From Haloferax larsenii JCM 13917 (lineage in GTDB: Archaea > Halobacteriota > Halobacteria > Halobacteriales > Haloferacaceae): a DNA stretch of 64,000 bases. The notes under the pieces are model-generated. The model searched no databases, was not told the DNA's origin, and worked only from the letters and a program-made list of their open reading frames with translations. The stretch's first letter is position 1. Every line of letters begins with the position of its first letter. The translations under genes were made by a program, and so were the position numbers. The stretch is taken from positions 136,358 to 200,357 of the forward strand of contig NZ_AOLI01000012.1 of NCBI RefSeq assembly GCF_000336955.1, written 5' to 3'. This document shows positions 1 through 64,000 of the stretch, piece after piece.

Positions 1-87
1 CGCGAGGCGGACGAAGTCGCCGTCCTGAATACCGGACTCGACTTCTTCATCGACCTGCTCGGCCTCCGCCTGCTGTTCGTCGCTCAT
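1..87 (-). CDS. N-terminus of FKBP/SlyD-type peptidyl-prolyl isomerase (partial)
   Basis: Only the first 29 codons are present, reading leftwards from ATG at 87 off the window edge. The peptide starts MSDEQQAEAEQ and continues into GIQDGDFVRLA. An acidic lead followed by a (I/Q)xGDFVRL segment is how haloarchaeal FKBP-type (SlyD-like) peptidyl-prolyl isomerases begin, just before the FKBP fold. No catalytic residue is inside the window, so the call rests on this short resemblance. Such proteins act as cytosolic folding chaperones. The 150 bases to the right separate it from a divergent gene. Confidence 0.5.
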   Translation of the reverse strand, partial: MSDEQQAEAEQVDEEVESGIQDGDFVRLA

Positions 88-240
88 ACACCCTACGTGA
101 TTCGTGCGACCCTTAAGAATCACGTTTCGCCGGTGCGAGGTGTTCGGTCGGACGTACCCCCGAAACTCGGGCACGACAGACGATATCCGTCGAATCGTTT
201 ATGTTACTATCACGGTTTATAGTAATAGAGGCGTGTCAAC

Positions 241-702
241 ATGGCTCAGACAGAATTGTTCGTTGGGTTCGTCGTTGGGGTGGTACTACTGGCGTTCGTC
301 GTGGCGTACGTCGGTCGCGGGTGGCGACAGTACACGGTCAGCGCGCCCGTCGGTGGCGGTGGCTCGGGTGGCAGCAGTGGCGAAACGAGCAGTACCATGT
401 CGAACTGGACCGAGGACCCGACGGTGCTCTCGCTCGCGTTCCTTCTCCTCGCACTCGGCTTCGGCCTGATAGCTGTCCTCTTCGTCGGCGGCGGGGGCGT
501 GTCCGAGGAGATGACCAACACCGCGGGCGCGGTACTCGTGGGAGCCACGGTCCTCGTCGTGGTTGCGTACCTCTTTCACGGGACGTACCACGCCGCTCGG
601 AGTTGGGGACTCGAACGGTCGCAGGCGGCGCTTCTCGGGTCGTGGGTACTCGGCCTGTTGTTCATCGTCGCCCTCTCCTTGCGACTCCTCGGCCTGCTCT
701 GA
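241..702 (+). CDS. Four-segment membrane protein next to the oxidase cluster
   Basis: The product is 153 residues. A membrane segment at about 5-25 is followed by a Gly/Ser-rich linker (about 37-52), then three more hydrophobic segments at about 61-83, 92-111 and 127-152. I recognise no catalytic motif or named family. The gene lies three bases before the next membrane-protein gene, so the two are probably co-transcribed with the zinc-finger gene after them, divergent in position from the terminal oxidase operon. TATA-like AT-rich stretches lie at 196-223. A role in assembly or function of the oxidase is a guess from context only. Confidence 0.75.
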   Translation: MAQTELFVGFVVGVVLLAFVVAYVGRGWRQYTVSAPVGGGGSGGSSGETSSTMSNWTEDPTVLSLAFLLLALGFGLIAVLFVGGGGVSEEMTNTAGAVLVGATVLVVVAYLFHGTYHAARSWGLERSQAALLGSWVLGLLFIVALSLRLLGLL

Positions 703-729
703 GATGTGGGGCGTGGCGGTCTGCGAACG

Positions 730-2124
730 ATGAGTCTCCAACGTCTGCTGGGCTGGGCCCGCCGCACTCTCGTTACACTGGCAGTACTCATTGGTAGCCT
801 CGCGGCCGCGACACAGCCAGTGGCGGCTCACGCCGGGTCGCTCGGCGGGTCGCTCCGGTCGGTCCCAGCACCGTTCTGGCTCGTCGTCGTCTCCGGCGGC
901 GGCGTCGTCGGCGTCTCCTTTCTCGTCTCGGCGTTCGTGACCGACGACGAGACGCTCGGCGCGTTCGCCCGCCGGAGCGTTGCGCTCGGTCGCCCCGTCG
1001 AACTCGTCGGAAGAGGACTCCAAGTCGGCGGCGTGGTTGGGTTGCTTACAGTCGTCGCAGCCGGCTTGTTCGGGCCGAAGACCGCGATTGCGAATCTCGG
1101 TGTGCTCCTCGTCTGGGTCGGCTGGTGGGCTGGCTTCACCATGCTGACCTACCTCGTCGTGGACGTGTGGCCGCTCGTGAATCCGACGCGGACGCTGGGC
1201 ACAGTAGTCCGGTCACTCGGGGGGATTCCGACGCGTACCATCCCGGAGGCGGTGGGGTCGTGGCCGAGCGTCGTGGGCCTGCTCGCGCTCGTCTGGATAG
1301 AAGTCGTCAGCCCGCTTTCGGCCAATCCGCGGGCGCTGGCGGTCGTCGTCCTCGGCTATTCGGTCGTGACAGTCGCGGGGGCCGTCGTCTTCGGTGACGC
1401 GTGGTTCGACCACGTCGACCCCGTCTCCCGTGTGTTCAGACTCTACGGCCTGCTCGCACCGATTCAGCGAACTGACGACGGACTCTCGGTGTCGTTCCCC
1501 GGAGCGGGATTGGCTCGCGTCGAGACGGCGATGGACACCGACGACGTCGCCTTCGTCATCGGCCTCTTGTGGGTGACGACGTACGACGGCCTCGTCTCGA
1601 CCGTCGCGTGGGGGCGCGTCCTCGACGCGCTCGCCCCAGTTCCCTCGTGGGGAGTGAACCTCGTCGGCGTCGTCGCCGGCTTTCTCGTCTTCTTCGTCGT
1701 CTACCATCGCGCGGCCGACTCGGCCCGCAAGACCGCCGAGACGTACGTCACCGGTGACTTCATCGCCGGATGGTTCGCACCCGCGTTGGTTCCTATCGCC
1801 GCAGGTTACCACCTCGCCCACTTCGCGGGCTACGTCGTCGGCCTTGCACCCGCGCTGGCGACAGTCGCGTTCGACCCGCTCTCGCCACCTGCGAACATCA
1901 CGGTGTTAGCTATCCCGGAGTGGTTCGGGAGTCTACAGCTCGTGTTCGTCGTTCTCGGGCATCTACTGGCCGTCTGGGTGGCACACACGCGGTCGTTCGA
2001 CGTCTTCCCCGGGCGACTGCAACCGCTCCGGAGCCAGTACCCGTTCGTCGTCGTGACCATCTGCTATACGGCGTCGAGTCTCTGGGTCGTCGCCCAACCG
2101 ACACTCGGAGGTGTCGCGGGATGA
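730..2124 (+). CDS. Polytopic membrane protein of unknown function
   Basis: From ATG at 730 this gives 464 residues; an in-frame GTG at 706 would add eight. A cleavable-looking signal (about 12-32, ending AAAHAG-like) is followed by roughly ten hydrophobic segments. Polar loops hold histidines such as YHLAHFAGY near residue 364 and a WFDHVDP loop near 223. These could be metal or haem ligands, but nothing proves it. The stop overlaps the next start (ATGA at 2121-2124), so translation is probably coupled to the zinc-finger gene. Similar large membrane proteins occur beside haloarchaeal oxidases; I cannot assign a reaction. Confidence 0.75.
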   Translation: MSLQRLLGWARRTLVTLAVLIGSLAAATQPVAAHAGSLGGSLRSVPAPFWLVVVSGGGVVGVSFLVSAFVTDDETLGAFARRSVALGRPVELVGRGLQVGGVVGLLTVVAAGLFGPKTAIANLGVLLVWVGWWAGFTMLTYLVVDVWPLVNPTRTLGTVVRSLGGIPTRTIPEAVGSWPSVVGLLALVWIEVVSPLSANPRALAVVVLGYSVVTVAGAVVFGDAWFDHVDPVSRVFRLYGLLAPIQRTDDGLSVSFPGAGLARVETAMDTDDVAFVIGLLWVTTYDGLVSTVAWGRVLDALAPVPSWGVNLVGVVAGFLVFFVVYHRAADSARKTAETYVTGDFIAGWFAPALVPIAAGYHLAHFAGYVVGLAPALATVAFDPLSPPANITVLAIPEWFGSLQLVFVVLGHLLAVWVAHTRSFDVFPGRLQPLRSQYPFVVVTICYTASSLWVVAQPTLGGVAG

Positions 2125-2420
2125 GCCGACTGAGAGAACACAGGATGGCGACGCCGACCCCCGAGACGAGCGTCCCCGACGGAGCGGAACCGGTTGCGAC
2201 GTGCCCGTACTGCGACCGACCGTTCCGCCGGGAGCGACTCCGAGACTTGCACGTCGGCGACGTACACGAGGAGTGGACAGACGCAGACCGGGAGGCGTAC
2301 GAAGTGGCCGTCGAAGCCGAGTCCGAAGACCTGTTTCAGTACCACCTGAAGGTCGCGGGGGCACTCGGGGCGACCTACGCGGTGCTGTTCTTGCTTGCCG
2401 TGGTCGGATTCAGCCTCTAA
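2121..2420 (+). CDS. C2H2-like zinc-finger protein with C-terminal membrane anchor
   Basis: The product is 99 residues. The start ATG overlaps the upstream stop (ATGA), which fixes it. A single finger, CPYCDRPF followed by LHVGDVH, gives a CxxC...HxxxxxH zinc site around residues 28-48. An acidic helix follows, and one hydrophobic segment lies at about 78-98, with the chain ending right after it. The arrangement suggests a cytoplasmic zinc finger tethered to the membrane, not a free DNA-binding protein. It closes a three-gene plus-strand set and converges on the oxidase operon, with 39 bases between stops. The function is unknown. Confidence 0.8.
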   Translation: MSRLREHRMATPTPETSVPDGAEPVATCPYCDRPFRRERLRDLHVGDVHEEWTDADREAYEVAVEAESEDLFQYHLKVAGALGATYAVLFLLAVVGFSL

Positions 2421-2459
2421 CTGGGCTTCTCCTTACTTTGATTGGCCTTCTCTTCAGCG

Positions 2460-2675
2460 TCACGCGTGGCCGTGTTCGTGGTCGCCGTCGGAATCAGCGG
2501 GTTCTGGAAGGCGCATCACGACGGCAGTGAGAACGGCGACGCCGAGAATCGCAACCGCGCCACCCGCAGCGATGACAACTTCGCCCGCGCCGACCGCCTC
2601 CGCCACGAGCAGGATGACGAGTCCGAGCACGACGCCGACGAACGAGACGCCGAGCTCGACCGAGTGTTCAGTCAT
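2460..2675 (-). CDS. Small two-segment membrane protein with His-rich tail
   Basis: This is the last gene of the minus-strand oxidase operon. ATG at 2675 gives 71 residues, with hydrophobic segments at about 10-28 and 32-54. The C-terminus, DSDGDHEHGHA, is rich in His and Asp and could bind a metal such as copper. The His-rich tail mirrors the His-rich N-terminus of the subunit I-III fusion encoded by the same operon. A role in metal delivery or as a small oxidase subunit would fit, but no family was recognised. An upstream in-frame extension to 2702 runs into the spacer and looks unlikely. Confidence 0.7.
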   Translation of the reverse strand: MTEHSVELGVSFVGVVLGLVILLVAEAVGAGEVVIAAGGAVAILGVAVLTAVVMRLPEPADSDGDHEHGHA

Positions 2676-2735
2676 GCACAATGATAACACACCAGCCATC
2701 AAGAAGGTATGCCCGGAGACCGTCCTGCAGGCGAA

Positions 2736-3002
2736 TCAGTTCGCCGCGTTCTCGCCGCTTCTGGCCGCCACGACGACGAGTGCGAAGACGGTGATACCGA
2801 GCAAGAGTCCGGGACCGACGACCAGCGGTGTCGTGAGACTGCCGGGAACGACGCGAGTCATCATGACAGTCACGCCGACGCCGACAGGGACCGAAAAGAG
2901 GAGCGCGTAGGCGACAGCCGTGCGTAGCGAAGGGCTGGCGCTGACCGCGGAGGCGGAATCGGCTTCGACGTCGGCTGTTGCGTCTGAGCGAGTCACAGTC
3001 AC
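2736..3002 (-). CDS. Small membrane protein of the cytochrome oxidase operon
   Basis: GTG at 3002 overlaps the stop of the preceding subunit IV gene (GTGA at 3002-2999), which argues for this start over a longer reading. The 88-residue product has a polar, Ala/Asp-rich N-terminus (about 30 residues), then two hydrophobic segments at about 31-50 and 58-80. No motif is recognised. Position and coupling suggest an accessory subunit or assembly factor of the terminal oxidase. An alternative start at GTG 2996 would remove two residues. Confidence 0.7.
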   Translation of the reverse strand: MTVTRSDATADVEADSASAVSASPSLRTAVAYALLFSVPVGVGVTVMMTRVVPGSLTTPLVVGPGLLLGITVFALVVVAARSGENAAN

Positions 3003-3259
3003 AGGAGCGAGTACGACGCTGCGACCGTGAGTGCCAGCGCTGCCACGAGGCCGATGCCGACCAGATACGTCAGCGACCGCGGCTCCCAACGGAGGTGCTG
3101 GAAGTACGCCGCGACCAGCACCGCCTTCGCCGCCGAGAGGACGATAATGATGCCGAAGGCGGCCCAGTAGGCTAACCCCGCGAACTCGACGAGGACCTGA
3201 ATCGTCGCCGAGACGAACAATACCACGTAAATCGCCGTATAGAATTTTGTTGATACCAT
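2999..3259 (-). CDS. coxD: Cytochrome c oxidase subunit IV-like protein
   Basis: The 86-residue product has three hydrophobic segments (about 6-24, 30-53, 62-84). The second ends in KAVLVAAYFQHLRWEP, the signature of bacterial/archaeal caa3-type oxidase subunit IV. The start is set by a strong ribosome-binding sequence, GAGGTGA at 3271-3265, overlapping the upstream stop and five bases before ATG 3259; the in-frame GTG at 3268 lies inside that site. It sits directly after the subunit I-III fusion and is translationally coupled to the next small gene. Subunit IV is a non-catalytic stabilising subunit. Confidence 0.85.
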   Translation of the reverse strand: MVSTKFYTAIYVVLFVSATIQVLVEFAGLAYWAAFGIIIVLSAAKAVLVAAYFQHLRWEPRSLTYLVGIGLVAALALTVAASYSLL

Positions 3260-3269
3260 CGTTGTCACC

Positions 3270-5879
3270 TCACAGGATGTAGAACAGCGGGAAGAGGAAC
3301 AGCCAGACGATGTCGACGAAGTGCCAGTAGAGGCCGAAGTACTCCACCGACCGGCTGTCTTCGAGGTACGCGCCTCTCCATGCGCGTGCGGTCAGATACA
3401 GTGCGACGATGAGCCCCGCGATGACGTGGGCTGCGTGCAGCCCCGTCGTGAGGAAGAACGTCGACGTCCGAACGTTCGTCGAGAGCCACAGCCCCTCGTG
3501 GAAGAGGTGCTGCCACTCCAGCGCCTTGTTGACGAGGAAGCCGATACCGAGGACGAAGGTGGCGCCGAGACTCGTGACGAGTCCCAGTTTGTGCTTCTTC
3601 TCGGCCGCGACGAGCGCGAGGACGACGGTGAAACTGCTCGTCAACAGGATGTAGGTGTTGACGAGTCCCGGAATCGGGTCGTCCGGGACGGGTTGCCACC
3701 CGGTCCATCCGAAGGCGAATCGCGTGAAGATGTACGCGCCGAGGAAGCCGCCGAACAGGACCACGTCGGACGCGAGGAATATCCACATCCCCACCTTGCC
3801 GTTGTCGATGCCGGAGAACGGCCACGCCTCGCCCTCGTCGAAGACCGGGCCGTGGAACGGTTCGAGCCCCATCGCGATGAGTGACCCGAGGGTGACGCCG
3901 AATCCGGCGACAGCAGTCGTCGCATAGGCGGCCCCCATCATCCCTTCGGGGAACGCGGTGTCTTGCAGCGGTGAGATACCGAGCAAGATGAGGAACGCGC
4001 CCAGCGAGAGGACGAACGGCCAGATGCTCGCGTGGCTCGGCCCTTCGACCTCGGTGGCCTCGACCGTCGGTTCGTACTCTGTCGTAACCGCGGTGTGTGG
4101 TGAGGTTGCGACGCCGCCGTCTGCGGTTGCTCCCCCGCTGCCGTCGGCCGCGGTTGCACCACCTGTCGCGTCCGATTCTCTGTCGAGGATGAACGACAGG
4201 TGGCCGTCGCGGTAGGTCGGCGTGCCCTCGAAGTTTTCGAGGGGTGGCGGCGACGAGACGGCCCACTCGGCGGTAGTCGCGTACTCCCACGGGTTGTCGG
4301 AGACCGGGTCGCCCGTGAAGGCGCTCTTAAACAGGTTGTAGAACATGATGAGGAACGACAACCCGAGGACGAACCCGCCGATAGTGGCGAGTTGGTGCCA
4401 CGGCGCGAGTTCCGGCGCGTAGTCGAAGACACGCCGTGGCGTCTCCCACGCGACGAAAAGCGGGAAGTACAGCAGATTGAAGCCGACGAAGTAGGCCGCG
4501 AAGTGGACCTTCCCGAGGAACTCGTCGTACATCCGGCCGGTAATCTTCGGGAACCAGTAGTAGAGGCCGCCGACGAGCGCCGTCACGCCGCCGACCATCA
4601 CGTAGTGGAAGTGCGCGACGACCCAGTAGGTGCCGCGGAACTCGTAGTCGAGGACGACAGCGCCGAGGAAGACGCCCGTGATACCCCCGATGATGAACAA
4701 CAGGAGCGCCCCGAAGACGAAGAGGAAGGGCGTCGTGAAGCGTATCTTCCCCTTCAGCATGGTGTAGATGAGCGCGAAGACCATCAGGTCGAACGGCAGC
4801 GAGATGCCGATGGTCGTAATCATAAAGAGCGTCTTCACCTGGAGGTTGATGCTCGTCAGGAACATGTGGTGCATCCAGACGACGAAGCTCTGAATCGCCA
4901 CGAGCACCATCGCGATAATGAACCACTTCCGCCCGACGATGCGGCGGCCGGTGAACGTCTGGAACACCTCGGCCATGACGCCGAGCGCCGGGAAGAACAC
5001 GATGTACACCTCGGGATGGCCGAAGAACCAGAAGAGGTGCGTCCAGAGGAGCGCCCCCGCCGGTGACTCCATGGCGAAGTAGGTCGTCCCGAGCAGTCGG
5101 TCCGCCGAGAGGACCATCAGCGCGGCGAGGAGCGCCGCAAAGGCGAAGAGCATCATCCAGACGGTGAGGAGAATCGTCCAGCTAAACAGCGGCATATTGC
5201 GGAGCGTCAACCCCTCGGCCCGCATCCGATGCATCGTCGTCAGGAAATTGACCGACGAGACGGTGACTGAGGCGACGAACAGGACGAGCGCCAGCACTGC
5301 CGTCGACGCCCCGACGTCCGGTGTGAACGTCGGGACGTTTAGCGGGGCGTACATCGTCCACCCGCCGGAGAAGGTGCCGCCTTGGAAGAACGAGACGCCG
5401 AAGAGGATGCCGGAAAAGAGGTAGAGCCAGTAGGAAAGCGCGTTCAGTCTGGGGAACGCGAGGTCTTTCGCGCCGAGTTGGAGCGGGACGACGTAGTTCG
5501 CAAAGCCGAACGCGAACGGTGAGAGGAACCAAAACACCATCAACAGCCCGTGTGCCGAGACGGCCTGGTTGTACGCGACAGGGGCGAGAATCGTCTCAGT
5601 CGGGGCGCGCGGTGCCCACAGTTGGATGCGCATCAACCACGCGAGGACGCCGCCGAGGACGAGGAAGAAAAGCGACGTGACGATGTAGAGGATACCGACG
5701 TCTTTGTGATTCGTCGTGACGAACCAGCGCTTGATACTGCCCGTCCCCGGGAAGTCGTGACCGTGGTCGTGGTCGTGGTCGTCGGTGTGGCCGCCCGAGA
5801 CGACTTCACTCCCGACTTCTGTGCCACCGTCTGTCCGTTCAGAGCCACCACCTGTCCGTTCAGGATTCGTGTCGCTCAT
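3270..5879 (-). CDS. coxAC: Haem-copper terminal oxidase subunit I-III fusion
   Basis: This 869-residue protein catalyses O2 reduction coupled to proton pumping. The subunit I part (about 48-560) shows haem ligand H110 (SAHGLLM), Cu-B ligands H288 in FGHPEVY plus H337/H338 (WMHHMF), and H423/H425 (VAHFHYV). FGHPEVY contains both the Tyr cross-linked to His and the Glu of type A1 oxidases. A Gly/Ala/Thr-rich linker (about 565-610) joins a seven-helix subunit III part ending in [11 protein letters not shown]. The N-terminus carries [12 protein letters not shown], a possible metal-binding tail. The start overlaps the end of subunit II (ATGA at 5879-5876). I-III fusions are known in several prokaryotes. 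Confidence 0.95.
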
Positions 5880-6664
5880 GCTGCTCGTGCCTCCACGGCT
5901 GCGCTCTCGTTTTCGGTGCTCACGCTTTCGCTACTCCCGTTTTCGGTGCTCACGCGTTCGCTACTCCCGTTCCCGGTGCTTTCGTACCACTCCTCGTACT
6001 CGTCAGGAGGCATCACGATGACCTCCGCGGACATGTACGAGTGGCCGGCGCCACACAGTTCGTAACACTGAGCGGTGTAGGTCCCAGTCTCGTTGGCGAC
6101 GAACCACGTCTCGGTCTCCTGTCCGGGAATCGCGTCGGTCTTGACACGCAACTCGGGGATGCCGAAGTTGTGGAACACGTCGGCCGACGTCACCTGCAAT
6201 CTGACTGGCTGTTCTGCCGGGATGCGAAGGACGCCGTCGGTCGTGTGGCCGTTCGGATAGGTGAATCGCCATCCGAACTGGTAGCCTTCGGCTTCGATGT
6301 CCAACGAGTCGTCCGCCGACGGACCCTCCTCGACGTACAGAAGCGTCAGGTAGGTCCACGAAATCAGCGAGACAACGATAATCATGCTCATGAAAAACGA
6401 CGTGGCGAGTTTCCGTCCTCCCCCACTACCCGTCGGAAGCTCGCCCAGCACGGGGCGGTCTTCGACCTCCTTGCCCTCCTTTGCTGCCCCGGAGCGGTAC
6501 TTGTAGGCGTTGTACAGCATATAGCCGATGACCACCACTCCGACGAGCGTCCCGAGGAGCAGGAACACCTCGAAGATACTCTCGAAGACGATGATGCGCG
6601 ACCCCCGCGGGACGAGTCCCGACTGGAGGAAAAGCGGGCTACTGCCGACGAGTGTTGTGCCCAT
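5876..6664 (-). CDS. coxB: Cytochrome c oxidase subunit II (Cu-A)
   Basis: Two membrane helices near the N-terminus (about 27-49 and 88-108) precede a cupredoxin domain holding the Cu-A site: DVFHNFGIP supplies one His, and [12 protein letters not shown] supplies two Cys, a His and a Met. The domain faces outside and accepts electrons from a copper protein or cytochrome. ATG at 6664 is preferred because TTAATTAA at 6686-6693 lies about 27 bases upstream, as for leaderless transcripts; ATG 6673 is an alternative. The C-terminus is a low-complexity tail built by a 30-base tandem repeat (5909-5980). It heads the oxidase operon. Confidence 0.93.
5909..5980 (-). repeat. 30-bp in-frame tandem repeat in coxB tail
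   Basis: A unit of the form TTTTCGGTGCTCACGCTTTC plus CGCTACTCCCG is present about two and a half times at 5909-5980, with a few substitutions. Thirty bases is ten codons, so copy changes keep the frame. It encodes repeats of the type [10 protein letters not shown] / [10 protein letters not shown] at the C-terminus of subunit II. Confidence 0.8.
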
Positions 6665-6683
6665 TGATAACATCACCCACCCA

Positions 6684-6695
6684 TGTTAATTAACG
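6684..6695 (-). promoter_or_regulatory. TATA element of the oxidase operon
   Basis: TTAATTAAC on the minus strand is centred about 26 bases upstream of the coxB ATG at 6664. This matches haloarchaeal TATA spacing and implies a leaderless or nearly leaderless oxidase transcript. Confidence 0.5.
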
Positions 6696-6804
6696 TTCAT
6701 GATAATCACTGTTTCGGCGAACGGCGGTGACTTGGCGACAGGTGGCAAAAACAGGAAGAATGTGGGTCGTGACGGCCAGCAACGGTGGCCAGTTTCGAAG
6801 CCGA

Positions 6805-7323
6805 CTAGACTTGGTGTTGTGGAATCTCGGCCACGGCGTCGAGCGTGTACCCGAGTGCGAGGCCGTAAATCCAGTGTGCGGCCAGCGAGAACACGAGGAA
6901 CGACGCGAGGACCGCGAGGTCCGTTCCCGGCCAGAACGCCGGCACGAAGCCGAGCCAGTACAGTGTCGCAAAGGAGACGCCCCGAAGGTATTCGGGCGAC
7001 TCCGGTGGGAGGAACGCGCCGACGACCACGAACGTCAACGGGAGGACGACGACACCACCGATACCGAACAGTAAGACCCCAAGGGTAACCGTCGGTTCGA
7101 ACCCGAAGAACAGCGCGAACCCGGCGAATCGCGTCACCGGTTCCGTGACGAACAGCCCGAGTAGCTCGGGAATCCCGACGAGCACTGGCAACATCAGTAC
7201 CGTCCCGACGAGACCGCCACCCATCGCCGCGGCGATGACGCGCCCGGTTATCTCCGGTTCGAGCGTCTCGCCTGCTGGTTGTTCTACCCCACCCACGGCC
7301 GGATTCGGTGTCTCTTGGCTCAT
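6805..7323 (-). CDS. Membrane protein upstream of oxidase operon
   Basis: The product is 172 residues, with an acidic N-terminal tail (about 1-24) and four hydrophobic segments at about 27-53, 62-88, 89-106 and 117-155. It resembles haloarchaeal membrane proteins (possibly the DUF6789 type) found beside cytochrome oxidase genes, though I could not confirm the family. The 140 bases between its stop and coxB contain a separate TATA-like element, so it may be transcribed independently. No metal or catalytic motif stands out. The start ATG at 7323 is followed by an ordinary Met-Ser-Gln lead. Confidence 0.75.
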   Translation of the reverse strand: MSQETPNPAVGGVEQPAGETLEPEITGRVIAAAMGGGLVGTVLMLPVLVGIPELLGLFVTEPVTRFAGFALFFGFEPTVTLGVLLFGIGGVVVLPLTFVVVGAFLPPESPEYLRGVSFATLYWLGFVPAFWPGTDLAVLASFLVFSLAAHWIYGLALGYTLDAVAEIPQHQV

Positions 7324-7507
7324 CGTCTCCTCGTATTACGATATCCCCCACGATAAAGGGTAACAATTGACATACCAGAAATACGTACTGTTCCGTTTCG
7401 GACGATGGAACTCCAAAGCTCCCAATGTCAACTCAGACATATTTTCTCGTTCCCGCCATGCTCGCGAGTCACCGACGTTTTTGTCGCGCGACCCCACCCT
7501 TCGGTCG

Positions 7508-8065
7508 ATGTACGAAGTCGAGGTCAAGGTTCGCGCCGACCACGAGGCGGTCAGAGAGCGCCTCGAAACGACTGGGGCCGAGCAGGTCAATCGCGTCACA
7601 CAGACCGACACCTACTACGACGCACCGCACAAGGACTTCGCCGAGACCGACGAGGCGCTGCGTCTTCGCCGTGAGAAGCGATACGAGAGCGACGAGGTCG
7701 TCTCCGAGACGACCCGTCTCACCTACAAAGGCCCGCTCGTCGACGAGTCGTCGAAGACCCGCCGCGAGTTCGAGACGAGCGTCGAAGACGGCGAGACGAT
7801 GGACGACATTTGTGGCGCAGTCGGCTTCGAACCGGCAGCGACCGTCGAAAAAGAGCGCGAACGTTTCGCACTCGACGGATACACCGTCTCCCTCGACGCC
7901 GTCTCCGGACTCGGCGAGTTCGTGGAGGTCGAAGTCGAAGTCGAAACCGGCCTCGACGACGCTCGCGACGGTGCCTTCGACGTGCTTCGGAAGCTCGGAC
8001 TCGACCCCGACGACCAGATTCGGACCTCCTACCTCGGAATGCTACTCGGCGCGCCCGAAGAATAA
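7508..8065 (+). CDS. CYTH-domain protein (class IV adenylate cyclase / thiamine triphosphatase-like)
   Basis: ATG at 7508 opens MYEVEVKV, giving the ExExK motif (E3, E5, K7) that binds metal and triphosphate in CYTH domains; longer upstream readings are non-coding in character. At 185 residues, the length matches single-domain class IV adenylate cyclase/CyaB proteins. Later conserved features are the TDTYYDAP strand, the LRLRRE and RLTYKGP strands and the EVEVEVE segment near residue 142. Archaeal members may hydrolyse triphosphorylated substrates rather than make cAMP; the reaction cannot be decided from sequence. It stands alone between a divergent membrane gene and metK. Confidence 0.88.
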   Translation: MYEVEVKVRADHEAVRERLETTGAEQVNRVTQTDTYYDAPHKDFAETDEALRLRREKRYESDEVVSETTRLTYKGPLVDESSKTRREFETSVEDGETMDDICGAVGFEPAATVEKERERFALDGYTVSLDAVSGLGEFVEVEVEVETGLDDARDGAFDVLRKLGLDPDDQIRTSYLGMLLGAPEE

Positions 8066-8123
8066 CGGCAACCGTTGCCACCCTGATACCCCATAGTAAT
8101 ACACGTTTGAGGCAAGGTTTCCG

Positions 8124-8134
8124 CAAGTTATAGA
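8124..8134 (+). promoter_or_regulatory. TATA element of metK
   Basis: AAGTTATAG at 8125-8133 is centred about 30 bases before ATG 8160, suggesting a leader of only a few bases. Confidence 0.45.
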
Positions 8135-8159
8135 ACGGCCCGCTGGGTACGTCTGGCCA

Positions 8160-9380
8160 ATGAGCGACCGAAACATCCGCCTCGAATCCGCCGACAAGCG
8201 GGCAATCGAGGACCAGAAGGTCGAAATCGTCGAACGAAAGGGAATCGGTCACCCGGATTCTATCTGCGACGGTGTCGCCGAAAGTGTCTCTCGTGCGCTG
8301 TCGAATCTCTACCTCGACCGCGTCGGCAAAGTCCTCCACTACAACACGGACGAGACACAGCTCGTCGCCGGTACTGCCGCCCCCGCGTTCGGTGGCGGTG
8401 AAGTCATCGAGCCGATTTACCTCCTCATCGTCGGGCGGGCGACCAAGAAGTACGTGAAAGACGGCGAGACGCTTCAGCTCCCCGTCGACTCCGTCGCCCT
8501 TCGCGCGGCGCGTGAGTACCTGACCGAGAACCTCCCCGAACTCGACGTCGGCAGCGACGTTATCGTCGACGTCAAACTCGGCGAGGGCTCCGGCGACCTC
8601 CAAGACGTCTTCGGCGAGGAGACACAGGAAGTCCCGATGGCGAACGACACCAGCTTCGGTGTCGGCCACGCCCCACTCACCGAGACCGAGCAAATCGTCC
8701 GCGAGACGGAGCGCGCCCTCAACGGCGCTCGCTACGGCGACGACCACCCCGAACTCGGACAGGACATCAAAATCATGGGCAAGCGCGAAGGCGACGTCAT
8801 CGACGTGACCGTCGCGGCCGCCATGGTCGACGCCTATATCGACGGCATGGACGACTACATCGACGCCGTCGAGGACGTCCGCGAGTACGTTTCGGACCTC
8901 GCAACCGAGTACACCGACCGCGAGGTCAACGTCGAGGTCAACACCGCCGACGACTACGAAGAAGGCTCTATCTACCTCACGACGACCGGCACCTCGGCCG
9001 AGCAGGGTGACGACGGCTCTGTCGGCCGCGGCAACCGCGCCAACGGTCTCATCACGCCGAACCGTCCGATGAGCATGGAAGCGACCTCCGGCAAGAACCC
9101 CGTCAACCACATCGGGAAGATTTACAACCTGCTTTCGACCCACATCGCCGAGACGGTCGTCGCCGAAGTCGACGGCATCCGCGACCTGCAGGTCCGTCTG
9201 CTCTCCCAAATCGGTCGCCCTATCGACGAACCGCACGTCGCCGACGCGAAGGTCGTCACCCACGACGGCGTCACCGTCGCCGACATCGAAGACGACGTCG
9301 TCGCCATCATCGACCGCGAACTCGCCGACGTGACCGACATCACCCGACGCACTATCGAAGGCGAACTCAGCACGTTCTAA
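8160..9380 (+). CDS. metK: Archaeal S-adenosylmethionine synthetase
   Basis: This makes S-adenosylmethionine from methionine and ATP. The 406-residue length and motifs are those of the archaeal class, which diverges strongly from bacterial Met[16 protein letters not shown] near residues 31-45 holds the ATP-binding His and Asp. [20 protein letters not shown] near 290 and [13 protein letters not shown] near 312 are also typical. ATG 8160 directly follows a TATA-like element with hardly any leader. It converges on the polyphosphate kinase gene, with about 105 bases between stops that hold a palindrome and a 14-bp tandem repeat. Confidence 0.96.
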
Positions 9381-9396
9381 GAAGACGAGTCGGCGC

Positions 9397-9412
9397 AGAA
9401 CAGCGCTGTTCT
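9397..9412. terminator. 16-bp perfect palindrome between convergent genes
   Basis: AGAACAGCGCTGTTCT is a perfect palindrome with no loop, 17 bases after the metK stop. It could form a short stem in either transcript or bind a dimeric protein. A terminator role is inferred from its place between two convergent stops; no T-tract follows. Confidence 0.35.
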
Positions 9413-9419
9413 CTCGTTC

Positions 9420-9461
9420 GAACTGCGAACCGCGAACTGCGAACCGCGAACTGCGAGCTGT
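9420..9461. repeat. 14-bp tandem repeat, three copies
   Basis: GAACTGCGAACCGC occurs at 9420-9433 and 9434-9447, and a diverged third copy (GAACTGCGAGCTGT) at 9448-9461. Each unit is itself two related heptamers (GAACTGC/GAACCGC). It lies between the convergent ends of metK and the polyphosphate kinase gene, outside both coding regions. Confidence 0.85.
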
Positions 9462-9485
9462 GAATTCGACCAGTGGAAAAACCGG

Positions 9486-12029
9486 TCACTGAGCGTCCGA
9501 GTCGTAGTACTTCGTGAGAAGCTTCGCGGCCGCCGCTGCGGTCTTCCGGTAGTCGCGGTCGCCCTCAGGCGTCCGAACAGCGTACTCGTAGTGGTTGCTC
9601 TTCGGGACGTACCACTTCTCGGGGAAGCGGTCGAGAATCGCACGCGAGTCACCATTCTCGGAGGCGACCACCTCGGTCGCCTCACCGTTCTGGGACTGGG
9701 CCGGTGAATCGTCGAGTGGTTGGCCCGATTCGTCGACGAGAGTTGGCGCTGAGGTGTCTGCATCACTGGTGACTCCCATCGGGTGGGGAGAACCGTTCTC
9801 GATATCGGGTGTTAGCTGGTCGGTGTCCTCTCGGGACGTCATAAACGTCGGATTCGACTCGACGAGGAGCGTTTCGGGGACGTTCGGGTGCGACGCGGGC
9901 ATTCCCATGGGAAGGTCCGATTGCGTGTTCGCGGCGAGTGCTTGACCCATCAGTATCGACTGCATTCTGACTTCGGGGTCGCTCCCCGGCGTCAGTTGGT
10001 CGTACGAGCCATCGGCGTTCATCTCCCACGCCTTGCGGTTGTCGGCGAAGCCGAGTTCGAGGATGAACCGGAGTTGCTCGCGGATGTCGTGGTCTTCGAC
10101 GGGTGCGATAGCCTCGACGCGCTTGTCGAGGTTGCGCGTCATCCAGTCTGCAGAACCGATGTAGTAGTCCGGGTCGCCGGCGTTCTCGAAGTAGAAGATG
10201 CGAGAGTGTTCGAGGAAGCGGTCGACGACGCTCCGAACTGTCACGGTCTCGGAAAGGCCGTCGATTCCCGGCCGAAGGCGGCAGATGTCGCGGACGAGCA
10301 GGTCGATATCGACGCCCGCCATCGACGCCTTGTAGAGTTCTTCGACGATACCGGGGTCTTCGAGCGCGTTCATCTTCGCGACGATTCGGGCGGGGCGGCC
10401 CGCCCGAGCGTGCTCGGCCTCGCGCCGGATACACTTCGTGAACTCGTTGCGCATCGTCACCGGTGCGATGAGGAGTTTTCGGAACTCCTCGTCGAGCGAG
10501 GGACCGGTGAAGAAGTTGAACACCTTCACGAGGTCCTGTCCGATGTCGCGGTCGGCGGTGAGCATACCGAGGTCGACGTACCCCTTTGCGGTTCCCGAGT
10601 GGTAGTTTCCGGTCGCGACGTGCGAGTAGAGACGCACGCCGTCTTCTTCCTCGCGAACGACGAGCGCCGTCTTCGTGTGCGTCTTCAGTCCGATGGTGCC
10701 GTATGCGACGTGGATACCCTCTTCTTCGAGCTTTCTGACCCATTCGAGGTTGTTCTGCTCGTCGAACCGGGCTTTGAGTTCCACCATCGCCGCGACCTGC
10801 TTGCCGTTGTCGGCGGCGTCGATGAGTGCCTGAATGACCTTCGAGTCTGAGGCTGTCCGGTAGATGGCGGCCTTGATAGCGAGGACGTTCGGGTCGTTCG
10901 CCGCGGCGTCGAGGAACCGCTGGACCGTGTCACCGAACGAGTGATACGGGTGGTGCAACAGCACGTCTTTCCGGCGAATTTCGTCGAATATCGTCTCCTC
11001 GCCGGTCTTGAAACCGGCCTCGTTGCGACCCAAGTCGTGCAGCCGTGGGTGCGGTTGCGGCGTCCACGAGTCGAGTTTGAGGTCCGGCCTGTCGAGGTCG
11101 GTGAGGTCCATGAACTCGCGGTAGTCGAGCGGGCCGGGAAGCGAGAAGACCTCTCGCTCGTCGAGGGAGAGTTGCTCGACGAGGAGGTCTGTCACCGAGT
11201 CGGATGCGTCGTCTTCGATTTCGAGTCGCACCACGGTCGCGAATCGGCGCTGTTCGAGCACCTCTTCTATCATGTCGATGAGGTCCTCTGCGACCTCCTC
11301 GTTGCGCCTGACTTCGGCGTTTCGCGTCAGCTTGAACACCGCAGTGTCGAGCACCTCGACGTTCGGAAACAGTAAGTCGAGGTTCGCGCGGATGACCTCT
11401 TCGAGGAGCACGTACCGGGTCTCGTCGGTGTCGGTGTCGACTTCGACGAGACGAGGACGATTCTGCGGTATCTTCACGCGGGTAAACGTCGGGTCGTCGT
11501 CGCCGCCGCGCGTGAGAACCGCCATCGAGAGCGAGAGATTCGAGATGAAGGGAAACGGGTGCGCCGGGTCGAACGAAAGCGGAGTGAGCGTCGGCAGCAC
11601 GGACATCTCGAAGTAGTCGCGCATCTCAGACTGCTCGTCTGCCGTCAACTCGTCGTAGTCACAGATGTGGATGCCCTCGGCAGCGAGCGCCGGCAGTATC
11701 TCCTCGCGGTAACACGCCGCCTGCTGTTCGAACATCGGGCGAGCCTTGTCGATGGCTTCTTCCCACTGTTCGCGGGGAGTCCGCCCGTCGGTGGTTCGCT
11801 CTGTCACCCCGGCGTCGATTTGCTGTTTCAGCCCGCCGACACGCTTCATGAAGAACTCGTCGAGGTTCTTCGTGAAGATGGCGAGGAACCGAACGCGTTC
11901 GAGAAGCGGGTTTCTGTCGTCGAGCGCCTCGTTGAGTACTCGTGACTGAAACGCCAGTTCGCTCAGCTCGCGGTTGAGATAATACTGCGGGTCCGAGAGG
12001 TCGATATCGGCAGGCGACTCGTTGGTCAT
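9486..12029 (-). CDS. ppk1: Polyphosphate kinase (Ppk1) with long C-terminal insert
   Basis: This reversibly polymerises ATP gamma-phosphate into polyphosphate. From ATG 12029 it is 847 residues, against about 690 for typical Ppk1. The N domain begins DPQYYLNRELSELAFQSRVL. Catalytic histidines are H470 (YSHVATGNYHSG) and H608 (FLEHSRIFYF), followed by YIGSADWMTRN. The extra length is an acidic Ser/Pro/Asp-rich stretch after the catalytic core (about 695-790) and a short conserved end (FPEKWYVPKSNHYEYAV). A longer start at ATG 12095 is possible. It is divergent from thiI across an AT-rich spacer. Confidence 0.93.
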   Translation of the reverse strand: MTNESPADIDLSDPQYYLNRELSELAFQSRVLNEALDDRNPLLERVRFLAIFTKNLDEFFMKRVGGLKQQIDAGVTERTTDGRTPREQWEEAIDKARPMFEQQAACYREEILPALAAEGIHICDYDELTADEQSEMRDYFEMSVLPTLTPLSFDPAHPFPFISNLSLSMAVLTRGGDDDPTFTRVKIPQNRPRLVEVDTDTDETRYVLLEEVIRANLDLLFPNVEVLDTAVFKLTRNAEVRRNEEVAEDLIDMIEEVLEQRRFATVVRLEIEDDASDSVTDLLVEQLSLDEREVFSLPGPLDYREFMDLTDLDRPDLKLDSWTPQPHPRLHDLGRNEAGFKTGEETIFDEIRRKDVLLHHPYHSFGDTVQRFLDAAANDPNVLAIKAAIYRTASDSKVIQALIDAADNGKQVAAMVELKARFDEQNNLEWVRKLEEEGIHVAYGTIGLKTHTKTALVVREEEDGVRLYSHVATGNYHSGTAKGYVDLGMLTADRDIGQDLVKVFNFFTGPSLDEEFRKLLIAPVTMRNEFTKCIRREAEHARAGRPARIVAKMNALEDPGIVEELYKASMAGVDIDLLVRDICRLRPGIDGLSETVTVRSVVDRFLEHSRIFYFENAGDPDYYIGSADWMTRNLDKRVEAIAPVEDHDIREQLRFILELGFADNRKAWEMNADGSYDQLTPGSDPEVRMQSILMGQALAANTQSDLPMGMPASHPNVPETLLVESNPTFMTSREDTDQLTPDIENGSPHPMGVTSDADTSAPTLVDESGQPLDDSPAQSQNGEATEVVASENGDSRAILDRFPEKWYVPKSNHYEYAVRTPEGDRDYRKTAAAAAKLLTKYYDSDAQ

Positions 12030-12282
12030 GGCATCGTTGGATAACGGCGACTTGCGGACCGTCGCGGCGTCGTCGTCACTGTCACACGACAACATACCGC
12101 TCTGGTCGAATCTACAAACAGTACACGGCGCGTTTCGTATTAAGCGGTTTATATTGGTTCGACCACTGATTACAGTTCAGTAAAAGGTACTATATGCAAC
12201 TATATAATTATATTAGTGCTGTTGACACGACATCCGACGAGCGGAACGAGACGCTGAAACGTGGTGGCCGAGAAGCAGGCGT

Positions 12283-13443
12283 GTGAACGAGACGGCACGC
12301 GTCGTCCTCGTCGGCTACGGCGAGGTCGGAACGAAGAGTTCGAGCGTCCGAGCGAAGATGGAGGAACGCCTCCGGGAGAACCTGCAGGCGGTCCTCGACG
12401 ACAGAGCCCTCTCGGGTCGCGTCGAACGAACCTGGTCTCGACTTCGCGTCGTCGACGCCGACGACCCCGAGGCGGTCGCCGCCGCGTGTGCCGAGGTCCC
12501 CGGCGTCGTCTGGGCCAGACCGACTGTCGCGTGCGAACCGACGCTCGATTCGATGGTCACGGTGTGCCGCGATTTCGCTGCAGAACACCCAGACGGGGCG
12601 AGTTTCGCAATCGACGCCGACCGAATCGGTCCCAAAGAGAACCACGGCTTTTCTGTCCGCAATATCGAGCGCGACGCGGGCAGCGCCGTCGTCGAAGCCA
12701 CCGACGCGCCCGTCGACCTCGACAATCCAGCCCACACCTATCGCGTCGAGTGTCGGGAAGACACCGCGTACGTCTCGATTCAGAAATTCGATGGGCCGGG
12801 CGGCATTCCGCTGGGGACACAGGGGAAGGCGGTCGCGCTCATCTCCGGCGGCATCGACTCACCCGTCGCGATGTGGGAACTGATGCGCCGCGGGTGCGAA
12901 ATCGTCCCCGTCTACGTCGACCTCGGCGACTTCGGCGGTGCCGACCACCGAGCGCGGGCCGTCCAGACCGTCCGAACTATCGGACGCCGCGCGCCGAACT
13001 TCGACATGCGCGTCCACGTCGTCCCCGGTGGCGACGTGGTCGAGCGCCTGATGGACACCGTCGACGACACGCGAATGCTCTCGCTTCGTCGGGTGATGCT
13101 CGCCATCGCCGCCGAAGTCGCCGCCGAGGAAGACGCTCACTCCATCGTGACCGGGGAGTCGATGGCCCAGAAATCGAGTCAGACCGGCGAGAACCTCGCC
13201 GTCACGTCCGCTGCGACCGAGTACCCGGTTCATAGGCCGCTTTTGACCCGCGACAAGACGGATATTGTCGCCGAAGCGCGCGAGTTGGGAACCTTCCACG
13301 ACTCCACGCTTCCGGTGGGGTGTGAGCGCGTCGCTCCGTCGTATCCAGAGACGAACGCGTCTCTCGCCGCCGTCGAGCGGGCGGAACCGGACGACCTCTT
13401 CGACCTCGCGGCCGAGGCGGCGCGAAACCGAACCCGGACCTGA
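12283..13443 (+). CDS. thiI: tRNA sulfurtransferase ThiI (THUMP + PP-loop)
   Basis: This transfers sulfur to make 4-thiouridine in tRNA and may also serve thiamine synthesis. The 386-residue product has an N-terminal ferredoxin-like/THUMP region (about 1-170) and a PP-loop ATP pyrophosphatase domain with SGGIDSP at 188-194. C347 in VGCERVAPSYP matches the conserved Cys of the PP-loop domain. There is no C-terminal rhodanese domain with its persulfide Cys, so sulfur delivery must differ from E. coli; rhodanese-less ThiI is common in archaea. GTG at 12283 is the start, giving the lead MNETARVVLVGYGEVG. Confidence 0.94.
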   Translation: MNETARVVLVGYGEVGTKSSSVRAKMEERLRENLQAVLDDRALSGRVERTWSRLRVVDADDPEAVAAACAEVPGVVWARPTVACEPTLDSMVTVCRDFAAEHPDGASFAIDADRIGPKENHGFSVRNIERDAGSAVVEATDAPVDLDNPAHTYRVECREDTAYVSIQKFDGPGGIPLGTQGKAVALISGGIDSPVAMWELMRRGCEIVPVYVDLGDFGGADHRARAVQTVRTIGRRAPNFDMRVHVVPGGDVVERLMDTVDDTRMLSLRRVMLAIAAEVAAEEDAHSIVTGESMAQKSSQTGENLAVTSAATEYPVHRPLLTRDKTDIVAEARELGTFHDSTLPVGCERVAPSYPETNASLAAVERAEPDDLFDLAAEAARNRTRT

Positions 13444-13515
13444 ACCCAGTCGATTTTTTTCCACGATGCCAGAGTATCGGAACCGCTTTACCGCATCCAT
13501 ACCGTCCTCTCCGAC

Positions 13516-13968
13516 GTGACGCAGGTCTGTATCGTCGGGTCCGAAGACGTTCACCTCCAGTACGAGTTGCTGTCGCGAGAGACCGCCCGCGCGGCGCTCT
13601 CGACGTACGACATCACCGAGCCGTTCGAGAACTCGCTGTGCGTCGAGACGGTGAGCATCGGCGCGGCGGTGTCGCTTCTCAACGACCTCAACTGGTATCT
13701 CGTCCGATTCGCAGACGCCTGCCTCGTCCTCGAACCCTCCATCTCAGCCGACGAGTGGCTCTCTCGCGACCTCGCCCGCGACGTTCGAGACGGCCACGTC
13801 TCGCCGGAAGAGACCGGTGACCACCTCGCAATCTACGGCGTCGAAGACGGCCGTCTCGTCGAACCGATGTACGTGACGCGAGTCGATGGCTCGGTCCCCT
13901 CCTACGACCTTCGGGACGTCGAAGAGACGGTGGTCGTCCGCGTCGGCGAAGACGAATTCGGCCGATAG
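13516..13968 (+). CDS. Conserved haloarchaeal protein of unknown function (DUF5804-like)
   Basis: A GTG at 13516 starts a 150-residue soluble acidic protein. It has a mixed alpha/beta pattern with VSIGAAVSLLNDLNWYLVRF around residue 49-68 and a C-terminal part mentioning no known motif. I recall this sequence type as the haloarchaeal DUF5804 family, but could not check. No membrane segment or metal-binding cluster is seen. It follows thiI by 72 bases on the same strand and may share its transcript. It converges on the cysteine synthase gene. Confidence 0.75.
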   Translation: MTQVCIVGSEDVHLQYELLSRETARAALSTYDITEPFENSLCVETVSIGAAVSLLNDLNWYLVRFADACLVLEPSISADEWLSRDLARDVRDGHVSPEETGDHLAIYGVEDGRLVEPMYVTRVDGSVPSYDLRDVEETVVVRVGEDEFGR

Positions 13969-14021
13969 CAGCGATTCGAACAAGAGCGACGATTCAGACG
14001 AGAAGAGCCAGAAAAAAACCG

Positions 14022-14936
14022 TCAGTCGAACATTCCGGTGGACATGTATCGCTCGCCGGAGTCCCAGAATACCGTGACAACGAGCGGTTGCTCTGCGTCG
14101 GGAGCGGCAGGCTCCGCGATGCGCTCGGCGACACGCTTGGCTGCGAGCAGCGATGCACCCGAGGACTGGCCGACGAGGATACCCTCCTCGCGGGCGAGTC
14201 TTCGACACTCGGCTTCGGCGTCTTCGACCGCGACGATTTCCACGTCGTCGAGCAGGTCGGTATCGAGGTTGGGGCTGACGAATCCCGGCCCCATCCCCTG
14301 AAACTCGTTGTCGCCGACTTCGTGGCCCGAGAGGACGGCGCTCTGTTCGGGTTCGACGCCGACGACGGTCATCGACGGGAACTCCTCTTTGAGGCGGCGA
14401 CCGTTCCCCGAAATCGTGCCGCCAGTACCGATTCCGGCGACGAAGGCGTCGATTTGCCGGTCGCCGATTTGGTCGAGTATCTCCTCTGCGGTCGTTCGGT
14501 AGTGGGCGTTCGGGTTCGCCGGGTTCTCGAACTGCCGGAGTTGGTACATTCCCTCCTCAGATTCGAGTTCGTCGGCGCGGTCTTTCGCGTCGGAGATGCC
14601 GCCCTCGACGAGTTCGATTGTCGCACCGTAGGCGCGCATGATTTCGCGACGCTCGGGAGACATCGACTCGGACATGACGATAGTGAGGTCGTAGCCCTTC
14701 GCGGCCGCGGCCACCGCCAATCCGATACCCGTGTTTCCGGAGGTCGGTTCGACGAGTTCGTCGCCGGGTTCGATGTCGCCTGCGTCTTCCGCCGCCTCGA
14801 CCATCGCCAGCGCGGGGCGGTCTTTCGCCGACCCGCCGGGGTTCTTGGACTCGATTTTGGCTGCGATGGTCGACCCGGCGGGCGAGTCGACGCGGACCAA
14901 GGGGGACCCGATAGCGTCGAGGATACTGTCGTCCAT
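14022..14936 (-). CDS. cysK: Cysteine synthase family PLP enzyme
   Basis: This forms cysteine from an activated serine and sulfide. At 304 residues it has the family's usual length. The PLP lysine is K38 in NPGGSAKDRP, the phosphate loop is TSGNTGIGLA near residue 68, and GTGGTISGNGR lies near 178. ATG 14936 lies about 27 bases downstream of a TAAACG/CGTTTAG element, supporting a leaderless start over the GTG at 14960. The C-terminal part (SSGASLLAAKR) binds the cofactor pyrimidine side. The divergent neighbour is a thioredoxin-like gene. Cystathionine beta-synthase activity cannot be excluded from sequence alone. Confidence 0.93.
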   Translation of the reverse strand: MDDSILDAIGSPLVRVDSPAGSTIAAKIESKNPGGSAKDRPALAMVEAAEDAGDIEPGDELVEPTSGNTGIGLAVAAAAKGYDLTIVMSESMSPERREIMRAYGATIELVEGGISDAKDRADELESEEGMYQLRQFENPANPNAHYRTTAEEILDQIGDRQIDAFVAGIGTGGTISGNGRRLKEEFPSMTVVGVEPEQSAVLSGHEVGDNEFQGMGPGFVSPNLDTDLLDDVEIVAVEDAEAECRRLAREEGILVGQSSGASLLAAKRVAERIAEPAAPDAEQPLVVTVFWDSGERYMSTGMFD

Positions 14937-14960
14937 CGCTCTCCGGTTTACCACGCGCAC

Positions 14961-14970
14961 CTAAACGACT
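14961..14970 (-). promoter_or_regulatory. TATA element of cysK
   Basis: CGTTTAGG (minus strand) is centred about 28 bases before ATG 14936, which decides between the two possible starts. Confidence 0.45.
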
Positions 14971-15053
14971 GGCGGAGCCGGACGATTCGGCCACTGTTCG
15001 GCTGCTGAGGGGGATGAGCCAAGCGACCGTGGCGAACCCCGCCGCGAGCGCAC

Positions 15054-15064
15054 CCGTTAAATCC
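15054..15064 (+). promoter_or_regulatory. TATA element of the thioredoxin-like gene
   Basis: CGTTAAATCC is centred 27 bases before ATG 15086. That favours 15086 over the upstream in-frame ATG at 15014. Confidence 0.5.
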
Positions 15065-15085
15065 GCGCGTTCGTTACACCCGCCC

Positions 15086-15466
15086 ATGGCACAGGCGGAG
15101 ACGCTGGAGACGATGCAACCGAACCCCGAGTGGAACGCAGACGGGTACGAAGCGGCCGTTGCGACCCTCGGCGGCGACGATTACACGTTCAAAGTCTGGG
15201 GCGGCGACTGGTGCGGCGACTGCCAAGACCAACTGCCGGACTTCGGCGCGGCGCTGGACGCGGCTGGCGTCGATACCGACCGCATCGAACACTACCCGGT
15301 CGAGAAAGCCGACGACGGGTCGAAAATCGGCCCCCGCGTCGAGGAGTACGACATCGAGTACATCCCGACGGTCGTCGTCGAACTCGACGGCGAGGAAGTC
15401 GCGCGGTTCGTCGAGGAAGAAGCCGACCCCATCGCGGTCTACCTCGCAGAACAGTTGTCGAACTGA
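15086..15466 (+). CDS. Thioredoxin-fold protein with CGDC active site
   Basis: The 126-residue product has a thioredoxin-like fold. The redox pair is C43/C46 in GGDWCGDCQDQLP, a CGDC variant of the usual CGPC; the acidic residue should alter the redox potential. The cis-Pro strand is YIPTVVVELDG near residue 93. The start is set by a TATA-like element 27 bases upstream. It is divergent from cysteine synthase, which fits a thiol-handling role, but the partner is unknown. It has no signal peptide, so it is probably cytosolic. Confidence 0.88.
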   Translation: MAQAETLETMQPNPEWNADGYEAAVATLGGDDYTFKVWGGDWCGDCQDQLPDFGAALDAAGVDTDRIEHYPVEKADDGSKIGPRVEEYDIEYIPTVVVELDGEEVARFVEEEADPIAVYLAEQLSN

Positions 15467-15536
15467 GTCGCGGTCGAGTCGTTTTCGTTTCACGGTGTCG
15501 GAGGACTGATACGATACGGCCGAGTACACCGACCAG

Positions 15537-16769
15537 ATGAGACGACGACAGGTCCTCGCGTCACTCGGTGCCGCCGCTCTCGCAGGGTGCAACGCCCAGA
15601 ACCTCTGTGGCCCACGAGACACCGAGCCCCTCCCAAACGAAGACGCGGGCTGGCCCCAACAGGGACCCACGCCTGCAAATCAGCGCCGTGCGCCGTCGCT
15701 TTCAGTGACCGACCCGACGGAAACGTGGCGTATCGAGAACGACGGTCCAGTGACGACGCCGGCTGTGTCCGGGGACACAGTGTACCTCTCTGCCGGAGTA
15801 CGTGACGACGAGGGCGGCCGGTTCCCCGTCGGGGCGCTCTTCGCCTTCGACCGAGAGACGGGAACACAGCGATGGCGGACCGTCTTCGGCGACCCGCATG
15901 GGGCGTACGCCGGGTGCCCGCCGGTCGTCTACCGCGGGACGGTGTACGTCGGCGACGCGGGCCACTACAGCCTCTATGCGGTGAGCGCCCGAACCGGAGC
16001 GATTCGGTGGCACGCGCAACTCGGTGGGTCGGTAAATCGCCCGGTTAGTGCCGCGGACGGGGTCGTCTGTCTCGCACAGCAGGACCACGTCATCGCGTTC
16101 GACACGATGGGCGAGGAACTGTGGCGATACTCGAAGTCGGGGCACGTCTTCTTGACGACGCCGACTATCGTCGACGGCACGGTCTACGTCGGTTCAGTCT
16201 TCAGCCCGGACGGCGAAAACAACGAATCAGAAGACGACCACGCGTCCGTCGTCGCGGCGCTCGACCTCCAGACGGGCGACGTGGTGTGGGAAGCCGCCCG
16301 GGGCGAGAACATCAACCCGATTACCGCCGTCGACGGGACGCTCTACTTCTCCGGTGCGAACGCGATTCACGCCCTCGATATGACTGATGGAAGTCGCGTC
16401 TGGGAGCAACCGACCGGAGACCGTCGCTTCGGCCGCCTCGCAGTCGACGACGAGCGCGTGTACGCCACCGGCGGCTCACAAGCAGTCGCGTTCGGTCGCG
16501 ACGACGGCGACGTTCGCTGGCGCTACGAAGCCGACACGTACCTCCGTTCGCATCCCATGGTGACTGCGAACTCGGTCGTCGCCGCGACAGAAAATCCCCA
16601 GAGCGACGATGCGGCGGTCGCCTACGCCCTCGACGTGGACTCCGGCGACCCCCGGTGGACGCTGGAACTCGACGGGAAGATGGGCTTTGCACCCGTTGCC
16701 GGTGAGAACCGAATGTATCTGTCGTCATACCGGGCGGAAGAGCAGGGCGTGCTGGTCGGTGTCGAATGA
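15537..16769 (+). CDS. PQQ-type beta-propeller lipoprotein, Tat-exported
   Basis: The 410-residue product opens MRRRQVLASLGAAALAGCN: a twin-arginine signal with a lipobox (AGC at 16-18), so it should be exported folded and lipid-anchored outside the cell. The rest is repeated PQQ/WD-like blades (WRIENDGPVTTPAVSGDTVYL, WRTVFGD, WRYSKSG, WEAARGENI, VWEQPTGD, WRYEADTY, WTLELDGK), forming about seven to eight blades. Such proteins can be structural scaffolds or bind PQQ; no dehydrogenase catalytic motif is seen. It stands alone with a convergent neighbour. Confidence 0.9.
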   Translation: MRRRQVLASLGAAALAGCNAQNLCGPRDTEPLPNEDAGWPQQGPTPANQRRAPSLSVTDPTETWRIENDGPVTTPAVSGDTVYLSAGVRDDEGGRFPVGALFAFDRETGTQRWRTVFGDPHGAYAGCPPVVYRGTVYVGDAGHYSLYAVSARTGAIRWHAQLGGSVNRPVSAADGVVCLAQQDHVIAFDTMGEELWRYSKSGHVFLTTPTIVDGTVYVGSVFSPDGENNESEDDHASVVAALDLQTGDVVWEAARGENINPITAVDGTLYFSGANAIHALDMTDGSRVWEQPTGDRRFGRLAVDDERVYATGGSQAVAFGRDDGDVRWRYEADTYLRSHPMVTANSVVAATENPQSDDAAVAYALDVDSGDPRWTLELDGKMGFAPVAGENRMYLSSYRAEEQGVLVGVE

Positions 16770-16831
16770 TGGGTGACGGACACCGCCACTGAACTCTGTT
16801 TAGGAGAAGGCGGGGGAAGCAACCCCCCTTC

Positions 16832-18940
16832 TCAGTCGTCCCGTCCCGCGGTAAACCACGCCAGCGCCTCGTCGATGTCGTGAGTCGGCGCGGAGCAGGT
16901 GAAGTTCTCGCAGGCGTAGACGGTCGGTTCGCCCCCGTCCGCTTCGCGGGCGGCCCAGATGGGCGGAGCCTCGTCGAGTTCGAGTTCGTCGAGCCACGCG
17001 TCCAGTCCGTCGTCGGTGGCTGGCCGAGGTGCGACGACGAGACCCGGAAGGTACCGCGAGGCGAGCGTTTCGTGCCACTCGGCGGGCATCTCGTCGGCCG
17101 CGACGGTCAGTTCTGGAACCCCGCTTGCGGCTTTCTCGGCGGCGAGCGCGAGCGAGACGTGTTCGAGCGGGCTGCCGCGGATGCGGTTCGCGTGGGTTTC
17201 GAGGACGGTGTCGGCGGCCTCGCCGAAGCCAGCATCGGGCGCGAAGTGTTCGAGGTCGAGGAATAGCGAGGTGGCGACGCCGAGACTCGACGGTGTGGAC
17301 TGGTCGGTGGCCTCCTGCGGGCGCGTTACGAGGGCCTCGCCGCTTTCGGGGGTGAAGTAGAGCGTCCCGGCCGCGTCGTCGTAGAACTCGCGGTGAATCG
17401 CGCGAGCGAGGTCCAGTGCGAAGGCGAGCGGGTCTACGTCGCCGGTTGCTTGATACAGGTCGAACGCGCCGCGGGCGAGGAAGGCGTAGTCTTCGAGGTA
17501 GCCATCGCCTTTGACCTCGCCGTTCATCACGCGCCGCGAGAGGTGTCCCGCATCCGCGTCCCAGAGGTGCTCGCGCACGAAGTCGAGCGCGCGGCGAGCG
17601 TCGTCTGCGAGCGAGTCGTCTTCGAGGGCGACTGCGCCCTGCGCGAACGCCGAAATCATCAGGCCGTTCCAGCCAGCGAGGATTTTCTCGTCGCGGGCGG
17701 GGCGCTCTCTGCCCGAGCGAGCGGCGAAGAGGGCTTTTCGGGCCTCTGCGAGTTTGTCTTCGACCTCGTCTTCCGAGATGTCGTACTCCTCGGCGAGGTC
17801 GGAGAGGGTCGCCGAGACGTTGAGCACGGTCGTCTTGTTCTCGAAGTTGCCGCCGGGCGTGACGCCGTAGCGGTCACAGAAGAGGTCCGCTTCGAGTTCG
17901 GGAAGGAGGCTGCGAACCTCGTCTGGCGTCCAGACGTAGAACGTGCCCTCCTCGCCGCCGGATTGGGCGTCGAGCGTGGCGAAGAAGCCGCCGTCGTCGT
18001 GAGAGAGTTCCCTGCGGACGAACTCGAACGTCTCGGCCGCGACATCGGCGTACGCCTCGGTCCCGGTGAGACGGTAGGTGTCGAGATACCGGGAAACGAG
18101 TCCCGCCTGGTCGTACAGCATCTTCTCGAAGTGCGGGACGGTCCAGTCTTTGTCCACGCAGTAGCGGTGGAAGCCGCCGCCGAGGTGGTCGCGCAAGCCG
18201 CCGTTGGCCATCGCGTCGAGGGATTCGACCGCAACGTCGAGTGCCTGGCGGCGGCCGGTGATTGCGTAGCCCCGGAGGAGCGCGTCGATGCGGCCGGGTT
18301 GCGGGAACTTCGGACCGCCGCCGAAGCCACCGTCGTCGCGGTCGGCAGCGCGAAGCGCAGCCTGCACCGTCTGGTCGAGAATCTCGGAACCGGGTGCCTC
18401 ACCCGGCGTGTCGGGCGTGTCTTCGAGTTGGTCGTGGATGGCGCTCGTCCACTGCTGGGCGCGGTTTTCTATCTCGTCGCGGTCGGTCTGCCACGACTCG
18501 GCGAAGCTCTCTACGAGGTCGCGGAACCCGGGCGCGCCGCGTCGCGGTTCCGGCGGGAAGTACGTCCCGACGAAGAAGGGCTTTCCTTGCGGGGTGAGCC
18601 AAACCGAGAGCGGCCACCCGCCGCCGCCGGTGACGAGTTGGCAGATGGTCTGGTAGATGCGGTCGAGGTCGGGTCGCTCCTCGCGGTCGACCTTGACCGG
18701 AACGAAGTGTTCGTTGAGCGTCTCAGCGATGTCGGGGTCCGAGAAGCTCTCGTCGGCCATGACGTGACACCAGTGACACGCCGAGTAGCCGATAGAGAGG
18801 AAGATGGGTTTGTCCGCTTCGCGGGCGGCTTCGAGCGCCGTGTCGTCCCACGGTTGCCAGTTGACGGGGTTGTCCGCGTGCTGGCGAAGATAGGGACTCT
18901 GTTCGTTGTCGAGTCGGTTGCGTCCCACCGGGTCGGTCAT
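16832..18940 (-). CDS. DUF255 thioredoxin-domain protein (YyaL/SSP411-like)
   Basis: The 702-residue product joins an N-terminal thioredoxin-like domain to an (alpha/alpha)6-barrel resembling glycosyl-hydrolase/epimerase folds. The signature NRLDNEQSPYLRQHADNPV is at about residues 7-25, and the redox pair C55/C58 lies in SACHWCHVM. Further conserved stretches are GGGGWPLSVWLTPQ and HLGGGFHRYCVD. Members are widespread and named after a human spermatogenesis protein, but the substrate is unknown. The TAAAG element at about 18966-18970 lies 27 bases before the ATG. There is no signal peptide, so it is cytosolic. Confidence 0.93.
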   Translation of the reverse strand: MTDPVGRNRLDNEQSPYLRQHADNPVNWQPWDDTALEAAREADKPIFLSIGYSACHWCHVMADESFSDPDIAETLNEHFVPVKVDREERPDLDRIYQTICQLVTGGGGWPLSVWLTPQGKPFFVGTYFPPEPRRGAPGFRDLVESFAESWQTDRDEIENRAQQWTSAIHDQLEDTPDTPGEAPGSEILDQTVQAALRAADRDDGGFGGGPKFPQPGRIDALLRGYAITGRRQALDVAVESLDAMANGGLRDHLGGGFHRYCVDKDWTVPHFEKMLYDQAGLVSRYLDTYRLTGTEAYADVAAETFEFVRRELSHDDGGFFATLDAQSGGEEGTFYVWTPDEVRSLLPELEADLFCDRYGVTPGGNFENKTTVLNVSATLSDLAEEYDISEDEVEDKLAEARKALFAARSGRERPARDEKILAGWNGLMISAFAQGAVALEDDSLADDARRALDFVREHLWDADAGHLSRRVMNGEVKGDGYLEDYAFLARGAFDLYQATGDVDPLAFALDLARAIHREFYDDAAGTLYFTPESGEALVTRPQEATDQSTPSSLGVATSLFLDLEHFAPDAGFGEAADTVLETHANRIRGSPLEHVSLALAAEKAASGVPELTVAADEMPAEWHETLASRYLPGLVVAPRPATDDGLDAWLDELELDEAPPIWAAREADGGEPTVYACENFTCSAPTHDIDEALAWFTAGRDD

Positions 18941-19019
18941 GTCTCGAAGTCGGGACCCCGTGAACTAAAGCGGCGTGGAGGCGGCGAGTCACCGTCGCGT
19001 CCCCGGCGGGCGAGCCGTC

Positions 19020-21026
19020 TCAGAACACGTCGAGGTGGTCGTCGAGGAACACCCAACCGTCGAGGTTCTCTTCTACGACCGTCGAAATCGGTTTCCCGGT
19101 TCCGTGGCCCGTCTTCGAACGGGTCTTCAGGAGAATCGGGTCGTCGCCTTCCTGTGCGGCCTGCATGCGGGCGGTCATCTTCCGGGCGTGGAACGGGTCC
19201 ACGCGGGCGTCGCCCTCAGCGGTCGAAAAGAGTACAGCCGGATACTCGCGCGCCTCGACGTTGTGGTACGGTGAGTACTCTCGGATGTACTCGTAGGCCT
19301 CGGGGTCCTCGGGCGACCCGTACTCGGTGGTCCACGTCTCTCCGAGGAGCGAAGTGTGGAACCGAAGCATGTCGAGGAGCGGGACCTTGCAGATTGCCGC
19401 CGCAAACAGGTCCGGGCGTTGGGTGACCGCCGCTCCGACGAGGAGGCCGCCGTTGCTGCCGCCGAAACAGGCGAGTCGCTCCGGCGAAGTGTAGCCGTCC
19501 TCGACGAGGAACTCTGCTGCGGCGAAGAAGTCCTCGAAGACCCGCTGTTTGTGCTCGCGGCGACCCGCGTGGTGCCACGATTCACCGAACTCGCCACCGC
19601 CGCGGAGATTGGCGACGGCGAGCACGCCGCCCGATTCGAGGAACGGGATGAAGAACCGCTGGAAGAACGGTGTGAGACTGATTTCGAACCCACCGTACCC
19701 GTACAGGACTGTGGGGTTGTCGCCGTCGCGTTCGAGGTCCGAACGGCGAACGACGAACGCTGGAACTTCGGTCCCGTCAGCCGACCGGAACCACTCTTGG
19801 GTGACGGTCACGTCGATTTCGAGTTCGGTATCGGGACTGTCCACGACTGACGTCCCGTCTGCGCCGAAGTCGTACCGGCGGACCGACGACGGTTCGGTGA
19901 ACGACTCGTACGTGAAAAACAGGTCGTCCTCACCGCCAAACGATGCGACAGACCCGCGGCCCGGGACGGGAACTGCCTCGACTTCGGTCCCGTCGCGGTC
20001 GAAGACGACGAGTTCGTGAGCGGCGTCGCGGAGGTACTTCACGACGAGGTTGTCACCGATTACGTCGAGTTCCTTGGCGATGGCGTCGTCGCGCGCTTCG
20101 ACCAGCGTCTCGAACGACTCGCTCGGGTCCGAAGCGTCCAACGACGCGCGGGCCACGCGGTAATTCGACGCGTCGAGCGACGTATTCACGTAGAGGTCGC
20201 TCCCGTCGAGCGTCGGGTGGAAGATAGCGTCTTCGCCGACGACGAGTGGGTGGAGTTCGTCAGACCCGAGTTCGGCGTAGTAGAGGTCGGTTCGCTCCCA
20301 CCCGTCGCTCTCGCCGAGGACGACGTAGTCGCTGTCGGCGTCTGTCTCGACCAGTGGCCACACCTGCGCCGAGAAGTCGTCTGCGAGCGTCCAGTCGTCC
20401 GCCGGGTCGCTGCCGAGTTCGTGGAATCGGACCGCCTTGTCCAGTTGGCCGCCGTCGTCTATCGACCCCGTTGTCAGGTAGTAGAACCCGTCGTCCGTCC
20501 AACTGAAACCCCATGGCCCGGTCTGGCCGACGCCGGTGAGTTCTTCGAGCCGCTCGCCCGACTCGGTTTCGAGAATTCGAACGTCGTACTGCTCGTCACC
20601 ACCCTCGGCGACTCCGTAGGCGACGAGAGTACCGTCGGGGTTCGGAACGTACCAGTCGACAGAGACGCTCCCGTCGTCGCTCATCTCGTTGGGGTCGACG
20701 AGGACTCGCCTGTCGGCGGCTACATCCGGGCGAAACGTGAGGACCGGGTGGTCGGCGTCGGCGTCGCGGACACGCTGGAAGTAGCCGTTCGGACGAGGCG
20801 TGACAGCCATGTACGTCGTCGTCCGCGCCAGTTCCTCGAACCGTGGCTTGAGCGACTCGCGAACGTCCAGCGAGTGGAGGTACTCGTCGGCGTACTCGTT
20901 TTGCGCCGCCGTCCACGCGGCCACGTCGTCGTCGGACTCTTCTAACCACAGATACGGGTCATCGATGTCGTCGCCGTGGAGGGTGTATCCCGTCTCCCGC
21001 CGGTCGGTTTGCGGTGGGGAATCCAT
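19020..21026 (-). CDS. Prolyl oligopeptidase family serine peptidase (S9)
   Basis: This cleaves short peptides, usually after proline. From ATG 21026 it is 668 residues, near the family norm of about 700. The N-terminus carries the DDPYLWLEE signature, then a beta-propeller (about 70-400) and a C-terminal alpha/beta hydrolase. The nucleophile is S524 in GGSNGGLL. The acidic triad residue should lie in STAEGDARVDP, and the His is in KTGHGTGKP near residue 650. An in-frame upstream extension to 21119 reads through the promoter region and is rejected. There is no export signal, so it probably acts in the cytosol. Confidence 0.93.
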   Translation of the reverse strand: MDSPPQTDRRETGYTLHGDDIDDPYLWLEESDDDVAAWTAAQNEYADEYLHSLDVRESLKPRFEELARTTTYMAVTPRPNGYFQRVRDADADHPVLTFRPDVAADRRVLVDPNEMSDDGSVSVDWYVPNPDGTLVAYGVAEGGDEQYDVRILETESGERLEELTGVGQTGPWGFSWTDDGFYYLTTGSIDDGGQLDKAVRFHELGSDPADDWTLADDFSAQVWPLVETDADSDYVVLGESDGWERTDLYYAELGSDELHPLVVGEDAIFHPTLDGSDLYVNTSLDASNYRVARASLDASDPSESFETLVEARDDAIAKELDVIGDNLVVKYLRDAAHELVVFDRDGTEVEAVPVPGRGSVASFGGEDDLFFTYESFTEPSSVRRYDFGADGTSVVDSPDTELEIDVTVTQEWFRSADGTEVPAFVVRRSDLERDGDNPTVLYGYGGFEISLTPFFQRFFIPFLESGGVLAVANLRGGGEFGESWHHAGRREHKQRVFEDFFAAAEFLVEDGYTSPERLACFGGSNGGLLVGAAVTQRPDLFAAAICKVPLLDMLRFHTSLLGETWTTEYGSPEDPEAYEYIREYSPYHNVEAREYPAVLFSTAEGDARVDPFHARKMTARMQAAQEGDDPILLKTRSKTGHGTGKPISTVVEENLDGWVFLDDHLDVF

Positions 21027-21148
21027 GCGCGTAGGTGAGGACGATATGACATGAATGCCGGGGTTCCGGAAGTCGCTACGGCCGTATCGGGACGCGATGG
21101 ACATCGATTGTATGCACAACCATGATTAGAACTGCTTTTGAGAAGAGC

Positions 21149-21159
21149 AATCTTTACAC
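21149..21159 (+). promoter_or_regulatory. TATA element of purD
   Basis: TCTTTACAC is centred about 28 bases before ATG 21183, consistent with a leaderless transcript and with choosing 21183 over 21138. Confidence 0.5.
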
Positions 21160-21182
21160 TCCCGTGCGCAGGGTATGCGAGT

Positions 21183-22469
21183 ATGAGCGAGACCGTCCTG
21201 CTGGTCGGTGGCGGCGGCCGCGAGCACGCGATTGCCCGCGCGCTGGCCCCTGACTGCGACCTGTACGCCTGTGCGAGCAACCGAAACCCCGGTATCGCCG
21301 AATTGGCCGCGGAGTTCGAAACCATCTCCGAGACGGCCGCTGACGACATCGTCGCCTACGCCGAGTCCGTGGACGCGACGCTGGCAATCGTCGGCCCGGA
21401 AGCGGGACTCGCCGCGGGCGTCGCCGACGCGCTCGACGAGGCGGGTATCTACACCTTCGGCCCGCAGGCGGCCGAGGCCCGCATCGAGACGGACAAGGCG
21501 TTCCAGCGGCGGTTCATGCGCGACGAGGACATCCCGGGGAACCCGGACTTCGCCACCTTCGACGACATGGAGGCGGCCTGCGACTACATCGACGAGTACG
21601 ACGGCGACCTCGCGGTCAAGCCCGCGGGTCTGACCGGCGGCAAGGGCGTGAAAGTCATCGGCGACCAAGTGACGCCCGAGGAGGCCAAAGAGTACCTCCG
21701 CGACTCGGACTACGAGCGCGTCGTCCTCGAAGAGCGCCTCGTCGGCGAGGAGTTCACCATCCAAGCGTTCGTCGCCAACGGCGAGTTCCGCGTCACGCCC
21801 GCCGTGCAGGACCACAAGCGTGCCTACGAGGGCGACGAAGGCCCGAACACCGGCGGCATGGGCAGTTACACCGACGTGACGCCGTCGCTTCCGTTCATGG
21901 AAGAAGGCGACTACGAGGCCGCAGTCGAGGTCATCGAAGCCGTCGTCGACGCGCTGCCCGACTACAAGGGCATCCTCTACGGTCAGTTCATGCTGACGAC
22001 CGAGGGGCCGAAGGTCATCGAGTTCAACGCCCGCTTCGGCGACCCGGAGGCGATGAACACGCTGCCGGTTCTCGAAACGCCGTTCCTCGACGTGCTCGTC
22101 GCGGCACGCGAAGGCGAGTCGCTTCCGGAACTCGACTTCGCCGACCAGTCGACCGTCTGCAAATATGCGGTCCCCGAGGGCTACCCGACCGACCCGAAGG
22201 CGGGCGCGAAGATAGAAGTCGAGGTGGACGAAGACGCCGGTGCGCTCCTCTACTACGCGAGCGTCGACGCCCGCGACGACGGCCTGTACACGACGACCTC
22301 TCGGTCGTTCGCCGTCGTCGGCGTCGCGGACAGTATCTCCGGCGCGGAGGAACTCGCCGAGGACGCCCTCGCCGCCGCTGGCGACGGGTTCCACATCCGC
22401 CACGACATCGGGACCGAGACGCTCGTCCAGCAGCGCATCGACCACATGGCCGAACTTCGCGGCGAATAA
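21183..22469 (+). CDS. purD: Phosphoribosylamine-glycine ligase
   Basis: This ligates glycine to phosphoribosylamine in purine synthesis using ATP. The 428-residue length is normal. The N domain begins VLLVGGGGREHAIARAL. The ATP-grasp part shows KPAGLTGGKGVKV near residue 145, the GPNTGGMGSYT motif near 223, and the metal-binding EFNARFGDPEAM near 281. The start is fixed by a TATA-like element 27 bases upstream. It is transcribed away from the prolyl oligopeptidase gene and followed by an acyltransferase after about 100 bases. No other pur gene is nearby. Confidence 0.96.
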   Translation: MSETVLLVGGGGREHAIARALAPDCDLYACASNRNPGIAELAAEFETISETAADDIVAYAESVDATLAIVGPEAGLAAGVADALDEAGIYTFGPQAAEARIETDKAFQRRFMRDEDIPGNPDFATFDDMEAACDYIDEYDGDLAVKPAGLTGGKGVKVIGDQVTPEEAKEYLRDSDYERVVLEERLVGEEFTIQAFVANGEFRVTPAVQDHKRAYEGDEGPNTGGMGSYTDVTPSLPFMEEGDYEAAVEVIEAVVDALPDYKGILYGQFMLTTEGPKVIEFNARFGDPEAMNTLPVLETPFLDVLVAAREGESLPELDFADQSTVCKYAVPEGYPTDPKAGAKIEVEVDEDAGALLYYASVDARDDGLYTTTSRSFAVVGVADSISGAEELAEDALAAAGDGFHIRHDIGTETLVQQRIDHMAELRGE

Positions 22470-22566
22470 CAGTCCAGCGGGCTGCGGCGGGTGACATCCC
22501 AGCAGCCCCGTGATTTTTCCGACGCACGACGGTGCCACTTTTAGGACCGCCGCCGAATCGACTGGC

Positions 22567-23094
22567 GTGACCGACGACTCCACGCCTCGACACGACCGCA
22601 TCGAACATCACGCGACGCCGGGTCCATTGAACTCGCTTCAGTACTGGACCGACGCGAAACCCGTCTGGCGGGTGATGCTCAACTACGTGTTCGTCCTCGT
22701 CGCCCGCATCGCCCCGTCGCTTCGGATTCGAAACTGGGCGCTCCGGCAAATCGGCGTCACGGTCGGTACGGGCGTCTCGTGGGGGTTGGAGGCGACGCCG
22801 GACGTGTTCTGGCCGGAATTGGTGACGGTCAAGGACCACGCGATAATCGGCTACGACTCGGTCATCCTCTGTCACGAGTTCCTGCAAGACGAGTACCGAA
22901 CCGGTGAGGTCGTCGTCGGCGAACGGGCGATGATTGGCGCGAAAGCGACGATTCTCCCCGGTGTCGAAATCGGCGAAGGCGCGCAGGTGGCGGCGAACTC
23001 ACTCGTGACGCGCGACGTGCCGCCCGGGGCGACCGTGGCGGGCGTTCCGGCGCGACCGATGTCAGAAAAAGCGGACGAACCAAACGACGAGTAG
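22567..23094 (+). CDS. Left-handed beta-helix acyltransferase
   Basis: The 175-residue product has a polar N-terminal lead, a hydrophobic helix (about 36-50, VMLNYVFVLVARIAP) and C-terminal hexapeptide repeats. The repeats include VKDHAIIGYDSVILCHEF, VVGERAMIGAKATILPGV and EIGEGAQVAANSLV, ending in the typical DVPPGATVAGVPARPM loop. This is the fold of acetyl/acyl-CoA transferases of the CysE/maltose-acetyltransferase group. The hydrophobic helix suggests membrane contact and a lipid or cell-surface sugar acceptor. GTG 22567 is the chosen start; the GTG at 22510 is less likely. Confidence 0.87.
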   Translation: MTDDSTPRHDRIEHHATPGPLNSLQYWTDAKPVWRVMLNYVFVLVARIAPSLRIRNWALRQIGVTVGTGVSWGLEATPDVFWPELVTVKDHAIIGYDSVILCHEFLQDEYRTGEVVVGERAMIGAKATILPGVEIGEGAQVAANSLVTRDVPPGATVAGVPARPMSEKADEPNDE

Positions 23095-23108
23095 CCCGCA
23101 GGCAGTGG

Positions 23109-24140
23109 TCACTCGGTCGGGTCTTCGTCCGCAACTTCGAGGCGAAGACAGAAGACCGCGCCCTCGTCGTCGTTGTCCTCGACCCAGAGGTCGCCGTTGT
23201 ACGACGAGATGACGCTGTCGGCGAAAAAGAGGCTGATACCCGTGCCGTGGTGGAGTTGGTCGTACTCTTCGCGGCCGAAGATGAGGTCACGTTGGTCTTC
23301 GGGGACGCCCGGGCCGTTGTCGGCGACACGAACCACGACGTCGTCACCCTCGCGTTCGACGCCGACTTCGACAGTTGCAGTCTCCTTGTCGTTGTGTTCG
23401 ACGGCGTTTTCGAGGATACATTCGAGTGCTTCACCGAGCAAGTCGTCGCCGACGACAGAGAGCGTCGGAACCTCGCCGAACTCGAACTCCGCGTCAGGGA
23501 ACTCAATCATGGCATCGACGACCGCGTTTTGGAGGACCACGTCGAGTCGAATCGGTCTGTTCGACGAGCCGTGAGACCGTTCGAGCAGGTCTCGGAGGTT
23601 GCGGGCACGCTCCGATTTGTGGACGATATCGAGCACCCGGTCTTGGACCAGCCGGAGCTCTTTGAGTGCCTGTTCGTCTTCGACCCGGTCTTCGATTTGC
23701 TGTGTGTAGCCGTAGATGACGTTCAGTTCGTTACGCAGGTCGTGTCGCAAGAGGCGGTTGAGGACCTCGGAGGTGCTCTCGTACTGCTGTTGTTTCGTGT
23801 TGTCGAGAAAGAGCGCCAGAAACCCTCTGACCTCGTCGTCGACGACGATTGGAGTGGCGAACCCGTTTCCGTAGATGACGCGGTCGTCTCGTTTGCAGAC
23901 GACGAACTCACCGGACCACGTCTCGCCGGCGACGAGTTCCTCGACGATTTGGTGGTACGTCTCGGTGTCGCCGGCGATGACGCCGACCGACTCCCCGACG
24001 ATTTCGTCGTACTCGTAGCCGAGGAGGTCGAGTCCGGCAGCGTTGATATCCCGGAACGTGAAGTTCGTATCCGTAATCAGCATCGGAACGTCCGTGCTGT
24101 TGAAGACTTCGTGATACAGTCCCGGATTGTGGTCATCCAT
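23109..24140 (-). CDS. Soluble PAS-domain sensor histidine kinase
   Basis: From ATG 24140 the product is 343 residues. A PAS domain spans about 5-120 (VPMLITDTNFTFRDINAAGLDLLGY type). The dimerisation helix carries the phospho-acceptor H133 in LLRHDLRNELN. The ATPase domain shows ECILENAVEHND (N box), VADNGPGVP (G1) and HHGTGISLFF (G2). There are no membrane helices, so it senses an intracellular signal such as redox or a small molecule. No response regulator is adjacent, which is usual for haloarchaeal kinases. The last 30 bases converge on the acyltransferase stop. Confidence 0.92.
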   Translation of the reverse strand: MDDHNPGLYHEVFNSTDVPMLITDTNFTFRDINAAGLDLLGYEYDEIVGESVGVIAGDTETYHQIVEELVAGETWSGEFVVCKRDDRVIYGNGFATPIVVDDEVRGFLALFLDNTKQQQYESTSEVLNRLLRHDLRNELNVIYGYTQQIEDRVEDEQALKELRLVQDRVLDIVHKSERARNLRDLLERSHGSSNRPIRLDVVLQNAVVDAMIEFPDAEFEFGEVPTLSVVGDDLLGEALECILENAVEHNDKETATVEVGVEREGDDVVVRVADNGPGVPEDQRDLIFGREEYDQLHHGTGISLFFADSVISSYNGDLWVEDNDDEGAVFCLRLEVADEDPTE

Positions 24141-24209
24141 GCTGTTCCTGCGATACGATTGCTCCACCAGTACTTATTATCAGCGGTGGTTCAGATGGTG
24201 AAAATAGTG

Positions 24210-24917
24210 TCACACGTCTCTCAGGTCGAGGATGGCCTGATAGTACGTGGCGACGATATCGAGGGCCGAACCGACCTCCTGGTGGACGTCTCGGCGCGCC
24301 CACTCGTCGTGGCGTTCTGCGCCGGCGACGAAGTACTGTGCGAGCGTCTCGACGGTATCCGTGTCTGCTTTTGGAACCATGCACGCGAGTTTGATGCGGT
24401 GCGCACGACGAGCGGCAGCGCGCCATCCATCGCGTTTCTGTCCGTGCATCCGCCAAAATCGGACGTGAAGCGTGGCGTACTCGGGGTCGATACCCACCTC
24501 GTCACACGCCGCTTCGAGGAGTCGCTCGCAGTCTGCCCACCGAGCGTCGTCGTCGATACTGGTCTGGACCATCGCCTCCACGTCGGAGACGAAGACATCG
24601 TCGGGAACCTCGTGGGTAAAGCAGTGAGTGAACGCCTCCTGATTCTCGATTTCGTCCTGCACGAAGAGCGCACGCATGAATAGCTCACCTGCTCGCTCTG
24701 ACCTCGGCGATGGAACGTCCGGGAACTCGAAGCGGAACGCCTGAGACATGTGTGCTTCGGCGCTCTCGGCGGCCGCTCGCGCCGCGTCGAACTCGCAGTT
24801 CGTGAGGTGCGTCTCGCGGAGGTCCTGATGGTAAAACCCCAAAAGGAGGGCTTCAGCCGCGTCGAGAGCGCGGGTCGTTGGAGGCGACGCGTCGAGAGTT
24901 GGCAGTTTTGTCATCAT
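24210..24917 (-). CDS. Helical protein of unknown function
   Basis: The 235-residue product is predicted mostly helical and acidic. It contains a possible His/Cys pair (TNCEF, CFTHEVPDD near residues 39 and 99) and a C-terminal segment rich in aromatic and Ala residues (DIVATYYQAILDL). I recognise no family. ATG at 24917 or 24914 would both serve as start. The gene sits upstream of the PAS histidine kinase on the same strand with 69 bases between, so a shared role in signalling is possible but unproven. It is not a response regulator: no phospho-acceptor Asp context was seen. Confidence 0.7.
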   Translation of the reverse strand: MMTKLPTLDASPPTTRALDAAEALLLGFYHQDLRETHLTNCEFDAARAAAESAEAHMSQAFRFEFPDVPSPRSERAGELFMRALFVQDEIENQEAFTHCFTHEVPDDVFVSDVEAMVQTSIDDDARWADCERLLEAACDEVGIDPEYATLHVRFWRMHGQKRDGWRAAARRAHRIKLACMVPKADTDTVETLAQYFVAGAERHDEWARRDVHQEVGSALDIVATYYQAILDLRDV

Positions 24918-25030
24918 CGAATTCAGGGATTCCGATATGACTGAATCGGCGGTACCGCTCTAAACTGTTCTGGTGCTGAAATGAAACGACAACCCACCGA
25001 CGAAATCAGTCGAGAACCGCCGAGGGAGCG

Positions 25031-25843
25031 TTACCTGATGCGTCCGACGCCCGTGTCGAAGACGCGGGCGTTCGGCACGATGTACTCCTCGTCTTCGGAC
25101 TCGATGCGTGTGACGAAGACGTCGAACTCCTGGACGACGCCGCGAACGTCGCCGACGACGATTTCGTCGCCGATGGTGTAGGGCTGGGAAAACAGCAGAT
25201 ACGTCCCAGCCGCACCGGACCGAAGGAGGTCACGGAACGCGACAGCGCTGAGGACGATGAGACCCAGCAGATACCCACCGAGGAGGACGATGAGAGCGAG
25301 GGTCGCGACGCCGACCTGCGAGAGCGCAACGAGTGCGGCTAGGAAGAAGACGGTGTACTTCGCGAGCGACGGCAGGATGTTCACCTGTGGGAGTTTCACG
25401 CCGCGGAACCGCTCGGCTACGAGGAGTTCCACCTTGTCGCCGACGACGATGCCGACGATAAGGACGATGATGGCGATGAACAGTTGCGGGAGGATGGCGA
25501 TGACGAGGTTCCAAAACCTGTCTGCGTAGTTGACACCCGCAACCGAGAGTGCGGCGAAGATGGTGACGCCGAGGAGGAAGTACCGCGTCAGCCACGAGAG
25601 GATTTCGACGGTCGAGGTCTCGAAGTCGCGGGCGGTCCGTTCGAACGCCGTGCCCTCGATGGCGTCGGGAAGACCGACGCCGATCAGGAGTCGCTGGACG
25701 GCTGTCCCGGCCGCATAGGCCAAGATGAGTCCGACGAAGAGGACAGCCACCACCCCGATGAACCGCAGGCCGACCAACTCGACGATTCGTGTGACGATGG
25801 TATCGACCGGTTGGAGTGGGAGGGGCGCGACAAACCCCGTCAT
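25031..25843 (-). CDS. MscS-like mechanosensitive channel protein
   Basis: The 270-residue product has four hydrophobic segments at about 27-47, 83-103, 117-140 and 166-207. The last runs into a pore-type helix, GGYLLGLIVLSAVAFRDLLRS, and a beta domain, YTIGDEIVVGDVRGVVQEFD...RIESEDEEYIVPNARVFDTG. This is the MscS core. The large C-terminal cytoplasmic domain of E. coli MscS is missing: the chain stops just after NARVF. Its start is one base after the stop of dacZ, so the two genes are translationally coupled, linking a c-di-AMP synthase with an osmotic safety-valve-type channel. Confidence 0.88.
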   Translation of the reverse strand: MTGFVAPLPLQPVDTIVTRIVELVGLRFIGVVAVLFVGLILAYAAGTAVQRLLIGVGLPDAIEGTAFERTARDFETSTVEILSWLTRYFLLGVTIFAALSVAGVNYADRFWNLVIAILPQLFIAIIVLIVGIVVGDKVELLVAERFRGVKLPQVNILPSLAKYTVFFLAALVALSQVGVATLALIVLLGGYLLGLIVLSAVAFRDLLRSGAAGTYLLFSQPYTIGDEIVVGDVRGVVQEFDVFVTRIESEDEEYIVPNARVFDTGVGRIR

Positions 25844-25844
25844 T

Positions 25845-26654
25845 TCAGTAATCCTCCGGGTCGATTTCGAGAATCATCTTGCCACCCTTGAACGCGCGAA
25901 CCAGCCCGTCAGACTCCGAGAGGACGATTGCAGTCGCGTTCGTGTCGCGGGTGATTGCGCCGCCGGCCATGTGGCGCGCGCCGAGGCCTTTCGGGATGTC
26001 CACGCCCTCGGCGGAGGGTTCGAGATAGCGGTAGGCGGAGACGATTTTCCCCGAGTCGGAGATGACGAACGCGCCGTCGAGGCGCGAGAACTCCTTGAGC
26101 ATGACGTTCACGATGGGGTCGCCGACGTAGACGTGAGACTTCTCGAAGGGGTTGTACGAAAGCGGCCGGGACTTGTTCATCACGTTCCCGGCGTCGCCGA
26201 CGATGAACAGCGCGCCGACGGGTTCGCCCTTCTGTCCCTTCTTTCCGAGTTCGATAGCGACTTCGAACACGTCGCGGATGACGCCGGGGTCCGCGCGGGA
26301 GTTGGCGAACAGGTCGTAGATGCCCGAGCGCATGTTCTCTTCGACGCGAACGCGGACCACCGAGTCGGGGTCGCCGCCGAAGATGCCGACGTTGCACGCG
26401 ATGTCGTCGCCCGCCTCGACGATGTTCTGTTCCATCGCACCCTCGACCCCGAACCGGATGCGGTCTTTCACATTTTGGAATTGGAGCGGGAGTTCGACGA
26501 ACGGCTCGGCCTCGACTGTATTCTCCGGGGCGATAACGACCGTCGGGACATCGAGGTCGGCGAACCGCTCGTAATGCGAGTGGCTCGGCGTGAAGAGAAA
26601 CAGCCCGTCGACGTCCGACACGAGGTCGTCCAATATTTCGGATAGCGCCACCAT
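25845..26654 (-). CDS. dacZ: Diadenylate cyclase (c-di-AMP synthase)
   Basis: This condenses two ATP into cyclic di-AMP. The 269-residue product ends with a DAC domain (about 140-260) showing the catalytic LDGAFVISD (D193-G194-A195) and GARHMAGG (R227-H228-M229) motifs. The N-terminal about 130 residues are the archaeal DacZ-specific region. An upstream open frame continues to 27071 but overlaps the globin gene and is not coding. ATG 26654 has a TTTTTCTC TATA-like element about 27 bases upstream. DacZ of Haloferax volcanii is an established c-di-AMP synthase. The next gene is an MscS-like channel. Confidence 0.95.
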   Translation of the reverse strand: MVALSEILDDLVSDVDGLFLFTPSHSHYERFADLDVPTVVIAPENTVEAEPFVELPLQFQNVKDRIRFGVEGAMEQNIVEAGDDIACNVGIFGGDPDSVVRVRVEENMRSGIYDLFANSRADPGVIRDVFEVAIELGKKGQKGEPVGALFIVGDAGNVMNKSRPLSYNPFEKSHVYVGDPIVNVMLKEFSRLDGAFVISDSGKIVSAYRYLEPSAEGVDIPKGLGARHMAGGAITRDTNATAIVLSESDGLVRAFKGGKMILEIDPEDY

Positions 26655-26674
26655 TGGTGGAGACACACGCCGGG

Positions 26675-26686
26675 TGAGAAAAAGGG
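26675..26686 (-). promoter_or_regulatory. TATA element of dacZ-mscS
   Basis: CCTTTTTCTC (minus strand) is centred about 26 bases upstream of ATG 26654. Confidence 0.4.
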
Positions 26687-26730
26687 TTGTGTCGTGTCTG
26701 ACGCTTGTCGTGCGTCCGACCGACGCTATT

Positions 26731-27093
26731 TCACTGATTGAGAATTGGGGCGCGAAGTGCTTCGACTTCGTCGAGAATCGCCGCCCGGTTCGACTCGGAG
26801 ACACCGTTGTCTCGGAGGGCCACTTCGAGGTGGTTGGCGATGGCGTCGAAATCGTCGCCTGTGAGACCGAGGTGCGCGTGTGCGTCGCGCATGTCTTCGC
26901 CGTCGTACTCGACCGGCCCACCGGCCACGGCACTGATGAACTGCACCTGATGAGCGTGTTGCTTCGCCATATCCGTGTCGTCGAAGTAGTGGGCGACCGA
27001 CTCGTCGGCAAGCACGCGGTCGTAGAAGTCCGAGACGACTGCGTCGACGGCCTCGTGGCCACCGATTTCACTGTAGAGGGACTGGTCTTGCAT
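26731..27093 (-). CDS. Truncated haemoglobin (group I/II-type)
   Basis: The 120-residue product begins MQDQSLYSEIGGHEAVDAVV, the usual A-helix opening of truncated globins. FYDRVLADESVAHYFDDTDM gives the B-helix Tyr and the CD corner. The proximal His lies in DAHAHLGLTGDDFDAI near residue 75-77. Such proteins bind O2 or NO and may protect against nitrosative stress. The start is at ATG 27093; an in-frame ATG-like extension to 27117 is less typical. It stands alone, upstream of dacZ on the same strand by 76 bases, with its own spacer. Confidence 0.92.
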   Translation of the reverse strand: MQDQSLYSEIGGHEAVDAVVSDFYDRVLADESVAHYFDDTDMAKQHAHQVQFISAVAGGPVEYDGEDMRDAHAHLGLTGDDFDAIANHLEVALRDNGVSESNRAAILDEVEALRAPILNQ

Positions 27094-27265
27094 CCATCGG
27101 TGAGTTGTCCATCGCACCAGTAAGTTTGACTCCGAACAAATTCGGGGTAGTTTTGAGTGATGACAAAGTCGGGTATTTAAATGGTTATTGGTACCACACC
27201 ACGTATTTGACTGTGAGTTTCGGAATTCCAGTTCGGGTGTGTACCCGTCGCTGTGGCGTCAGTGC

Positions 27266-27592
27266 TCAGTCCCGGTCGTCGTCACGGCCGGGGAGTCGGC
27301 GGACTGCTTTCTCCCATCTGTCTTTCGCTGCCTGTCCGGGGTCCGCAAACGGGTCGTAGGTAATATCCTCCGCAGTACCGAGGTGGCTACCTCCATCGCG
27401 TCCGGTCGCCAATCGCCACAGTCCAAGCACCACCGCAAGGGCGACGACGCCGAAGAGGAGTCCTAACACGACGGTGGCCGAACTATCGAGCGGGAACACG
27501 ACGAAGACGAGGACCAGCAGAATCGCGACCAGTTGGAACGCGTACAGCACGAGACTGAGTGACGTGCCCGAAATTTCGAACGTCTGGCCCAT
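27266..27592 (-). CDS. Small two-segment membrane protein with polar C-terminal tail
   Basis: The 108-residue product has hydrophobic segments at about 12-34 and 39-61. A hydrophilic tail follows, containing TYDPFADPGQAAKDRWEKAVRRLPG. The tail is basic and amphipathic near its end, unlike the acidic average of haloarchaeal proteins, and may lie along the membrane or bind nucleic acid. I recognise no family. It lies between the globin gene and the tRNA-Leu region, all on the minus strand. No RNA or repeat structure overlaps it. Confidence 0.65.
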   Translation of the reverse strand: MGQTFEISGTSLSLVLYAFQLVAILLVLVFVVFPLDSSATVVLGLLFGVVALAVVLGLWRLATGRDGGSHLGTAEDITYDPFADPGQAAKDRWEKAVRRLPGRDDDRD

Positions 27593-27978
27593 CGTTGGTT
27601 TCAGTCGATGGACTACAGACGAATGTGTTTTGGCACCATCGGTCGCCGAGTGTCGTCGACTTCGGTCTGATAACGAGGAACGAAGCGGGAAGCTATCGTC
27701 CCTATGTCGAAGTTCTCCCGCTTCACGAAAAGCGGTGTTCGCATAGCTAAAAGGCCTGTTGGCAGATGAGGGGTGGCTTCGAACGTGTGGAGGCGAGTGA
27801 CTGGTTGGGGGGTGGCGGGCGTTGTCGTCGGCGCTTCCGTGAATAGCGAGGTACGGGACAGGGTTCGAACCGGACCGAGACTCGCGTTGCTCGTCTCGTA
27901 GGGTTCGAATCCTGTGTTGCGATTTTCGTCCTCGCTGTCGCTCACGGCGTCGCCGTTCGCGGATGCTCGGACAGAAAA
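27593..27978. other. Non-coding region downstream of tRNA-Leu with tRNA-like fragments
   Basis: No gene is supported here. The stretch holds an exact 18-base copy of the 3' part of tRNA-Leu (27854-27871), another T-arm-like GGGTTCGAATCC at 27901-27912, and a short inverted repeat CGAGAC/GTCTCG at 27876-27898. The open frames seen in it are antisense translations of the tRNA and its fragments. Confidence 0.7.
27854..27871 (-). repeat. Duplicate of tRNA-Leu 3' end
   Basis: CGGGACAGGGTTCGAACC here is identical to 27983-28000 inside tRNA-Leu, 129 bases away on the 3' side of the tRNA. Duplicated tRNA 3' ends usually mark integration by tyrosine recombinases; no integrase is present between the copies. 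Confidence 0.75.
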
Positions 27979-28061
27979 TGCGCGGGACAGGGTTCGAACC
28001 TGCGAAGGTCTACACCACAGCGTCCTAAGCGCTGCGCCTTTGGCCACTTGGCTACCCGCGC
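27979..28061 (-). tRNA. tRNA-Leu (anticodon TAG)
   Basis: Read on the minus strand, a 7-bp acceptor stem (GCGCGGG with CCCGCGC) encloses a D arm (AGCCAAGTGG), an anticodon stem CAGCG/CGCTG with loop CTTAGGA (anticodon TAG), a long variable arm (TGGTGTAGACCTTCG) and a T arm GCAGGTTCGAACCCTGT. The long variable arm is typical of Leu. Discriminator A is at 27979; CCA is not encoded. No intron is seen. Confidence 0.93.
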
Positions 28062-28141
28062 GCACTTTCGAGTAACTCTATCCGGCCTATCAAGTTGTCG
28101 TTCGCCGTCGGGGTTATGTACGCCCGGCCGCAACGCCGAGT

Positions 28142-28450
28142 ATGTACAGCGCCCGAGACCAACGAGACAACGAGGAGTGGCTGGCCAACATCGACGCCGC
28201 GGCCGACAGTCTCGAACTCGGTAGCGAAGCCCGGTCGTTCGCCTCGGACCTGTTTCTCTCGCAACTCCCCGACGAAGACCGCTCGAAGAACGCCGTCGCC
28301 GCAGCGAGCCTCTACGCCGGGGCGCTCATCGCCGGTGACGAACGCTCCCAAAGCGCCGTCGCCGACGCGATGGACGTCTCCCGACTCAGTATCCAACAGC
28401 GGTGGAAAGACCTCCTCCGCGACGCCGGTTTCCGGCCACCGAGCTGGTGA
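28142..28450 (+). CDS. Single-cyclin-fold TFB-like protein
   Basis: The 102-residue product resembles half of the TFB core. It matches the second cyclin repeat around SKNAVAAASLYAGALIAGDE...AVADAMDVSRLSIQQRWKDLL, including the helix-turn-helix that in TFB contacts the BRE. It has no zinc ribbon and no first repeat. ATG 28142 follows a GGTTATGTA element by about 27 bases. It could modulate transcription by mimicking or competing with TFB; the full TFB in this window (36754-37752) shows the same motif order. The gene is divergent from tRNA-Leu and stands alone. Confidence 0.85.
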   Translation: MYSARDQRDNEEWLANIDAAADSLELGSEARSFASDLFLSQLPDEDRSKNAVAAASLYAGALIAGDERSQSAVADAMDVSRLSIQQRWKDLLRDAGFRPPSW

Positions 28451-28491
28451 GGAGCGGTTTCAGGGGTCGCACTCGCGCCCGCCAACACGAC

Positions 28492-28701
28492 TCAGTCCGT
28501 CGTCTCCACGACGGGAGCCACCTTCCGCGTGAGAATCGCATAGGTGACGGCCACGCCGACGACGCCAGCGACGAGACCGGCGGGGATGCCGACGAAAAGC
28601 GAGAAGGCAATCCATCGGGACGCGACTTCCGTGACGCCGATGCCGACCACGAAGGCCGAAACGAGGCCGACCGCGAAGCTGGCGAAAAGCGGGTGACGCA
28701 T
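28492..28701 (-). CDS. Small two-segment membrane protein
   Basis: ATG 28701 gives 69 residues with two hydrophobic segments, about 8-24 and 30-60, and a short charged end (TRKVAPVVETTD). A longer reading from 28899 would overlap the end of the alpha/beta hydrolase gene out of frame and lacks coding character. No family was recognised. It lies immediately downstream of the hydrolase on the same strand and converges with the TFB-like gene, with 41 bases between the stops. Confidence 0.65.
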   Translation of the reverse strand: MRHPLFASFAVGLVSAFVVGIGVTEVASRWIAFSLFVGIPAGLVAGVVGVAVTYAILTRKVAPVVETTD

Positions 28702-28750
28702 GAGTGACAGTACAGAGGGGGAGAAGAAAACGCCTCTGTTGAAACCGCCT

Positions 28751-29566
28751 CTACTCGACTTCGATTTGGGGTTGACTCGTGAGAAACGCGCGAATTGTGC
28801 TGTTGAAGAACTCGGGGTTGTCCCACGGGGATGCATGGCCTGCGTCGGGGACTTCCTGGACGGTCGAGTCAGGAATTCGGGCGGAGAGTACCGGCACATG
28901 GCGGCTGATTACGGAGGGTTCGTGTTCGCCGTAGAGAACGAGCGTCGGGACGGTAATCGAGGTGAGGTCGATATCGGTGGTGTGGAAACCGGCGGCTGCC
29001 TTGAGGGAGTTCACGGCATCTACAGTCTCCATATCCGGGAATGCCTCCGGGCGGAGGCTCGTCGTCTGGTCTCGCTCCAGTTTTCGTCCGAGCCACAACA
29101 GAAGTCCCTTCGCGCGGTTGTATCCCACGAGTCGAACGAGGGCCGCCATAACGTTCACCAGACTGAATCGCTCGATACGGTCGCGCCGGCCGAGGAACGC
29201 CGGGGAGAAGGTGTCGGCGAGCACGAGGGCGCGAAGCTGATTCGGATACCGACTCGCGTAGACTTGCGCGACCATCCCGCCCATCGAGACCCCACAGAGA
29301 ACTGGGTTCTCAAGGTCCAATTCGGTGATAAACGCGTGGATATCCTCCGCCAATCGGTCGATTGAGTACGGTTCGTGACGCGGGTTTGCGGTGTTGCCGT
29401 GGCCCCGCAGGTCGTATGCAATGGCGGTGTACGTGTCGCTGAACGCCGCCAACTGTCGTGTTGCTGCTGAATGATCAGCCAGTGCGCCGTGGATAAAGAT
29501 GAGAGGCGGGCCGTTTCCACGCGTCTCGTAGTGAGTCTCGATATCGTTCGTCTGAACGGTAGGCAT
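28751..29566 (-). CDS. Alpha/beta-hydrolase
   Basis: The 271-residue product is a standard single-domain alpha/beta hydrolase. The oxyanion region is LIFIHGALADHS. YDLRGHGNTANP is typical, the nucleophile Ser is in GVSMGGMVAQ near residue 94, the acid is in VLYGEHEPS near 220, and the His is in VPDAGHASPWDNPEFF near 249. This pattern fits enol-lactonase, haloperoxidase-like and carboxylesterase groups; the substrate cannot be told. ATG 29566 (MPTVQTNDIETHYETRG) is chosen over an upstream extension. Transcription is on the minus strand, with CoaD upstream. Confidence 0.9.
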   Translation of the reverse strand: MPTVQTNDIETHYETRGNGPPLIFIHGALADHSAATRQLAAFSDTYTAIAYDLRGHGNTANPRHEPYSIDRLAEDIHAFITELDLENPVLCGVSMGGMVAQVYASRYPNQLRALVLADTFSPAFLGRRDRIERFSLVNVMAALVRLVGYNRAKGLLLWLGRKLERDQTTSLRPEAFPDMETVDAVNSLKAAAGFHTTDIDLTSITVPTLVLYGEHEPSVISRHVPVLSARIPDSTVQEVPDAGHASPWDNPEFFNSTIRAFLTSQPQIEVE

Positions 29567-29680
29567 CCCTAGAGATACAGTAGCACGCGAGATGAAGTTG
29601 CTGTAGGAAGTGACGACAAGAGCCGCAGTCCGCACAGACCCCCGCGGTGTCCGTTCCGGTACAGAAGCGCACCGAGAAAA

Positions 29681-30184
29681 CTATTCGTCGGCGCTGGGTG
29701 GGGTTCGACCGCGACCCTCTCTGTCGGGCGTGAGATTTCCGTGGCGGTCGATTTCGCCCATCACGATTCGGGTCGAAGAGATGCGTTCGCCGTCATCGGC
29801 GGGGAGGTGGTCGACGACCTCGATTTGGAGGGGCTTCAGCCCGCGGTCTTCGCGAATCTCGTTGACCTTCTCGCCGCCCTCGCGGGTCTCTGGTGAGACG
29901 ATGAGAACGTCGAATCCGGGTTCGGTTGCGATGCCGGTGGGAACGTCCAGTTGTCGAACCTCGAACTCGCGGCCGTGCTCCTCGGCTAGCGGTTCGAGTT
30001 CGGCTTCGAGGTCCGCCTTCCGGTCTTCGAACGGCCGGACGTAGCGGTCGACGTGGCGGGTCTTCGGCGCGAGTTCGTCACTCGTGAGTCCAACCGTAAC
30101 GTCGCCCAACTCGAACGCGCGCTCGAAGAGCGCGAGGTGTCCATCGTGGACAGGGTCGAACGTCCCGCCCAGCGCGACGTGCAT
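29681..30184 (-). CDS. coaD: Archaeal phosphopantetheine adenylyltransferase
   Basis: This transfers AMP to 4'-phosphopantetheine, the penultimate step of coenzyme A synthesis. The 167-residue product has the cytidylyltransferase motif TFDPVHDGHLAL (HxGH variant with DGH) at about residues 7-18 and the ISSTRI motif near 145. It belongs to the archaeal group related to eukaryotic PPAT rather than bacterial CoaD. ATG 30184 has an ACTTAAG element centred about 27 bases upstream. It lies between a regulator gene and the alpha/beta hydrolase. Confidence 0.92.
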   Translation of the reverse strand: MHVALGGTFDPVHDGHLALFERAFELGDVTVGLTSDELAPKTRHVDRYVRPFEDRKADLEAELEPLAEEHGREFEVRQLDVPTGIATEPGFDVLIVSPETREGGEKVNEIREDRGLKPLQIEVVDHLPADDGERISSTRIVMGEIDRHGNLTPDREGRGRTPPSADE

Positions 30185-30276
30185 ACACTCGGGGTGGAGG
30201 CCCCGCAACTTAAGCGGGTCGGGTTATCCGAAACAGATTTGCTGGAGTTTACGCGCGGCAGGAGAGAGCGCGTGAC

Positions 30277-30741
30277 TTACTCTTCGCGGACGGTAATCGA
30301 GACCGGTTCGGTCTCGTCAGAGCAGTCGGCACCGAGGCGACGGTCGAGGTTGAACACCGCGTTCAGTTGTTCTTGGACCTGTCCGACAGCACCCTGCACG
30401 AGTTCGCTCGGCGGGATGGCGACGTACTCGTAGGGGTTGTTCCCCGCGCCGGAGTTCTTTCGCTTCCGTCGGTCGACCGTCTCGTCGTCGGCGAGTTCGG
30501 CGAGTGCCTCGCGGACGGTACTCGGGTAGAGACCGGTTCCCTCAGCAACCTCTTCGCTCGTCGAGTGGGGGTTCTTCCGGAGGTACACGTAGATGCGCGC
30601 CCGCGTCTCCGTATCGAGAATCCACGCGAGTAGGTCTACCAACCCGTCGTCGAATTCGGAGACAGCACGGTCCGCCGCGCTGTCGTCCTGTTTCTCGTCC
30701 GTCGACTCTGCGTGCTTCCCGGTGGGCTGATTCGCAGGCAT
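30277..30741 (-). CDS. Winged-helix transcriptional regulator (TrmB/ArsR-like)
   Basis: The 154-residue product has an acidic, disordered N-terminus (about 1-30), then a helical region and a winged helix-turn-helix. The HTH is ETRARIYVYLRKNPHSTSEEVAEGTGLYPSTVREALAELADDETV, with basic wing RRKRKNSGAGNNPYEYVAI. A coiled C-terminus (VQGAVGQVQEQLNAVFNLDRRL) may dimerise it. It has no sugar-binding C-terminal domain, so it is not a full TrmB. It is a conserved single-gene type in haloarchaea with unknown target. A stretch of AAAAAA lies upstream at 30775-30780. Confidence 0.87.
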   Translation of the reverse strand: MPANQPTGKHAESTDEKQDDSAADRAVSEFDDGLVDLLAWILDTETRARIYVYLRKNPHSTSEEVAEGTGLYPSTVREALAELADDETVDRRKRKNSGAGNNPYEYVAIPPSELVQGAVGQVQEQLNAVFNLDRRLGADCSDETEPVSITVREE

Positions 30742-30829
30742 TTGTGCTACGGAAAAGGACAAAACACAGGCGGTAAAAAATGTTTCTCGTCAGACCCGCC
30801 GTTTGGACCCTCCACCCTCAGAATTTCGG

Positions 30830-31906
30830 CTATTCGAGAGTGAGAAACTCACACAGAGCGTCGAGTCCCGCTTCGGCGTGGATGCGCCGTTGAATCTCGG
30901 TTCCTGACTCGGCGTCGAGGAGGTTTTGGAGGCCTGAGATTCCGAGGCGGTCGGATTCGGACTCGACGAACGATTCGAGCGAGACGACGCCCTCGCCGTC
31001 GGGCGCGATAAAGCTCGCCTCGCGGCCGTAGCGCGTGGCTCGCCACTTGTTCTCGTCGAGGAGTTCACGGCGGATGTCGTGGCCGTCTTCGCCTGACTCG
31101 TATCGGTCCGCGAGGTCCAAGACGAGCGCGTGGACGTACTCGACGAAGTCGGCCACGCGGTCGGGGTCGGTCTGAGCGTCGGGGGTGCGAATCTCCACCG
31201 AGCCGTGGCCGGTGTGAGGGCGCACGTCGTACCAGAGTTCGCCTCTGTCGTCGATAGAGCCGTGTTCGACCATCCGGCGCTCGAACGTCTGGAAGTCCGC
31301 GAAGTCGTCGAACGCGGTCGGCATCCCCGTGTTCGGGAGGTTCTCGAAAATCTTGGCCCGCGCCGAGGCGAGGCCGGTGTCGAAGCCGTTCCAGAAAGGA
31401 GAGTTCGCAGAGAGCGCCAACAGCGGGGCGATATACCAGCGAAGTTCGTTGGCAATCCAGATGGCCTTGTCCGCGTCGTCGACGCCGACGTGGACGTGCA
31501 GGCCAGCGGTCGTGTTTCGGTGCTGTGGGTACTGAATTCGGTCGAGTTGCGCCTGATACCGCGGCTTCGTCGCGTGGTCGAGTTCTCGCCACTTCGCCGC
31601 CGGGTGGAGGCCCGCCGCGGCGATTCGGTAGCCCTGATTCGACGCGTGTTCGACGAGCGCCTCGCGGACTGTGGTTATCGCGTCGGCAGCCTCCGCGGGG
31701 TCCTCGATAAGCGGCGTCTGTGTCTCGATAGTGAACTGAAACAGCTCGTGGTCGATACGGTCGGCGAGCGGCTCCGGCGGTGTCGGACCGTAGACGAGGT
31801 CGTCGGTCCCCGACACCGGCCGGCCGTCGGCATCGACGATGTAGAACTCCTCTTCGACACCGAGTGTACCCATCCGTTCGAATGCGTCCGCCGACCCAAG
31901 TTCCAT
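30830..31906 (-). CDS. gshA: Glutamate-cysteine ligase (GCS2 type)
   Basis: This forms gamma-glutamylcysteine, the main low-molecular-weight thiol of haloarchaea, from glutamate, cysteine and ATP. The 358-residue product starts with [12 protein letters not shown] and carries [10 protein letters not shown] near residue 137 and [13 protein letters not shown] near 240, typical of the GCS2/EgtA-like family. A GAATTAAAAACG element (31928-31939) lies about 27 bases before ATG 31906. No glutathione synthetase follows, in keeping with use of gamma-glutamylcysteine itself. Haloferax volcanii GshA is an established case. cysK and a thioredoxin-like gene are in the same window. Confidence 0.93.
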
Positions 31907-31927
31907 CGAAACGCGGTTAGAGTCGCC

Positions 31928-31940
31928 GAATTAAAAACGT
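31928..31940 (-). promoter_or_regulatory. TATA element of gshA
   Basis: GTTTTTAATTC (minus strand) is centred about 28 bases before ATG 31906, consistent with a leaderless transcript. Confidence 0.5.
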
Positions 31941-32020
31941 CGTGGACCCCGGCGAACCGTTCTCCTACCCGCACCCCGCGCTGAATGCCAGTGAAACCGA
32001 CAGCCGTCTCCGTCAGTGGA

Positions 32021-32659
32021 CTATTTCGGCCGGGCGACGATACCGAGGTGGTCGGCGTGGAATCGGTCCAGTCGCGCGGTCTCCAGAATCTCGTACTCCG
32101 ATTCGAGGTCCGAAACGACGTCGTCGAACACGTCGTCCGGCTCGGCGGTCACGTCCTCGCTCCGGGCTTTCACGGCCATCAGCAACCGGCCGTCGTCGGC
32201 CAAGAACTGCTTGTTGCGGATGGCGACCGTCGCCTGCCCGCGAGTCGCCACGTCCATCACCAGACAGTCGACGTCGGCTTCGACGACGTGCGCGTACGAC
32301 GAGGGGTCGCGCGCGTCCTTCAGAAGCGGGAAGAGATTGTCGCGGTCCTCGGCGACGCCGACGAGGTCGCGGACGGGACGCGGTGCGAACTCGACCGCGT
32401 AGGTCGGGCCGGCGAAGTCGGCGACGTGCGAGACGGTCGTCCCCGACGCGGCACCGAGATACAGGACCGTCTCGCCACCGTCGAGACCGGTGTCCATTTC
32501 GAGTTCGAGCATCGCACCGAGTTTCGACCGTCCGGCGTCCCACGCGCGCCAGCCGTCGGAATCGGTCGGTTCACCGTACACCGGTTCGCCGTTCGTGGCG
32601 AGTCGCTCGCGGCCGTCGTAGGGGCGGCGCTCGACGCCTTCGGGAAGGCCGTCGCTCAT
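32021..32659 (-). CDS. flpA: Fibrillarin-like rRNA/tRNA 2'-O-methyltransferase
   Basis: This is the methyltransferase of box C/D guide RNPs. The 212-residue product shows the AdoMet-binding loop VLYLGAASGTTVSHVADF near residue 63, VYAVEFAPRPVRDL near 83, and ADVDCLVMDVATRGQA near 128. ATG 32659 overlaps the stop of the nop5 gene (ATGA), so the enzyme and its scaffold are translationally coupled. The N-terminus begins MSDGLPEGVERRPYDGRERLATNG. The pair is on the minus strand, ending against the gshA promoter region. Confidence 0.95.
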   Translation of the reverse strand: MSDGLPEGVERRPYDGRERLATNGEPVYGEPTDSDGWRAWDAGRSKLGAMLELEMDTGLDGGETVLYLGAASGTTVSHVADFAGPTYAVEFAPRPVRDLVGVAEDRDNLFPLLKDARDPSSYAHVVEADVDCLVMDVATRGQATVAIRNKQFLADDGRLLMAVKARSEDVTAEPDDVFDDVVSDLESEYEILETARLDRFHADHLGIVARPK

Positions 32660-33495
32660 TCGTCTCCCTCCTCGGCGCGGGCGCGAATCGTCTCGATGCG
32701 GTCGGTGAGTTCGGCGTGAACCTCCGGCCGGTAATCGCCGGAGTAGTGGTCGATTCGGGCGGCAATGGAGAGCTTTCCGGCGAAGGCGCGCGCGGCCGAC
32801 CCGCGGTCTTCGGGTCTGGTTCCGTTGACGTACTCGTGGGTGAAGATGACGCCGTGTTTCGGCGACGACGCGCGGCCGCTCAAGTGCGCGAAGAGGGCGT
32901 CTTCGGCGCCGAGCACCTGTACGGTTCCGCTGGGTGCCTTGGCCAGTTTGTCGAGACCACCGGCCAGCGAGATGAGTCGGGCCGCGAGGACCGGACCAGC
33001 CATCTCGGCGAGGTTCGGCGCGGCCGACGGGGCGCGCTCTTCGATAAACGTCCGCAGTTCGTCGCGCTCGTCGAGCAGGTCGACCGCACGAGTCGCGTAC
33101 GAGACGACCCGTTCTTCGGCCGGCGTCGTCGGGTCGCGGTCGGCGATGTCGCGGACGCCGTCGAGTCCGCGCGGCACGTCCTCGTAGAGCGTTCCCGCCC
33201 ACTCGACGACGCGCTCGGCGAGTTCGTTGGCGGTTCGCTCGGCGTCGTCCATGGCGCGAACCGCGTGTGTGAGTTGTACGTCGTCTGCACCCTCGCGTTC
33301 GGCGACTTCGTCGCGTGTGGCTTCGATAGTCGCCTCCCGGAGACGCTCGTAATACTCGGATTCGTCGGCTGCGAACCCGCCTTGGACGGCTTCGGCAGGC
33401 CAGTCCGCGGGGGCGTCTGCGTGCCCCTCACGGACCCCTGTCGCTCCTGCAGCGGGGTCATCTGGGTCCACACCGGCGAACCATGCGTCTGTCAT
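32656..33495 (-). CDS. nop5: Nop5/Nop56 family box C/D RNP scaffold
   Basis: This bridges guide RNA, L7Ae and fibrillarin. From ATG 33495 the product is 279 residues, shorter than the 350-400 of many archaeal Nop5 proteins; the N-terminal fibrillarin-binding domain is reduced and the charged C-terminal tail is missing. The NOP domain is clear: PNLAEMAGPVLAARLISLAGGLDKLAKAPSGTVQVLGAEDALFAHLSGRASSPKHGVIFTH, and SAARAFAGKLSIAARIDHYSG. A coiled-coil region precedes it (about 60-140). The stop overlaps the flpA start. Confidence 0.93.
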   Translation of the reverse strand: MTDAWFAGVDPDDPAAGATGVREGHADAPADWPAEAVQGGFAADESEYYERLREATIEATRDEVAEREGADDVQLTHAVRAMDDAERTANELAERVVEWAGTLYEDVPRGLDGVRDIADRDPTTPAEERVVSYATRAVDLLDERDELRTFIEERAPSAAPNLAEMAGPVLAARLISLAGGLDKLAKAPSGTVQVLGAEDALFAHLSGRASSPKHGVIFTHEYVNGTRPEDRGSAARAFAGKLSIAARIDHYSGDYRPEVHAELTDRIETIRARAEEGDE

Positions 33496-33570
33496 GGTGG
33501 CGGGTTGTGTCCGGTCCACGTAAAAGGACTCGGACCGAGGGCCGTCTCGCTCCTTTGTTCACCCGCGGTA

Positions 33571-33582
33571 AGGTTTAACATA
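33571..33582 (+). promoter_or_regulatory. TATA element of the zinc-ribbon gene
   Basis: GGTTTAACAT (33572-33581) is centred 28 bases before ATG 33605, fitting a leaderless transcript for a gene that would otherwise be missed for its size. Confidence 0.5.
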
Positions 33583-33604
33583 TACCACTTCCAACGAGTA
33601 TTCG

Positions 33605-33739
33605 ATGGAACGGGCATCGTACGTCTGTCGGGACTGTCGGACAACGGTGAGTGCGTCGTCGTACCGAGCGAACTGTCCGGATTGCGAAGGAGAACTGCGA
33701 CCAGGGTCGGCGACGAATCGCCACCCCGCAGGTGGGTGA
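33605..33739 (+). CDS. 44-residue zinc-ribbon microprotein
   Basis: ATG 33605 encodes MERASYVCRDCRTTVSAS followed by a second pair, CPDCEG, and a short tail ending HPAGG. The two CxxC knuckles (C8/C11 and C24/C27) define a rubredoxin/rubrerythrin-like zinc ribbon. The start has a TATA-like element 28 bases upstream, and the stop overlaps the GTG start of the next gene (GTGA at 33736-33739), strong signs of a real gene. Small zinc-finger proteins are abundant in Haloferax and often act in regulation; the role here is unknown. Confidence 0.8.
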   Translation: MERASYVCRDCRTTVSASSYRANCPDCEGELRPGSATNRHPAGG

Positions 33740-34158
33740 GCGGTCCGCGAACGTCGTCGGACCCGACTGATATCCGCTCGCTCGCAGTGACGACCAGTGA
33801 CCTCGTGACGGCCCTCGAAGCGAACCAGCGAAGCAGTCAAACGGCCGTTCTTCGGGTGACGCCGCCGTTTTACGGGCGGATGCGAGCACGGATTCATCTC
33901 GCCGGTGGGGAAGCAAGCGACTACGGAGAGCCGTCGCCGTTGCATCTGTCTCCAGAGAGTTTTCTCGCTGAAACCGCTCCACACTATCCAGAGACACACG
34001 AGACGCGCCCCGAGCCGTACGACGTGGAGACGCACCACGAGCGACACACAACAGCCGTCTCGGAGTGGCGAACGGCGGTGCGCGACCACCTCCGGGACAG
34101 GATTTCGATTCCGACGGCGTCCGGCGCTCACGAAGTCGAGGTCAAGTATCTCGGCTAG
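33736..34158 (+). CDS. Unknown haloarchaeal protein coupled to a zinc ribbon
   Basis: GTG 33736 overlaps the stop of the zinc-ribbon gene, giving 140 residues. The central part (SLAVTTSDLVTALEANQ, TAVLRVTPPFYGRMRARIHLAGG) predicts a compact alpha/beta domain. The C-terminal half is rich in His, Glu and Tyr (YPETHETRPEPYDVETHHERHTTA) and ends HEVEVKYLG. I recognise the sequence type as conserved among haloarchaea but not its function. A start at GTG 33787 is possible but loses the conserved-looking DIRSLAV segment. No membrane segment is seen. Confidence 0.75.
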   Translation: MSGPRTSSDPTDIRSLAVTTSDLVTALEANQRSSQTAVLRVTPPFYGRMRARIHLAGGEASDYGEPSPLHLSPESFLAETAPHYPETHETRPEPYDVETHHERHTTAVSEWRTAVRDHLRDRISIPTASGAHEVEVKYLG

Positions 34159-34227
34159 CCAGCGACCTGTGCGTGACAGTCATTCTCGAACGAACCACTT
34201 TTTCGATGCCAGCGAGACGGTCTGGAC

Positions 34228-34599
34228 ATGAGCACCGACGAGTACCGCCGCGGGCGGGCGGTCGAACGCGAACGCGAGAAGAACCAACGGGCGGTTCACG
34301 GCCGATATCGCGGTGTACTGCCCGTCATCTACGGTATCGGGCTTGTCATCTTCGTCGTCGTCTCGCTCTTCATGGGTCCCGAACAGGCGTTCGCAGTCTA
34401 TCTCGTCACGCACCTGTTCTACGCTGGGCTCATCCGAGCCGACATCAAGTCACTCCGAAGCCAGGGACTCGACTGGGGGTTCTCGCGGCACCTCTGGTTC
34501 GGTGCGGCCTTCGCGCTCCCATTCGTCGCACCGGCGTACTACCTCTACAGTCGTCGTCTCATCCGCCGTGAGAACGAGTCTCGCGACGTCGCAGAGTGA
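34228..34599 (+). CDS. Small membrane protein of unknown function
   Basis: The 123-residue product begins with a charged, Arg/Glu-rich N-terminus (MSTDEYRRGRAVEREREKNQ). Three hydrophobic segments follow at about 29-48, 52-70 and 88-107, then a short basic and acidic end. The N-terminal charges suggest a cytoplasmic tail. I recognise no motif. A CACTTTTTCG stretch at 34195-34204 lies about 27 bases upstream. It stands between the zinc-ribbon pair and a lipoprotein gene, all on the plus strand. Confidence 0.75.
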   Translation: MSTDEYRRGRAVEREREKNQRAVHGRYRGVLPVIYGIGLVIFVVVSLFMGPEQAFAVYLVTHLFYAGLIRADIKSLRSQGLDWGFSRHLWFGAAFALPFVAPAYYLYSRRLIRRENESRDVAE

Positions 34600-34685
34600 G
34601 TCGCTGAACCCTCTTGGCCTGACATTTCAGGGTTTCACCGTCTCCAGCCACCGAACTTATACACCGCGGCACGGAACGACCGTTG

Positions 34686-35342
34686 ATGAGTACCAAACGT
34701 TTCGCAACTGTCGCCGCGCTCGCGTTGCTGGTGGTCACGAGCGGGTGTCTCGGCGTCCTGACAGGCGAGGAAGCGCTGAAGCTATCGTCCGAACCTGCGG
34801 CCGCAGACGCGACGGTGGCCTCTGACGCCGGCTACAAAACGAACGGCACCCAGACCCTCGAAGTCAACCGCTCGTTTTCTGTCGCCGGACAGGAGCGGAA
34901 AGTAGTCGCGAGCAACCACGTCACGACCTACGAGAAGTCGCTCGACCTCGGGCTCTTCGGTGACGTGAAACTCGGCGTGTTCAGCGTCATCTCGACGCCA
35001 GCGGTCGAAGTCGCCGGCGAGACGCTGAACCCCATCGGCGACTACTCGAACGACCAGTTAGTCGGACTCATCCAGAGTCGCTATCAGGGCCTCAGTGACG
35101 TCGAACAGGTGAGTTCGCGGAACGTTCAGGTGCTCGGTGAGACGGCCAACGTGACGAAGTACAGCGCCACTGCTCGCGTCAAGGGCCAGACGCTCGACGT
35201 CTACGTCCACGTCACGAAGGTCCGCCACAACGACGACTTCATCGTCGCACTCGGGCTCTACCCGCAGCAACTCGGCGACGAAGAGAGTAACATCCTCGAA
35301 CTGATGCGCTCTGTCGAACACCCGGCCGAAGCAGAGGGCTGA
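34686..35342 (+). CDS. Secreted lipoprotein (DUF6517-like)
   Basis: ATG 34686 encodes a 218-residue product with a signal peptide and lipobox TSGCLG (Cys at 21). The mature protein is predicted to be anchored outside the membrane. The body is beta-rich, with KTNGTQTLEVNRSFSV and EKSLDLGLFGDVKLGVFSVISTPAVEVAGETLNPIGDYS, consistent with the haloarchaeal DUF6517 lipoprotein family as I recall it. No enzyme motif is seen. An alternative TTG one codon earlier is unlikely. It precedes a small membrane gene and corA. Confidence 0.82.
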   Translation: MSTKRFATVAALALLVVTSGCLGVLTGEEALKLSSEPAAADATVASDAGYKTNGTQTLEVNRSFSVAGQERKVVASNHVTTYEKSLDLGLFGDVKLGVFSVISTPAVEVAGETLNPIGDYSNDQLVGLIQSRYQGLSDVEQVSSRNVQVLGETANVTKYSATARVKGQTLDVYVHVTKVRHNDDFIVALGLYPQQLGDEESNILELMRSVEHPAEAEG

Positions 35343-35393
35343 AACTTCGTTTCTGAGCGAGACTTTTTCTCGTCGCCGCTGGTCGGTGTGTCC

Positions 35394-35546
35394 ATGAGTC
35401 GCATGCGAAACGTCGGGGTGGCTGTAACTGCCCTCGGGGTGGTTGGCTACGGGGGCGGCGTCTTCGTCGCGTATCCCGGGCGTGCGTTCTCCGTGACCGC
35501 GCTCATGGTCGGAATCACACTCTGGGCCATCGGAGGCGACACGTGA
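35394..35546 (+). CDS. 50-residue hydrophobic microprotein coupled to corA
   Basis: ATG 35394 encodes MSRMRNVGVAVTALGVVGYG and ends in MVGITLWAIGGDT. It has two hydrophobic stretches (about 7-26 and 32-47), so it is a tiny two-pass or hairpin membrane protein. Its TGA overlaps the GTG start of corA (GTGA at 35543-35546), implying coupled translation. It could be a small subunit or modulator of the magnesium channel; no family is known to me. Confidence 0.65.
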   Translation: MSRMRNVGVAVTALGVVGYGGGVFVAYPGRAFSVTALMVGITLWAIGGDT

Positions 35547-36526
35547 TATCCGCGCTCGTCTACGACGACGGTGGCGTGACCACCTATTCGGCCGACGAGT
35601 TGGCTGCGGCCCGCGGCGCCGACGGGACGACGTGGGTCCGAGCGACCGCCGAAGCCGACTTCGACCGGGTCGCCGACAAGTTCGGAATCCACCAGCTCTC
35701 GGTGGAAGACATCCGCAACGACGCCCGGCCGAAGACCGAAGAGTACCTCGATTACACCTTCGTTCTGGTTCGAATCGCAACGCTCCGAAAGGGAGACCAG
35801 CCGTTCGAAGAGGAGGTTCTGACCAGACCTGTCGGCCTCTGTTTCGGCGACGACTGGCTCGTCACGTTCACGCGGCGCGAACTCGCCCCAATCGACCGCG
35901 TGTGGGATGCAATCGAACGCGAAGAACAGCGAATGCTACGCTTCGGTCCCGACTTCGTCGCGTCTCGTGTCGTCGACCGAATCGTAGACGGATACTTCGA
36001 CCTGTTGGACGAGGTCGGCGAGGAGATAGAGAGCATCGAGGACGCCGTCTTCGAGGGGACCGACCAATCAGTCTTAGAGGGGCTGAACGCGGTCAGACGC
36101 GACCTGCTCTCGTTTCGGAAGACGGTCTGGCCGACTCGTGAAGCGGCCGCTGTGCTCGCTCGCGGCGACCCAGAATTCGTCAGACAACCGACCGAGAAGT
36201 ACTACCGCGACGTCTACGACCACCTCGTCGAACTGGTCGACCTCACAGAGACGTACCGCGACCTCGCTCGCGGCACCCGCGAGATGTACCTCAACACGCT
36301 CTCGCAGTCGACCAACGAGGTGATGAAAACGCTGACCGTCGTTGCGACCATCATCCTCCCGCTCACGTTCGTCGTGGGCGTGTACGGCATGAACTTCGAC
36401 CCCGCCGCGTCTCCGTTCAATATGCCCGAACTCGGCTGGCGATACGGATACCTCGCCACGATGCTCGGTATGGCCGGCGTCGCTGGTATCCTTCTCGTCT
36501 ACTTTCGACGGGAGGGGTGGCTGTAG
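35543..36526 (+). CDS. corA: CorA-type magnesium/cobalt channel
   Basis: The 327-residue product has the CorA layout: an N-terminal cytoplasmic alpha/beta domain (about 1-150), a long helix (about 150-265), and two C-terminal membrane helices. The selectivity signature YGMNFD has G282-M283-N284 between the helices. The start GTG 35543 overlaps the stop of a 50-residue membrane protein. VEDIRNDARPKTEEYLDYTFVLV near residue 52 is typical of the family. It mediates Mg2+ uptake driven by membrane potential. The basic C-terminus RREGWL faces the cytoplasm. Confidence 0.94.
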   Translation: MISALVYDDGGVTTYSADELAAARGADGTTWVRATAEADFDRVADKFGIHQLSVEDIRNDARPKTEEYLDYTFVLVRIATLRKGDQPFEEEVLTRPVGLCFGDDWLVTFTRRELAPIDRVWDAIEREEQRMLRFGPDFVASRVVDRIVDGYFDLLDEVGEEIESIEDAVFEGTDQSVLEGLNAVRRDLLSFRKTVWPTREAAAVLARGDPEFVRQPTEKYYRDVYDHLVELVDLTETYRDLARGTREMYLNTLSQSTNEVMKTLTVVATIILPLTFVVGVYGMNFDPAASPFNMPELGWRYGYLATMLGMAGVAGILLVYFRREGWL

Positions 36527-36633
36527 CTTGAACGAAAGTATTAACATATTCCGTGGACCGCAGGCCGGTAGCGTTTCACGTCCATTTTGAGCCAACACAA
36601 CGGCTACCTCGTTCGATTTCTCCTCGCACAACG

Positions 36634-36650
36634 GGGAAACATTTAAATAT
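36634..36650 (+). promoter_or_regulatory. BRE/TATA promoter of tfb
   Basis: GGAAACATTTAAATAT combines a purine-rich BRE with an ATTTAAATA TATA box. The predicted start at about 36672 leaves an unusually long leader of some 80 bases before the ATG at 36754. Confidence 0.6.
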
Positions 36651-36753
36651 TTCTCGAACTTACTACTGGTAAGGACGCGTCCCCCGCCGGAGTATCCTCT
36701 TTCGTCTTCTTCATTTCAACCGGCCGAGACGTGTCCGCGCCCTCCGACCCATA

Positions 36754-37752
36754 ATGACTGACACCACCACCACCCGAACGTACAGCAAAGACGCGACGGC
36801 TCGAGACGTAATCGAGTCCGAGCGAGACGAATCGCAGCGAGTAGACGACGAAGAACAAATCTGCCCCGAATGCGGTGGCAACCTCGTACAGGACAACGAA
36901 CGCGGCGAGACCGTCTGCGGTGAGTGCGGACTCGTCGTCGAAGACACCGTGGTCGACCGCGGCCCCGAGTGGCGCGCGTTCGACGCCGCCGAGCGCGACA
37001 GCAAGTCCCGCGTCGGTGCGCCGACGACCAAGATGATGCACGACAAGGGGCTGTCGACCAACATCGGCTGGCAGAACAAGGACGCATACGGCAAGTCCCT
37101 GTCACCGCGGCAGCGCGAGCAGATGCAACGCCTCCGCACGTGGAACGAGCGGTTCCGCACCCGCGACTCCAAGGAACGCAACCTCAAGCAGGCACTCGGC
37201 GAAATCGACCGCATGGCCTCGGCCCTCGGCCTCCCGGAGAACGTCCGCGAGACCGCCTCGGTCATCTACCGCCGCGCCCTCAACGACGACCTGCTCCCCG
37301 GCCGTTCCATCGAGGGTGTCGCGACGGCGTCTCTCTACGCCGCCGCCCGCATGGCCGATACCCCCCGGTCGCTCGACGAACTGGAGAAGGTCTCCCGAGT
37401 CGAGAAGATGGAACTCACGCGGACGTACCGCTACATCGTCCGCGAGCTGAAGCTCGAAATCAAGCCCGCCGACCCCGAGCAGTACGTCCCCCGCTTCGCC
37501 AGCGAACTCGGCCTCTCCGACGAAGCGGAGCGACAGGCGCGGGAGTTGCTCCGCGGGGCGAAAGAAACCGGCGTCCACTCCGGGAAGTCCCCGGTCGGAC
37601 TCGCAGCGGCCGCGGTCTACGCCGCTGCGCTCCTCACCAACGAGAAGGTGACTCAAAGCGAGGTCTCTGCGGTCGCAGACATCTCAGAGGTGACCATCCG
37701 CAACCGCTACAAGGAACTGCTCGAAGTGCAAGACAGCAACATGCTCGCCTAA
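36754..37752 (+). CDS. tfb: Transcription initiation factor TFB
   Basis: The 332-residue product recruits RNA polymerase to TBP-bound promoters. The N-terminal zinc ribbon has C37, C40, C55, C58 (ICPECGG, VCGECGLVVED). The B-finger/linker is WRAFDAAERDSKSRVGAPTT. Two cyclin repeats follow, the first centred on SIEGVATASLYAAARMADTPRSL and the second on SPVGLAAAAVYAAALLTNEKVTQSEVSAVADIS with the BRE-recognition helix. A clear BRE/TATA lies about 105 bases upstream, leaving an 80-base leader. Haloarchaea carry many TFB paralogues, so its specificity cannot be told. Confidence 0.97.
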   Translation: MTDTTTTRTYSKDATARDVIESERDESQRVDDEEQICPECGGNLVQDNERGETVCGECGLVVEDTVVDRGPEWRAFDAAERDSKSRVGAPTTKMMHDKGLSTNIGWQNKDAYGKSLSPRQREQMQRLRTWNERFRTRDSKERNLKQALGEIDRMASALGLPENVRETASVIYRRALNDDLLPGRSIEGVATASLYAAARMADTPRSLDELEKVSRVEKMELTRTYRYIVRELKLEIKPADPEQYVPRFASELGLSDEAERQARELLRGAKETGVHSGKSPVGLAAAAVYAAALLTNEKVTQSEVSAVADISEVTIRNRYKELLEVQDSNMLA

Positions 37753-37807
37753 GCGTTCGTGGTGGACCCGGTGGACGAGCTACCTCTTTATTGTGCGAAC
37801 CCGTAAC

Positions 37808-37818
37808 AAGATTTATCC
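37808..37818 (+). promoter_or_regulatory. TATA element of the small zinc-binding gene
   Basis: AGATTTATCC is centred 28 bases before ATG 37842, as expected for a leaderless gene. Confidence 0.5.
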
Positions 37819-37841
37819 GCGCTCCCGGAGCATATCGGGGT

Positions 37842-38021
37842 ATGGTCGAAGCATTCGTCCGACTCTTGTGCCCCGAATGTGGAAAGGACTGGGAGACTAC
37901 TCCGACCGACCTTCCTCCTCACCGTGATAACTTCTCGTGTCAGGGGTGCGGTACGACACGGCGTACTGCGGAGTTCATGCGGACGGAGCGTGATCTTCAG
38001 ACGCTCAAACAGTTCGAATAA
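37842..38021 (+). CDS. 59-residue zinc-finger microprotein
   Basis: ATG 37842 begins MVEAFVRLLCPECGKDWE and later has CQGCGTTRRTAEFM, giving two CxxC pairs (C10/C13 and C33/C36). The C-terminal part is a charged helix (ERDLQTLKQF). It resembles small haloarchaeal zinc-binding proteins (DUF7836-type by memory). A TATA-like element 28 bases upstream supports the start. It lies between tfb and aIF2-beta; regulatory or RNA-related roles are possible. Confidence 0.82.
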   Translation: MVEAFVRLLCPECGKDWETTPTDLPPHRDNFSCQGCGTTRRTAEFMRTERDLQTLKQFE

Positions 38022-38045
38022 AACGCGTCGCAGCAGTACAGTCTT

Positions 38046-38453
38046 TTAGATATCAGGAATGGCCGATAGCGCACCGCACGCATCGCATTTCATCACTTTC
38101 GCTCCTTGTTCGGTGACGAATCGCGTGTCGGGAGAGCCACACTCGCTACAGCGAACGAACGACTCGACGTACTCGTCGAGGGCGTCGGCGACGCGGCGCT
38201 GTTTGAACGCGCCGGTGAGTCGCGCGCGGCCCGTGGCGTCTATCTGGGCACTCGTTCCCATCTCGGTCTGGAGGAACTTCAGCACGTGATTCGGCTCTCG
38301 CGCCAGCGTGTCGTGCGTGTCTGCGAAGTTCTCGTAGACCGTAGCGTTCCCTTCCTGGCGGACGACCGGGTCCGGGACAGAGAATCGGTCACCTCGCTCG
38401 GCGGTGTCCGGCGTCTCAGAGAGCGCCCGGTCGAGGTGGTCTTCGTAGCCCAT
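38046..38453 (-). CDS. eif2b: Translation initiation factor aIF2 subunit beta
   Basis: This is part of the aIF2 heterotrimer that delivers initiator tRNA. ATG 38453 gives 135 residues, the usual archaeal length. The N-terminal helix is YEDHLDRAL, the core has VRQEGNATVYENFADTHDTLAREPNHVLKFL, and the C-terminal zinc ribbon has CSECGSPDTRF and CDACGA. A CTAAAAC element centred about 27 bases upstream picks 38453 over ATG 38462. The gene converges on the small zinc-finger gene. Confidence 0.94.
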   Translation of the reverse strand: MGYEDHLDRALSETPDTAERGDRFSVPDPVVRQEGNATVYENFADTHDTLAREPNHVLKFLQTEMGTSAQIDATGRARLTGAFKQRRVADALDEYVESFVRCSECGSPDTRFVTEQGAKVMKCDACGALSAIPDI

Positions 38454-38475
38454 ATCTGACATACTCACAGCGCCG

Positions 38476-38486
38476 CCTAAAACATT
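38476..38486 (-). promoter_or_regulatory. TATA element of the aIF2-beta gene
   Basis: GTTTTAGG (minus strand) is centred about 27 bases before ATG 38453. Confidence 0.45.
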
Positions 38487-38706
38487 CACGCCAACGGCGC
38501 GGGAGAGCGCGCGGTACATATTGGTATAAAGGACTCCGGAGATTTCGACGGGGTTTTCCAACAGAAGCCGAAAACAGGAAACCAATTGAAAGATTATTAA
38601 CACTTAATTTTGCCTGAAACGCCGATAATCGGGCGTTTAAGAAAGTTGCATGCTAACGTGACTCAAGATAATACTATATCCCTCCGGTTTCAAGCCAGCG
38701 TTGCTC

Positions 38707-38943
38707 ATGAAGAAGCAGGAACTCATCCACCTGCACGGCCTGCTCGCCGAGGTACACACGCAGATGGAAGCATGGGAAGATGAAGAGATTGAACTCGTCG
38801 AATACAATTCTCTTGGTGTCCGACCGACATCTATCCATAAATCCAAAACTGACCACAAGGCAGCCGTGTTTAAGTTAGCAAAGGGAATCACTGGAGCGAT
38901 GGAAGCAGCCGAACCGGAACCCGTCGCCCCACAAGCCGACTGA
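38707..38943 (+). CDS. UPF0058 family protein
   Basis: The 78-residue product begins MKKQELIHLHGLLAEVHTQME, the signature of the archaeal UPF0058 family. It is helical and contains a His-rich first helix (HLH) that could bind metal, followed by GVRPTSIHKSKTDHKAAVFKLAKG. The function is unknown. ATG 38707 is preferred to the TTG two codons earlier. A TATACT-like stretch (AATACTATATC, 38670-38680) lies upstream. The gene is transcribed divergently from aIF2-beta across about 250 bases of AT-rich spacer. Confidence 0.85.
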   Translation: MKKQELIHLHGLLAEVHTQMEAWEDEEIELVEYNSLGVRPTSIHKSKTDHKAAVFKLAKGITGAMEAAEPEPVAPQAD

Positions 38944-39090
38944 ATCGAAGGCAACGACTACGCGTTCTCCTCCACGAAGTTACGACACACCAGCGAGTGC
39001 GCTGTGTCGGTAGTAGTCCAAAAATGCTCGTGAGCGGCAGCAGGCCCCGCTAATCGAGCCGACGAGTCTCGGCGGCGACGTCGAAGGGTC

Positions 39091-39510
39091 TCAGTCGTCT
39101 TCGACGAGGTCGTCGAACTCGGGGATGAGGTCGGAGTCGCCGTCGCCGTTTCCGTCTGTCTTCGCCTCTTCTTCGTCTTCGAGACGGTCCACAGAGAGGA
39201 CTTTCAGCGGGACGTTTTCGAGGCGCTGCCCGATTTCTTTTCGAGCGATGCGGGACGCGTGTTCTTCCTGTTCGACGTTGAACACGGTCATCTCCAGTTC
39301 GAGGGCGACGAGGGCCTCGTCTGCGGCGATGAAGGCCGGGGGTAACTCCTCGCCGCCGGGAGTGATTCGCGTCCCCATGTTGATTTCGACGTAGTTGAGG
39401 TCCGGGTTGAGCATCTCACCCGTCTTCGAGATGGCGATGCGAATCGCCTCGTCTTCGTTCTCGACGTCGTACACCGGGACCGCGGCTTCGACGACGACTC
39501 TGCAGTCCAT
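39091..39510 (-). CDS. UPF0212/DUF555 family protein
   Basis: The 139-residue product starts MDCRVVVEAAVPVYDVENEDEAI and contains PDLNYVEINMG and FNVEQEEHASRIARKEIGQRL, typical of the archaeal DUF555 family (UPF0212), whose role is unknown. Its C-terminus (about 115-139) is a highly acidic tail with GDGDSDLIPEFDDLVEDD. It is soluble, without Cys pairs apart from C3. It stands alone on the minus strand, upstream of the OGG-like glycosylase gene, with about 145 bases of non-coding DNA towards UPF0058. Confidence 0.87.
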   Translation of the reverse strand: MDCRVVVEAAVPVYDVENEDEAIRIAISKTGEMLNPDLNYVEINMGTRITPGGEELPPAFIAADEALVALELEMTVFNVEQEEHASRIARKEIGQRLENVPLKVLSVDRLEDEEEAKTDGNGDGDSDLIPEFDDLVEDD

Positions 39511-39569
39511 GATTGGTACGAAATTGTGGCGCGAAGGCTATCAACCTTCTTGCCAGATGAAAAACGGCC

Positions 39570-40493
39570 TCACTCGCCGCCAGAGCGCAAGTAGTGGAAC
39601 ACGTACGTCTGGGTGTATCCCGCGTACGAACCGCCGAGGCGCTCGCGTATCGCCCGCGACGTGTCCGTGTAGTTTCCGCGGTCGCAGTCGGGGTAGTGGT
39701 CGGCGATAGCCGAGCGAATCCACGTGTCGAGTGGCACCGCTTCGAGGTAGTCGAGCGAGAACAGAAGCACGCAGTCGGCAACCTTGTCGCCGACGCCGAC
39801 GAACGACGTAAGGAATTCACGCGCGCTCTCGTAATTGCGCCCGCGCGCGTCCGCTGGGTCTGCCTCACCCGTCGCGACCATTTCTGCGGTCCGCTGGACG
39901 TAGGGCGCACGGTATCCGAGGCTGAGGTCGCGGAGTTCGTCTTCGGAGGTTTCGGCGAGTCGCTCCGCAGTCGGATACGCGTAGTAGGTGTCGCCGTCGA
40001 ACTCGACAGCCTCGCCGTAGGTCTCTCGGAGACGCTCTTGCATCCCGAAGATACGAGAGACGCGCATCTGCGCCGAACAGATAAACGAGATGAGACACCC
40101 GAACGGCGGGTCACGGACGAGTCGCATGCCGGGGTAGGCGTCGTACGCGCGCTGGACCAACGGTTCGTCGGGCATCGCGTCGAAAATCGCGTCGAGGTCG
40201 TCGTCGAGGCGGAGCAGATGCGTCAAAATCGGGACCGCGTCGGTCGTCGATTCCCACTCCAACTGGCCGTCTCGTTGGCGAACCCGGACGACCGCCGTCT
40301 CGTCCGAGACGCCATCGAGCGGCGGGACGACCGTCTGGTACCACGCGTCGCCGCCGTAGGCCGCGTCACGTTCGTACATCCGGCCGTCCGGCCGGTCCCA
40401 GAGGTACGACTGGCCGCTCTCCAGCGTCGATTGGAGGTCGAACGCGCCGTCGAGGTCCGCGAGGTCGATGACACCCGTCTCCATCGCTTCCAT
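39570..40493 (-). CDS. ogg: OGG1-like 8-oxoguanine DNA glycosylase/lyase
   Basis: This removes oxidised guanine. The 307-residue product has an N-terminal domain with DLQSTLESGQSYLWDRP (about 19-35). The HhH-GPD catalytic domain has helix-hairpin-helix FVGVGDKVADC carrying K237 and D256 in VPLDTWI. The Lys-Asp spacing of 19 equals that of human OGG1 (K249/D268). PFGCLISFICSAQMRVSRI near residue 126 is the GPD core. Two in-frame ATGs (40493, 40484) are possible starts. It lies 44 bases before the malQ stop on the same strand. Confidence 0.92.
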   Translation of the reverse strand: MEAMETGVIDLADLDGAFDLQSTLESGQSYLWDRPDGRMYERDAAYGGDAWYQTVVPPLDGVSDETAVVRVRQRDGQLEWESTTDAVPILTHLLRLDDDLDAIFDAMPDEPLVQRAYDAYPGMRLVRDPPFGCLISFICSAQMRVSRIFGMQERLRETYGEAVEFDGDTYYAYPTAERLAETSEDELRDLSLGYRAPYVQRTAEMVATGEADPADARGRNYESAREFLTSFVGVGDKVADCVLLFSLDYLEAVPLDTWIRSAIADHYPDCDRGNYTDTSRAIRERLGGSYAGYTQTYVFHYLRSGGE

Positions 40494-40537
40494 CTTGGAC
40501 GCGGGGGATTTGCGGGTTTCGATGCCGGATTCCTTCG

Positions 40538-42028
40538 TCAGTTTCGGATGTGGAGGTCCGTCAGGTCGGCGAGACGGGCCGCGACATCGTCGTCGAGGCC
40601 CTCGCGAGTCACACGCCACTCCCAGTTGCCGTTCTGCGTGCCGGGCGTGTTGAACCGGGCGTGCGAGTCGAGACCGAGGAGGTCCTGCATCGTCGTGAAC
40701 GCGAGGACGGACGCCGAGTTCCAGACGGCGTCGATAATCGACCACTCGATTTCGGAGCCATCGGCACCGATGTTGTAGTGCAGGCAGTCGCGGGTGTGGT
40801 CGTCGAGCGACTGGTAGTAGCCGACGAAGGTGTCGGTGTCGTGCGTCGAGGTGTAGGCGACCGAGTTCTCGGGGTAGTGCATCGGTTGGTACATATCGCC
40901 CTCGCGGCACCAGTCGGCGTACTGCGGGACGCGCATGCCGGGGAAGGCAAAGCGGTCGCGGAGGTCTACGAGCGAGGGGTCGAGGAAGCCGAGGTCTTCG
41001 ACGATAAAGGGGAGTTCGCCGAGTTCGCGGTCGACGACCTCGAAGAAGTCGTGGCCGGGGGCGTCTCGCCACTCGCCGTCTGCGGGGTCGTCCGAGTCGG
41101 CGTCGATAGCCCAGTACTCGTCGAAGCCTTTGAAGTGGTCGATGCGGGTCACGTCGACGAGGTCGAACAGGCGACGGAGGCGGTCGAGCCACCAGCCGTA
41201 GCCGTTCTCGTGGAGGTGGTCCCAGTCGTAGAGGGGGTTGCCCCAGCGCTGCCCCGAATCGTTCGGGTTCGGCGGGACGCCCGCGACGACGGCCGGTTCG
41301 TGGTCGTCGTTCAAGTCGAACGCGTCCGGCGCGGCCCACACGTCTGCGCTGTCGAGCGCGACGTAGATTGGGAGGTCGCCGACGAGCGTGACGCCCTTCT
41401 CGTCGGCGTAGTTGGCGAGGTCGTGCCACTGCTCGTCGAAGCAGAACTGGACGAACTTGCGGTAGCGAATCTCGGCGGCGTGTTCGTCGCGGGCGCGGTC
41501 GAGCGCGTCGGGGTCGCGGGTTTTCAGTTCCTCGGGCCAGTCTATCCACGCGCCTTCGAACTCGTCTTTCAGCGCCGCGAAGAGGGCGTAATCGTCGAGC
41601 CATCCGGCTTCGCGCTCGCAGAAGTCCTCGAACGCTGCGTGGTCGTCTTCGGACGCGTCCGCCTCGAACCGGTCGAAGGCGGTTCGAAGCCGGGACCGTT
41701 TGTAGTTGCCGACGCGTTCGTACTCGACGGCGTGGTCGTCGAAGTCGGGGACGGGTTCGAGGTCGTCGTCGGTCAGCCAGCCGCGAGCTTCGAGGTCTGT
41801 GAGGTCGACGAGAAGCGGGTTCCCGGCGAACGACGACGAGGACTGATAGGGTGAGTTCGCGTGCGCGGGCGAGGTCGGCCCGAGAGGGCAGAATTGCCAC
41901 ATCGACTGCTCGGCGTCCGCGAGGAAGTCGACGAACTCGCGGGCACCGTCTCCGAGGTCACCGATGCCGTGTGCGCCGGGCAACGAGGTGACGTGCATGA
42001 AGACGCCGCTCTGTCGGGTGAATCGCAT
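40538..42028 (-). CDS. malQ: 4-alpha-glucanotransferase (GH77)
   Basis: This transfers alpha-1,4-glucan segments between oligosaccharides. The 496-residue product begins [26 protein letters not shown], and shows [35 protein letters not shown] (first conserved region, near 226), [16 protein letters not shown] with the nucleophile Asp in [15 protein letters not shown] with the acid/base Glu near 343, and [13 protein letters not shown]. Length fits the single-domain MalQ/amylomaltase. ATG 42028 is chosen over an extension to 42106. It is divergent from thrS. Confidence 0.95.
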
Positions 42029-42153
42029 ACCAATTGCACGGGGTGCAACCCAGTTGGTCCTTTGGGTCGGGACAGGCCACTCACACGTTCCAGTATTCGG
42101 TACCAAATAGCACAGATTCGGCCGCGTCTCCGCGTTTCGCGCGCCGTCTCAAC

Positions 42154-42164
42154 AACACTTATTC
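42154..42164 (+). promoter_or_regulatory. TATA element of thrS
   Basis: ACACTTATTC is centred about 28 bases before ATG 42188. Confidence 0.45.
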
Positions 42165-42187
42165 TCCCCCGTCGGTTTCGTGCGCGT

Positions 42188-44119
42188 ATGAGTGATATCG
42201 CTGTCATCCTCCCAGACGGAACGGAACTCTCCGTCGAGGAGGGTGCGACGGTGCGAGACGCCGCGTTCGAAATCGGCCCCGGCCTCGGCAAGGACACCGT
42301 AGCCGGCGTCGTCGATGGTGACCTCGTGGACAAGGAGACGCCGCTCCACGACGGCGCGAATCTCGTCATCGTCACCGACCAGTCCGACGAGTATCTCGAC
42401 GTGCTTCGCCACTCTGCGGCCCACGTCTTCGCACAGGCACTCCAGCGACTCTCCCCCGAGGCCAAACTGACCATCGGCCCGTGGACCGACGACGGCTTTT
42501 ACTACGACGTGACGAACGTCGACCTCGAAAAGGAGGACCTCGAAGCCATCGAAGACGAGATGCGGAACATCATCGAGGAAGACCTCGACATCGAGCGAAC
42601 CCTCGTCGACCGCGAGGAAGCACTCGAAAAGTACGCCGACAACCCCTACAAGCGCGACATCCTCGAAACCGAGGCCGCCGGCGACGACGAACTCTCGTTC
42701 TACGAGCAAGGCGAGTTCGAAGACCTGTGTAAGGGTCCGCACGTCGAATCGACGGGGGAAATCGGCGCTGTCAAGCTTCTCAACATCTCCGCGGCCTACT
42801 GGCGCGGCGACGAGGAAAACGACACGCTGACGCGCGTCTACGGGACGGCCTTCGAGTCCGAATCCGACCTCGAAGACTTCCTCGAAATGCGCGCCGAGGC
42901 CGAAGAGCGCGACCACCGCAAACTCGGGCAGGAACTCGACCTGTTCTCGATTCCGAGCGTCACGGGACCAGGCCTGCCGCTGTACCACCCCAACGGAAAG
43001 AAGGTTCTCGACGCGCTGGAGACCTACGGCCGCGACCTGAACGACGACTACGGCTACGACTACGTCGAGACGCCGCACCTCTTCCGGACGGAACTGTGGA
43101 AGCAGTCGGGCCACTACGACAACTACCAGGACGACATGTTCCTCCTCGACGTGAACGACGAGGAGTACGGCCTGAAGCCGATGAACTGCCCGGGTCACGC
43201 GACCATCTTCAAGCAGGGGAGCTGGAGTTACCGCGACCTGCCGGTTCGCTACGCCGAAAACGGGAAGGTCTACCGGAAAGAGCAGCGCGGCGAACTCTCC
43301 GGCCTCTCGCGTGTCTGGGCGTTCACCATCGACGACGGCCACCTGTTCGTCCGCCCCGACCAAATCGAACAGGAAGTCGAGGACATCATGGACATCATCC
43401 TCGAAGTCCTCGAAACGTTCGACCTCGACTACGAAGTCGCGCTCGCGACGCGCCCCGAGAAGTCCGTCGGCTCCGACGAAATTTGGGAGCAAGCGGAGTC
43501 CCAGCTCAGGTCCGTCCTCGACGCCTCCAAGATGGACTACGTCGTCGAATCCGGTGACGGTGCCTTCTACGGCCCGAAAATCGACTTCGCGTTCGAAGAC
43601 GCCCTCGGCCGCAAGTGGGACGGCCCGACGGTCCAACTCGACTTCAACATGCCCGAGCGGTTCGAACTGTCGTACACGGGCGAGGACAACGAAGAACACC
43701 GTCCGGTGATGATTCACCGCGCCCTCTACGGCTCCTTCGAGCGCTTCTTCATGGTCCTCATCGAGCACTACAACGGCAAGTTCCCCTTCTGGCTCGCCCC
43801 CGAGCAGGTTCGTATCCTGCCTATCTCGGACGACCAAATCGGCTACGCGAAGAAGCTCAAGTACGAACTCGGCGACTTCCGTACCACCATCGAAGACCGC
43901 TCGTGGACGCTCGGCCGGAAGATTCGCGAGGCGCAGACCGACCGCGTCCCGTACATGGTCATCGTCGGCGGCAACGAGGAGGAAGCCGGGACCATCTCCG
44001 TGCGTGACCGCAAGGAACGCGAAGCGCAGGACGTGACGGTCGAGGAGTTCCGCGACCACCTCGAAGCCGAAGCGGCCGAAAAGCGTCCCGAACCCGACTT
44101 CCTCGCCGACGAGGAATAG
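42188..44119 (+). CDS. thrS: Threonyl-tRNA synthetase (bacterial-type)
   Basis: This charges tRNA-Thr. The 643-residue product has the complete bacterial-type layout: TGS domain (about 1-62, [19 protein letters not shown]), editing domain with [11 protein letters not shown] near 79, catalytic core with the zinc Cys in [10 protein letters not shown], His in DDGHLFV and His in [14 protein letters not shown], and an anticodon-binding domain ([13 protein letters not shown] onward). Many archaea use a different ThrRS with another editing domain; haloarchaea have this bacterial form. ATG 42188 follows a TATA-like element. Confidence 0.96.
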
Positions 44120-44161
44120 AAAAAGCGACGCTCGTTTCCGATTCCGACTCTCGCTTTTGTT

Positions 44162-45595
44162 TCAGGCGGTCACTCGGGGGTGTTCGCCCTTGGCCGCCGC
44201 CCCGAGTTCTCCTTTGACGGTCTGTTGGAACTCGTCGCCCCGAATCAACTTCGAGAGGACGCCGAAGTGGCCGCAGTCCCACTCGCGTCGGTTCTGCGTG
44301 GGCACGCCCCACTCGTCGAGGAGGATGCGCGCCGTTCGCGACGGGGCCATTTCGTCTCGCGTACCGATGTACGAGAAGATGCGCTCGGGAGCGATTGCTG
44401 GCTCTTTCGGCGGGTTGAGAAGCGGTGCGAACTCGTGAAGCGTCTCGCCGGTCCAGCCGGCGGCATCGAGGACGGTGTCGATGCCGAGGAGGGTCGTAAG
44501 CTCGCCCGAAAGGAGCGTCTGGTCGACTGCACCCGGCATCCCAACGGGGAACAGCAGGTCCGGTCGCATCGACTCAGGCCAGTCGTCACACCGACCGCCG
44601 ACGTGGAGGGCCGTTATCCCACCTAAACTGACGCCGCCGACGCCGACGGCTGGTGCGCCCTCGGTTCGCGCCCAATCGACGAGGACGCCGGTTTCGAGCG
44701 CCGCGGCCGAGTAGAGCGTGAACAGCCCGACGGGTGCGCGAGCGATGTAGGGTTCGCCGCTATAGTATCCTGAAAGTTCGCGCCAGCCGTGCCACGGTGC
44801 GTCCGGGAGGATAACGCGGAACCCTTCCGGGGCGAGCGTCCGACCGAGGTACTCCTCTTCCGGCCAGTAGACGAGTTGGTCGTCGAACATACCCCAACCG
44901 GAGTGAAAGACGAGCGTCGGCAGGTCGGCATCCGCGTCGTCGGGTTCGTACACCCGCGCAGTCGCCTTGTCGCCGAGGTGCGGCGATGGCGACGTGAACC
45001 TGAGAAGGTACTCGACAGTGCCCGGTCCGCGGACGGTCGCAGAGCGTTCGACCCGGGGGAACTCCTCTGTCACCCGCGCTTCAGCGAAGCCGTAGAGTCG
45101 CTCCGGTTCGGCGAGTTCGTGGTGCCACCGAACCTTCGCAGCCTCCGGGTCTGGCGTCTCGAACTTGACCGGCGGCACGAAGTGGTCTTTCGAGAGGAAC
45201 CCGAAGACGTCACTCGGTTTGGCACGCTGCTGTGAGATTTCGCGGCGTTCACGTTCGATAGCGACGCGCTCGTCCGGGAGTGATTCGTAGTCGCCCCAGA
45301 AGACGCTGTTCCAGCGCTCCATCGTCTCGTCGTAGGCGTCCCGAATGCGGGCGTACTCGGCGAGTGCGCGCTCGATTCTGTCGTGGAGGTGCGGTGCAGG
45401 CGGGGCATCGACCTCTCGGAGGAAGGCTTCGGGCCCCGCGCTGAGTGCGACGTCGGCGGCAGCGCGGGCGCGGACGACACTGAATTCGCGCGGCAGCATC
45501 CGTGTCTTGAGCGCCTCGAAGGGGCGAGACGTGAACACCCGCCCGGCGGGAGAGGTCAACAGTCGATGCACCGCGGGCGTTTCGAGATGGTCCAT
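44162..45595 (-). CDS. Large alpha/beta-hydrolase (possibly ABHD18-like)
   Basis: From ATG 45595 the product is 477 residues, far longer than a minimal hydrolase. The N-terminal 200 residues are helical (PAPHLHDRIERALAEYARIRDAYDE). The C-terminal hydrolase core has FHSGWGMFDDQ, ILPDAPWHGWREL, nucleophile Ser in GVGGVSLGGITALH near 335, the acid near TRDEMAPS, and His in EWDCGHFGVLSK near 448. The layout recalls the uncharacterised ABHD18/DUF2048 group; I am unsure. It is divergent from the quinone-detoxification-like operon across a 200-base spacer. Confidence 0.85.
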   Translation of the reverse strand: MDHLETPAVHRLLTSPAGRVFTSRPFEALKTRMLPREFSVVRARAAADVALSAGPEAFLREVDAPPAPHLHDRIERALAEYARIRDAYDETMERWNSVFWGDYESLPDERVAIERERREISQQRAKPSDVFGFLSKDHFVPPVKFETPDPEAAKVRWHHELAEPERLYGFAEARVTEEFPRVERSATVRGPGTVEYLLRFTSPSPHLGDKATARVYEPDDADADLPTLVFHSGWGMFDDQLVYWPEEEYLGRTLAPEGFRVILPDAPWHGWRELSGYYSGEPYIARAPVGLFTLYSAAALETGVLVDWARTEGAPAVGVGGVSLGGITALHVGGRCDDWPESMRPDLLFPVGMPGAVDQTLLSGELTTLLGIDTVLDAAGWTGETLHEFAPLLNPPKEPAIAPERIFSYIGTRDEMAPSRTARILLDEWGVPTQNRREWDCGHFGVLSKLIRGDEFQQTVKGELGAAAKGEHPRVTA

Positions 45596-45753
45596 AGGGT
45601 GTGATACGCGTGACACGTTAATGACCCTAGGCCCGAATAGAGAGGGGAGTGTCCGTGTGCACCCAGTGAACCAGGTTCCGCTGCACGAACTCGGCACGTG
45701 GAGGGAGATTCCGTACTGGCATCGGTGTCACCTGGTTATGTTGGTGTCCGCGA

Positions 45754-45776
45754 GCAGTTATATCGGTTCGAAACCG
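45754..45776 (+). promoter_or_regulatory. Promoter with adjoining dyad of the VOC operon
   Basis: CAGTTATATCGG (TATA at about 45756-45763) abuts the dyad CGGTT-CGA-AACCG at 45764-45776, which lies between the TATA box and the expected start near 45787, a standard place for repressor binding. The ATG at 45799 leaves a short leader. Confidence 0.5.
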
Positions 45777-45798
45777 AATCAGGTAACATAAAGAAACC

Positions 45799-46434
45799 AT
45801 GACAGACGAACAAGCTCACTCCACCGACCCGCTCGTGACCGCAGACCTCCCGGCGAGTGCGTTCCACGTGACCGGGATGGACCACGTCTCGATTATCGGG
45901 AGCAACGTCGAGGACACGATTGCGTTCTACCGCGACGTGCTCGGGATGCCGCTCGTCCTCAAACAGCCGAACCTCGACGCGCCAAACATCACGCACCTGT
46001 TTTTCGACCCGGGTGACGGGCGCATGCTCACGTTCTTCGTGAAAGAGGGCCGCGAGTCGAACACGGGGCGTTTGCGAACGCCGATTGGAGGCGTCCACCA
46101 TATCGCGTTCCGGTTCGACCCCAAACGCCTCGAAGAGATTCGCGCCGGGCTCGAAGCACACGGTCACAACTACAACGAGTTCGACCGTGGAATCTTCCAC
46201 TCGCTGTACACGACCGACCACAACGGACTCGTCATCGAACTCGCGACGGACAAATACGAGATTCCCGACGACCGACGCGGCGAGGTACTTGCACTCGCGC
46301 AACAGAAGCGCCTTCAGGCCGGTGCAGCGTTCGCTAAGGGCGAACATCTCGAAGCCGCGCTCGAAGAACTCGGCCTCCCGGTCGAGAGAAAATCGCTTCC
46401 CGACGCGCAGACTGGAACGGGCGGGCTCGACTAA
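45799..46434 (+). CDS. VOC-family (glyoxalase/ring-cleavage fold) protein
   Basis: The 211-residue product has one clear VOC half, MDHVSIIGSNVEDTIAFYRDVLGMPLVL with metal-ligand-type H28, and a second half starting GGVHHIAFRFDP near 98 and ending GLVIELATDKYE with the Glu ligand near 151. This pattern of H...H...E matches extradiol dioxygenase and glyoxalase metal sites. An alpha-helical tail follows. It leads a set with a ring-cleaving dioxygenase-type VOC gene and an MhqD-like hydrolase, suggesting action on quinones or catechols. Confidence 0.87.
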   Translation: MTDEQAHSTDPLVTADLPASAFHVTGMDHVSIIGSNVEDTIAFYRDVLGMPLVLKQPNLDAPNITHLFFDPGDGRMLTFFVKEGRESNTGRLRTPIGGVHHIAFRFDPKRLEEIRAGLEAHGHNYNEFDRGIFHSLYTTDHNGLVIELATDKYEIPDDRRGEVLALAQQKRLQAGAAFAKGEHLEAALEELGLPVERKSLPDAQTGTGGLD

Positions 46435-46548
46435 TCCGCCCGCGCGAAGTGAAACGACACACGACCCCGTACGAACGCAAACGACACTCACGACAACGCA
46501 CGCACCGTACGAACTCACCACTCACCACCCACCCCTACCAACCCAGAC

Positions 46549-47490
46549 GTGCTCACAGATACACCCGGAATCCACCATCTCACAGGAATCGTTCGCAACG
46601 CCCAGAAGAACGTCACCTTCTACAGAGACGTGCTCGGGCTTCGCCTCGTCAAGCAGACGGTGAACTTCAACGAACAGTTCACGCGCCACCTCTTCTACGG
46701 CGACGAGACCGGATCACCAGGGACGGCTTTGACGTTCTTTCCGTATCCCGCCGAGGACGACGGCCGACCGGGAAAACCGCAGATTAGTACCGCTTCGCTG
46801 GTGATTCCGCCGAAGTCGGTATCCTACTGGCAAGACCGCCTCGCAGAACACGACGTTGCAGTCGAGGGGCCGTCCGAACGGTTCGACGAAACTGTGCTTC
46901 AGTTTTCCGACCCGGACGGCACGGACCTCGAACTCGTCACCGGCGAGTCACCCGTCGAGCCGTGGGACGGCGGGTCGGTCCCGACTCGCCACGCGATTCG
47001 CGGCATCCACGGCGTGACCCTGCTCTCGACGAGTGTCTTCGTTACTGCGAGCGTCCTCGATACGCTCGGATTCGACCTCGTCGCACAGGAGGGCGACCGA
47101 GTCCGATATCAGGCATCGGGTGACCGTGCGACCGTCATCGACCTCCTCGACCGGGACGCTCCGTTCGGCCGCGAGGGTGCGGGGTCGCTCCACCACGTCG
47201 CTGTGCGCGTCCCCGACGAGGAGCAACTCTACGAGTGGCACGACCTCTTTCGGGAGCGCGAGTACGACGTTTCGCGCGTGAAGGACCGGCATTTCTTCTA
47301 CTCGCTGTACGTTCGCGAGCCGGGCGGCATCTTGTTCGAACTCGCGACAGAACAGCCGGGAGTCGCAGCCGGGGTCGACAGCGACGCGCTCGGAGAGTCG
47401 CTGTTTCTCCCGCCGTGGCTCGAAGAAGACCGTGAGATGATTGAAGGTCAGCTCCCGCCGCTGGATCTCTCGAAGCCAGAGGAGAATTGA
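46549..47490 (+). CDS. MhqO/LinE-type ring-cleaving dioxygenase homologue
   Basis: A GTG at 46549 starts a 313-residue two-module VOC protein. Module 1 starts PGIHHLTGIVRNAQKNVTFYRDVLGLRLVKQTVNFN; module 2 starts RGIHGVTLLST. The metal site should be formed by H in GIHHLT, H in LHHVAVRV (about 215) and E in GILFELATEQPG (about 266). This arrangement is that of hydroquinone/catechol ring-cleaving enzymes such as bacterial MhqA/MhqO. The stop overlaps the next ATG (TGATG), coupling it to the hydrolase. A 114-base spacer precedes it. Confidence 0.9.
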   Translation: MLTDTPGIHHLTGIVRNAQKNVTFYRDVLGLRLVKQTVNFNEQFTRHLFYGDETGSPGTALTFFPYPAEDDGRPGKPQISTASLVIPPKSVSYWQDRLAEHDVAVEGPSERFDETVLQFSDPDGTDLELVTGESPVEPWDGGSVPTRHAIRGIHGVTLLSTSVFVTASVLDTLGFDLVAQEGDRVRYQASGDRATVIDLLDRDAPFGREGAGSLHHVAVRVPDEEQLYEWHDLFREREYDVSRVKDRHFFYSLYVREPGGILFELATEQPGVAAGVDSDALGESLFLPPWLEEDREMIEGQLPPLDLSKPEEN

Positions 47491-48152
47491 TGAAGCGGAA
47501 TACCGACTCGACCGGGGCGAAAGCGGACCCACACCACAGCCAGCCTATCGAGACTGCGGGCGCACCACCGCAAGCGGCCGACGCGGCCGTCGTGCTGCTT
47601 CACGGTCGGGGGTCGACCGCGAGAAATATCCTCACGCTAATCGACGAGTTTCTGCACCACGGCGTGATGTACCTCGCACCGCAAGCGGCCGGCAAGACGT
47701 GGTATCCCCGCGCTGCGTACGCGCCGTTCGAGGACAACGAGCCGTGGTTTTCGTCCGCACTCGACCGCGTGTCGGAGGCGCTTCAAGTGGCTGCTGACGC
47801 CGGTGTTCCACCGGAACGAACGCTCATCCTCGGGTTCTCCCAAGGCGGGTGTCTCGCGAGTGAATTCGTCGCACGCAATCCGCGTCGCTACGGCGGACTC
47901 GTCGTGTTATCAGGGAGTCTCCCCGGACCCGAGACGGGACAGGACCGCGACGGTTCCATCGACGGAACGCCGGTGTTCCTCGGATGCAGTTCGGAAGACC
48001 CCTACGTCGATTCTGAGCGCATCCACGATTCGGCGCGGGTGTTCGAACGACTCGGCGGAGACGTAGACAGCAGACTCTACGACGAACTGGGGCACGCGAT
48101 AAACGACGACGAGGTCCAGATGATTAATTCGTTCATCGAGCAACTCCGCTGA
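47490..48152 (+). CDS. MhqD-like carboxylesterase/phospholipase-type hydrolase
   Basis: The 220-residue product is a compact alpha/beta hydrolase. The oxyanion strand is AAVVLLHGRGSTARNIL, the nucleophile Ser is in LILGFSQGGCLASE near residue 115, the acid is in CSSEDPYVD near 167, and the His is in DELGHAINDDEV near 201. This is the carboxylesterase/YodD-MhqD group. ATG 47490 overlaps the stop of the dioxygenase gene (TGATG), so both proteins are made together. In Bacillus subtilis the equivalent pair protects against methyl-hydroquinone and catechol. Confidence 0.88.
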   Translation: MKRNTDSTGAKADPHHSQPIETAGAPPQAADAAVVLLHGRGSTARNILTLIDEFLHHGVMYLAPQAAGKTWYPRAAYAPFEDNEPWFSSALDRVSEALQVAADAGVPPERTLILGFSQGGCLASEFVARNPRRYGGLVVLSGSLPGPETGQDRDGSIDGTPVFLGCSSEDPYVDSERIHDSARVFERLGGDVDSRLYDELGHAINDDEVQMINSFIEQLR

Positions 48153-48202
48153 GTCAGTACCGTCGGCGGTAGACTGATTTCCCGCCTCCTGTAATCACGA
48201 GT

Positions 48203-48616
48203 ATGCCATCCGAAGACGCCGGGAAACTCCGTCGGATTCTCGAATACGACCGCGTCGCTGTCGTCGGGGCATCGACCGTCTACGAGAAAGCGGCGCACAT
48301 CGTCCCGGCGTATCTCCAGCGTCACGGATACGAACTTCGGCCGGTCAACCCGAACGCCGACGAAATATTCGGTCTCCCGGCAGTCGATTCGCTGGCCGAC
48401 GTGACAGACACCGTCGACGTTGTCGAGGTGTTCCGACCAAGCGAGGAGGTTCCCGAAATCGTCGCCCAAGCACTCGCCCGTGACGACGTGAAGGCGATTT
48501 GGTTGCAACCCGGAATTCGAAACGACGAGGCTGCTCGAAAGGCGGAAGCTGCTGGCGTCGATGTCGTCCAAGACCGGTGTATGAAAGTCGAGCACGGTCT
48601 TCACGTCCGCAACTGA
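48203..48616 (+). CDS. CoA-binding domain protein (YccU-like)
   Basis: The 137-residue product is a single Rossmann-type CoA_binding domain. It has RVAVVGASTVYEKAAHIVPAYLQRHGYELRPVNPNADEIFG near residues 17-57, VDVVEVFRPSEEVPEIVAQAL near 77-97, and AIWLQPGIRNDEAARKAEAAGVDVVQDRCMKVEHG near the end. Proteins of this size bind CoA in the cytosol, and the function is mostly unknown. It lies 50 bases after the hydrolase on the same strand and may belong to the same transcript. Confidence 0.9.
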   Translation: MPSEDAGKLRRILEYDRVAVVGASTVYEKAAHIVPAYLQRHGYELRPVNPNADEIFGLPAVDSLADVTDTVDVVEVFRPSEEVPEIVAQALARDDVKAIWLQPGIRNDEAARKAEAAGVDVVQDRCMKVEHGLHVRN

Positions 48617-48649
48617 ATTCTGGTTGGGCGGCGAAGTATACCCAAGACG

Positions 48650-48946
48650 ATGAGCGAAGACGACCCGTTCGACGACCTCGACATCCCAGACGACCCGCTT
48701 TCGGACCTCGACCGCGCGACACAGGAACTCACGGTGCGGACCGAAACACGGCGATACGGAAAACAGATGGTCATCATCGAGGGGTTCCAGACCGATACCG
48801 ACATCGACGACCTCGCCAGCGACCTCAAGTCAGCACTCGGGACCGGAGGGACGGTCAAAGACGACCGTATCGAGATTCAAGGCGACCACGAGAAACGAGT
48901 TCGAGAACTCCTTCGTGACCGCGGCTACGGCGTCGAAAACGCGTAA
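48650..48946 (+). CDS. sui1: Translation initiation factor SUI1/eIF1
   Basis: The 98-residue product starts with an acidic lead (SEDDPFDDLDIPDDPLSDLD) and a SUI1 core: RRYGKQMVIIEGFQTDTDIDDLASDLKSALGTGGTVKDDRIEIQGDH, ending with a helix and turn. The family's G-T-G-G-T loop is present. It binds the small ribosomal subunit and helps start-codon choice. It lies 33 bases after the CoA-binding gene. aIF2-beta and several other initiation or transcription factors are also encoded in this window. Confidence 0.94.
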   Translation: MSEDDPFDDLDIPDDPLSDLDRATQELTVRTETRRYGKQMVIIEGFQTDTDIDDLASDLKSALGTGGTVKDDRIEIQGDHEKRVRELLRDRGYGVENA

Positions 48947-49032
48947 CGGCGGACCCACAGCACGCGTTCACTGTCGCTGGGAGCGAGCGAAGGTGTCGAA
49001 AGCGGCGGACAAGAAGCGTCGAGAGGGAGAAA

Positions 49033-49677
49033 TTAGAGTTTGACCGGGTCGCCGTCGTCTCTGCCCGCTAACTGTTGGGGCATGTTCAGAATCACAGGTG
49101 TCGTTCCGCCGTTTCGGCTCGTTACTTCGAGCGTGAGTTGGTCACCCGTCGAGAGTCCCTTGTCGTCTGCTGCGCCGTTGGTCCCGGTTTCGACGTCGGA
49201 GGCGGCGATTATGATGGTGTAGCGGTCACCCATCGTGTTCAGCACGCCGAAGGTGCCATCGTCGGCAGTCACTTTCTCGATTGCGAACTCGTCCGCGTCC
49301 GGGGTTTGTGGAGTCCCGTCGTCGCCTCCGGCCGTACTCTGATTCGTCAGGGTCTGGACCGACGTCGTGCTGATGTACTTAACTGTCGTGGAGTTGAGGT
49401 CTACGCTTCCAGACCCCGCGGCGAGACGGAGATTCATCTTGATATCCTTGATGTTGTCCGCAGTCCCGACCACGCCGTGTGCGTTGAGCACCTCGACTCG
49501 GTTGGTTATCTTGTTCACACTCTGCTGTCCGGCATCTTCCGCAGTCGCCTGCAGGAACCCGGCGGTGTTCACGAGAACACCCGCCGCGATTGCAGCGACC
49601 AGAACCATCGCGATGAACACGATGAGCGTCCCGATACCGACTTGACCACGGTCGTCGTTGCGAAGTGATTCGAACAT
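49033..49677 (-). CDS. arlA: Orphan archaellin (archaeal flagellin)
   Basis: The 214-residue product has a class III (type IV pilin-like) signal: DDRG before the cleavage site (after G11), then the hydrophobic QVGIGTLIVFIAMVLVAAIA. The mature protein is short and Thr/Ser/Asp-rich with NSTTVKYISTT, NQSTAG and other N-x-S/T sequons suitable for glycosylation. The N-terminal helix forms the filament core. No other arl gene is in the window, so it is away from the motility cluster. It could be a minor or alternative filament subunit. Confidence 0.93.
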   Translation of the reverse strand: MFESLRNDDRGQVGIGTLIVFIAMVLVAAIAAGVLVNTAGFLQATAEDAGQQSVNKITNRVEVLNAHGVVGTADNIKDIKMNLRLAAGSGSVDLNSTTVKYISTTSVQTLTNQSTAGGDDGTPQTPDADEFAIEKVTADDGTFGVLNTMGDRYTIIIAASDVETGTNGAADDKGLSTGDQLTLEVTSRNGGTTPVILNMPQQLAGRDDGDPVKL

Positions 49678-49965
49678 ATGATGTAACTCTCCGGTCGGTC
49701 CCTCCCACTCTTGTCAGTCTGAAAGGGCCAGTGGCGCTTACAATACAATCGAGTAACATAATCCTAGGGTTTTCATTATCTAGAATGATAACGTTAGTCA
49801 CATGGCCTAATCACTACAGGAAGCGCCCCAAACACCAAGTATCGTGCTACGCCACAGATGCGAGAGCAGCAGTTATCGCTTTCCAGAATAATATTCGATA
49901 ATGAGACGTGCGATAGCAACAGATAGCTATTGGATTTATAACTCGTTTGCCGCTAGAAACCGTCC
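49678..49965. other. AT-rich divergent promoter region of the archaellin and TIM-barrel genes
   Basis: No gene is supported. The left part carries an AT-rich stretch (ATTGTATTGTAA on the minus strand, 49738-49749) that may be the archaellin promoter, with GGAG at 49689-49692 before its ATG. The right end carries the TATA element of the TIM-barrel gene. The composition is clearly more AT-rich than the flanking coding DNA. Confidence 0.55.
49932..49943 (+). promoter_or_regulatory. TATA element of the TIM-barrel gene
   Basis: GGATTTATAAC is centred about 28 bases before ATG 49966, giving a leaderless transcript. Confidence 0.5.
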
Positions 49966-50769
49966 ATGGCCGTCCGACAAGGATTCCTCGTCTCGTGGGT
50001 AGACTCGCCCGAAGAATACCGGCACGTGTTCGAAGACGCTGCTGGAGCCGATTTCGACTACGTCGAACTCAACATGGAGGGGGCGTTCCACCGAGCGCGA
50101 ATCGACCCCGCGTCTGTTCGTGAGGCCGCAGCGGCGCACAATCTGGACCTCATCGTCCATCTCCCGTACCGATTCGATATGTGTTCGCCGCACGAGCACG
50201 TCCGCGACGGGGCGTGTCGGGAGTTGGAGGCGGCGATAGATGTGGCAGTCGAGATGGGCGCGGAGAAGGGCGTCATCCACGCCGACTCGCTGGCGCGCCC
50301 AGGGCGAATCGGGAAAGAACCGATTCGAGAGGGAATCCGAAGCACAGTTCGTCGAATGACGGACTACGGTACCGAGCGAGGGTTCGAAGTTGTCACCGAG
50401 AACCTGAAAGGACCCGTCGATGCGGCCGAACTCCCCGGACTCCTTGCGGACGCCCACCCTGATGCCAAGATGTGTCTCGATACGGGTCACGCATTCGTGA
50501 CGGGGATAGACGGAGCCGGGCAAGCAGACCTGCTACGCGAACACGGCGACCGAATCTCACACATCCACCTGAACGACACCCGAATCGAATCGGACGACGA
50601 GCACTTGCCCGTCGGACTGGGGCGGGTCGATTTCGAACCGCTCGCCGCCGCACTCGTCGACACCGGCTGGACGGGAACCTGTACGCACGAGGTGTTCACC
50701 TTCGACTACTCGCGCGTCCACCACGGAAATGGAAAACCGTACTTCGACGAATTGCTGGCGAGGTACTGA
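49966..50769 (+). CDS. Xylose-isomerase-like TIM-barrel protein
   Basis: The 267-residue product is an AP-endonuclease-2/sugar isomerase-type TIM barrel. Metal ligands are suggested in VTENLKG near residue 145, MCLDTGHAF near 169-173, SHIHLNDTR near 199 and CTHEVF near 243, the usual E-D-H-H-E set. It has no signal peptide. These proteins may isomerise or epimerise sugars, or cleave abasic sites; the length and absence of DNA-binding extensions favour a sugar-phosphate role. A leaderless start is predicted. It is divergent from the archaellin. Confidence 0.88.
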   Translation: MAVRQGFLVSWVDSPEEYRHVFEDAAGADFDYVELNMEGAFHRARIDPASVREAAAAHNLDLIVHLPYRFDMCSPHEHVRDGACRELEAAIDVAVEMGAEKGVIHADSLARPGRIGKEPIREGIRSTVRRMTDYGTERGFEVVTENLKGPVDAAELPGLLADAHPDAKMCLDTGHAFVTGIDGAGQADLLREHGDRISHIHLNDTRIESDDEHLPVGLGRVDFEPLAAALVDTGWTGTCTHEVFTFDYSRVHHGNGKPYFDELLARY

Positions 50770-51274
50770 ACTCGAACGGGCCAATACTGTGCGAGCACGA
50801 CACTGAAACCATCGAAATCACATTTTGTTGGCGGTTGCTGGCCGGACAGCATCTACGGTAAATTCGCACGAAGTCAGACAAATGAACCACATATTGCTAT
50901 ATCAAATGGTGCTAGCGTCGCCCGAAACAACCATCGGTGGATGAGATTGCGGCGTGGCTTCTGTTGGGGCAATCCAACGTACTGTCGCTCCCGGCGAGGC
51001 GTCAGCCCTCGGTCGTGCAGATATCCTCGGTGTCTGTGGACTCTGTCGTGGAGACGCCCTCACTTCTGGAGCGATACTGCTTGGCCGAGTGTCTGTCGAG
51101 CTTTACTCCGTGAAACTGGAGTTACTCCAATACGCTATACTCGACAGCTTATGACTCCAGTGTGTGGAGTGAGGGGTATCATGGCCACCACGATTCACGA
51201 GGCGATGCTCGTCACAGGCACCTCCGGCAGCGTCGACACCGAGCTATCATCCACCTCTATTACGAGGGAATCAG
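50770..51274. other. Intergenic region with two dyads, no supported gene
   Basis: About 500 bases with a lower coding signal than the neighbours. Open frames here have basic or mixed composition unlike haloarchaeal proteins. It holds AT-rich patches (50893-50912) and, near its right end, a TATA-like CGCTATACTC (51133-51142) flanked by two dyads, which probably control the following reductase gene. A decayed gene cannot be excluded. Confidence 0.6.
51117..51170 (+). promoter_or_regulatory. Paired dyads around a TATA element
   Basis: TGGAG-TTA-CTCCA (51117-51129) and ACTCCA-GTGTG-TGGAGT (51154-51170) share the half-site TGGAG/CTCCA. CGCTATACTC lies between them, where a TATA box would sit. The layout suggests a repressor covering the promoter of the reductase gene at 51275. 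Confidence 0.5.
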
Positions 51275-52327
51275 ATGCGTAGCGACCGCATTCTCGTCTA
51301 CGGCGCGTATGGCTACACCGGACGGCTCGTGACTGAGCAGGCCGTCGCGGACGGTCTCGACCCCATCGTCGCCGGCCGCTCCGCCGGGAAGGTCGAGTCG
51401 CTGGCGACCAACCACGGCCTCGACCACCGCGTCTTCGCGCTGGACGACCACCGCGCTGTTGCAGACGCGCTCGCGGATGCCGAGGTCGTCCTCAACTGCG
51501 CCGGGCCGTTCGTCCGGACCAGCGAGCCGCTGGTCGATGCCTCCATCCAGACGGGCACCCACTACCTCGACATCACGGGCGAAATCGAGGTGTTCGAGAG
51601 CATCGCCGCACGCAACACTGAGGCCGAGGCCGCTGGCGTGACGCTCATGCCGGGCGTCGGCTTCGACGTGGTGCCGACCGACAGCCTCGCCGCCCACCTT
51701 GCCGAACGGCTCCCCGACGCGACCCACCTCGAACTTGGCTTCCAAGGTCTCGATGAACTCTCACCCGGCACCGCCCACACGACTATCGAGTCGCTCGGCG
51801 AGAGCGGTACGGTCCGCCGAGACGGTGACCTCGTAGACGTACCGGTCGCACACGACGCCCGGACCATCGACTTCGGTGACGGCCCGACGACCGCAGCGAC
51901 CATCCAGTGGGGCGATGTCTCCACGGCGTACCACACGACAGGCATCCCGAACGTGACTGTCTACGCCGCCCAGCCGGAGGCGACCATCCGGTTCATGCGG
52001 CTGTCGAACCGACTGGGGTGGCTGCTCGGGAGCACCCCCGTGCAGTCCGTATTGCATAGTCTCGTTGACTGGTTCGTCGACGGGCCGAGCGAGACCGCCC
52101 GCCGCGAAGAGTCGATGTACGTCTGGGGACGGGCGACGAACGGCGAGGAGTCGGTCGTCTCGCGGTTGGTGACGCCGGAGTCGTATTTGTTTACCAGCCA
52201 CAGCGCACCTTACCTGGCCGCCCGCGTCCGCGACGGCGACGGACCCGCTGGCTTCCAGACGCCCGCAAGTGCGTTCGGCCCGGATGTCGCACTCGATGTT
52301 GGCGGCGTGGAGCGGACAGACGAGTGA
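51275..52327 (+). CDS. Saccharopine-dehydrogenase-like reductase
   Basis: The 350-residue product begins ILVYGAYGYTGRLVTEQAV, an NAD(P)-binding fold of the saccharopine dehydrogenase/trans-acting enoyl reductase family. VVLNCAGPFVRTSEPLVDASIQTGTHYLDITGE and TLMPGVGFDVVPTDSLAAHLAERL follow. The family includes lipid-related enoyl reductases, so a role in lipid or ketide metabolism is possible. There is no membrane segment. A 33-codon frame at 51181-51282 overlaps its start by eight bases. The gene follows paired dyads in its promoter and is convergent with an MFS transporter. Confidence 0.9.
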   Translation: MRSDRILVYGAYGYTGRLVTEQAVADGLDPIVAGRSAGKVESLATNHGLDHRVFALDDHRAVADALADAEVVLNCAGPFVRTSEPLVDASIQTGTHYLDITGEIEVFESIAARNTEAEAAGVTLMPGVGFDVVPTDSLAAHLAERLPDATHLELGFQGLDELSPGTAHTTIESLGESGTVRRDGDLVDVPVAHDARTIDFGDGPTTAATIQWGDVSTAYHTTGIPNVTVYAAQPEATIRFMRLSNRLGWLLGSTPVQSVLHSLVDWFVDGPSETARREESMYVWGRATNGEESVVSRLVTPESYLFTSHSAPYLAARVRDGDGPAGFQTPASAFGPDVALDVGGVERTDE

Positions 52328-52446
52328 CGGTGCGGCAGGGTTCTTCTGACTGTCACCGTCCGGTCACGTGTCGACGTGCGCGTTGGCTCGTCGGTCATGC
52401 ACACACTACGACAGGAGAGGGATTAACTACGAAGACGGGGGCAGAC

Positions 52447-53754
52447 TCACCACTGTCCGAGCGCGCCAGTCCCGTGGGACCACACGAGGACGCCGAGGAA
52501 AGAGAGAACGCCGGTGAGAGCCGACCCGCCGCCGACGTAGAACACCCACTCCATCCCCACGTCGGTCATGAGATAGCCGCCGAGAAGTGGTGCGACGACG
52601 CTGCCGGGTCGCCACAGCAACTCCCGAATCCCGAAGCTGCTGGCGACACCTGCGCCGTCAGAGCCTTCGTCGGCGAACAGTGCCATACTGGCCGGTTCGC
52701 GGATGCTGTCCGCGATTCCGAGAAGACCAGCGAAACCGACGAGAGGGAGAAACGCGGGCGAGAGTGGACCGAAGACGGGAAACATCGACGGGAGTCCGAG
52801 CGCCTCGCCGATGGCGGGCGAGAATGGAACGGCGAGCGCGACGAGACCGTAGAGGCCGCCGCCGACGAAGACGAATCGGGCTCTGCCGTAGGTGTCTGAA
52901 GCCCGGCCGGTGAAGGGCTGACAGAGCATGTTGGTGAACTTCTCGGCGACGACTGTGGCGGCGACAGCAATCCCGCCGTATGCGAGGCCGCCCGATGCGG
53001 CGGCGACACCGGCGTAGATAGGAACCCACGTGCGGACGAGTGTAACGGCGACGGCGTACTGCACCCGGAACGTCGCCATCGTCAAGATACGTTCGTTGAG
53101 CGCGAGGTCGGTGAACGGAAAACCGTGAACGGTCGTCTCGTCCGGTGGGAGGAACACCCAGATGCCGACGGTTGCGACGGTCATCAAGACCGTGATGACG
53201 ACGAAAATCGGTGTGAATCCGAACGCGTCGTACAGGTACCCGGCGCTGAGACTCCCGAGAATCGACGCCGCGAATCGGGCGGCGTTCGCCTTGCCGATGT
53301 GATTCGCACGAGTGCCCTGCGACGCGAGTTCGCCGACGAGCGCGAGCGACATGAGGCCCGCACCGGTGACGGCAATCCCCTGTGCGGCACGTGCGACGAC
53401 GAACGAGAGACTCGAATCGACGAGTGGGAAAGCAGCGTAGACGACGGCACCGACGCCGACCGTTCCAGCGAGAACCAACCGTTTGTCGTAGCGGTCGCCC
53501 GCCCACGCGAGTGGGACGACAGCGACAGTCTGTGCGAGTGTGAATCCCGTCGTGTACATCCCGATGACGAAGCCGCGCGAGAGCGTTGCGCCGCCGAGAA
53601 CGAAGCTACCGACTGCGATTTCGGGGAGGACGAGTGCGGTTGGGTCCAACTCGTTGATGTATTTCGGGAGGAGCGTAACGAGGGTAATAAACCCGAACCC
53701 GCCAGCGAACCGAGTGAAGTACAGCGCCCAGAACCTGAGGCGGGTACGGTCCAT
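52447..53754 (-). CDS. Major facilitator superfamily transporter
   Basis: From ATG 53754 the product is 435 residues with about twelve membrane helices. MFS signs are the TM1 start FWALYFTRFAGGFGFITL, the loop WAGDRYDKRLVLAG (G-x-x-x-D-R family motif, near residue 92-101), and a second half with GRASDTYGRARFVFVGG near 288. REPASMALFADEGSDGAGVASSFGIRE near the C-terminus is typical of prokaryotic drug or small-molecule exporters. The substrate is not predictable. It is convergent with the reductase gene after about 120 bases. Confidence 0.92.
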   Translation of the reverse strand: MDRTRLRFWALYFTRFAGGFGFITLVTLLPKYINELDPTALVLPEIAVGSFVLGGATLSRGFVIGMYTTGFTLAQTVAVVPLAWAGDRYDKRLVLAGTVGVGAVVYAAFPLVDSSLSFVVARAAQGIAVTGAGLMSLALVGELASQGTRANHIGKANAARFAASILGSLSAGYLYDAFGFTPIFVVITVLMTVATVGIWVFLPPDETTVHGFPFTDLALNERILTMATFRVQYAVAVTLVRTWVPIYAGVAAASGGLAYGGIAVAATVVAEKFTNMLCQPFTGRASDTYGRARFVFVGGGLYGLVALAVPFSPAIGEALGLPSMFPVFGPLSPAFLPLVGFAGLLGIADSIREPASMALFADEGSDGAGVASSFGIRELLWRPGSVVAPLLGGYLMTDVGMEWVFYVGGGSALTGVLSFLGVLVWSHGTGALGQW

Positions 53755-53842
53755 ACGTCGTCTCTGGGTATCGACCGAAAAGGTATTTCGAAACTGTCGC
53801 CGGTGTGAGGATGCCGGTAAAGGCACTCTGTATTGTGGCCAG

Positions 53843-53854
53843 ACATTTTATTTG
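53843..53854 (+). promoter_or_regulatory. TATA element of the small conserved gene
   Basis: ACATTTTATTTG is centred about 28 bases before ATG 53877. Confidence 0.45.
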
Positions 53855-53876
53855 AGCCGCGCCTAGATATGCTAAC

Positions 53877-54128
53877 ATGCACCAAGGAGGTGGGAGCAAG
53901 CCGGGCGAACGAGCCGAAACACGGCGTGTGAGTGTTGAGCGGGAGATGAACGACCATCGGGCAATGACCGTCCGCCTAGTCGATTCCGGCGAGTGCCGTA
54001 CACTGGTGGGGTACGGGTCACCGGGGGTTCGTCGTGCACTCGAACGAACAGCAGCGGGAGAAACGGTGACGCTCACGCTTGCGCCGACGCCAGGGCGCGG
54101 GAACACGTGGCTCGCGCTCGATTGCTAG
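53877..54128 (+). CDS. Small haloarchaeal protein of unknown function
   Basis: ATG 53877 gives 83 residues; an internal ATG at 53946 would give 60 and matches better the compact domain MTVRLVDSGECRTLVGYGSPGVRRALERTAAGETVTL. The fold looks like a small beta-alpha-beta unit. It recalls short haloarchaeal proteins of the DUF7999 kind, not checked. An internal AAGGAGGTG near 53882 lies within coding sequence. Its stop shares the CTAG palindrome with the convergent neighbour (54125-54128). Confidence 0.65.
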   Translation: MHQGGGSKPGERAETRRVSVEREMNDHRAMTVRLVDSGECRTLVGYGSPGVRRALERTAAGETVTLTLAPTPGRGNTWLALDC

Positions 54129-54355
54129 GGTCCGAGCAGTATTTTCGCACCGCCGACGAGACCAGCAAACAGGAGGACGAGAACCGTCCCTGCGAGGACG
54201 TCGCTTCCGAACAAGACGGCGAAGTCAGGCGTGAGCGACACGAGAAACCGGTCTGCCCGAAAGTGGTCGGGGATACCGACCGCGAGCCCGAAGACGGCGG
54301 CGACGAGGAGCGTCATGAAGACGAGGATGAGGCCGGTCCGGTCGCTCTTGGGCAT
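54125..54355 (-). CDS. Small two-segment membrane protein
   Basis: ATG 54355 gives 76 residues beginning MPKSDRTGLILVFMTLLVAAVFGLAVGIP. Two hydrophobic segments (about 8-27 and 45-70) flank a polar loop. The stop codon lies within CTAG shared with the plus-strand neighbour's stop, so the genes overlap by three bases end to end. No family was recognised. It is upstream of tRNA-Lys by about 95 bases. An extension to 54367 is possible. Confidence 0.65.
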   Translation of the reverse strand: MPKSDRTGLILVFMTLLVAAVFGLAVGIPDHFRADRFLVSLTPDFAVLFGSDVLAGTVLVLLFAGLVGGAKILLGP

Positions 54356-54450
54356 GAGACCATCCACACCGTCGTGTGGTATAAGTTATCGGGAACGTGC
54401 TCTCCGTATCGAGACGCTCGGCTCTCGAGGGCATTGTTTCGGAAAGGAAG

Positions 54451-54524
54451 TGGGCCGGACGCGATTTGAACACGCGACCGTCTGATTAAGAGTCAGACGC
54501 TCTGCCTAACTGAGCTACCGGCCC
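54451..54524 (-). tRNA. tRNA-Lys (anticodon CTT)
   Basis: On the minus strand the acceptor stem GGGCCGG pairs with CCGGCCC. The D arm is AGCTCAGTTAGGCAGAGC, the anticodon stem TCTGA/TCAGA encloses loop CTCTTAA (anticodon CTT), and the T arm is CGCGTGTTCAAATCGCG. Discriminator A is at 54451. CCA is not encoded and no intron is seen. Confidence 0.95.
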
Positions 54525-54679
54525 TTGCGATTCCTCGTAACCCCCGGTTGGTAAAATGACTTTCCTTTCTGTACGGCGACGGCAGAGAGGCGCACACGGC
54601 AAAGAGGTGGTGGCCGGGTGCCGTCCATGAGAGAGAACGGTGGGTGTTAAGTGTCGGCCCGCCGGAGTAGCCGCCAACG

Positions 54680-56137
54680 ATGAGTGCAGGGGTTACAGTC
54701 TCCTCGATGTCCACCTACGCGATTCTCGGCTGCGGGAGCGTCGGGCACGCGGTGGCCGAGGAACTGACAGACGAAGGGAAAGACGTCCTCATCCTGGATA
54801 AGGACGAAAGCCGCGTCGAAGCCCTGCGCGACCAGGACCTGAACGCGCAGACGACGGACATCGCCGACGAGGAAGTCGCCGACGCCGTCGCCGGCCGAGA
54901 CGTCATTCTCATCCTCGCATCTGACGTCGAGGCGAACAAGGCGGCCGTTTCGGCCATCCGCGAGCGCAACGACGACCAGTTCGTCGTCGTCCGCGCTTCG
55001 GACCCCGTCTCGGAGGACGAACTCACGAAACTCGGGGCCGACGTCGTCATCAACCCCTCGGAGGTCATCGCCGACTCCGCGCTTCGAAGCGTCGAGTCCG
55101 GCGAACTCGAATACAAAGCGCGCCAGTTGGCGGACCTCCTGCGCGAGACGGACCACGGGATGGCGATTCTCACCCACGACAACCCCGACCCGGACTCGCT
55201 CGCTTCGGCCGTGGCGCTGCAAGCCATCGCCGACGAGTATGACGTCGACGCCGACATCCTCTACTCGGGCGACATGGGCCACCAAGAGAATCGGGCGTTC
55301 GTGAACATCCTCGGTATCGAACTCACGCCGCGAGGAGACGCGAAAGCGCTCGACGAGTACGGTGCCTTGGCGCTCGTCGACCACATGAAGTCGGGACTGC
55401 CCGATATCGGGGATGCGGACATCGCCGTCTTCATCGACCACTTCGAGCCCGACGAGGGTATCGACGCGCAGTTTACCGACGTTCGGCCGAACGTCTCGTC
55501 GACGTCGACTATCCTCACGAAGTACATCCAGGAGTTCGACCTCAGTCCCTCGAAAGCGGTCGCCACGGCACTCCTGTACGGCATCCGCGCCGAGACGTTA
55601 GACTTCAAACGCGATACGACACCAGCCGACTTGACCGCGGCGGCGTACCTCTATCCCTTCGCCGACCACGACATCCTCGAAAAAGTCGAGTCGCCGTCGA
55701 TGTCGCCGGAGACGCTGGACGTGCTCGCCGAGGCGATTCAAAACCGGGAGGTTCAGGGGTCGCACCTCGTCTCGAATGCCGGGTTCATCCGCGACCGTGA
55801 CGCCCTCTCGCAGGCCGCACAGCACCTCCTGAATCTGGAGGGAATCACCACGACGGCCGTCTTCGGCATCGCCGACGACACCATCTACCTCGCGGCGCGG
55901 TCGAAGGACATCCGCATGAACATCGGGAAGATTCTCTCGGACGCCTTCACGGGAATCGGCGAGGCGGGCGGCCACTCCACGCAGGGGTCCGTCGAGATCC
56001 CGCTCGGCATCTTCACGGGCATCGAGTCCAGCGACGACAACCGCGATACGCTGTTACAACTCACCGAAGAAGCGGTGAAGCGGAAGCTCTTCCGTGCGAT
56101 GGGTGTCGAAAGCGGAGAGAGCGGTAACGGCAGTTAA
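54680..56137 (+). CDS. RCK-DHH-DHHA1 fusion, candidate c-di-AMP phosphodiesterase
   Basis: The 485-residue product joins an N-terminal RCK/TrkA-N Rossmann domain (about 12-115, YAILGCGSVGHAVAEELTDEGKDVLILDKD) to a DHH phosphoesterase (about 160-350) and a DHHA1 domain with the GGHSTQGSVEIP-like motif near 432. DHH motifs are THDNPDPDSLASA (motif I), LALVDHMKSG, and FIDHFEPDEG, where the family motif reads DHF rather than DHH. Such archaeal proteins are proposed c-di-AMP hydrolases, matching dacZ in this window. The start could also be ATG 54707. It is followed by a convergent cdpB1-like gene. Confidence 0.9.
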   Translation: MSAGVTVSSMSTYAILGCGSVGHAVAEELTDEGKDVLILDKDESRVEALRDQDLNAQTTDIADEEVADAVAGRDVILILASDVEANKAAVSAIRERNDDQFVVVRASDPVSEDELTKLGADVVINPSEVIADSALRSVESGELEYKARQLADLLRETDHGMAILTHDNPDPDSLASAVALQAIADEYDVDADILYSGDMGHQENRAFVNILGIELTPRGDAKALDEYGALALVDHMKSGLPDIGDADIAVFIDHFEPDEGIDAQFTDVRPNVSSTSTILTKYIQEFDLSPSKAVATALLYGIRAETLDFKRDTTPADLTAAAYLYPFADHDILEKVESPSMSPETLDVLAEAIQNREVQGSHLVSNAGFIRDRDALSQAAQHLLNLEGITTTAVFGIADDTIYLAARSKDIRMNIGKILSDAFTGIGEAGGHSTQGSVEIPLGIFTGIESSDDNRDTLLQLTEEAVKRKLFRAMGVESGESGNGS

Positions 56138-56431
56138 TCAGACAGCCAGCGACTCTTCGTCTTCGTCGGGCGTCTTCAGGCGCTCGATAACGTCGTTGAT
56201 GAGAATGACGTCGCCGACAGCGCGAACCCAGCGATACGGAATGAGAACTCCCTTTCCGGGTTCGATTTGTCCGCGGAACAGTTCTTGATTCAGTTCGGTC
56301 AGTGCCATTCCAGTGACTGACTCGTGGTCCAAGTCGAGACGGACGTCTTCGACTTCACCGACGAACATACCGCTGTTCGAGTAGACCTCGCGGCCGACGA
56401 GCGTCGTAATCTCTTCGGGCGTCCCGTCCAT
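56138..56431 (-). CDS. cdpB1: PRC-barrel protein, CdpB1-like cell-division component
   Basis: The 97-residue product is a single PRC-barrel: TTLVGREVYSNSGMFVGEVEDVRLDLDHESVTGMALTELNQELF, then GVLIPYRWVRAVGDVILINDVIERL. Small PRC-barrel proteins CdpB1/CdpB2 are established haloarchaeal FtsZ-based division factors that act with SepF, and the gene next to a DHH gene matches the Haloferax order as I recall. ATG 56431 lies about 27 bases from a TTAATT element (56457-56462); the in-frame ATGs at 56440 and 56443 are possible. The acidic end TPDEDEESLAV is unstructured. Confidence 0.8.
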   Translation of the reverse strand: MDGTPEEITTLVGREVYSNSGMFVGEVEDVRLDLDHESVTGMALTELNQELFRGQIEPGKGVLIPYRWVRAVGDVILINDVIERLKTPDEDEESLAV

Positions 56432-56454
56432 ATCCGCCATCATGAGATGCCGGG

Positions 56455-56463
56455 CCTTAATTG
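56455..56463 (-). promoter_or_regulatory. TATA element of cdpB1
   Basis: CAATTAAGG (minus strand) is centred 28 bases before ATG 56431, favouring that start over the two ATGs just upstream. Confidence 0.4.
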
Positions 56464-56607
56464 TTCGTAGCCCCCCGCAATCGACGCAGACGCGTGGCTG
56501 ACGGGCGTCAGACGGCACAACAGATGGAGAGCTGACAGGGGGTTGAAAGAGTCGGGAGAAGTCGTGAAAGCAGTGAAGCCGAGAGAGTCGGTGGGGTCGC
56601 TGGCAGC

Positions 56608-58809
56608 CTACCGACTCGGTGCGACGAGTTGCACCGGGTGCTGGGTCGGCCGACTGAGGAGCGAATCGAGTTGTTCGAGACACGACGTTCCACTTGCGAC
56701 CACGGTTCGGTCGCGCGTGTCGTCGGTCTGGAACTGCGACTTGAGTTCGGAGCCGACGTCCATACTCAGTTCGTAGTATTCGGATTTGTAGCCGAACGAA
56801 CCGGCCATCCCACAGCACTCCACGTCGGAGGTCGCCACGTCGAAGCCGAGGTCCGAAAGGACGGCTTCGGTGTAGCCTTCGAGACCGAGAGTTCGCTGCT
56901 GGCAGTGGCTGTGGTAGGCCACTTCGTCGCCGTCGACGACCGAAAGCGCGTCAGCATCGGCCCCATTTTCGAGCAGGCCGAACACGTACTCCATGACCTC
57001 GTAGCTGCTGTCGGCGATGCGTTCGAAGGACTGTTCGGGGAGGAACTTCTCGTACTCGCCTCTGAACATCGCGAGGTCCGACGGCTCGATGACGACGATA
57101 TCGTGGCCAGCGTCGATGTACTCGGCGAGACCGGCGTACACGTCGTGGGCGTGGTCTTCGGCGGTCGCAATCATGCCCTGCGAGAGCGGGGCGCGCCCCG
57201 ACGACCGAACGTCGGGAACGACGACCTCGACGTCGAGGGCTTCGAGCGCGCGGACGGCGGCTTTGCCGCGTTCGACCTGCACGTGGTTGGTGTACACGTC
57301 GGGGTAGAGGACGGCAGTTCGCGTTGGGTTCTGGACGCGCGACCCTCGGGCGTCGAACCACTCGACCAGCGTCTCACGCTGGAACGCCGGGAGTTCCCGG
57401 CGGGCGTCGATGCCGAGGAACCGCTCCATGAGGTTCCGAGAGACGGACGACTGGGCGACCCAGTTAGAGACGGGCGCGAAGAAGCTCCCGACCTTCGCGG
57501 CCGTCTCGAAGTTGCCGAAGAACCGCTTTTGGAAACTGACTCCGCCGGGTTCCTCGTCGGGGGTGAGACCCTCGACGAGCCAATCGACTTCCGAGACGTC
57601 GCCACGGTTGACGCGGTCGCGGACGACCGTGTTTATCCACGGAATGTCGATTTCGACGGGGCAGGCGGTGGTACACCGGCTACAGCCGGTACAGAGGTCG
57701 TTGAACTCGGCCGCGGAGTCGAGTCCTTCGACGCCCGCTTCCCACCCGGTTCCGATGCCGCCCGAGTAGGTTTCGCCGCCGAAGGCGTGGCCGCCGACGT
57801 GCTGGAAGTTGGCGCAGACGTTCGAGCAGGCAGAACACCGAATGCAGTAGAGCGTCTCGCGCAACTGGTCGTCGTCGCGCATGGCCATGCGACCGTTGTC
57901 GATGAGGACGAGGTGATAGTCGCGGTCGGTCTCGGCGTCTGTAATCGGGGTGTCCGGGTCGTCGAAGTCTACCGTCGGCGACTCGACGGGCGGGGTCAGA
58001 AGCGAGATGTAGGAGGTGATGTCCTGTCCGGTTCCCGACTTCCCGATGAGTTCGACGAACGGTTGGAGGTCTTCGACCGTCGGGATGAGTTTCTCCACAC
58101 CCGCGACAGCGACGTGCGTGTCGGGGACGACGGCCGTCTTTCGGGCGTTGCCCTCCGAGGTGACGAGGGCAATCGTTCCCGTGTCGGCGGTGATGAAGTT
58201 CGCGCCGGTCATGCCCACGTCGGCGTCTTCGATGAGTTCGCCCAGTTGCTCGCGGGCGAACATGGTGAGTTCCTCGGCCGTCTCCAGCGGTTCGTCGGGG
58301 TCGAACGTCTCGTTGAACAGGTCGGCGATGGCGTCGCGGGACTTGTGGATTGCGGGCGCGACGATGTGCGAGGGTGCCTCGTCGGCGACCTGCAACACCC
58401 ACTCGCCGAGGTCCGTCTCGATAACCTCGGTTCCAGCGTGTTCGAGTGCTTCGTTGACCTCGATTTCCTCGGAGGTCATCGACTTCGATTTGACGACTCG
58501 CTCGGCGTCGTTGTCCTCGCATACCTCGCGGATATAGCGATTCGCGTCGGCGGCGTCGTCGGCGATGTAGAGCGTGCCGCCGTTTTCTTCGACCGTCTCG
58601 CGGAGTTCGTCGATGAGTTCTGGCAGGCGCTCGATGGCGTCTTCCTTGACGGCCCGGGCCTCTGACTTCAGGCCGTCGTAGTCGTCGAGCGTTTGGACCG
58701 ACTCGTATCGACCCTGATTGAATCCGCTGGTGCCGGTGTTGACGGCGTCGCCTTCGGTCTCCATCAACTGCCGAATCTTGGCCGCCTTGGCCTCGCGTGC
58801 CTTACTCAT
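56608..58809 (-). CDS. lutB: LutB/LutA-type fusion: LUD, 4Fe-4S and CCG domains
   Basis: The 733-residue product likely oxidises L-lactate with LutC and passes electrons to the respiratory chain. Domains: LUD (about 70-310), two 4Fe-4S clusters with C322/C325/C328/C332 (CIRCSACSNVC) and C373/C376/C379/C383 (CTGCSRCTTACP), then a C-terminal CCG part (about 480-733) with HSHCQQR and ECCGMAGSFG. In bacteria LutA (CCG) and LutB (LUD-Fe-S) are separate, so this is a fusion. The start overlaps the end of LutC by eight bases. Confidence 0.92.
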   Translation of the reverse strand: MSKAREAKAAKIRQLMETEGDAVNTGTSGFNQGRYESVQTLDDYDGLKSEARAVKEDAIERLPELIDELRETVEENGGTLYIADDAADANRYIREVCEDNDAERVVKSKSMTSEEIEVNEALEHAGTEVIETDLGEWVLQVADEAPSHIVAPAIHKSRDAIADLFNETFDPDEPLETAEELTMFAREQLGELIEDADVGMTGANFITADTGTIALVTSEGNARKTAVVPDTHVAVAGVEKLIPTVEDLQPFVELIGKSGTGQDITSYISLLTPPVESPTVDFDDPDTPITDAETDRDYHLVLIDNGRMAMRDDDQLRETLYCIRCSACSNVCANFQHVGGHAFGGETYSGGIGTGWEAGVEGLDSAAEFNDLCTGCSRCTTACPVEIDIPWINTVVRDRVNRGDVSEVDWLVEGLTPDEEPGGVSFQKRFFGNFETAAKVGSFFAPVSNWVAQSSVSRNLMERFLGIDARRELPAFQRETLVEWFDARGSRVQNPTRTAVLYPDVYTNHVQVERGKAAVRALEALDVEVVVPDVRSSGRAPLSQGMIATAEDHAHDVYAGLAEYIDAGHDIVVIEPSDLAMFRGEYEKFLPEQSFERIADSSYEVMEYVFGLLENGADADALSVVDGDEVAYHSHCQQRTLGLEGYTEAVLSDLGFDVATSDVECCGMAGSFGYKSEYYELSMDVGSELKSQFQTDDTRDRTVVASGTSCLEQLDSLLSRPTQHPVQLVAPSR

Positions 58810-59302
58810 CGAGAATCACCACGTGAACGTCTTTGGGGCCGTGTGCGCCCTTGACCAGCGCACCCATGTCGGCGGTAGCGCTCGGTCCCGTCGCAATGAT
58901 AGCCGAGGAGTGACCCGTGCGGAACTCCTCGCCCAGCCATTCGAACGCCTCCGGCATGCCGGGAACGATGTCCGACTGCTGGAGGACGGCGACGTGTCGG
59001 TCGCAAAAGAGACTCACGGGTTCGACACCGTCGGGTGTGCCCTGCACGACGACGCTGCCGTAATCCGCGATACCGATTCCCGCTGCCGTGACGCCAGCAT
59101 TCGCCTCACGGAGGTCCGCCGGTGTGGGGTTCGTGTTCACCCACTCCGGGAGTGGTGCGTCAGACGGAAGTGGAACACCCACCGCAGGGTCGTCACAGAC
59201 CTCGCGGAGGACGTCGCCCAACTCGTCCGAAGACGTGTGTGTCCAGCCTACTTCGAGTCGTTCGAGAGAGTCCTCGAACGTCGCAACCGTGCCGGTTGAC
59301 AT
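58802..59302 (-). CDS. lutC: LutC-type LUD domain protein
   Basis: The 166-residue product is one LUD domain: VTAAGIGIADYGSVVVQGTPDGVEPVSLFCDRHVAVLQ near 68-106 and ATGPSATADMGALVKGAHGPKDVHVVIL at the end, the family's conserved region. The N-terminal part (MSTGTVATFEDSLERLEVGWTHT) is helical. Leaderless start: GCATAATCG at 59322-59330 lies about 27 bases upstream of ATG 59302. It overlaps lutB, so both are co-translated. It is part of an iron-sulfur lactate oxidation complex. Confidence 0.92.
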   Translation of the reverse strand: MSTGTVATFEDSLERLEVGWTHTSSDELGDVLREVCDDPAVGVPLPSDAPLPEWVNTNPTPADLREANAGVTAAGIGIADYGSVVVQGTPDGVEPVSLFCDRHVAVLQQSDIVPGMPEAFEWLGEEFRTGHSSAIIATGPSATADMGALVKGAHGPKDVHVVILDE

Positions 59303-59321
59303 GTGTTCGCATTACATGTTC

Positions 59322-59331
59322 TGCATAATCG
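59322..59331 (-). promoter_or_regulatory. TATA element of lutC-lutB
   Basis: CGATTATGC (minus strand) is centred about 25 bases before ATG 59302. Confidence 0.4.
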
Positions 59332-59383
59332 TTCTTCGGGTTCGAACAGCCCTGTGCCGGTTAATTGTGAAGGTTTCAGGAGT

Positions 59384-61297
59384 TCACGAGAACCGGCCTT
59401 TCGCCTCGTCTGCGCCCGGGACTGTATTAGATTTTTGATATTTTCCGACGGCCGAGCGTCCGACCGCGTATCCCTGAACGAGGAGGAATCCTGCCCACAG
59501 AACGTACCCACCGAGATTGCTTCCAAGAATCGTCGGTGCGGTGTCGAACACCGGGAACCCGAGTTCGACGAGCGTCGTACCCATGAGAAGTACGCTGAAG
59601 TAGCCGTAGAAGCCGGATGCCCACCACATCGCCGCGACGCGTGCCCATCCGGGCTGGACGTGTTCGGGGAGGCGCGTCGTGTTCATCACGAGGACGAGCG
59701 CGGTGTAGGGCCACATCATGATGCCGGACATGGCAGCACCCACGACGAGGAAGAAGAACGGTTCGCGCCCCTCGAACGGCGAGGTGAACGCGAAGATGAT
59801 GATGAGCCCCCACAGGCAGAACGCCGTGAGGAGTCGCCAGAAGAGCTTGGGCAGGTCCCATCCGGCCTCACGGCCGAAGGATTCGTAGAGCGCATCTGCA
59901 CTGTTTCGAACGAAGGACTCGACGATGGCGTACTCGGTCGTAAACAGGGCGACAAAGAGGATGGCAAAGACGAGGAACGTCCCGACGGGACCGACCAACG
60001 GGGCGATGCCTCCGAGCCACATCTGAATCGCGTCGGTCGTCTCACCCGGCGAGTAGTGAATGGCGACGCTCATCAGCGCCGGTGCGACGAGGAGTAACCC
60101 GACGACGAACGTCAGGAGGTGTTCGAGTTGGACGACTTTCCACCAGCCGCGCCAGCGACGGAGGTTGGTCACAGTCGGGCGGAACGTGAAGCCATCGCGC
60201 TCGATTGGTTCCGGGTCGTCACCGCGAAGCGGGTTCTTCACACGGCCCTGATAGTTGCCCATGCCGTACCCCTTCTCGCGCATCCAGAGACTCTGGGAGA
60301 GATTGAGGTATCCACCGGCACCCGCGAACGCGAGCCCGCCGAGGAACACTGCGATATCGAGACTTTCTGGGAGGGTTCCGACCGACCCTGCGGCGTCGGG
60401 GATGGAACCGAACTCGACCCACGACCCGGTGACGGCGACGAGCATCAACGCCGCCCCGATGGCAACGAACAGGAGTCCAATCTGGAACACCTCGACGGCG
60501 TTGTACATGACCGACGATATCTGGTACGAGAGCCAGATGACGCCCATCAACGCCGCGGCGATGAGTTTCCACGACGCGACGGCGAAGCCGAGCACTTCGA
60601 CGGTCCCGCTGAAACCGAGTCCGACCGCGGCGACCTGTGCGGCACCGGCGGCCCACCCGGGCCACCCGAGGCTGATGAGGCCACCGAAGAGGAAGAGCCA
60701 CGGCCAATACGTTCCCACGCGCGCGAAGGCGCGGAAGATGCTCTCGCCAGTCGCGAGCGTCCACCGCTGGAGTTCCGTGTTGATGACGAACTGCGTGAGG
60801 ATACCGACGAGGAACGCCCAGAAGAGCGTCCATCCGAACTGCGAGGTCAACACCGGCCAAAAGAGCGTCTCGCCGCTTCCGAGCGACGCGCCGAGCATGA
60901 TAGCCGACGGCCCGACGACGTGGCCGACTCGGGGGACGCGAGGAAGGTCGGCGACTCGGAACGACCCGCCGGTCCCCTGGTCGGGATACTCCTCGGACTC
61001 CGGTGCCTCGTCGAGGTCCTCGTACCGAAGCGGGAGGTACCACGTTCCGCGGTACTGTTTCCCTTCTACTTCGGAGGCGTACACGTCGTCGCCGCCAGTG
61101 GGGTGGTCGTCCAGCGACCGATTGGCGTCTTCCCACTCACGGGAGTCTGCCGTCTCTGGCGCTGAGCGGTCGTTGCCGGTGCCTGCCTCTGGCGTTGAAT
61201 GGTCTCCGCTGGTGCCCGTGTCTGGTGGTGAGCGGTCGCCTGGAGAACCGTCCCCGGCCCCGGAGTCGGCGTCACCGTCGCTCATCGACATCCCCAT
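59384..61297 (-). CDS. Nramp-fold transporter lacking the metal-binding motif
   Basis: The 637-residue product has a long acidic, repeat-rich cytoplasmic N-terminus (about 1-120) and roughly eleven membrane helices. The first, AIMLGASLGSGETLFWPVLTSQFGW, aligns with Nramp TM1, but the metal motif DPGN is absent (GSGE instead). Other Nramp-like parts are TELQRWTLATGES near 172 and FVALFTTEYAIVESF near 450. So it is a related but probably non-metal transporter. It lies between lutC and a regulator in the lactate region and could carry an organic substrate; this is inference. Confidence 0.85.
   Translation of the reverse strand: MGMSMSDGDADSGAGDGSPGDRSPPDTGTSGDHSTPEAGTGNDRSAPETADSREWEDANRSLDDHPTGGDDVYASEVEGKQYRGTWYLPLRYEDLDEAPESEEYPDQGTGGSFRVADLPRVPRVGHVVGPSAIMLGASLGSGETLFWPVLTSQFGWTLFWAFLVGILTQFVINTELQRWTLATGESIFRAFARVGTYWPWLFLFGGLISLGWPGWAAGAAQVAAVGLGFSGTVEVLGFAVASWKLIAAALMGVIWLSYQISSVMYNAVEVFQIGLLFVAIGAALMLVAVTGSWVEFGSIPDAAGSVGTLPESLDIAVFLGGLAFAGAGGYLNLSQSLWMREKGYGMGNYQGRVKNPLRGDDPEPIERDGFTFRPTVTNLRRWRGWWKVVQLEHLLTFVVGLLLVAPALMSVAIHYSPGETTDAIQMWLGGIAPLVGPVGTFLVFAILFVALFTTEYAIVESFVRNSADALYESFGREAGWDLPKLFWRLLTAFCLWGLIIIFAFTSPFEGREPFFFLVVGAAMSGIMMWPYTALVLVMNTTRLPEHVQPGWARVAAMWWASGFYGYFSVLLMGTTLVELGFPVFDTAPTILGSNLGGYVLWAGFLLVQGYAVGRSAVGKYQKSNTVPGADEAKGRFS
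61145..61260 (-). repeat. Imperfect repeats in the transporter N-terminus
   Basis: Three imperfect copies of a roughly 36-base unit (G-GTGCC-GTCTCTGGCG-TGAGCGGTCG type) encode repeats of the form SPPDTGTSGDHS, TPEAGTGNDRS. The period is a multiple of three, so the tail length can vary without frameshift. Confidence 0.6.
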
Positions 61298-61312
61298 CGA
61301 GAGAAGCTATAC

Positions 61313-61388
61313 CCGGTAAATCGTGGGACATCGGTGCGTCTGCCGTGAATGGTTCCTCTCACGGTATAAAATCGTGGGATGTGGCACC
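61313..61388 (-). promoter_or_regulatory. Promoter region with direct repeat upstream of the Nramp-like gene
   Basis: CGGTAAATCGTGGGA (61314-61328) and CGGTATAAAATCGTGGGA (61363-61379) are two copies of one sequence about 50 bases apart on the same strand. On the minus strand the second contains TTTTATACCG, a possible TATA box at about 61362-61371. The repeated block could be a regulator site. Confidence 0.4.
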
Positions 61389-61402
61389 AGCGGTGACGGG
61401 AG

Positions 61403-62047
61403 TTAGCCGCCGAGGAAGTGCCAGATGTGGCCGCGTTCTTCCGGCGGGTCGACCCCGGGAAGTTGCTTCAACGCGGGTTGGATGGCGTTCCACCAGCCTT
61501 CGGCGGATTCGAACCCCGCGGGGTAGTCGTGGTAGACATCGCGGAGGAAGTCCGCTTTCTTCGCCTCCGGGTGGTCGGTGAGGTAGTCGTATGCGGCCGA
61601 GAGCGCCTCGCGTCGGGAGTCGAGCATCGGGCCACTGCCCGGGAGGTCAGCGGCCTCGATAGCGTTCGAGACAGCCGGCGGGTGGTCGCTCGCGTGTTCC
61701 GAGTCAGTTGGTTCGGAAGCGGGTGTCGCCGGTGATTCGGACTGCGGATTGGCTGCCTGTTTCGTCGTCGCGGGGTCCTGTTCGGGAGATGTGGGAATCG
61801 GGATCCACCAGACGCGACTCCGTGCCCCGACTTTCCTCGTCGCGAGGTCGCCGCGCTCTTCGAGTTCGTTCAGTTTGTTGTGCGCCGTTCGACGCGAGCA
61901 GTCGAGTTCCTCCATCACGTCCGCCGCGGTCAGTGGTCGGGCGGCGTCTTCCCGGTCGTCGAAGACCGTCAACACCGCGTCGAGCGAGATGCGGCCGACG
62001 TACTGCCCGTGTTCGTTTCGGGGGCGCGCGCCAGCCTCGTCTTCCAT
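61403..62047 (-). CDS. HTH regulator of the lactate region
   Basis: The 214-residue product has an N-terminal winged helix (about 10-75): RISLDAVLTVFDD, LTAADVMEELDCSRRTAHNKLNELEERGDLATRKVGARSRVWWIP. A Pro/Ser/Glu-rich linker (about 80-140) precedes a C-terminal domain with SRREALSAAYDYLTDHPEAKKADFLRDVYHDYPAGFESAEGWW, a helical domain unlike classic ligand-binding ones. It is next to the transporter and upstream of lctP. Several CACACG sites upstream may be its operators. ATG 62047 is preferred to 62128. Confidence 0.87.
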   Translation of the reverse strand: MEDEAGARPRNEHGQYVGRISLDAVLTVFDDREDAARPLTAADVMEELDCSRRTAHNKLNELEERGDLATRKVGARSRVWWIPIPTSPEQDPATTKQAANPQSESPATPASEPTDSEHASDHPPAVSNAIEAADLPGSGPMLDSRREALSAAYDYLTDHPEAKKADFLRDVYHDYPAGFESAEGWWNAIQPALKQLPGVDPPEERGHIWHFLGG

Positions 62048-62060
62048 GGTTTGTCCTTTA

Positions 62061-62115
62061 CACACGAGAGTAAAAGCCTTTGCACACGAGTGAACTCCCA
62101 GTTCAGATGTGTGTA
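62061..62115 (+). promoter_or_regulatory. Cluster of CACACG operator-like sites at the regulator promoter
   Basis: CACACGAGAG (62061-62070) and CACACGAGTG (62083-62092) are spaced 22 bases apart, about two helical turns. A reverse-orientation match, ATGTGTGTAA, lies at 62106-62115. The cluster begins 14 bases upstream of the regulator's start, so autoregulation is plausible. Confidence 0.45.
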
Positions 62116-62245
62116 ATGGCCACTTCATACGAGTATATTGGTCGTATGCGACAGGAGAACACAGTTCAAATTGAGGAAATCGTGCCTGAGATAGAACCTC
62201 TGCAAACCCCGTTTTTTGGCATTTAATCGCCTATTTCGAAGTTTT

Positions 62246-62255
62246 CACACGTGTG
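62246..62255 (+). promoter_or_regulatory. Palindromic CACACGTGTG site
   Basis: A perfect 10-bp palindrome preceded by TTTT, matching the CACACG half-site found near the regulator gene. It lies about 175 bases before the lctP start. Confidence 0.45.
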
Positions 62256-62315
62256 TATTGGTCTCGGGAGGACGGGAAAGGAGAGCCTGATTTCATGTCA
62301 CAAATCGGGACGAAC

Positions 62316-62341
62316 GATAGATATATATCACAAAAGTTGTG
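62316..62341 (+). promoter_or_regulatory. lctP promoter with CACAA-N3-TTGTG dyad
   Basis: GATAGATATATATC (TATA, 62316-62329) is followed directly by CACAA-AAG-TTGTG (62329-62341). The expected start is near 62350, so a protein on the dyad would block initiation. The ATG at 62421 leaves a leader of about 70 bases. Confidence 0.5.
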
Positions 62342-62420
62342 TACGAGATTCCACGATGCACGGAATCAGGCACGGAACTGGAATGGCATCGGCTGGAATC
62401 AACAATGGGGGTGGACAGCA

Positions 62421-64000
62421 TGGTTAGTGCGGCCGACGCACTCATCGCGCTGCTTCCGCTTCTGACAATCGCGTACCTCATGGTCGGGCGTTATTGGCCC
62501 GCGACGCGGGCGATGCCCGTCGCGTGGGTCGTCGCAGTCGGGGCTGGCGTCGTCGGCTGGGGCATGTCGGTACAGTGGATCGCGGCATCGACGATTAACG
62601 GGTTCATCACGGCAGCGAACATCCTGTACATCGTCTTCGGGGCAATCCTCCTCCTGTACACGCTCAAGCAGACGGGCGCGTTCGATGCGATAAACAGCGG
62701 GTTCGCAGACATCAGCGAGGACCGCCGCGTACAGGTCGTCCTGCTCGTGTTCCTCATGGGCTCGTTCATCGAGTCGGCCGCTGGCTTCGGGACGCCCGCA
62801 GCCATCGTCGGCCCGCTTCTCGTCGGCCTCGGCTTCCCGCCGCTGGCCGCCGTCGTGGTCGCCCTCACGGGGAACCTGATGGCGATTACCTTCGGCGCGG
62901 TCGGGACGCCGCTCATCATCGGGATGATAGACATCTTCGAGAGCGTCGAATCCATCAGCACCGAAGTACTCGGCACTGGTAACTTCGAGACCATCGCGGC
63001 GTGGGTCGGCGAAATCGCCGTATTCGCCGCGATGCACCACGTCATCGTCGGCATCGCACTCCCCTTTATCGGCGTCGCGATGATGACCCGCTTCTTCGGT
63101 GAAGAGCGGTCCATCAAGCCGGCACTCGAAGTACTTCCCCTCACGCTCTTCGCGTGGGCGTCGTTCTCGGTCCCCTACTTCCTCACCGCGTACTTCCTCG
63201 GACCGGAGTTCCCGGGGCTGCTCGGCTCGATGGTCGGACTGGCCGTGACGGTCGGCGCACTCAAAGCGGGCTTTTTCCACCCCGACGAGGAGTGGGACTT
63301 CGAGCCAGAGTCCGCGTGGCCCGACCACTGGGTCGGTGACATCCAGCCCGGCGAATCGACCAGCGACAACGTCTCTGTCGCCGCCGACGGTGGCAACGTT
63401 CAGTCGAGCATGCCCGCGTCCGCGGGACAGATGTCGCTTCTGAAGGCGTGGACGCCGTACGCGCTCGTCGCGCTGCTTCTGGTCGTCACCCGCGTCGTCG
63501 ACCCCGTCCAGAGCTTCATCACGATGGACGTGTTCAAACTGGCGTGGAGCAACATCCTCGGAACTGACCTCGGAAACGACTTCGCGTTCCTCTACCTGCC
63601 CGGCGCGGTGTTCATCGCCGTCCACCTGCTGACGATTCCGATTCACGGGATGGGGAGCAAGGAAATCAAGGCGTCGTGGGCAGAGACCATCGAGAAGGTC
63701 ACTCCGGCGGTCGTCGCACTGCTGTTCGCAGTCGCGACAGTCCAGATTATGCTGCAGTCCGGCGCAGCAACGGGGACCGACAGCATGCTCATCGTCCTCT
63801 CGGAGGGCATGGCGAGCGTCGCTGGCTCGGCCTACCCGTTCTTCGCCGCGTACGTGGGCGCGTTCGGCGCGTTCCTCGCGGGGTCGAACACCGTCTCGGA
63901 TATCCTCTTCGGCACCTTCCAGTACGGTGTCGCAGACCAGATTGGCACGCCGAAGACCATCATGCTCGGGGCACAGGCGGTCGGCGGTGCCATCGGTAAC
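62421..64000 (+). CDS. lctP: L-lactate permease (3' end beyond the window)
   Basis: This imports lactate, probably with a cation. The frame is open from ATG 62421 to the window end (526 codons plus two bases). The product has twelve or more membrane segments. Family stretches seen are [29 protein letters not shown] near residue 111, [18 protein letters not shown] near 156, and [33 protein letters not shown] near the right edge. GGGGTGG six bases before ATG 62421 acts as ribosome-binding site and favours it over the in-frame ATG at 62406. It is divergent from its likely regulator. Confidence 0.93.

Follow-up and report, generated by a model that had tools for sequence, protein, structure and literature searches.

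The haloarchaeal dacZ-mscS2 gene pair as a probable bicistronic operon for a c-di-AMP synthase and a cage-less MscS-type channel

In Haloferax volcanii, the diadenylate cyclase gene dacZ (HVO_1660) and mscS2 (HVO_1659) were described as an operon that was reported to be present in all haloarchaea (Braun et al., 2019, PMC6741144). The pair is therefore already known, and an osmoregulatory link was proposed there as well. The same study showed c-di-AMP synthesis by the H. volcanii DacZ and found that dacZ is essential and that low c-di-AMP leads to enlarged cells in hypo-salt medium only. Deletion of mscS2 was viable and slightly reduced growth, again in hypo-salt medium only, and MscS2 was therefore judged not to be among the main targets of c-di-AMP in the conditions tested. 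Overexpression of dacZ is lethal in this species, where the cell-division regulator CdrS binds at a site 47 nt ahead of the dacZ start site (PMC8406309). Closely spaced gene pairs have been investigated more broadly in the same organism: 9/9 tested pairs, whose genes overlap or are separated by no more than 10 nt, were strictly coupled, with variable dependence on a Shine-Dalgarno (SD) sequence (Huber 2019, PMC6728339), and coupling was nearly lost at a gap of ~20 nt (Huber 2023, PMC10666635). An intragenic SD is frequent in these termination-reinitiation pairs, not required. The main texts of the two studies do not list dacZ-mscS2 by locus name.

The locus considered here lies in a window of 64,000 nucleotides (the whole stretch of DNA that was analysed) from Haloferax larsenii and has both genes arranged as in the operon of Braun et al., which comes from the same genus. 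Its features are, in the direction of reading:

26676..26692, minus strand: BRE/TATA-like promoter element ACACAACCCTTTTTCTC, ~26-34 nt upstream of the dacZ start codon, a spacing of the leaderless type
25845..26654, minus strand: dacZ, diadenylate cyclase of 269 aa (NF041371, PF19294 and PF02457 matches), ortholog of HVO_1660 of H. volcanii
25853..25857, minus strand: SD core GGAGG, part of the dacZ codons for P-E-(D) and 9 nt upstream of the mscS2 start codon
25841..25847, minus strand: stop-start junction TGA-A-ATG with a 1-nt gap, from the sequence
25031..25843, minus strand: mscS2, cage-less MscS-family channel of 270 aa (PF05552 and PF00924 matches, AF2 model), ortholog of HVO_1659 of H. 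volcanii

DacZ is matched over its full length (residues 1-269) by the halo-specific NCBIfam equivalog model NF041371, with 491.3 bits against a cut-off of 430, and Pfam divides it into a DACZ_N domain (1-123) and a DAC domain (141-260). The catalytic DGA and RHM motifs, described as intact in the original prediction, occupy residues 193-195 and 227-229 and occur in 134/134 orthologs. The structure model depicts a soluble alpha/beta protein with no apparent membrane segment, matching the solved cyclase domains of DisA and CdaA. No other DAC gene accompanies dacZ in the H. larsenii genome; the DacZ of the nearest named relative, H. elongans, is 99% identical.

On the minus strand, the dacZ TGA (25847-25845) is separated by the single base 25844 from the mscS2 ATG (25843-25841), which confirms the spacing of one base on the same strand that had been predicted. 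The adjacency, whose absence elsewhere would have spoken against the original prediction, is conserved in related genomes: mscS2 lies directly downstream of dacZ in all 134 measurable haloarchaeal loci, a set of 79 named genome contigs, the H. larsenii genome and 54 further genome loci that spans the family-level groups f1 to f11 and counts some species twice, since two collections overlap. With the mscS2 start taken as the candidate nearest the dacZ stop, a choice that favours small gaps, the distance between the genes is -1 to +6 nt in 133 of these loci (-1 nt in 42, +1 in 41, the others from 0 to +6) and +11 in the remaining one, and the start codon is ATG in 131/134. A chance in-frame start this close to the dacZ stop would be the exception, not near-universal. 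Tight spacing as such is ordinary in haloarchaea, 560 pairs of H. volcanii being -8 to +10 nt apart versus 910 separated by more than 20 nt (Huber 2023, PMC10666635); judged from the sequences, it is the conservation of the spacing, rather than its tightness, that exceeds chance. A single 532-aa frame in one further locus, L045, resembling a natural DacZ-MscS2 fusion, was rejected and not used as evidence: the end of its dacZ is frameshifted, one base being missing immediately ahead of the stop codon in what is a metagenome assembly.

DacZ was found in 241/242 sampled Halobacteria genomes and an MscS2-like protein in 242/242; in the sole sampled haloarchaeon without DacZ (the complete genome G128), the best MscS2 match reaches only E 2e-6, against ~1e-50 or better elsewhere. 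By this criterion, G128 is without a close MscS2 ortholog as well as without DacZ, in what is one case. Outside the class, on the DNA examined, a search of ~2.5 kb around 40 DAC genes sampled from other Halobacteriota yielded no MscS gene, and three outgroup Halobacteriota genomes had no mscS next to their DacZ-like genes. In these three (L144, L145 and L146), the DacZ-like gene is situated directly downstream of thiC.

Signals for the expression of the pair are unevenly placed. AT-rich peaks precede dacZ at -34 and at -26 to -29 (132 loci), and a TATA-like hexamer is found before dacZ in 64/132 loci versus 2/134 before mscS2, where no counterpart of the promoter element was seen in the 134 loci. 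What does precede mscS2 is the end of dacZ. The DacZ tail reads D-P-E-x-Y-stop, and GGAGG is written into the codons of this tail in 121/134 loci, GAGG in 134/134, thirteen loci having GAGG without the full GGAGG. The 16S rRNA of the H. larsenii genome ends in GGATCACCTCCT, whose CCTCC is complementary to GGAGG. In descriptive counts by parsimony on a DacZ tree built without the tail residues, position x (codon -2; E, A, D, G or V) underwent at least 21 amino-acid changes and 0 changes in its first base G, an invariance of the first base seen in just one other of 61 comparably variable columns; the third base of the Glu -3 codon changed 0 times versus 4-23 times in eight other conserved Glu columns, and that of the Pro -4 codon 8 times versus 17-42 times in nine other Pro columns. 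In the outgroup, where no mscS adjoins the gene, all three DacZ-like proteins are without the D-P-E-x-Y tail. From this pattern of substitutions, the SD core appears to be kept by purifying selection. The structure model is ordered in the C-terminal block of DacZ (mean pLDDT 85), and for this reason a reading of the tail as disordered and shaped by the RNA alone was rejected; since the model is ordered there, the D-P-E residues may be under protein-level constraint too.

These observations bear on the notion that mscS2 simply borrows the promoter of the essential dacZ, the order being inherited and the two products having no functional relation beyond adequate expression. The order could go back to one event in the common ancestor of the Halobacteria, and mscS2 is nearly free of phenotype in H. 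volcanii (PMC6741144). However, the immediate neighbours vary while the pair stays (the upstream globin is near dacZ in 12/79 loci, just 2 of them outside Haloferax), the SD core appears selected, and the lone genome without DacZ is also the one without MscS2. Taken together, passive inheritance of the order seems a rather doubtful account of the pair.

With the H. volcanii termination-reinitiation pairs (PMC6728339, PMC10666635), dacZ-mscS2 shares the range of the gap, an intragenic SD and a single upstream promoter; coupling was measured in the former and is predicted for the latter. Given this likeness, the conserved SD and the promoter located only before dacZ, translational coupling at this junction is very likely. 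Co-production of DacZ and MscS2 is well supported by the class-wide adjacency, the promoter before dacZ alone, the reinitiation-type junction and the conserved intragenic SD, so that this half of the original prediction stands; mutual control of c-di-AMP level and channel, its other half, is taken up below. The probable reading is thus a haloarchaeal bicistronic operon in which synthase and relief channel are co-produced in a fixed relation for hypo-osmotic adjustment. One promoter ahead of dacZ would give a single transcript with both cistrons, and we infer that the second is reached via termination-reinitiation: a ribosome ending DacZ would be held by the GGAGG in the last dacZ codons and restart a few bases away at mscS2, so that the essential c-di-AMP synthase and the small cage-less MscS-type channel would be made in a fixed relation. 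Its most likely physiological sense would be that, as external salt falls, c-di-AMP curbs osmolyte uptake and MscS2 answers the same challenge with a leak gated by tension; binding of c-di-AMP to the channel would not be needed. Against this reading counts that the dosage needs of the genes differ, since overexpression of dacZ is lethal and mscS2 dispensable in H. volcanii; the thirteen loci with GAGG alone and the possible protein-level constraint on the DacZ tail weigh against it too. The passages of Braun et al. considered here are silent on several points which, measured against the open-access literature, this analysis adds: the SD within dacZ and its class-wide occurrence, the pattern of the junctions, the absence of the cage from the channel, and the joint loss of dacZ and mscS2. 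The predicted class-wide coupling of dacZ to a cage-less stretch channel offers a simple genetic test.

The channel itself is unusual in its architecture. Above cut-off, MscS2 has only two Pfam matches, PF05552 and PF00924, the latter (pore helix and beta-domain) at 40.6 bits versus a cut-off of 20.2; a C-terminal MscS domain was not found by the Pfam search. In its AF2 model (pLDDT 92.9), about five helices span the membrane, followed by a beta-domain; the model matches the folds of MscS and YnaI with Z 11-13.6 in structure comparison, and ends in alignment with EcMscS residue 179, right after the beta-domain, in agreement with the predicted absence of the large C-terminal domain. YnaI-type channels align with MscS2 from about residue 33 to 270. 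Among the eight MscS-family proteins of the H. larsenii genome, MscS2 alone is without the C-terminal domain, with 7 residues past the beta-domain match versus 116-181 in the other seven, and since 134/134 orthologs end just 12-15 residues past the invariant N258, all of these are without the cage. MscS2 has PDB 9sdg (a 171-aa chain) as its best sequence match. It is presumed to conduct.

A cytoplasmic alpha/beta cage is a typical MscS trait, not a universal one, and cage-less MscS channels are rare. The miniature MscS of Trypanosoma cruzi, TcMscS (PMC12334622; PDB 9BGQ), like MscS2, consists of pore helices and a beta-domain without this cage, and the two structures superpose with a VIA Z of 11.5 over 125 residues. 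They differ in that TcMscS, having no TM1, possesses just two membrane helices, compared with about five helices in MscS2. The MscS2 family represents a second natural case, beside the T. cruzi protein, for probing the purpose of the MscS cage.

Direct gating of the channel by bound c-di-AMP would accord with the conserved adjacency of dacZ and mscS2, and in bacteria c-di-AMP regulates osmotic transporters. Among the Pfam hits of MscS2, however, there is no RCK_C, CBS or USP domain, a search that covers known domain types only. Matches of the beta-domain to Hfq/AMP were traced to the Sm-like fold which this domain has in MscS proteins and were not counted as a nucleotide site. The genetics of Braun et al. 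(PMC6741144), with the viable deletion and the conclusion drawn from it, weakly oppose such gating, and the genetic link between c-di-AMP and the MscS channel YfkC of B. subtilis comes about through a gain-of-function mutation enabling glutamate export (PMC7857571). Direct gating is accordingly very improbable, and mutual control as originally predicted is not borne out, MscS2 having no known c-di-AMP-binding domain and being dispensable in H. volcanii with a mild hypo-salt defect (PMC6741144). Among candidate partners, MscS2 is the most conserved.

In bacteria, the DAC enzyme CdaA carries its own membrane helices and is encoded with a membrane partner, CdaR. The dacZ-mscS2 pair likewise encodes a DAC enzyme with a membrane partner; unlike CdaA, DacZ shows no membrane helices, and unlike CdaR, MscS2 belongs to the MscS family. 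The pair might, with some reserve, be likened to a split counterpart of that system, in which DacZ and MscS2 form a physical complex and the channel, whose beta-domain is exposed to the cytosol, acts as membrane-tension sensor and anchor adjusting DacZ activity. Such a complex is plausible, if unlikely, because in H. volcanii 45% of short-gap pairs encode heteromeric complexes versus 5.6% of long-gap pairs (PMC10666635) and because the beta-domain is left open without the cage, the domain otherwise covering it being missing in 134/134 orthologs and, within the genome, from this MscS protein alone. The soluble DacZ model fits the idea as well. On the other hand, DacZ works without MscS2, since mscS2 can be deleted and dacZ is essential (PMC6741144). 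More speculative still is a specific version in which DacZ is docked during its translation to the open cytosolic face of MscS2, a tension sensor without a cage, and the output of c-di-AMP is set by the stretch of the membrane; if true, this would be a two-component counterpart of the membrane-anchored CdaA, conserved across Halobacteria.

The surroundings of the pair are less constant. A truncated-globin gene (26731-27117, minus), which immediately precedes dacZ and is read in the same direction, is retained in its vicinity almost exclusively in Haloferax and, in view of its low frequency near dacZ, was rejected as a third operon member. Downstream of mscS2, a 235-aa ORF (24210-24917, minus) has no Pfam or NCBIfam match and occurs near the pair in few other genera; the purD-side genes ~2 kb downstream are retained in 56/79 loci. 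A separate family of short DAC-domain proteins (~190-200 aa), with no NCBIfam or PADLOC match, was not found in the H. larsenii genome. It is distributed patchily over 97/242 Halobacteria genomes (e.g. L147:4926-5525, minus) and is sometimes truncated or broken by stops. Despite the essentiality of dacZ in H. volcanii, G128 has no DacZ; it carries two copies of this short family, and the DGA and RHM motifs are present in a G128 copy.
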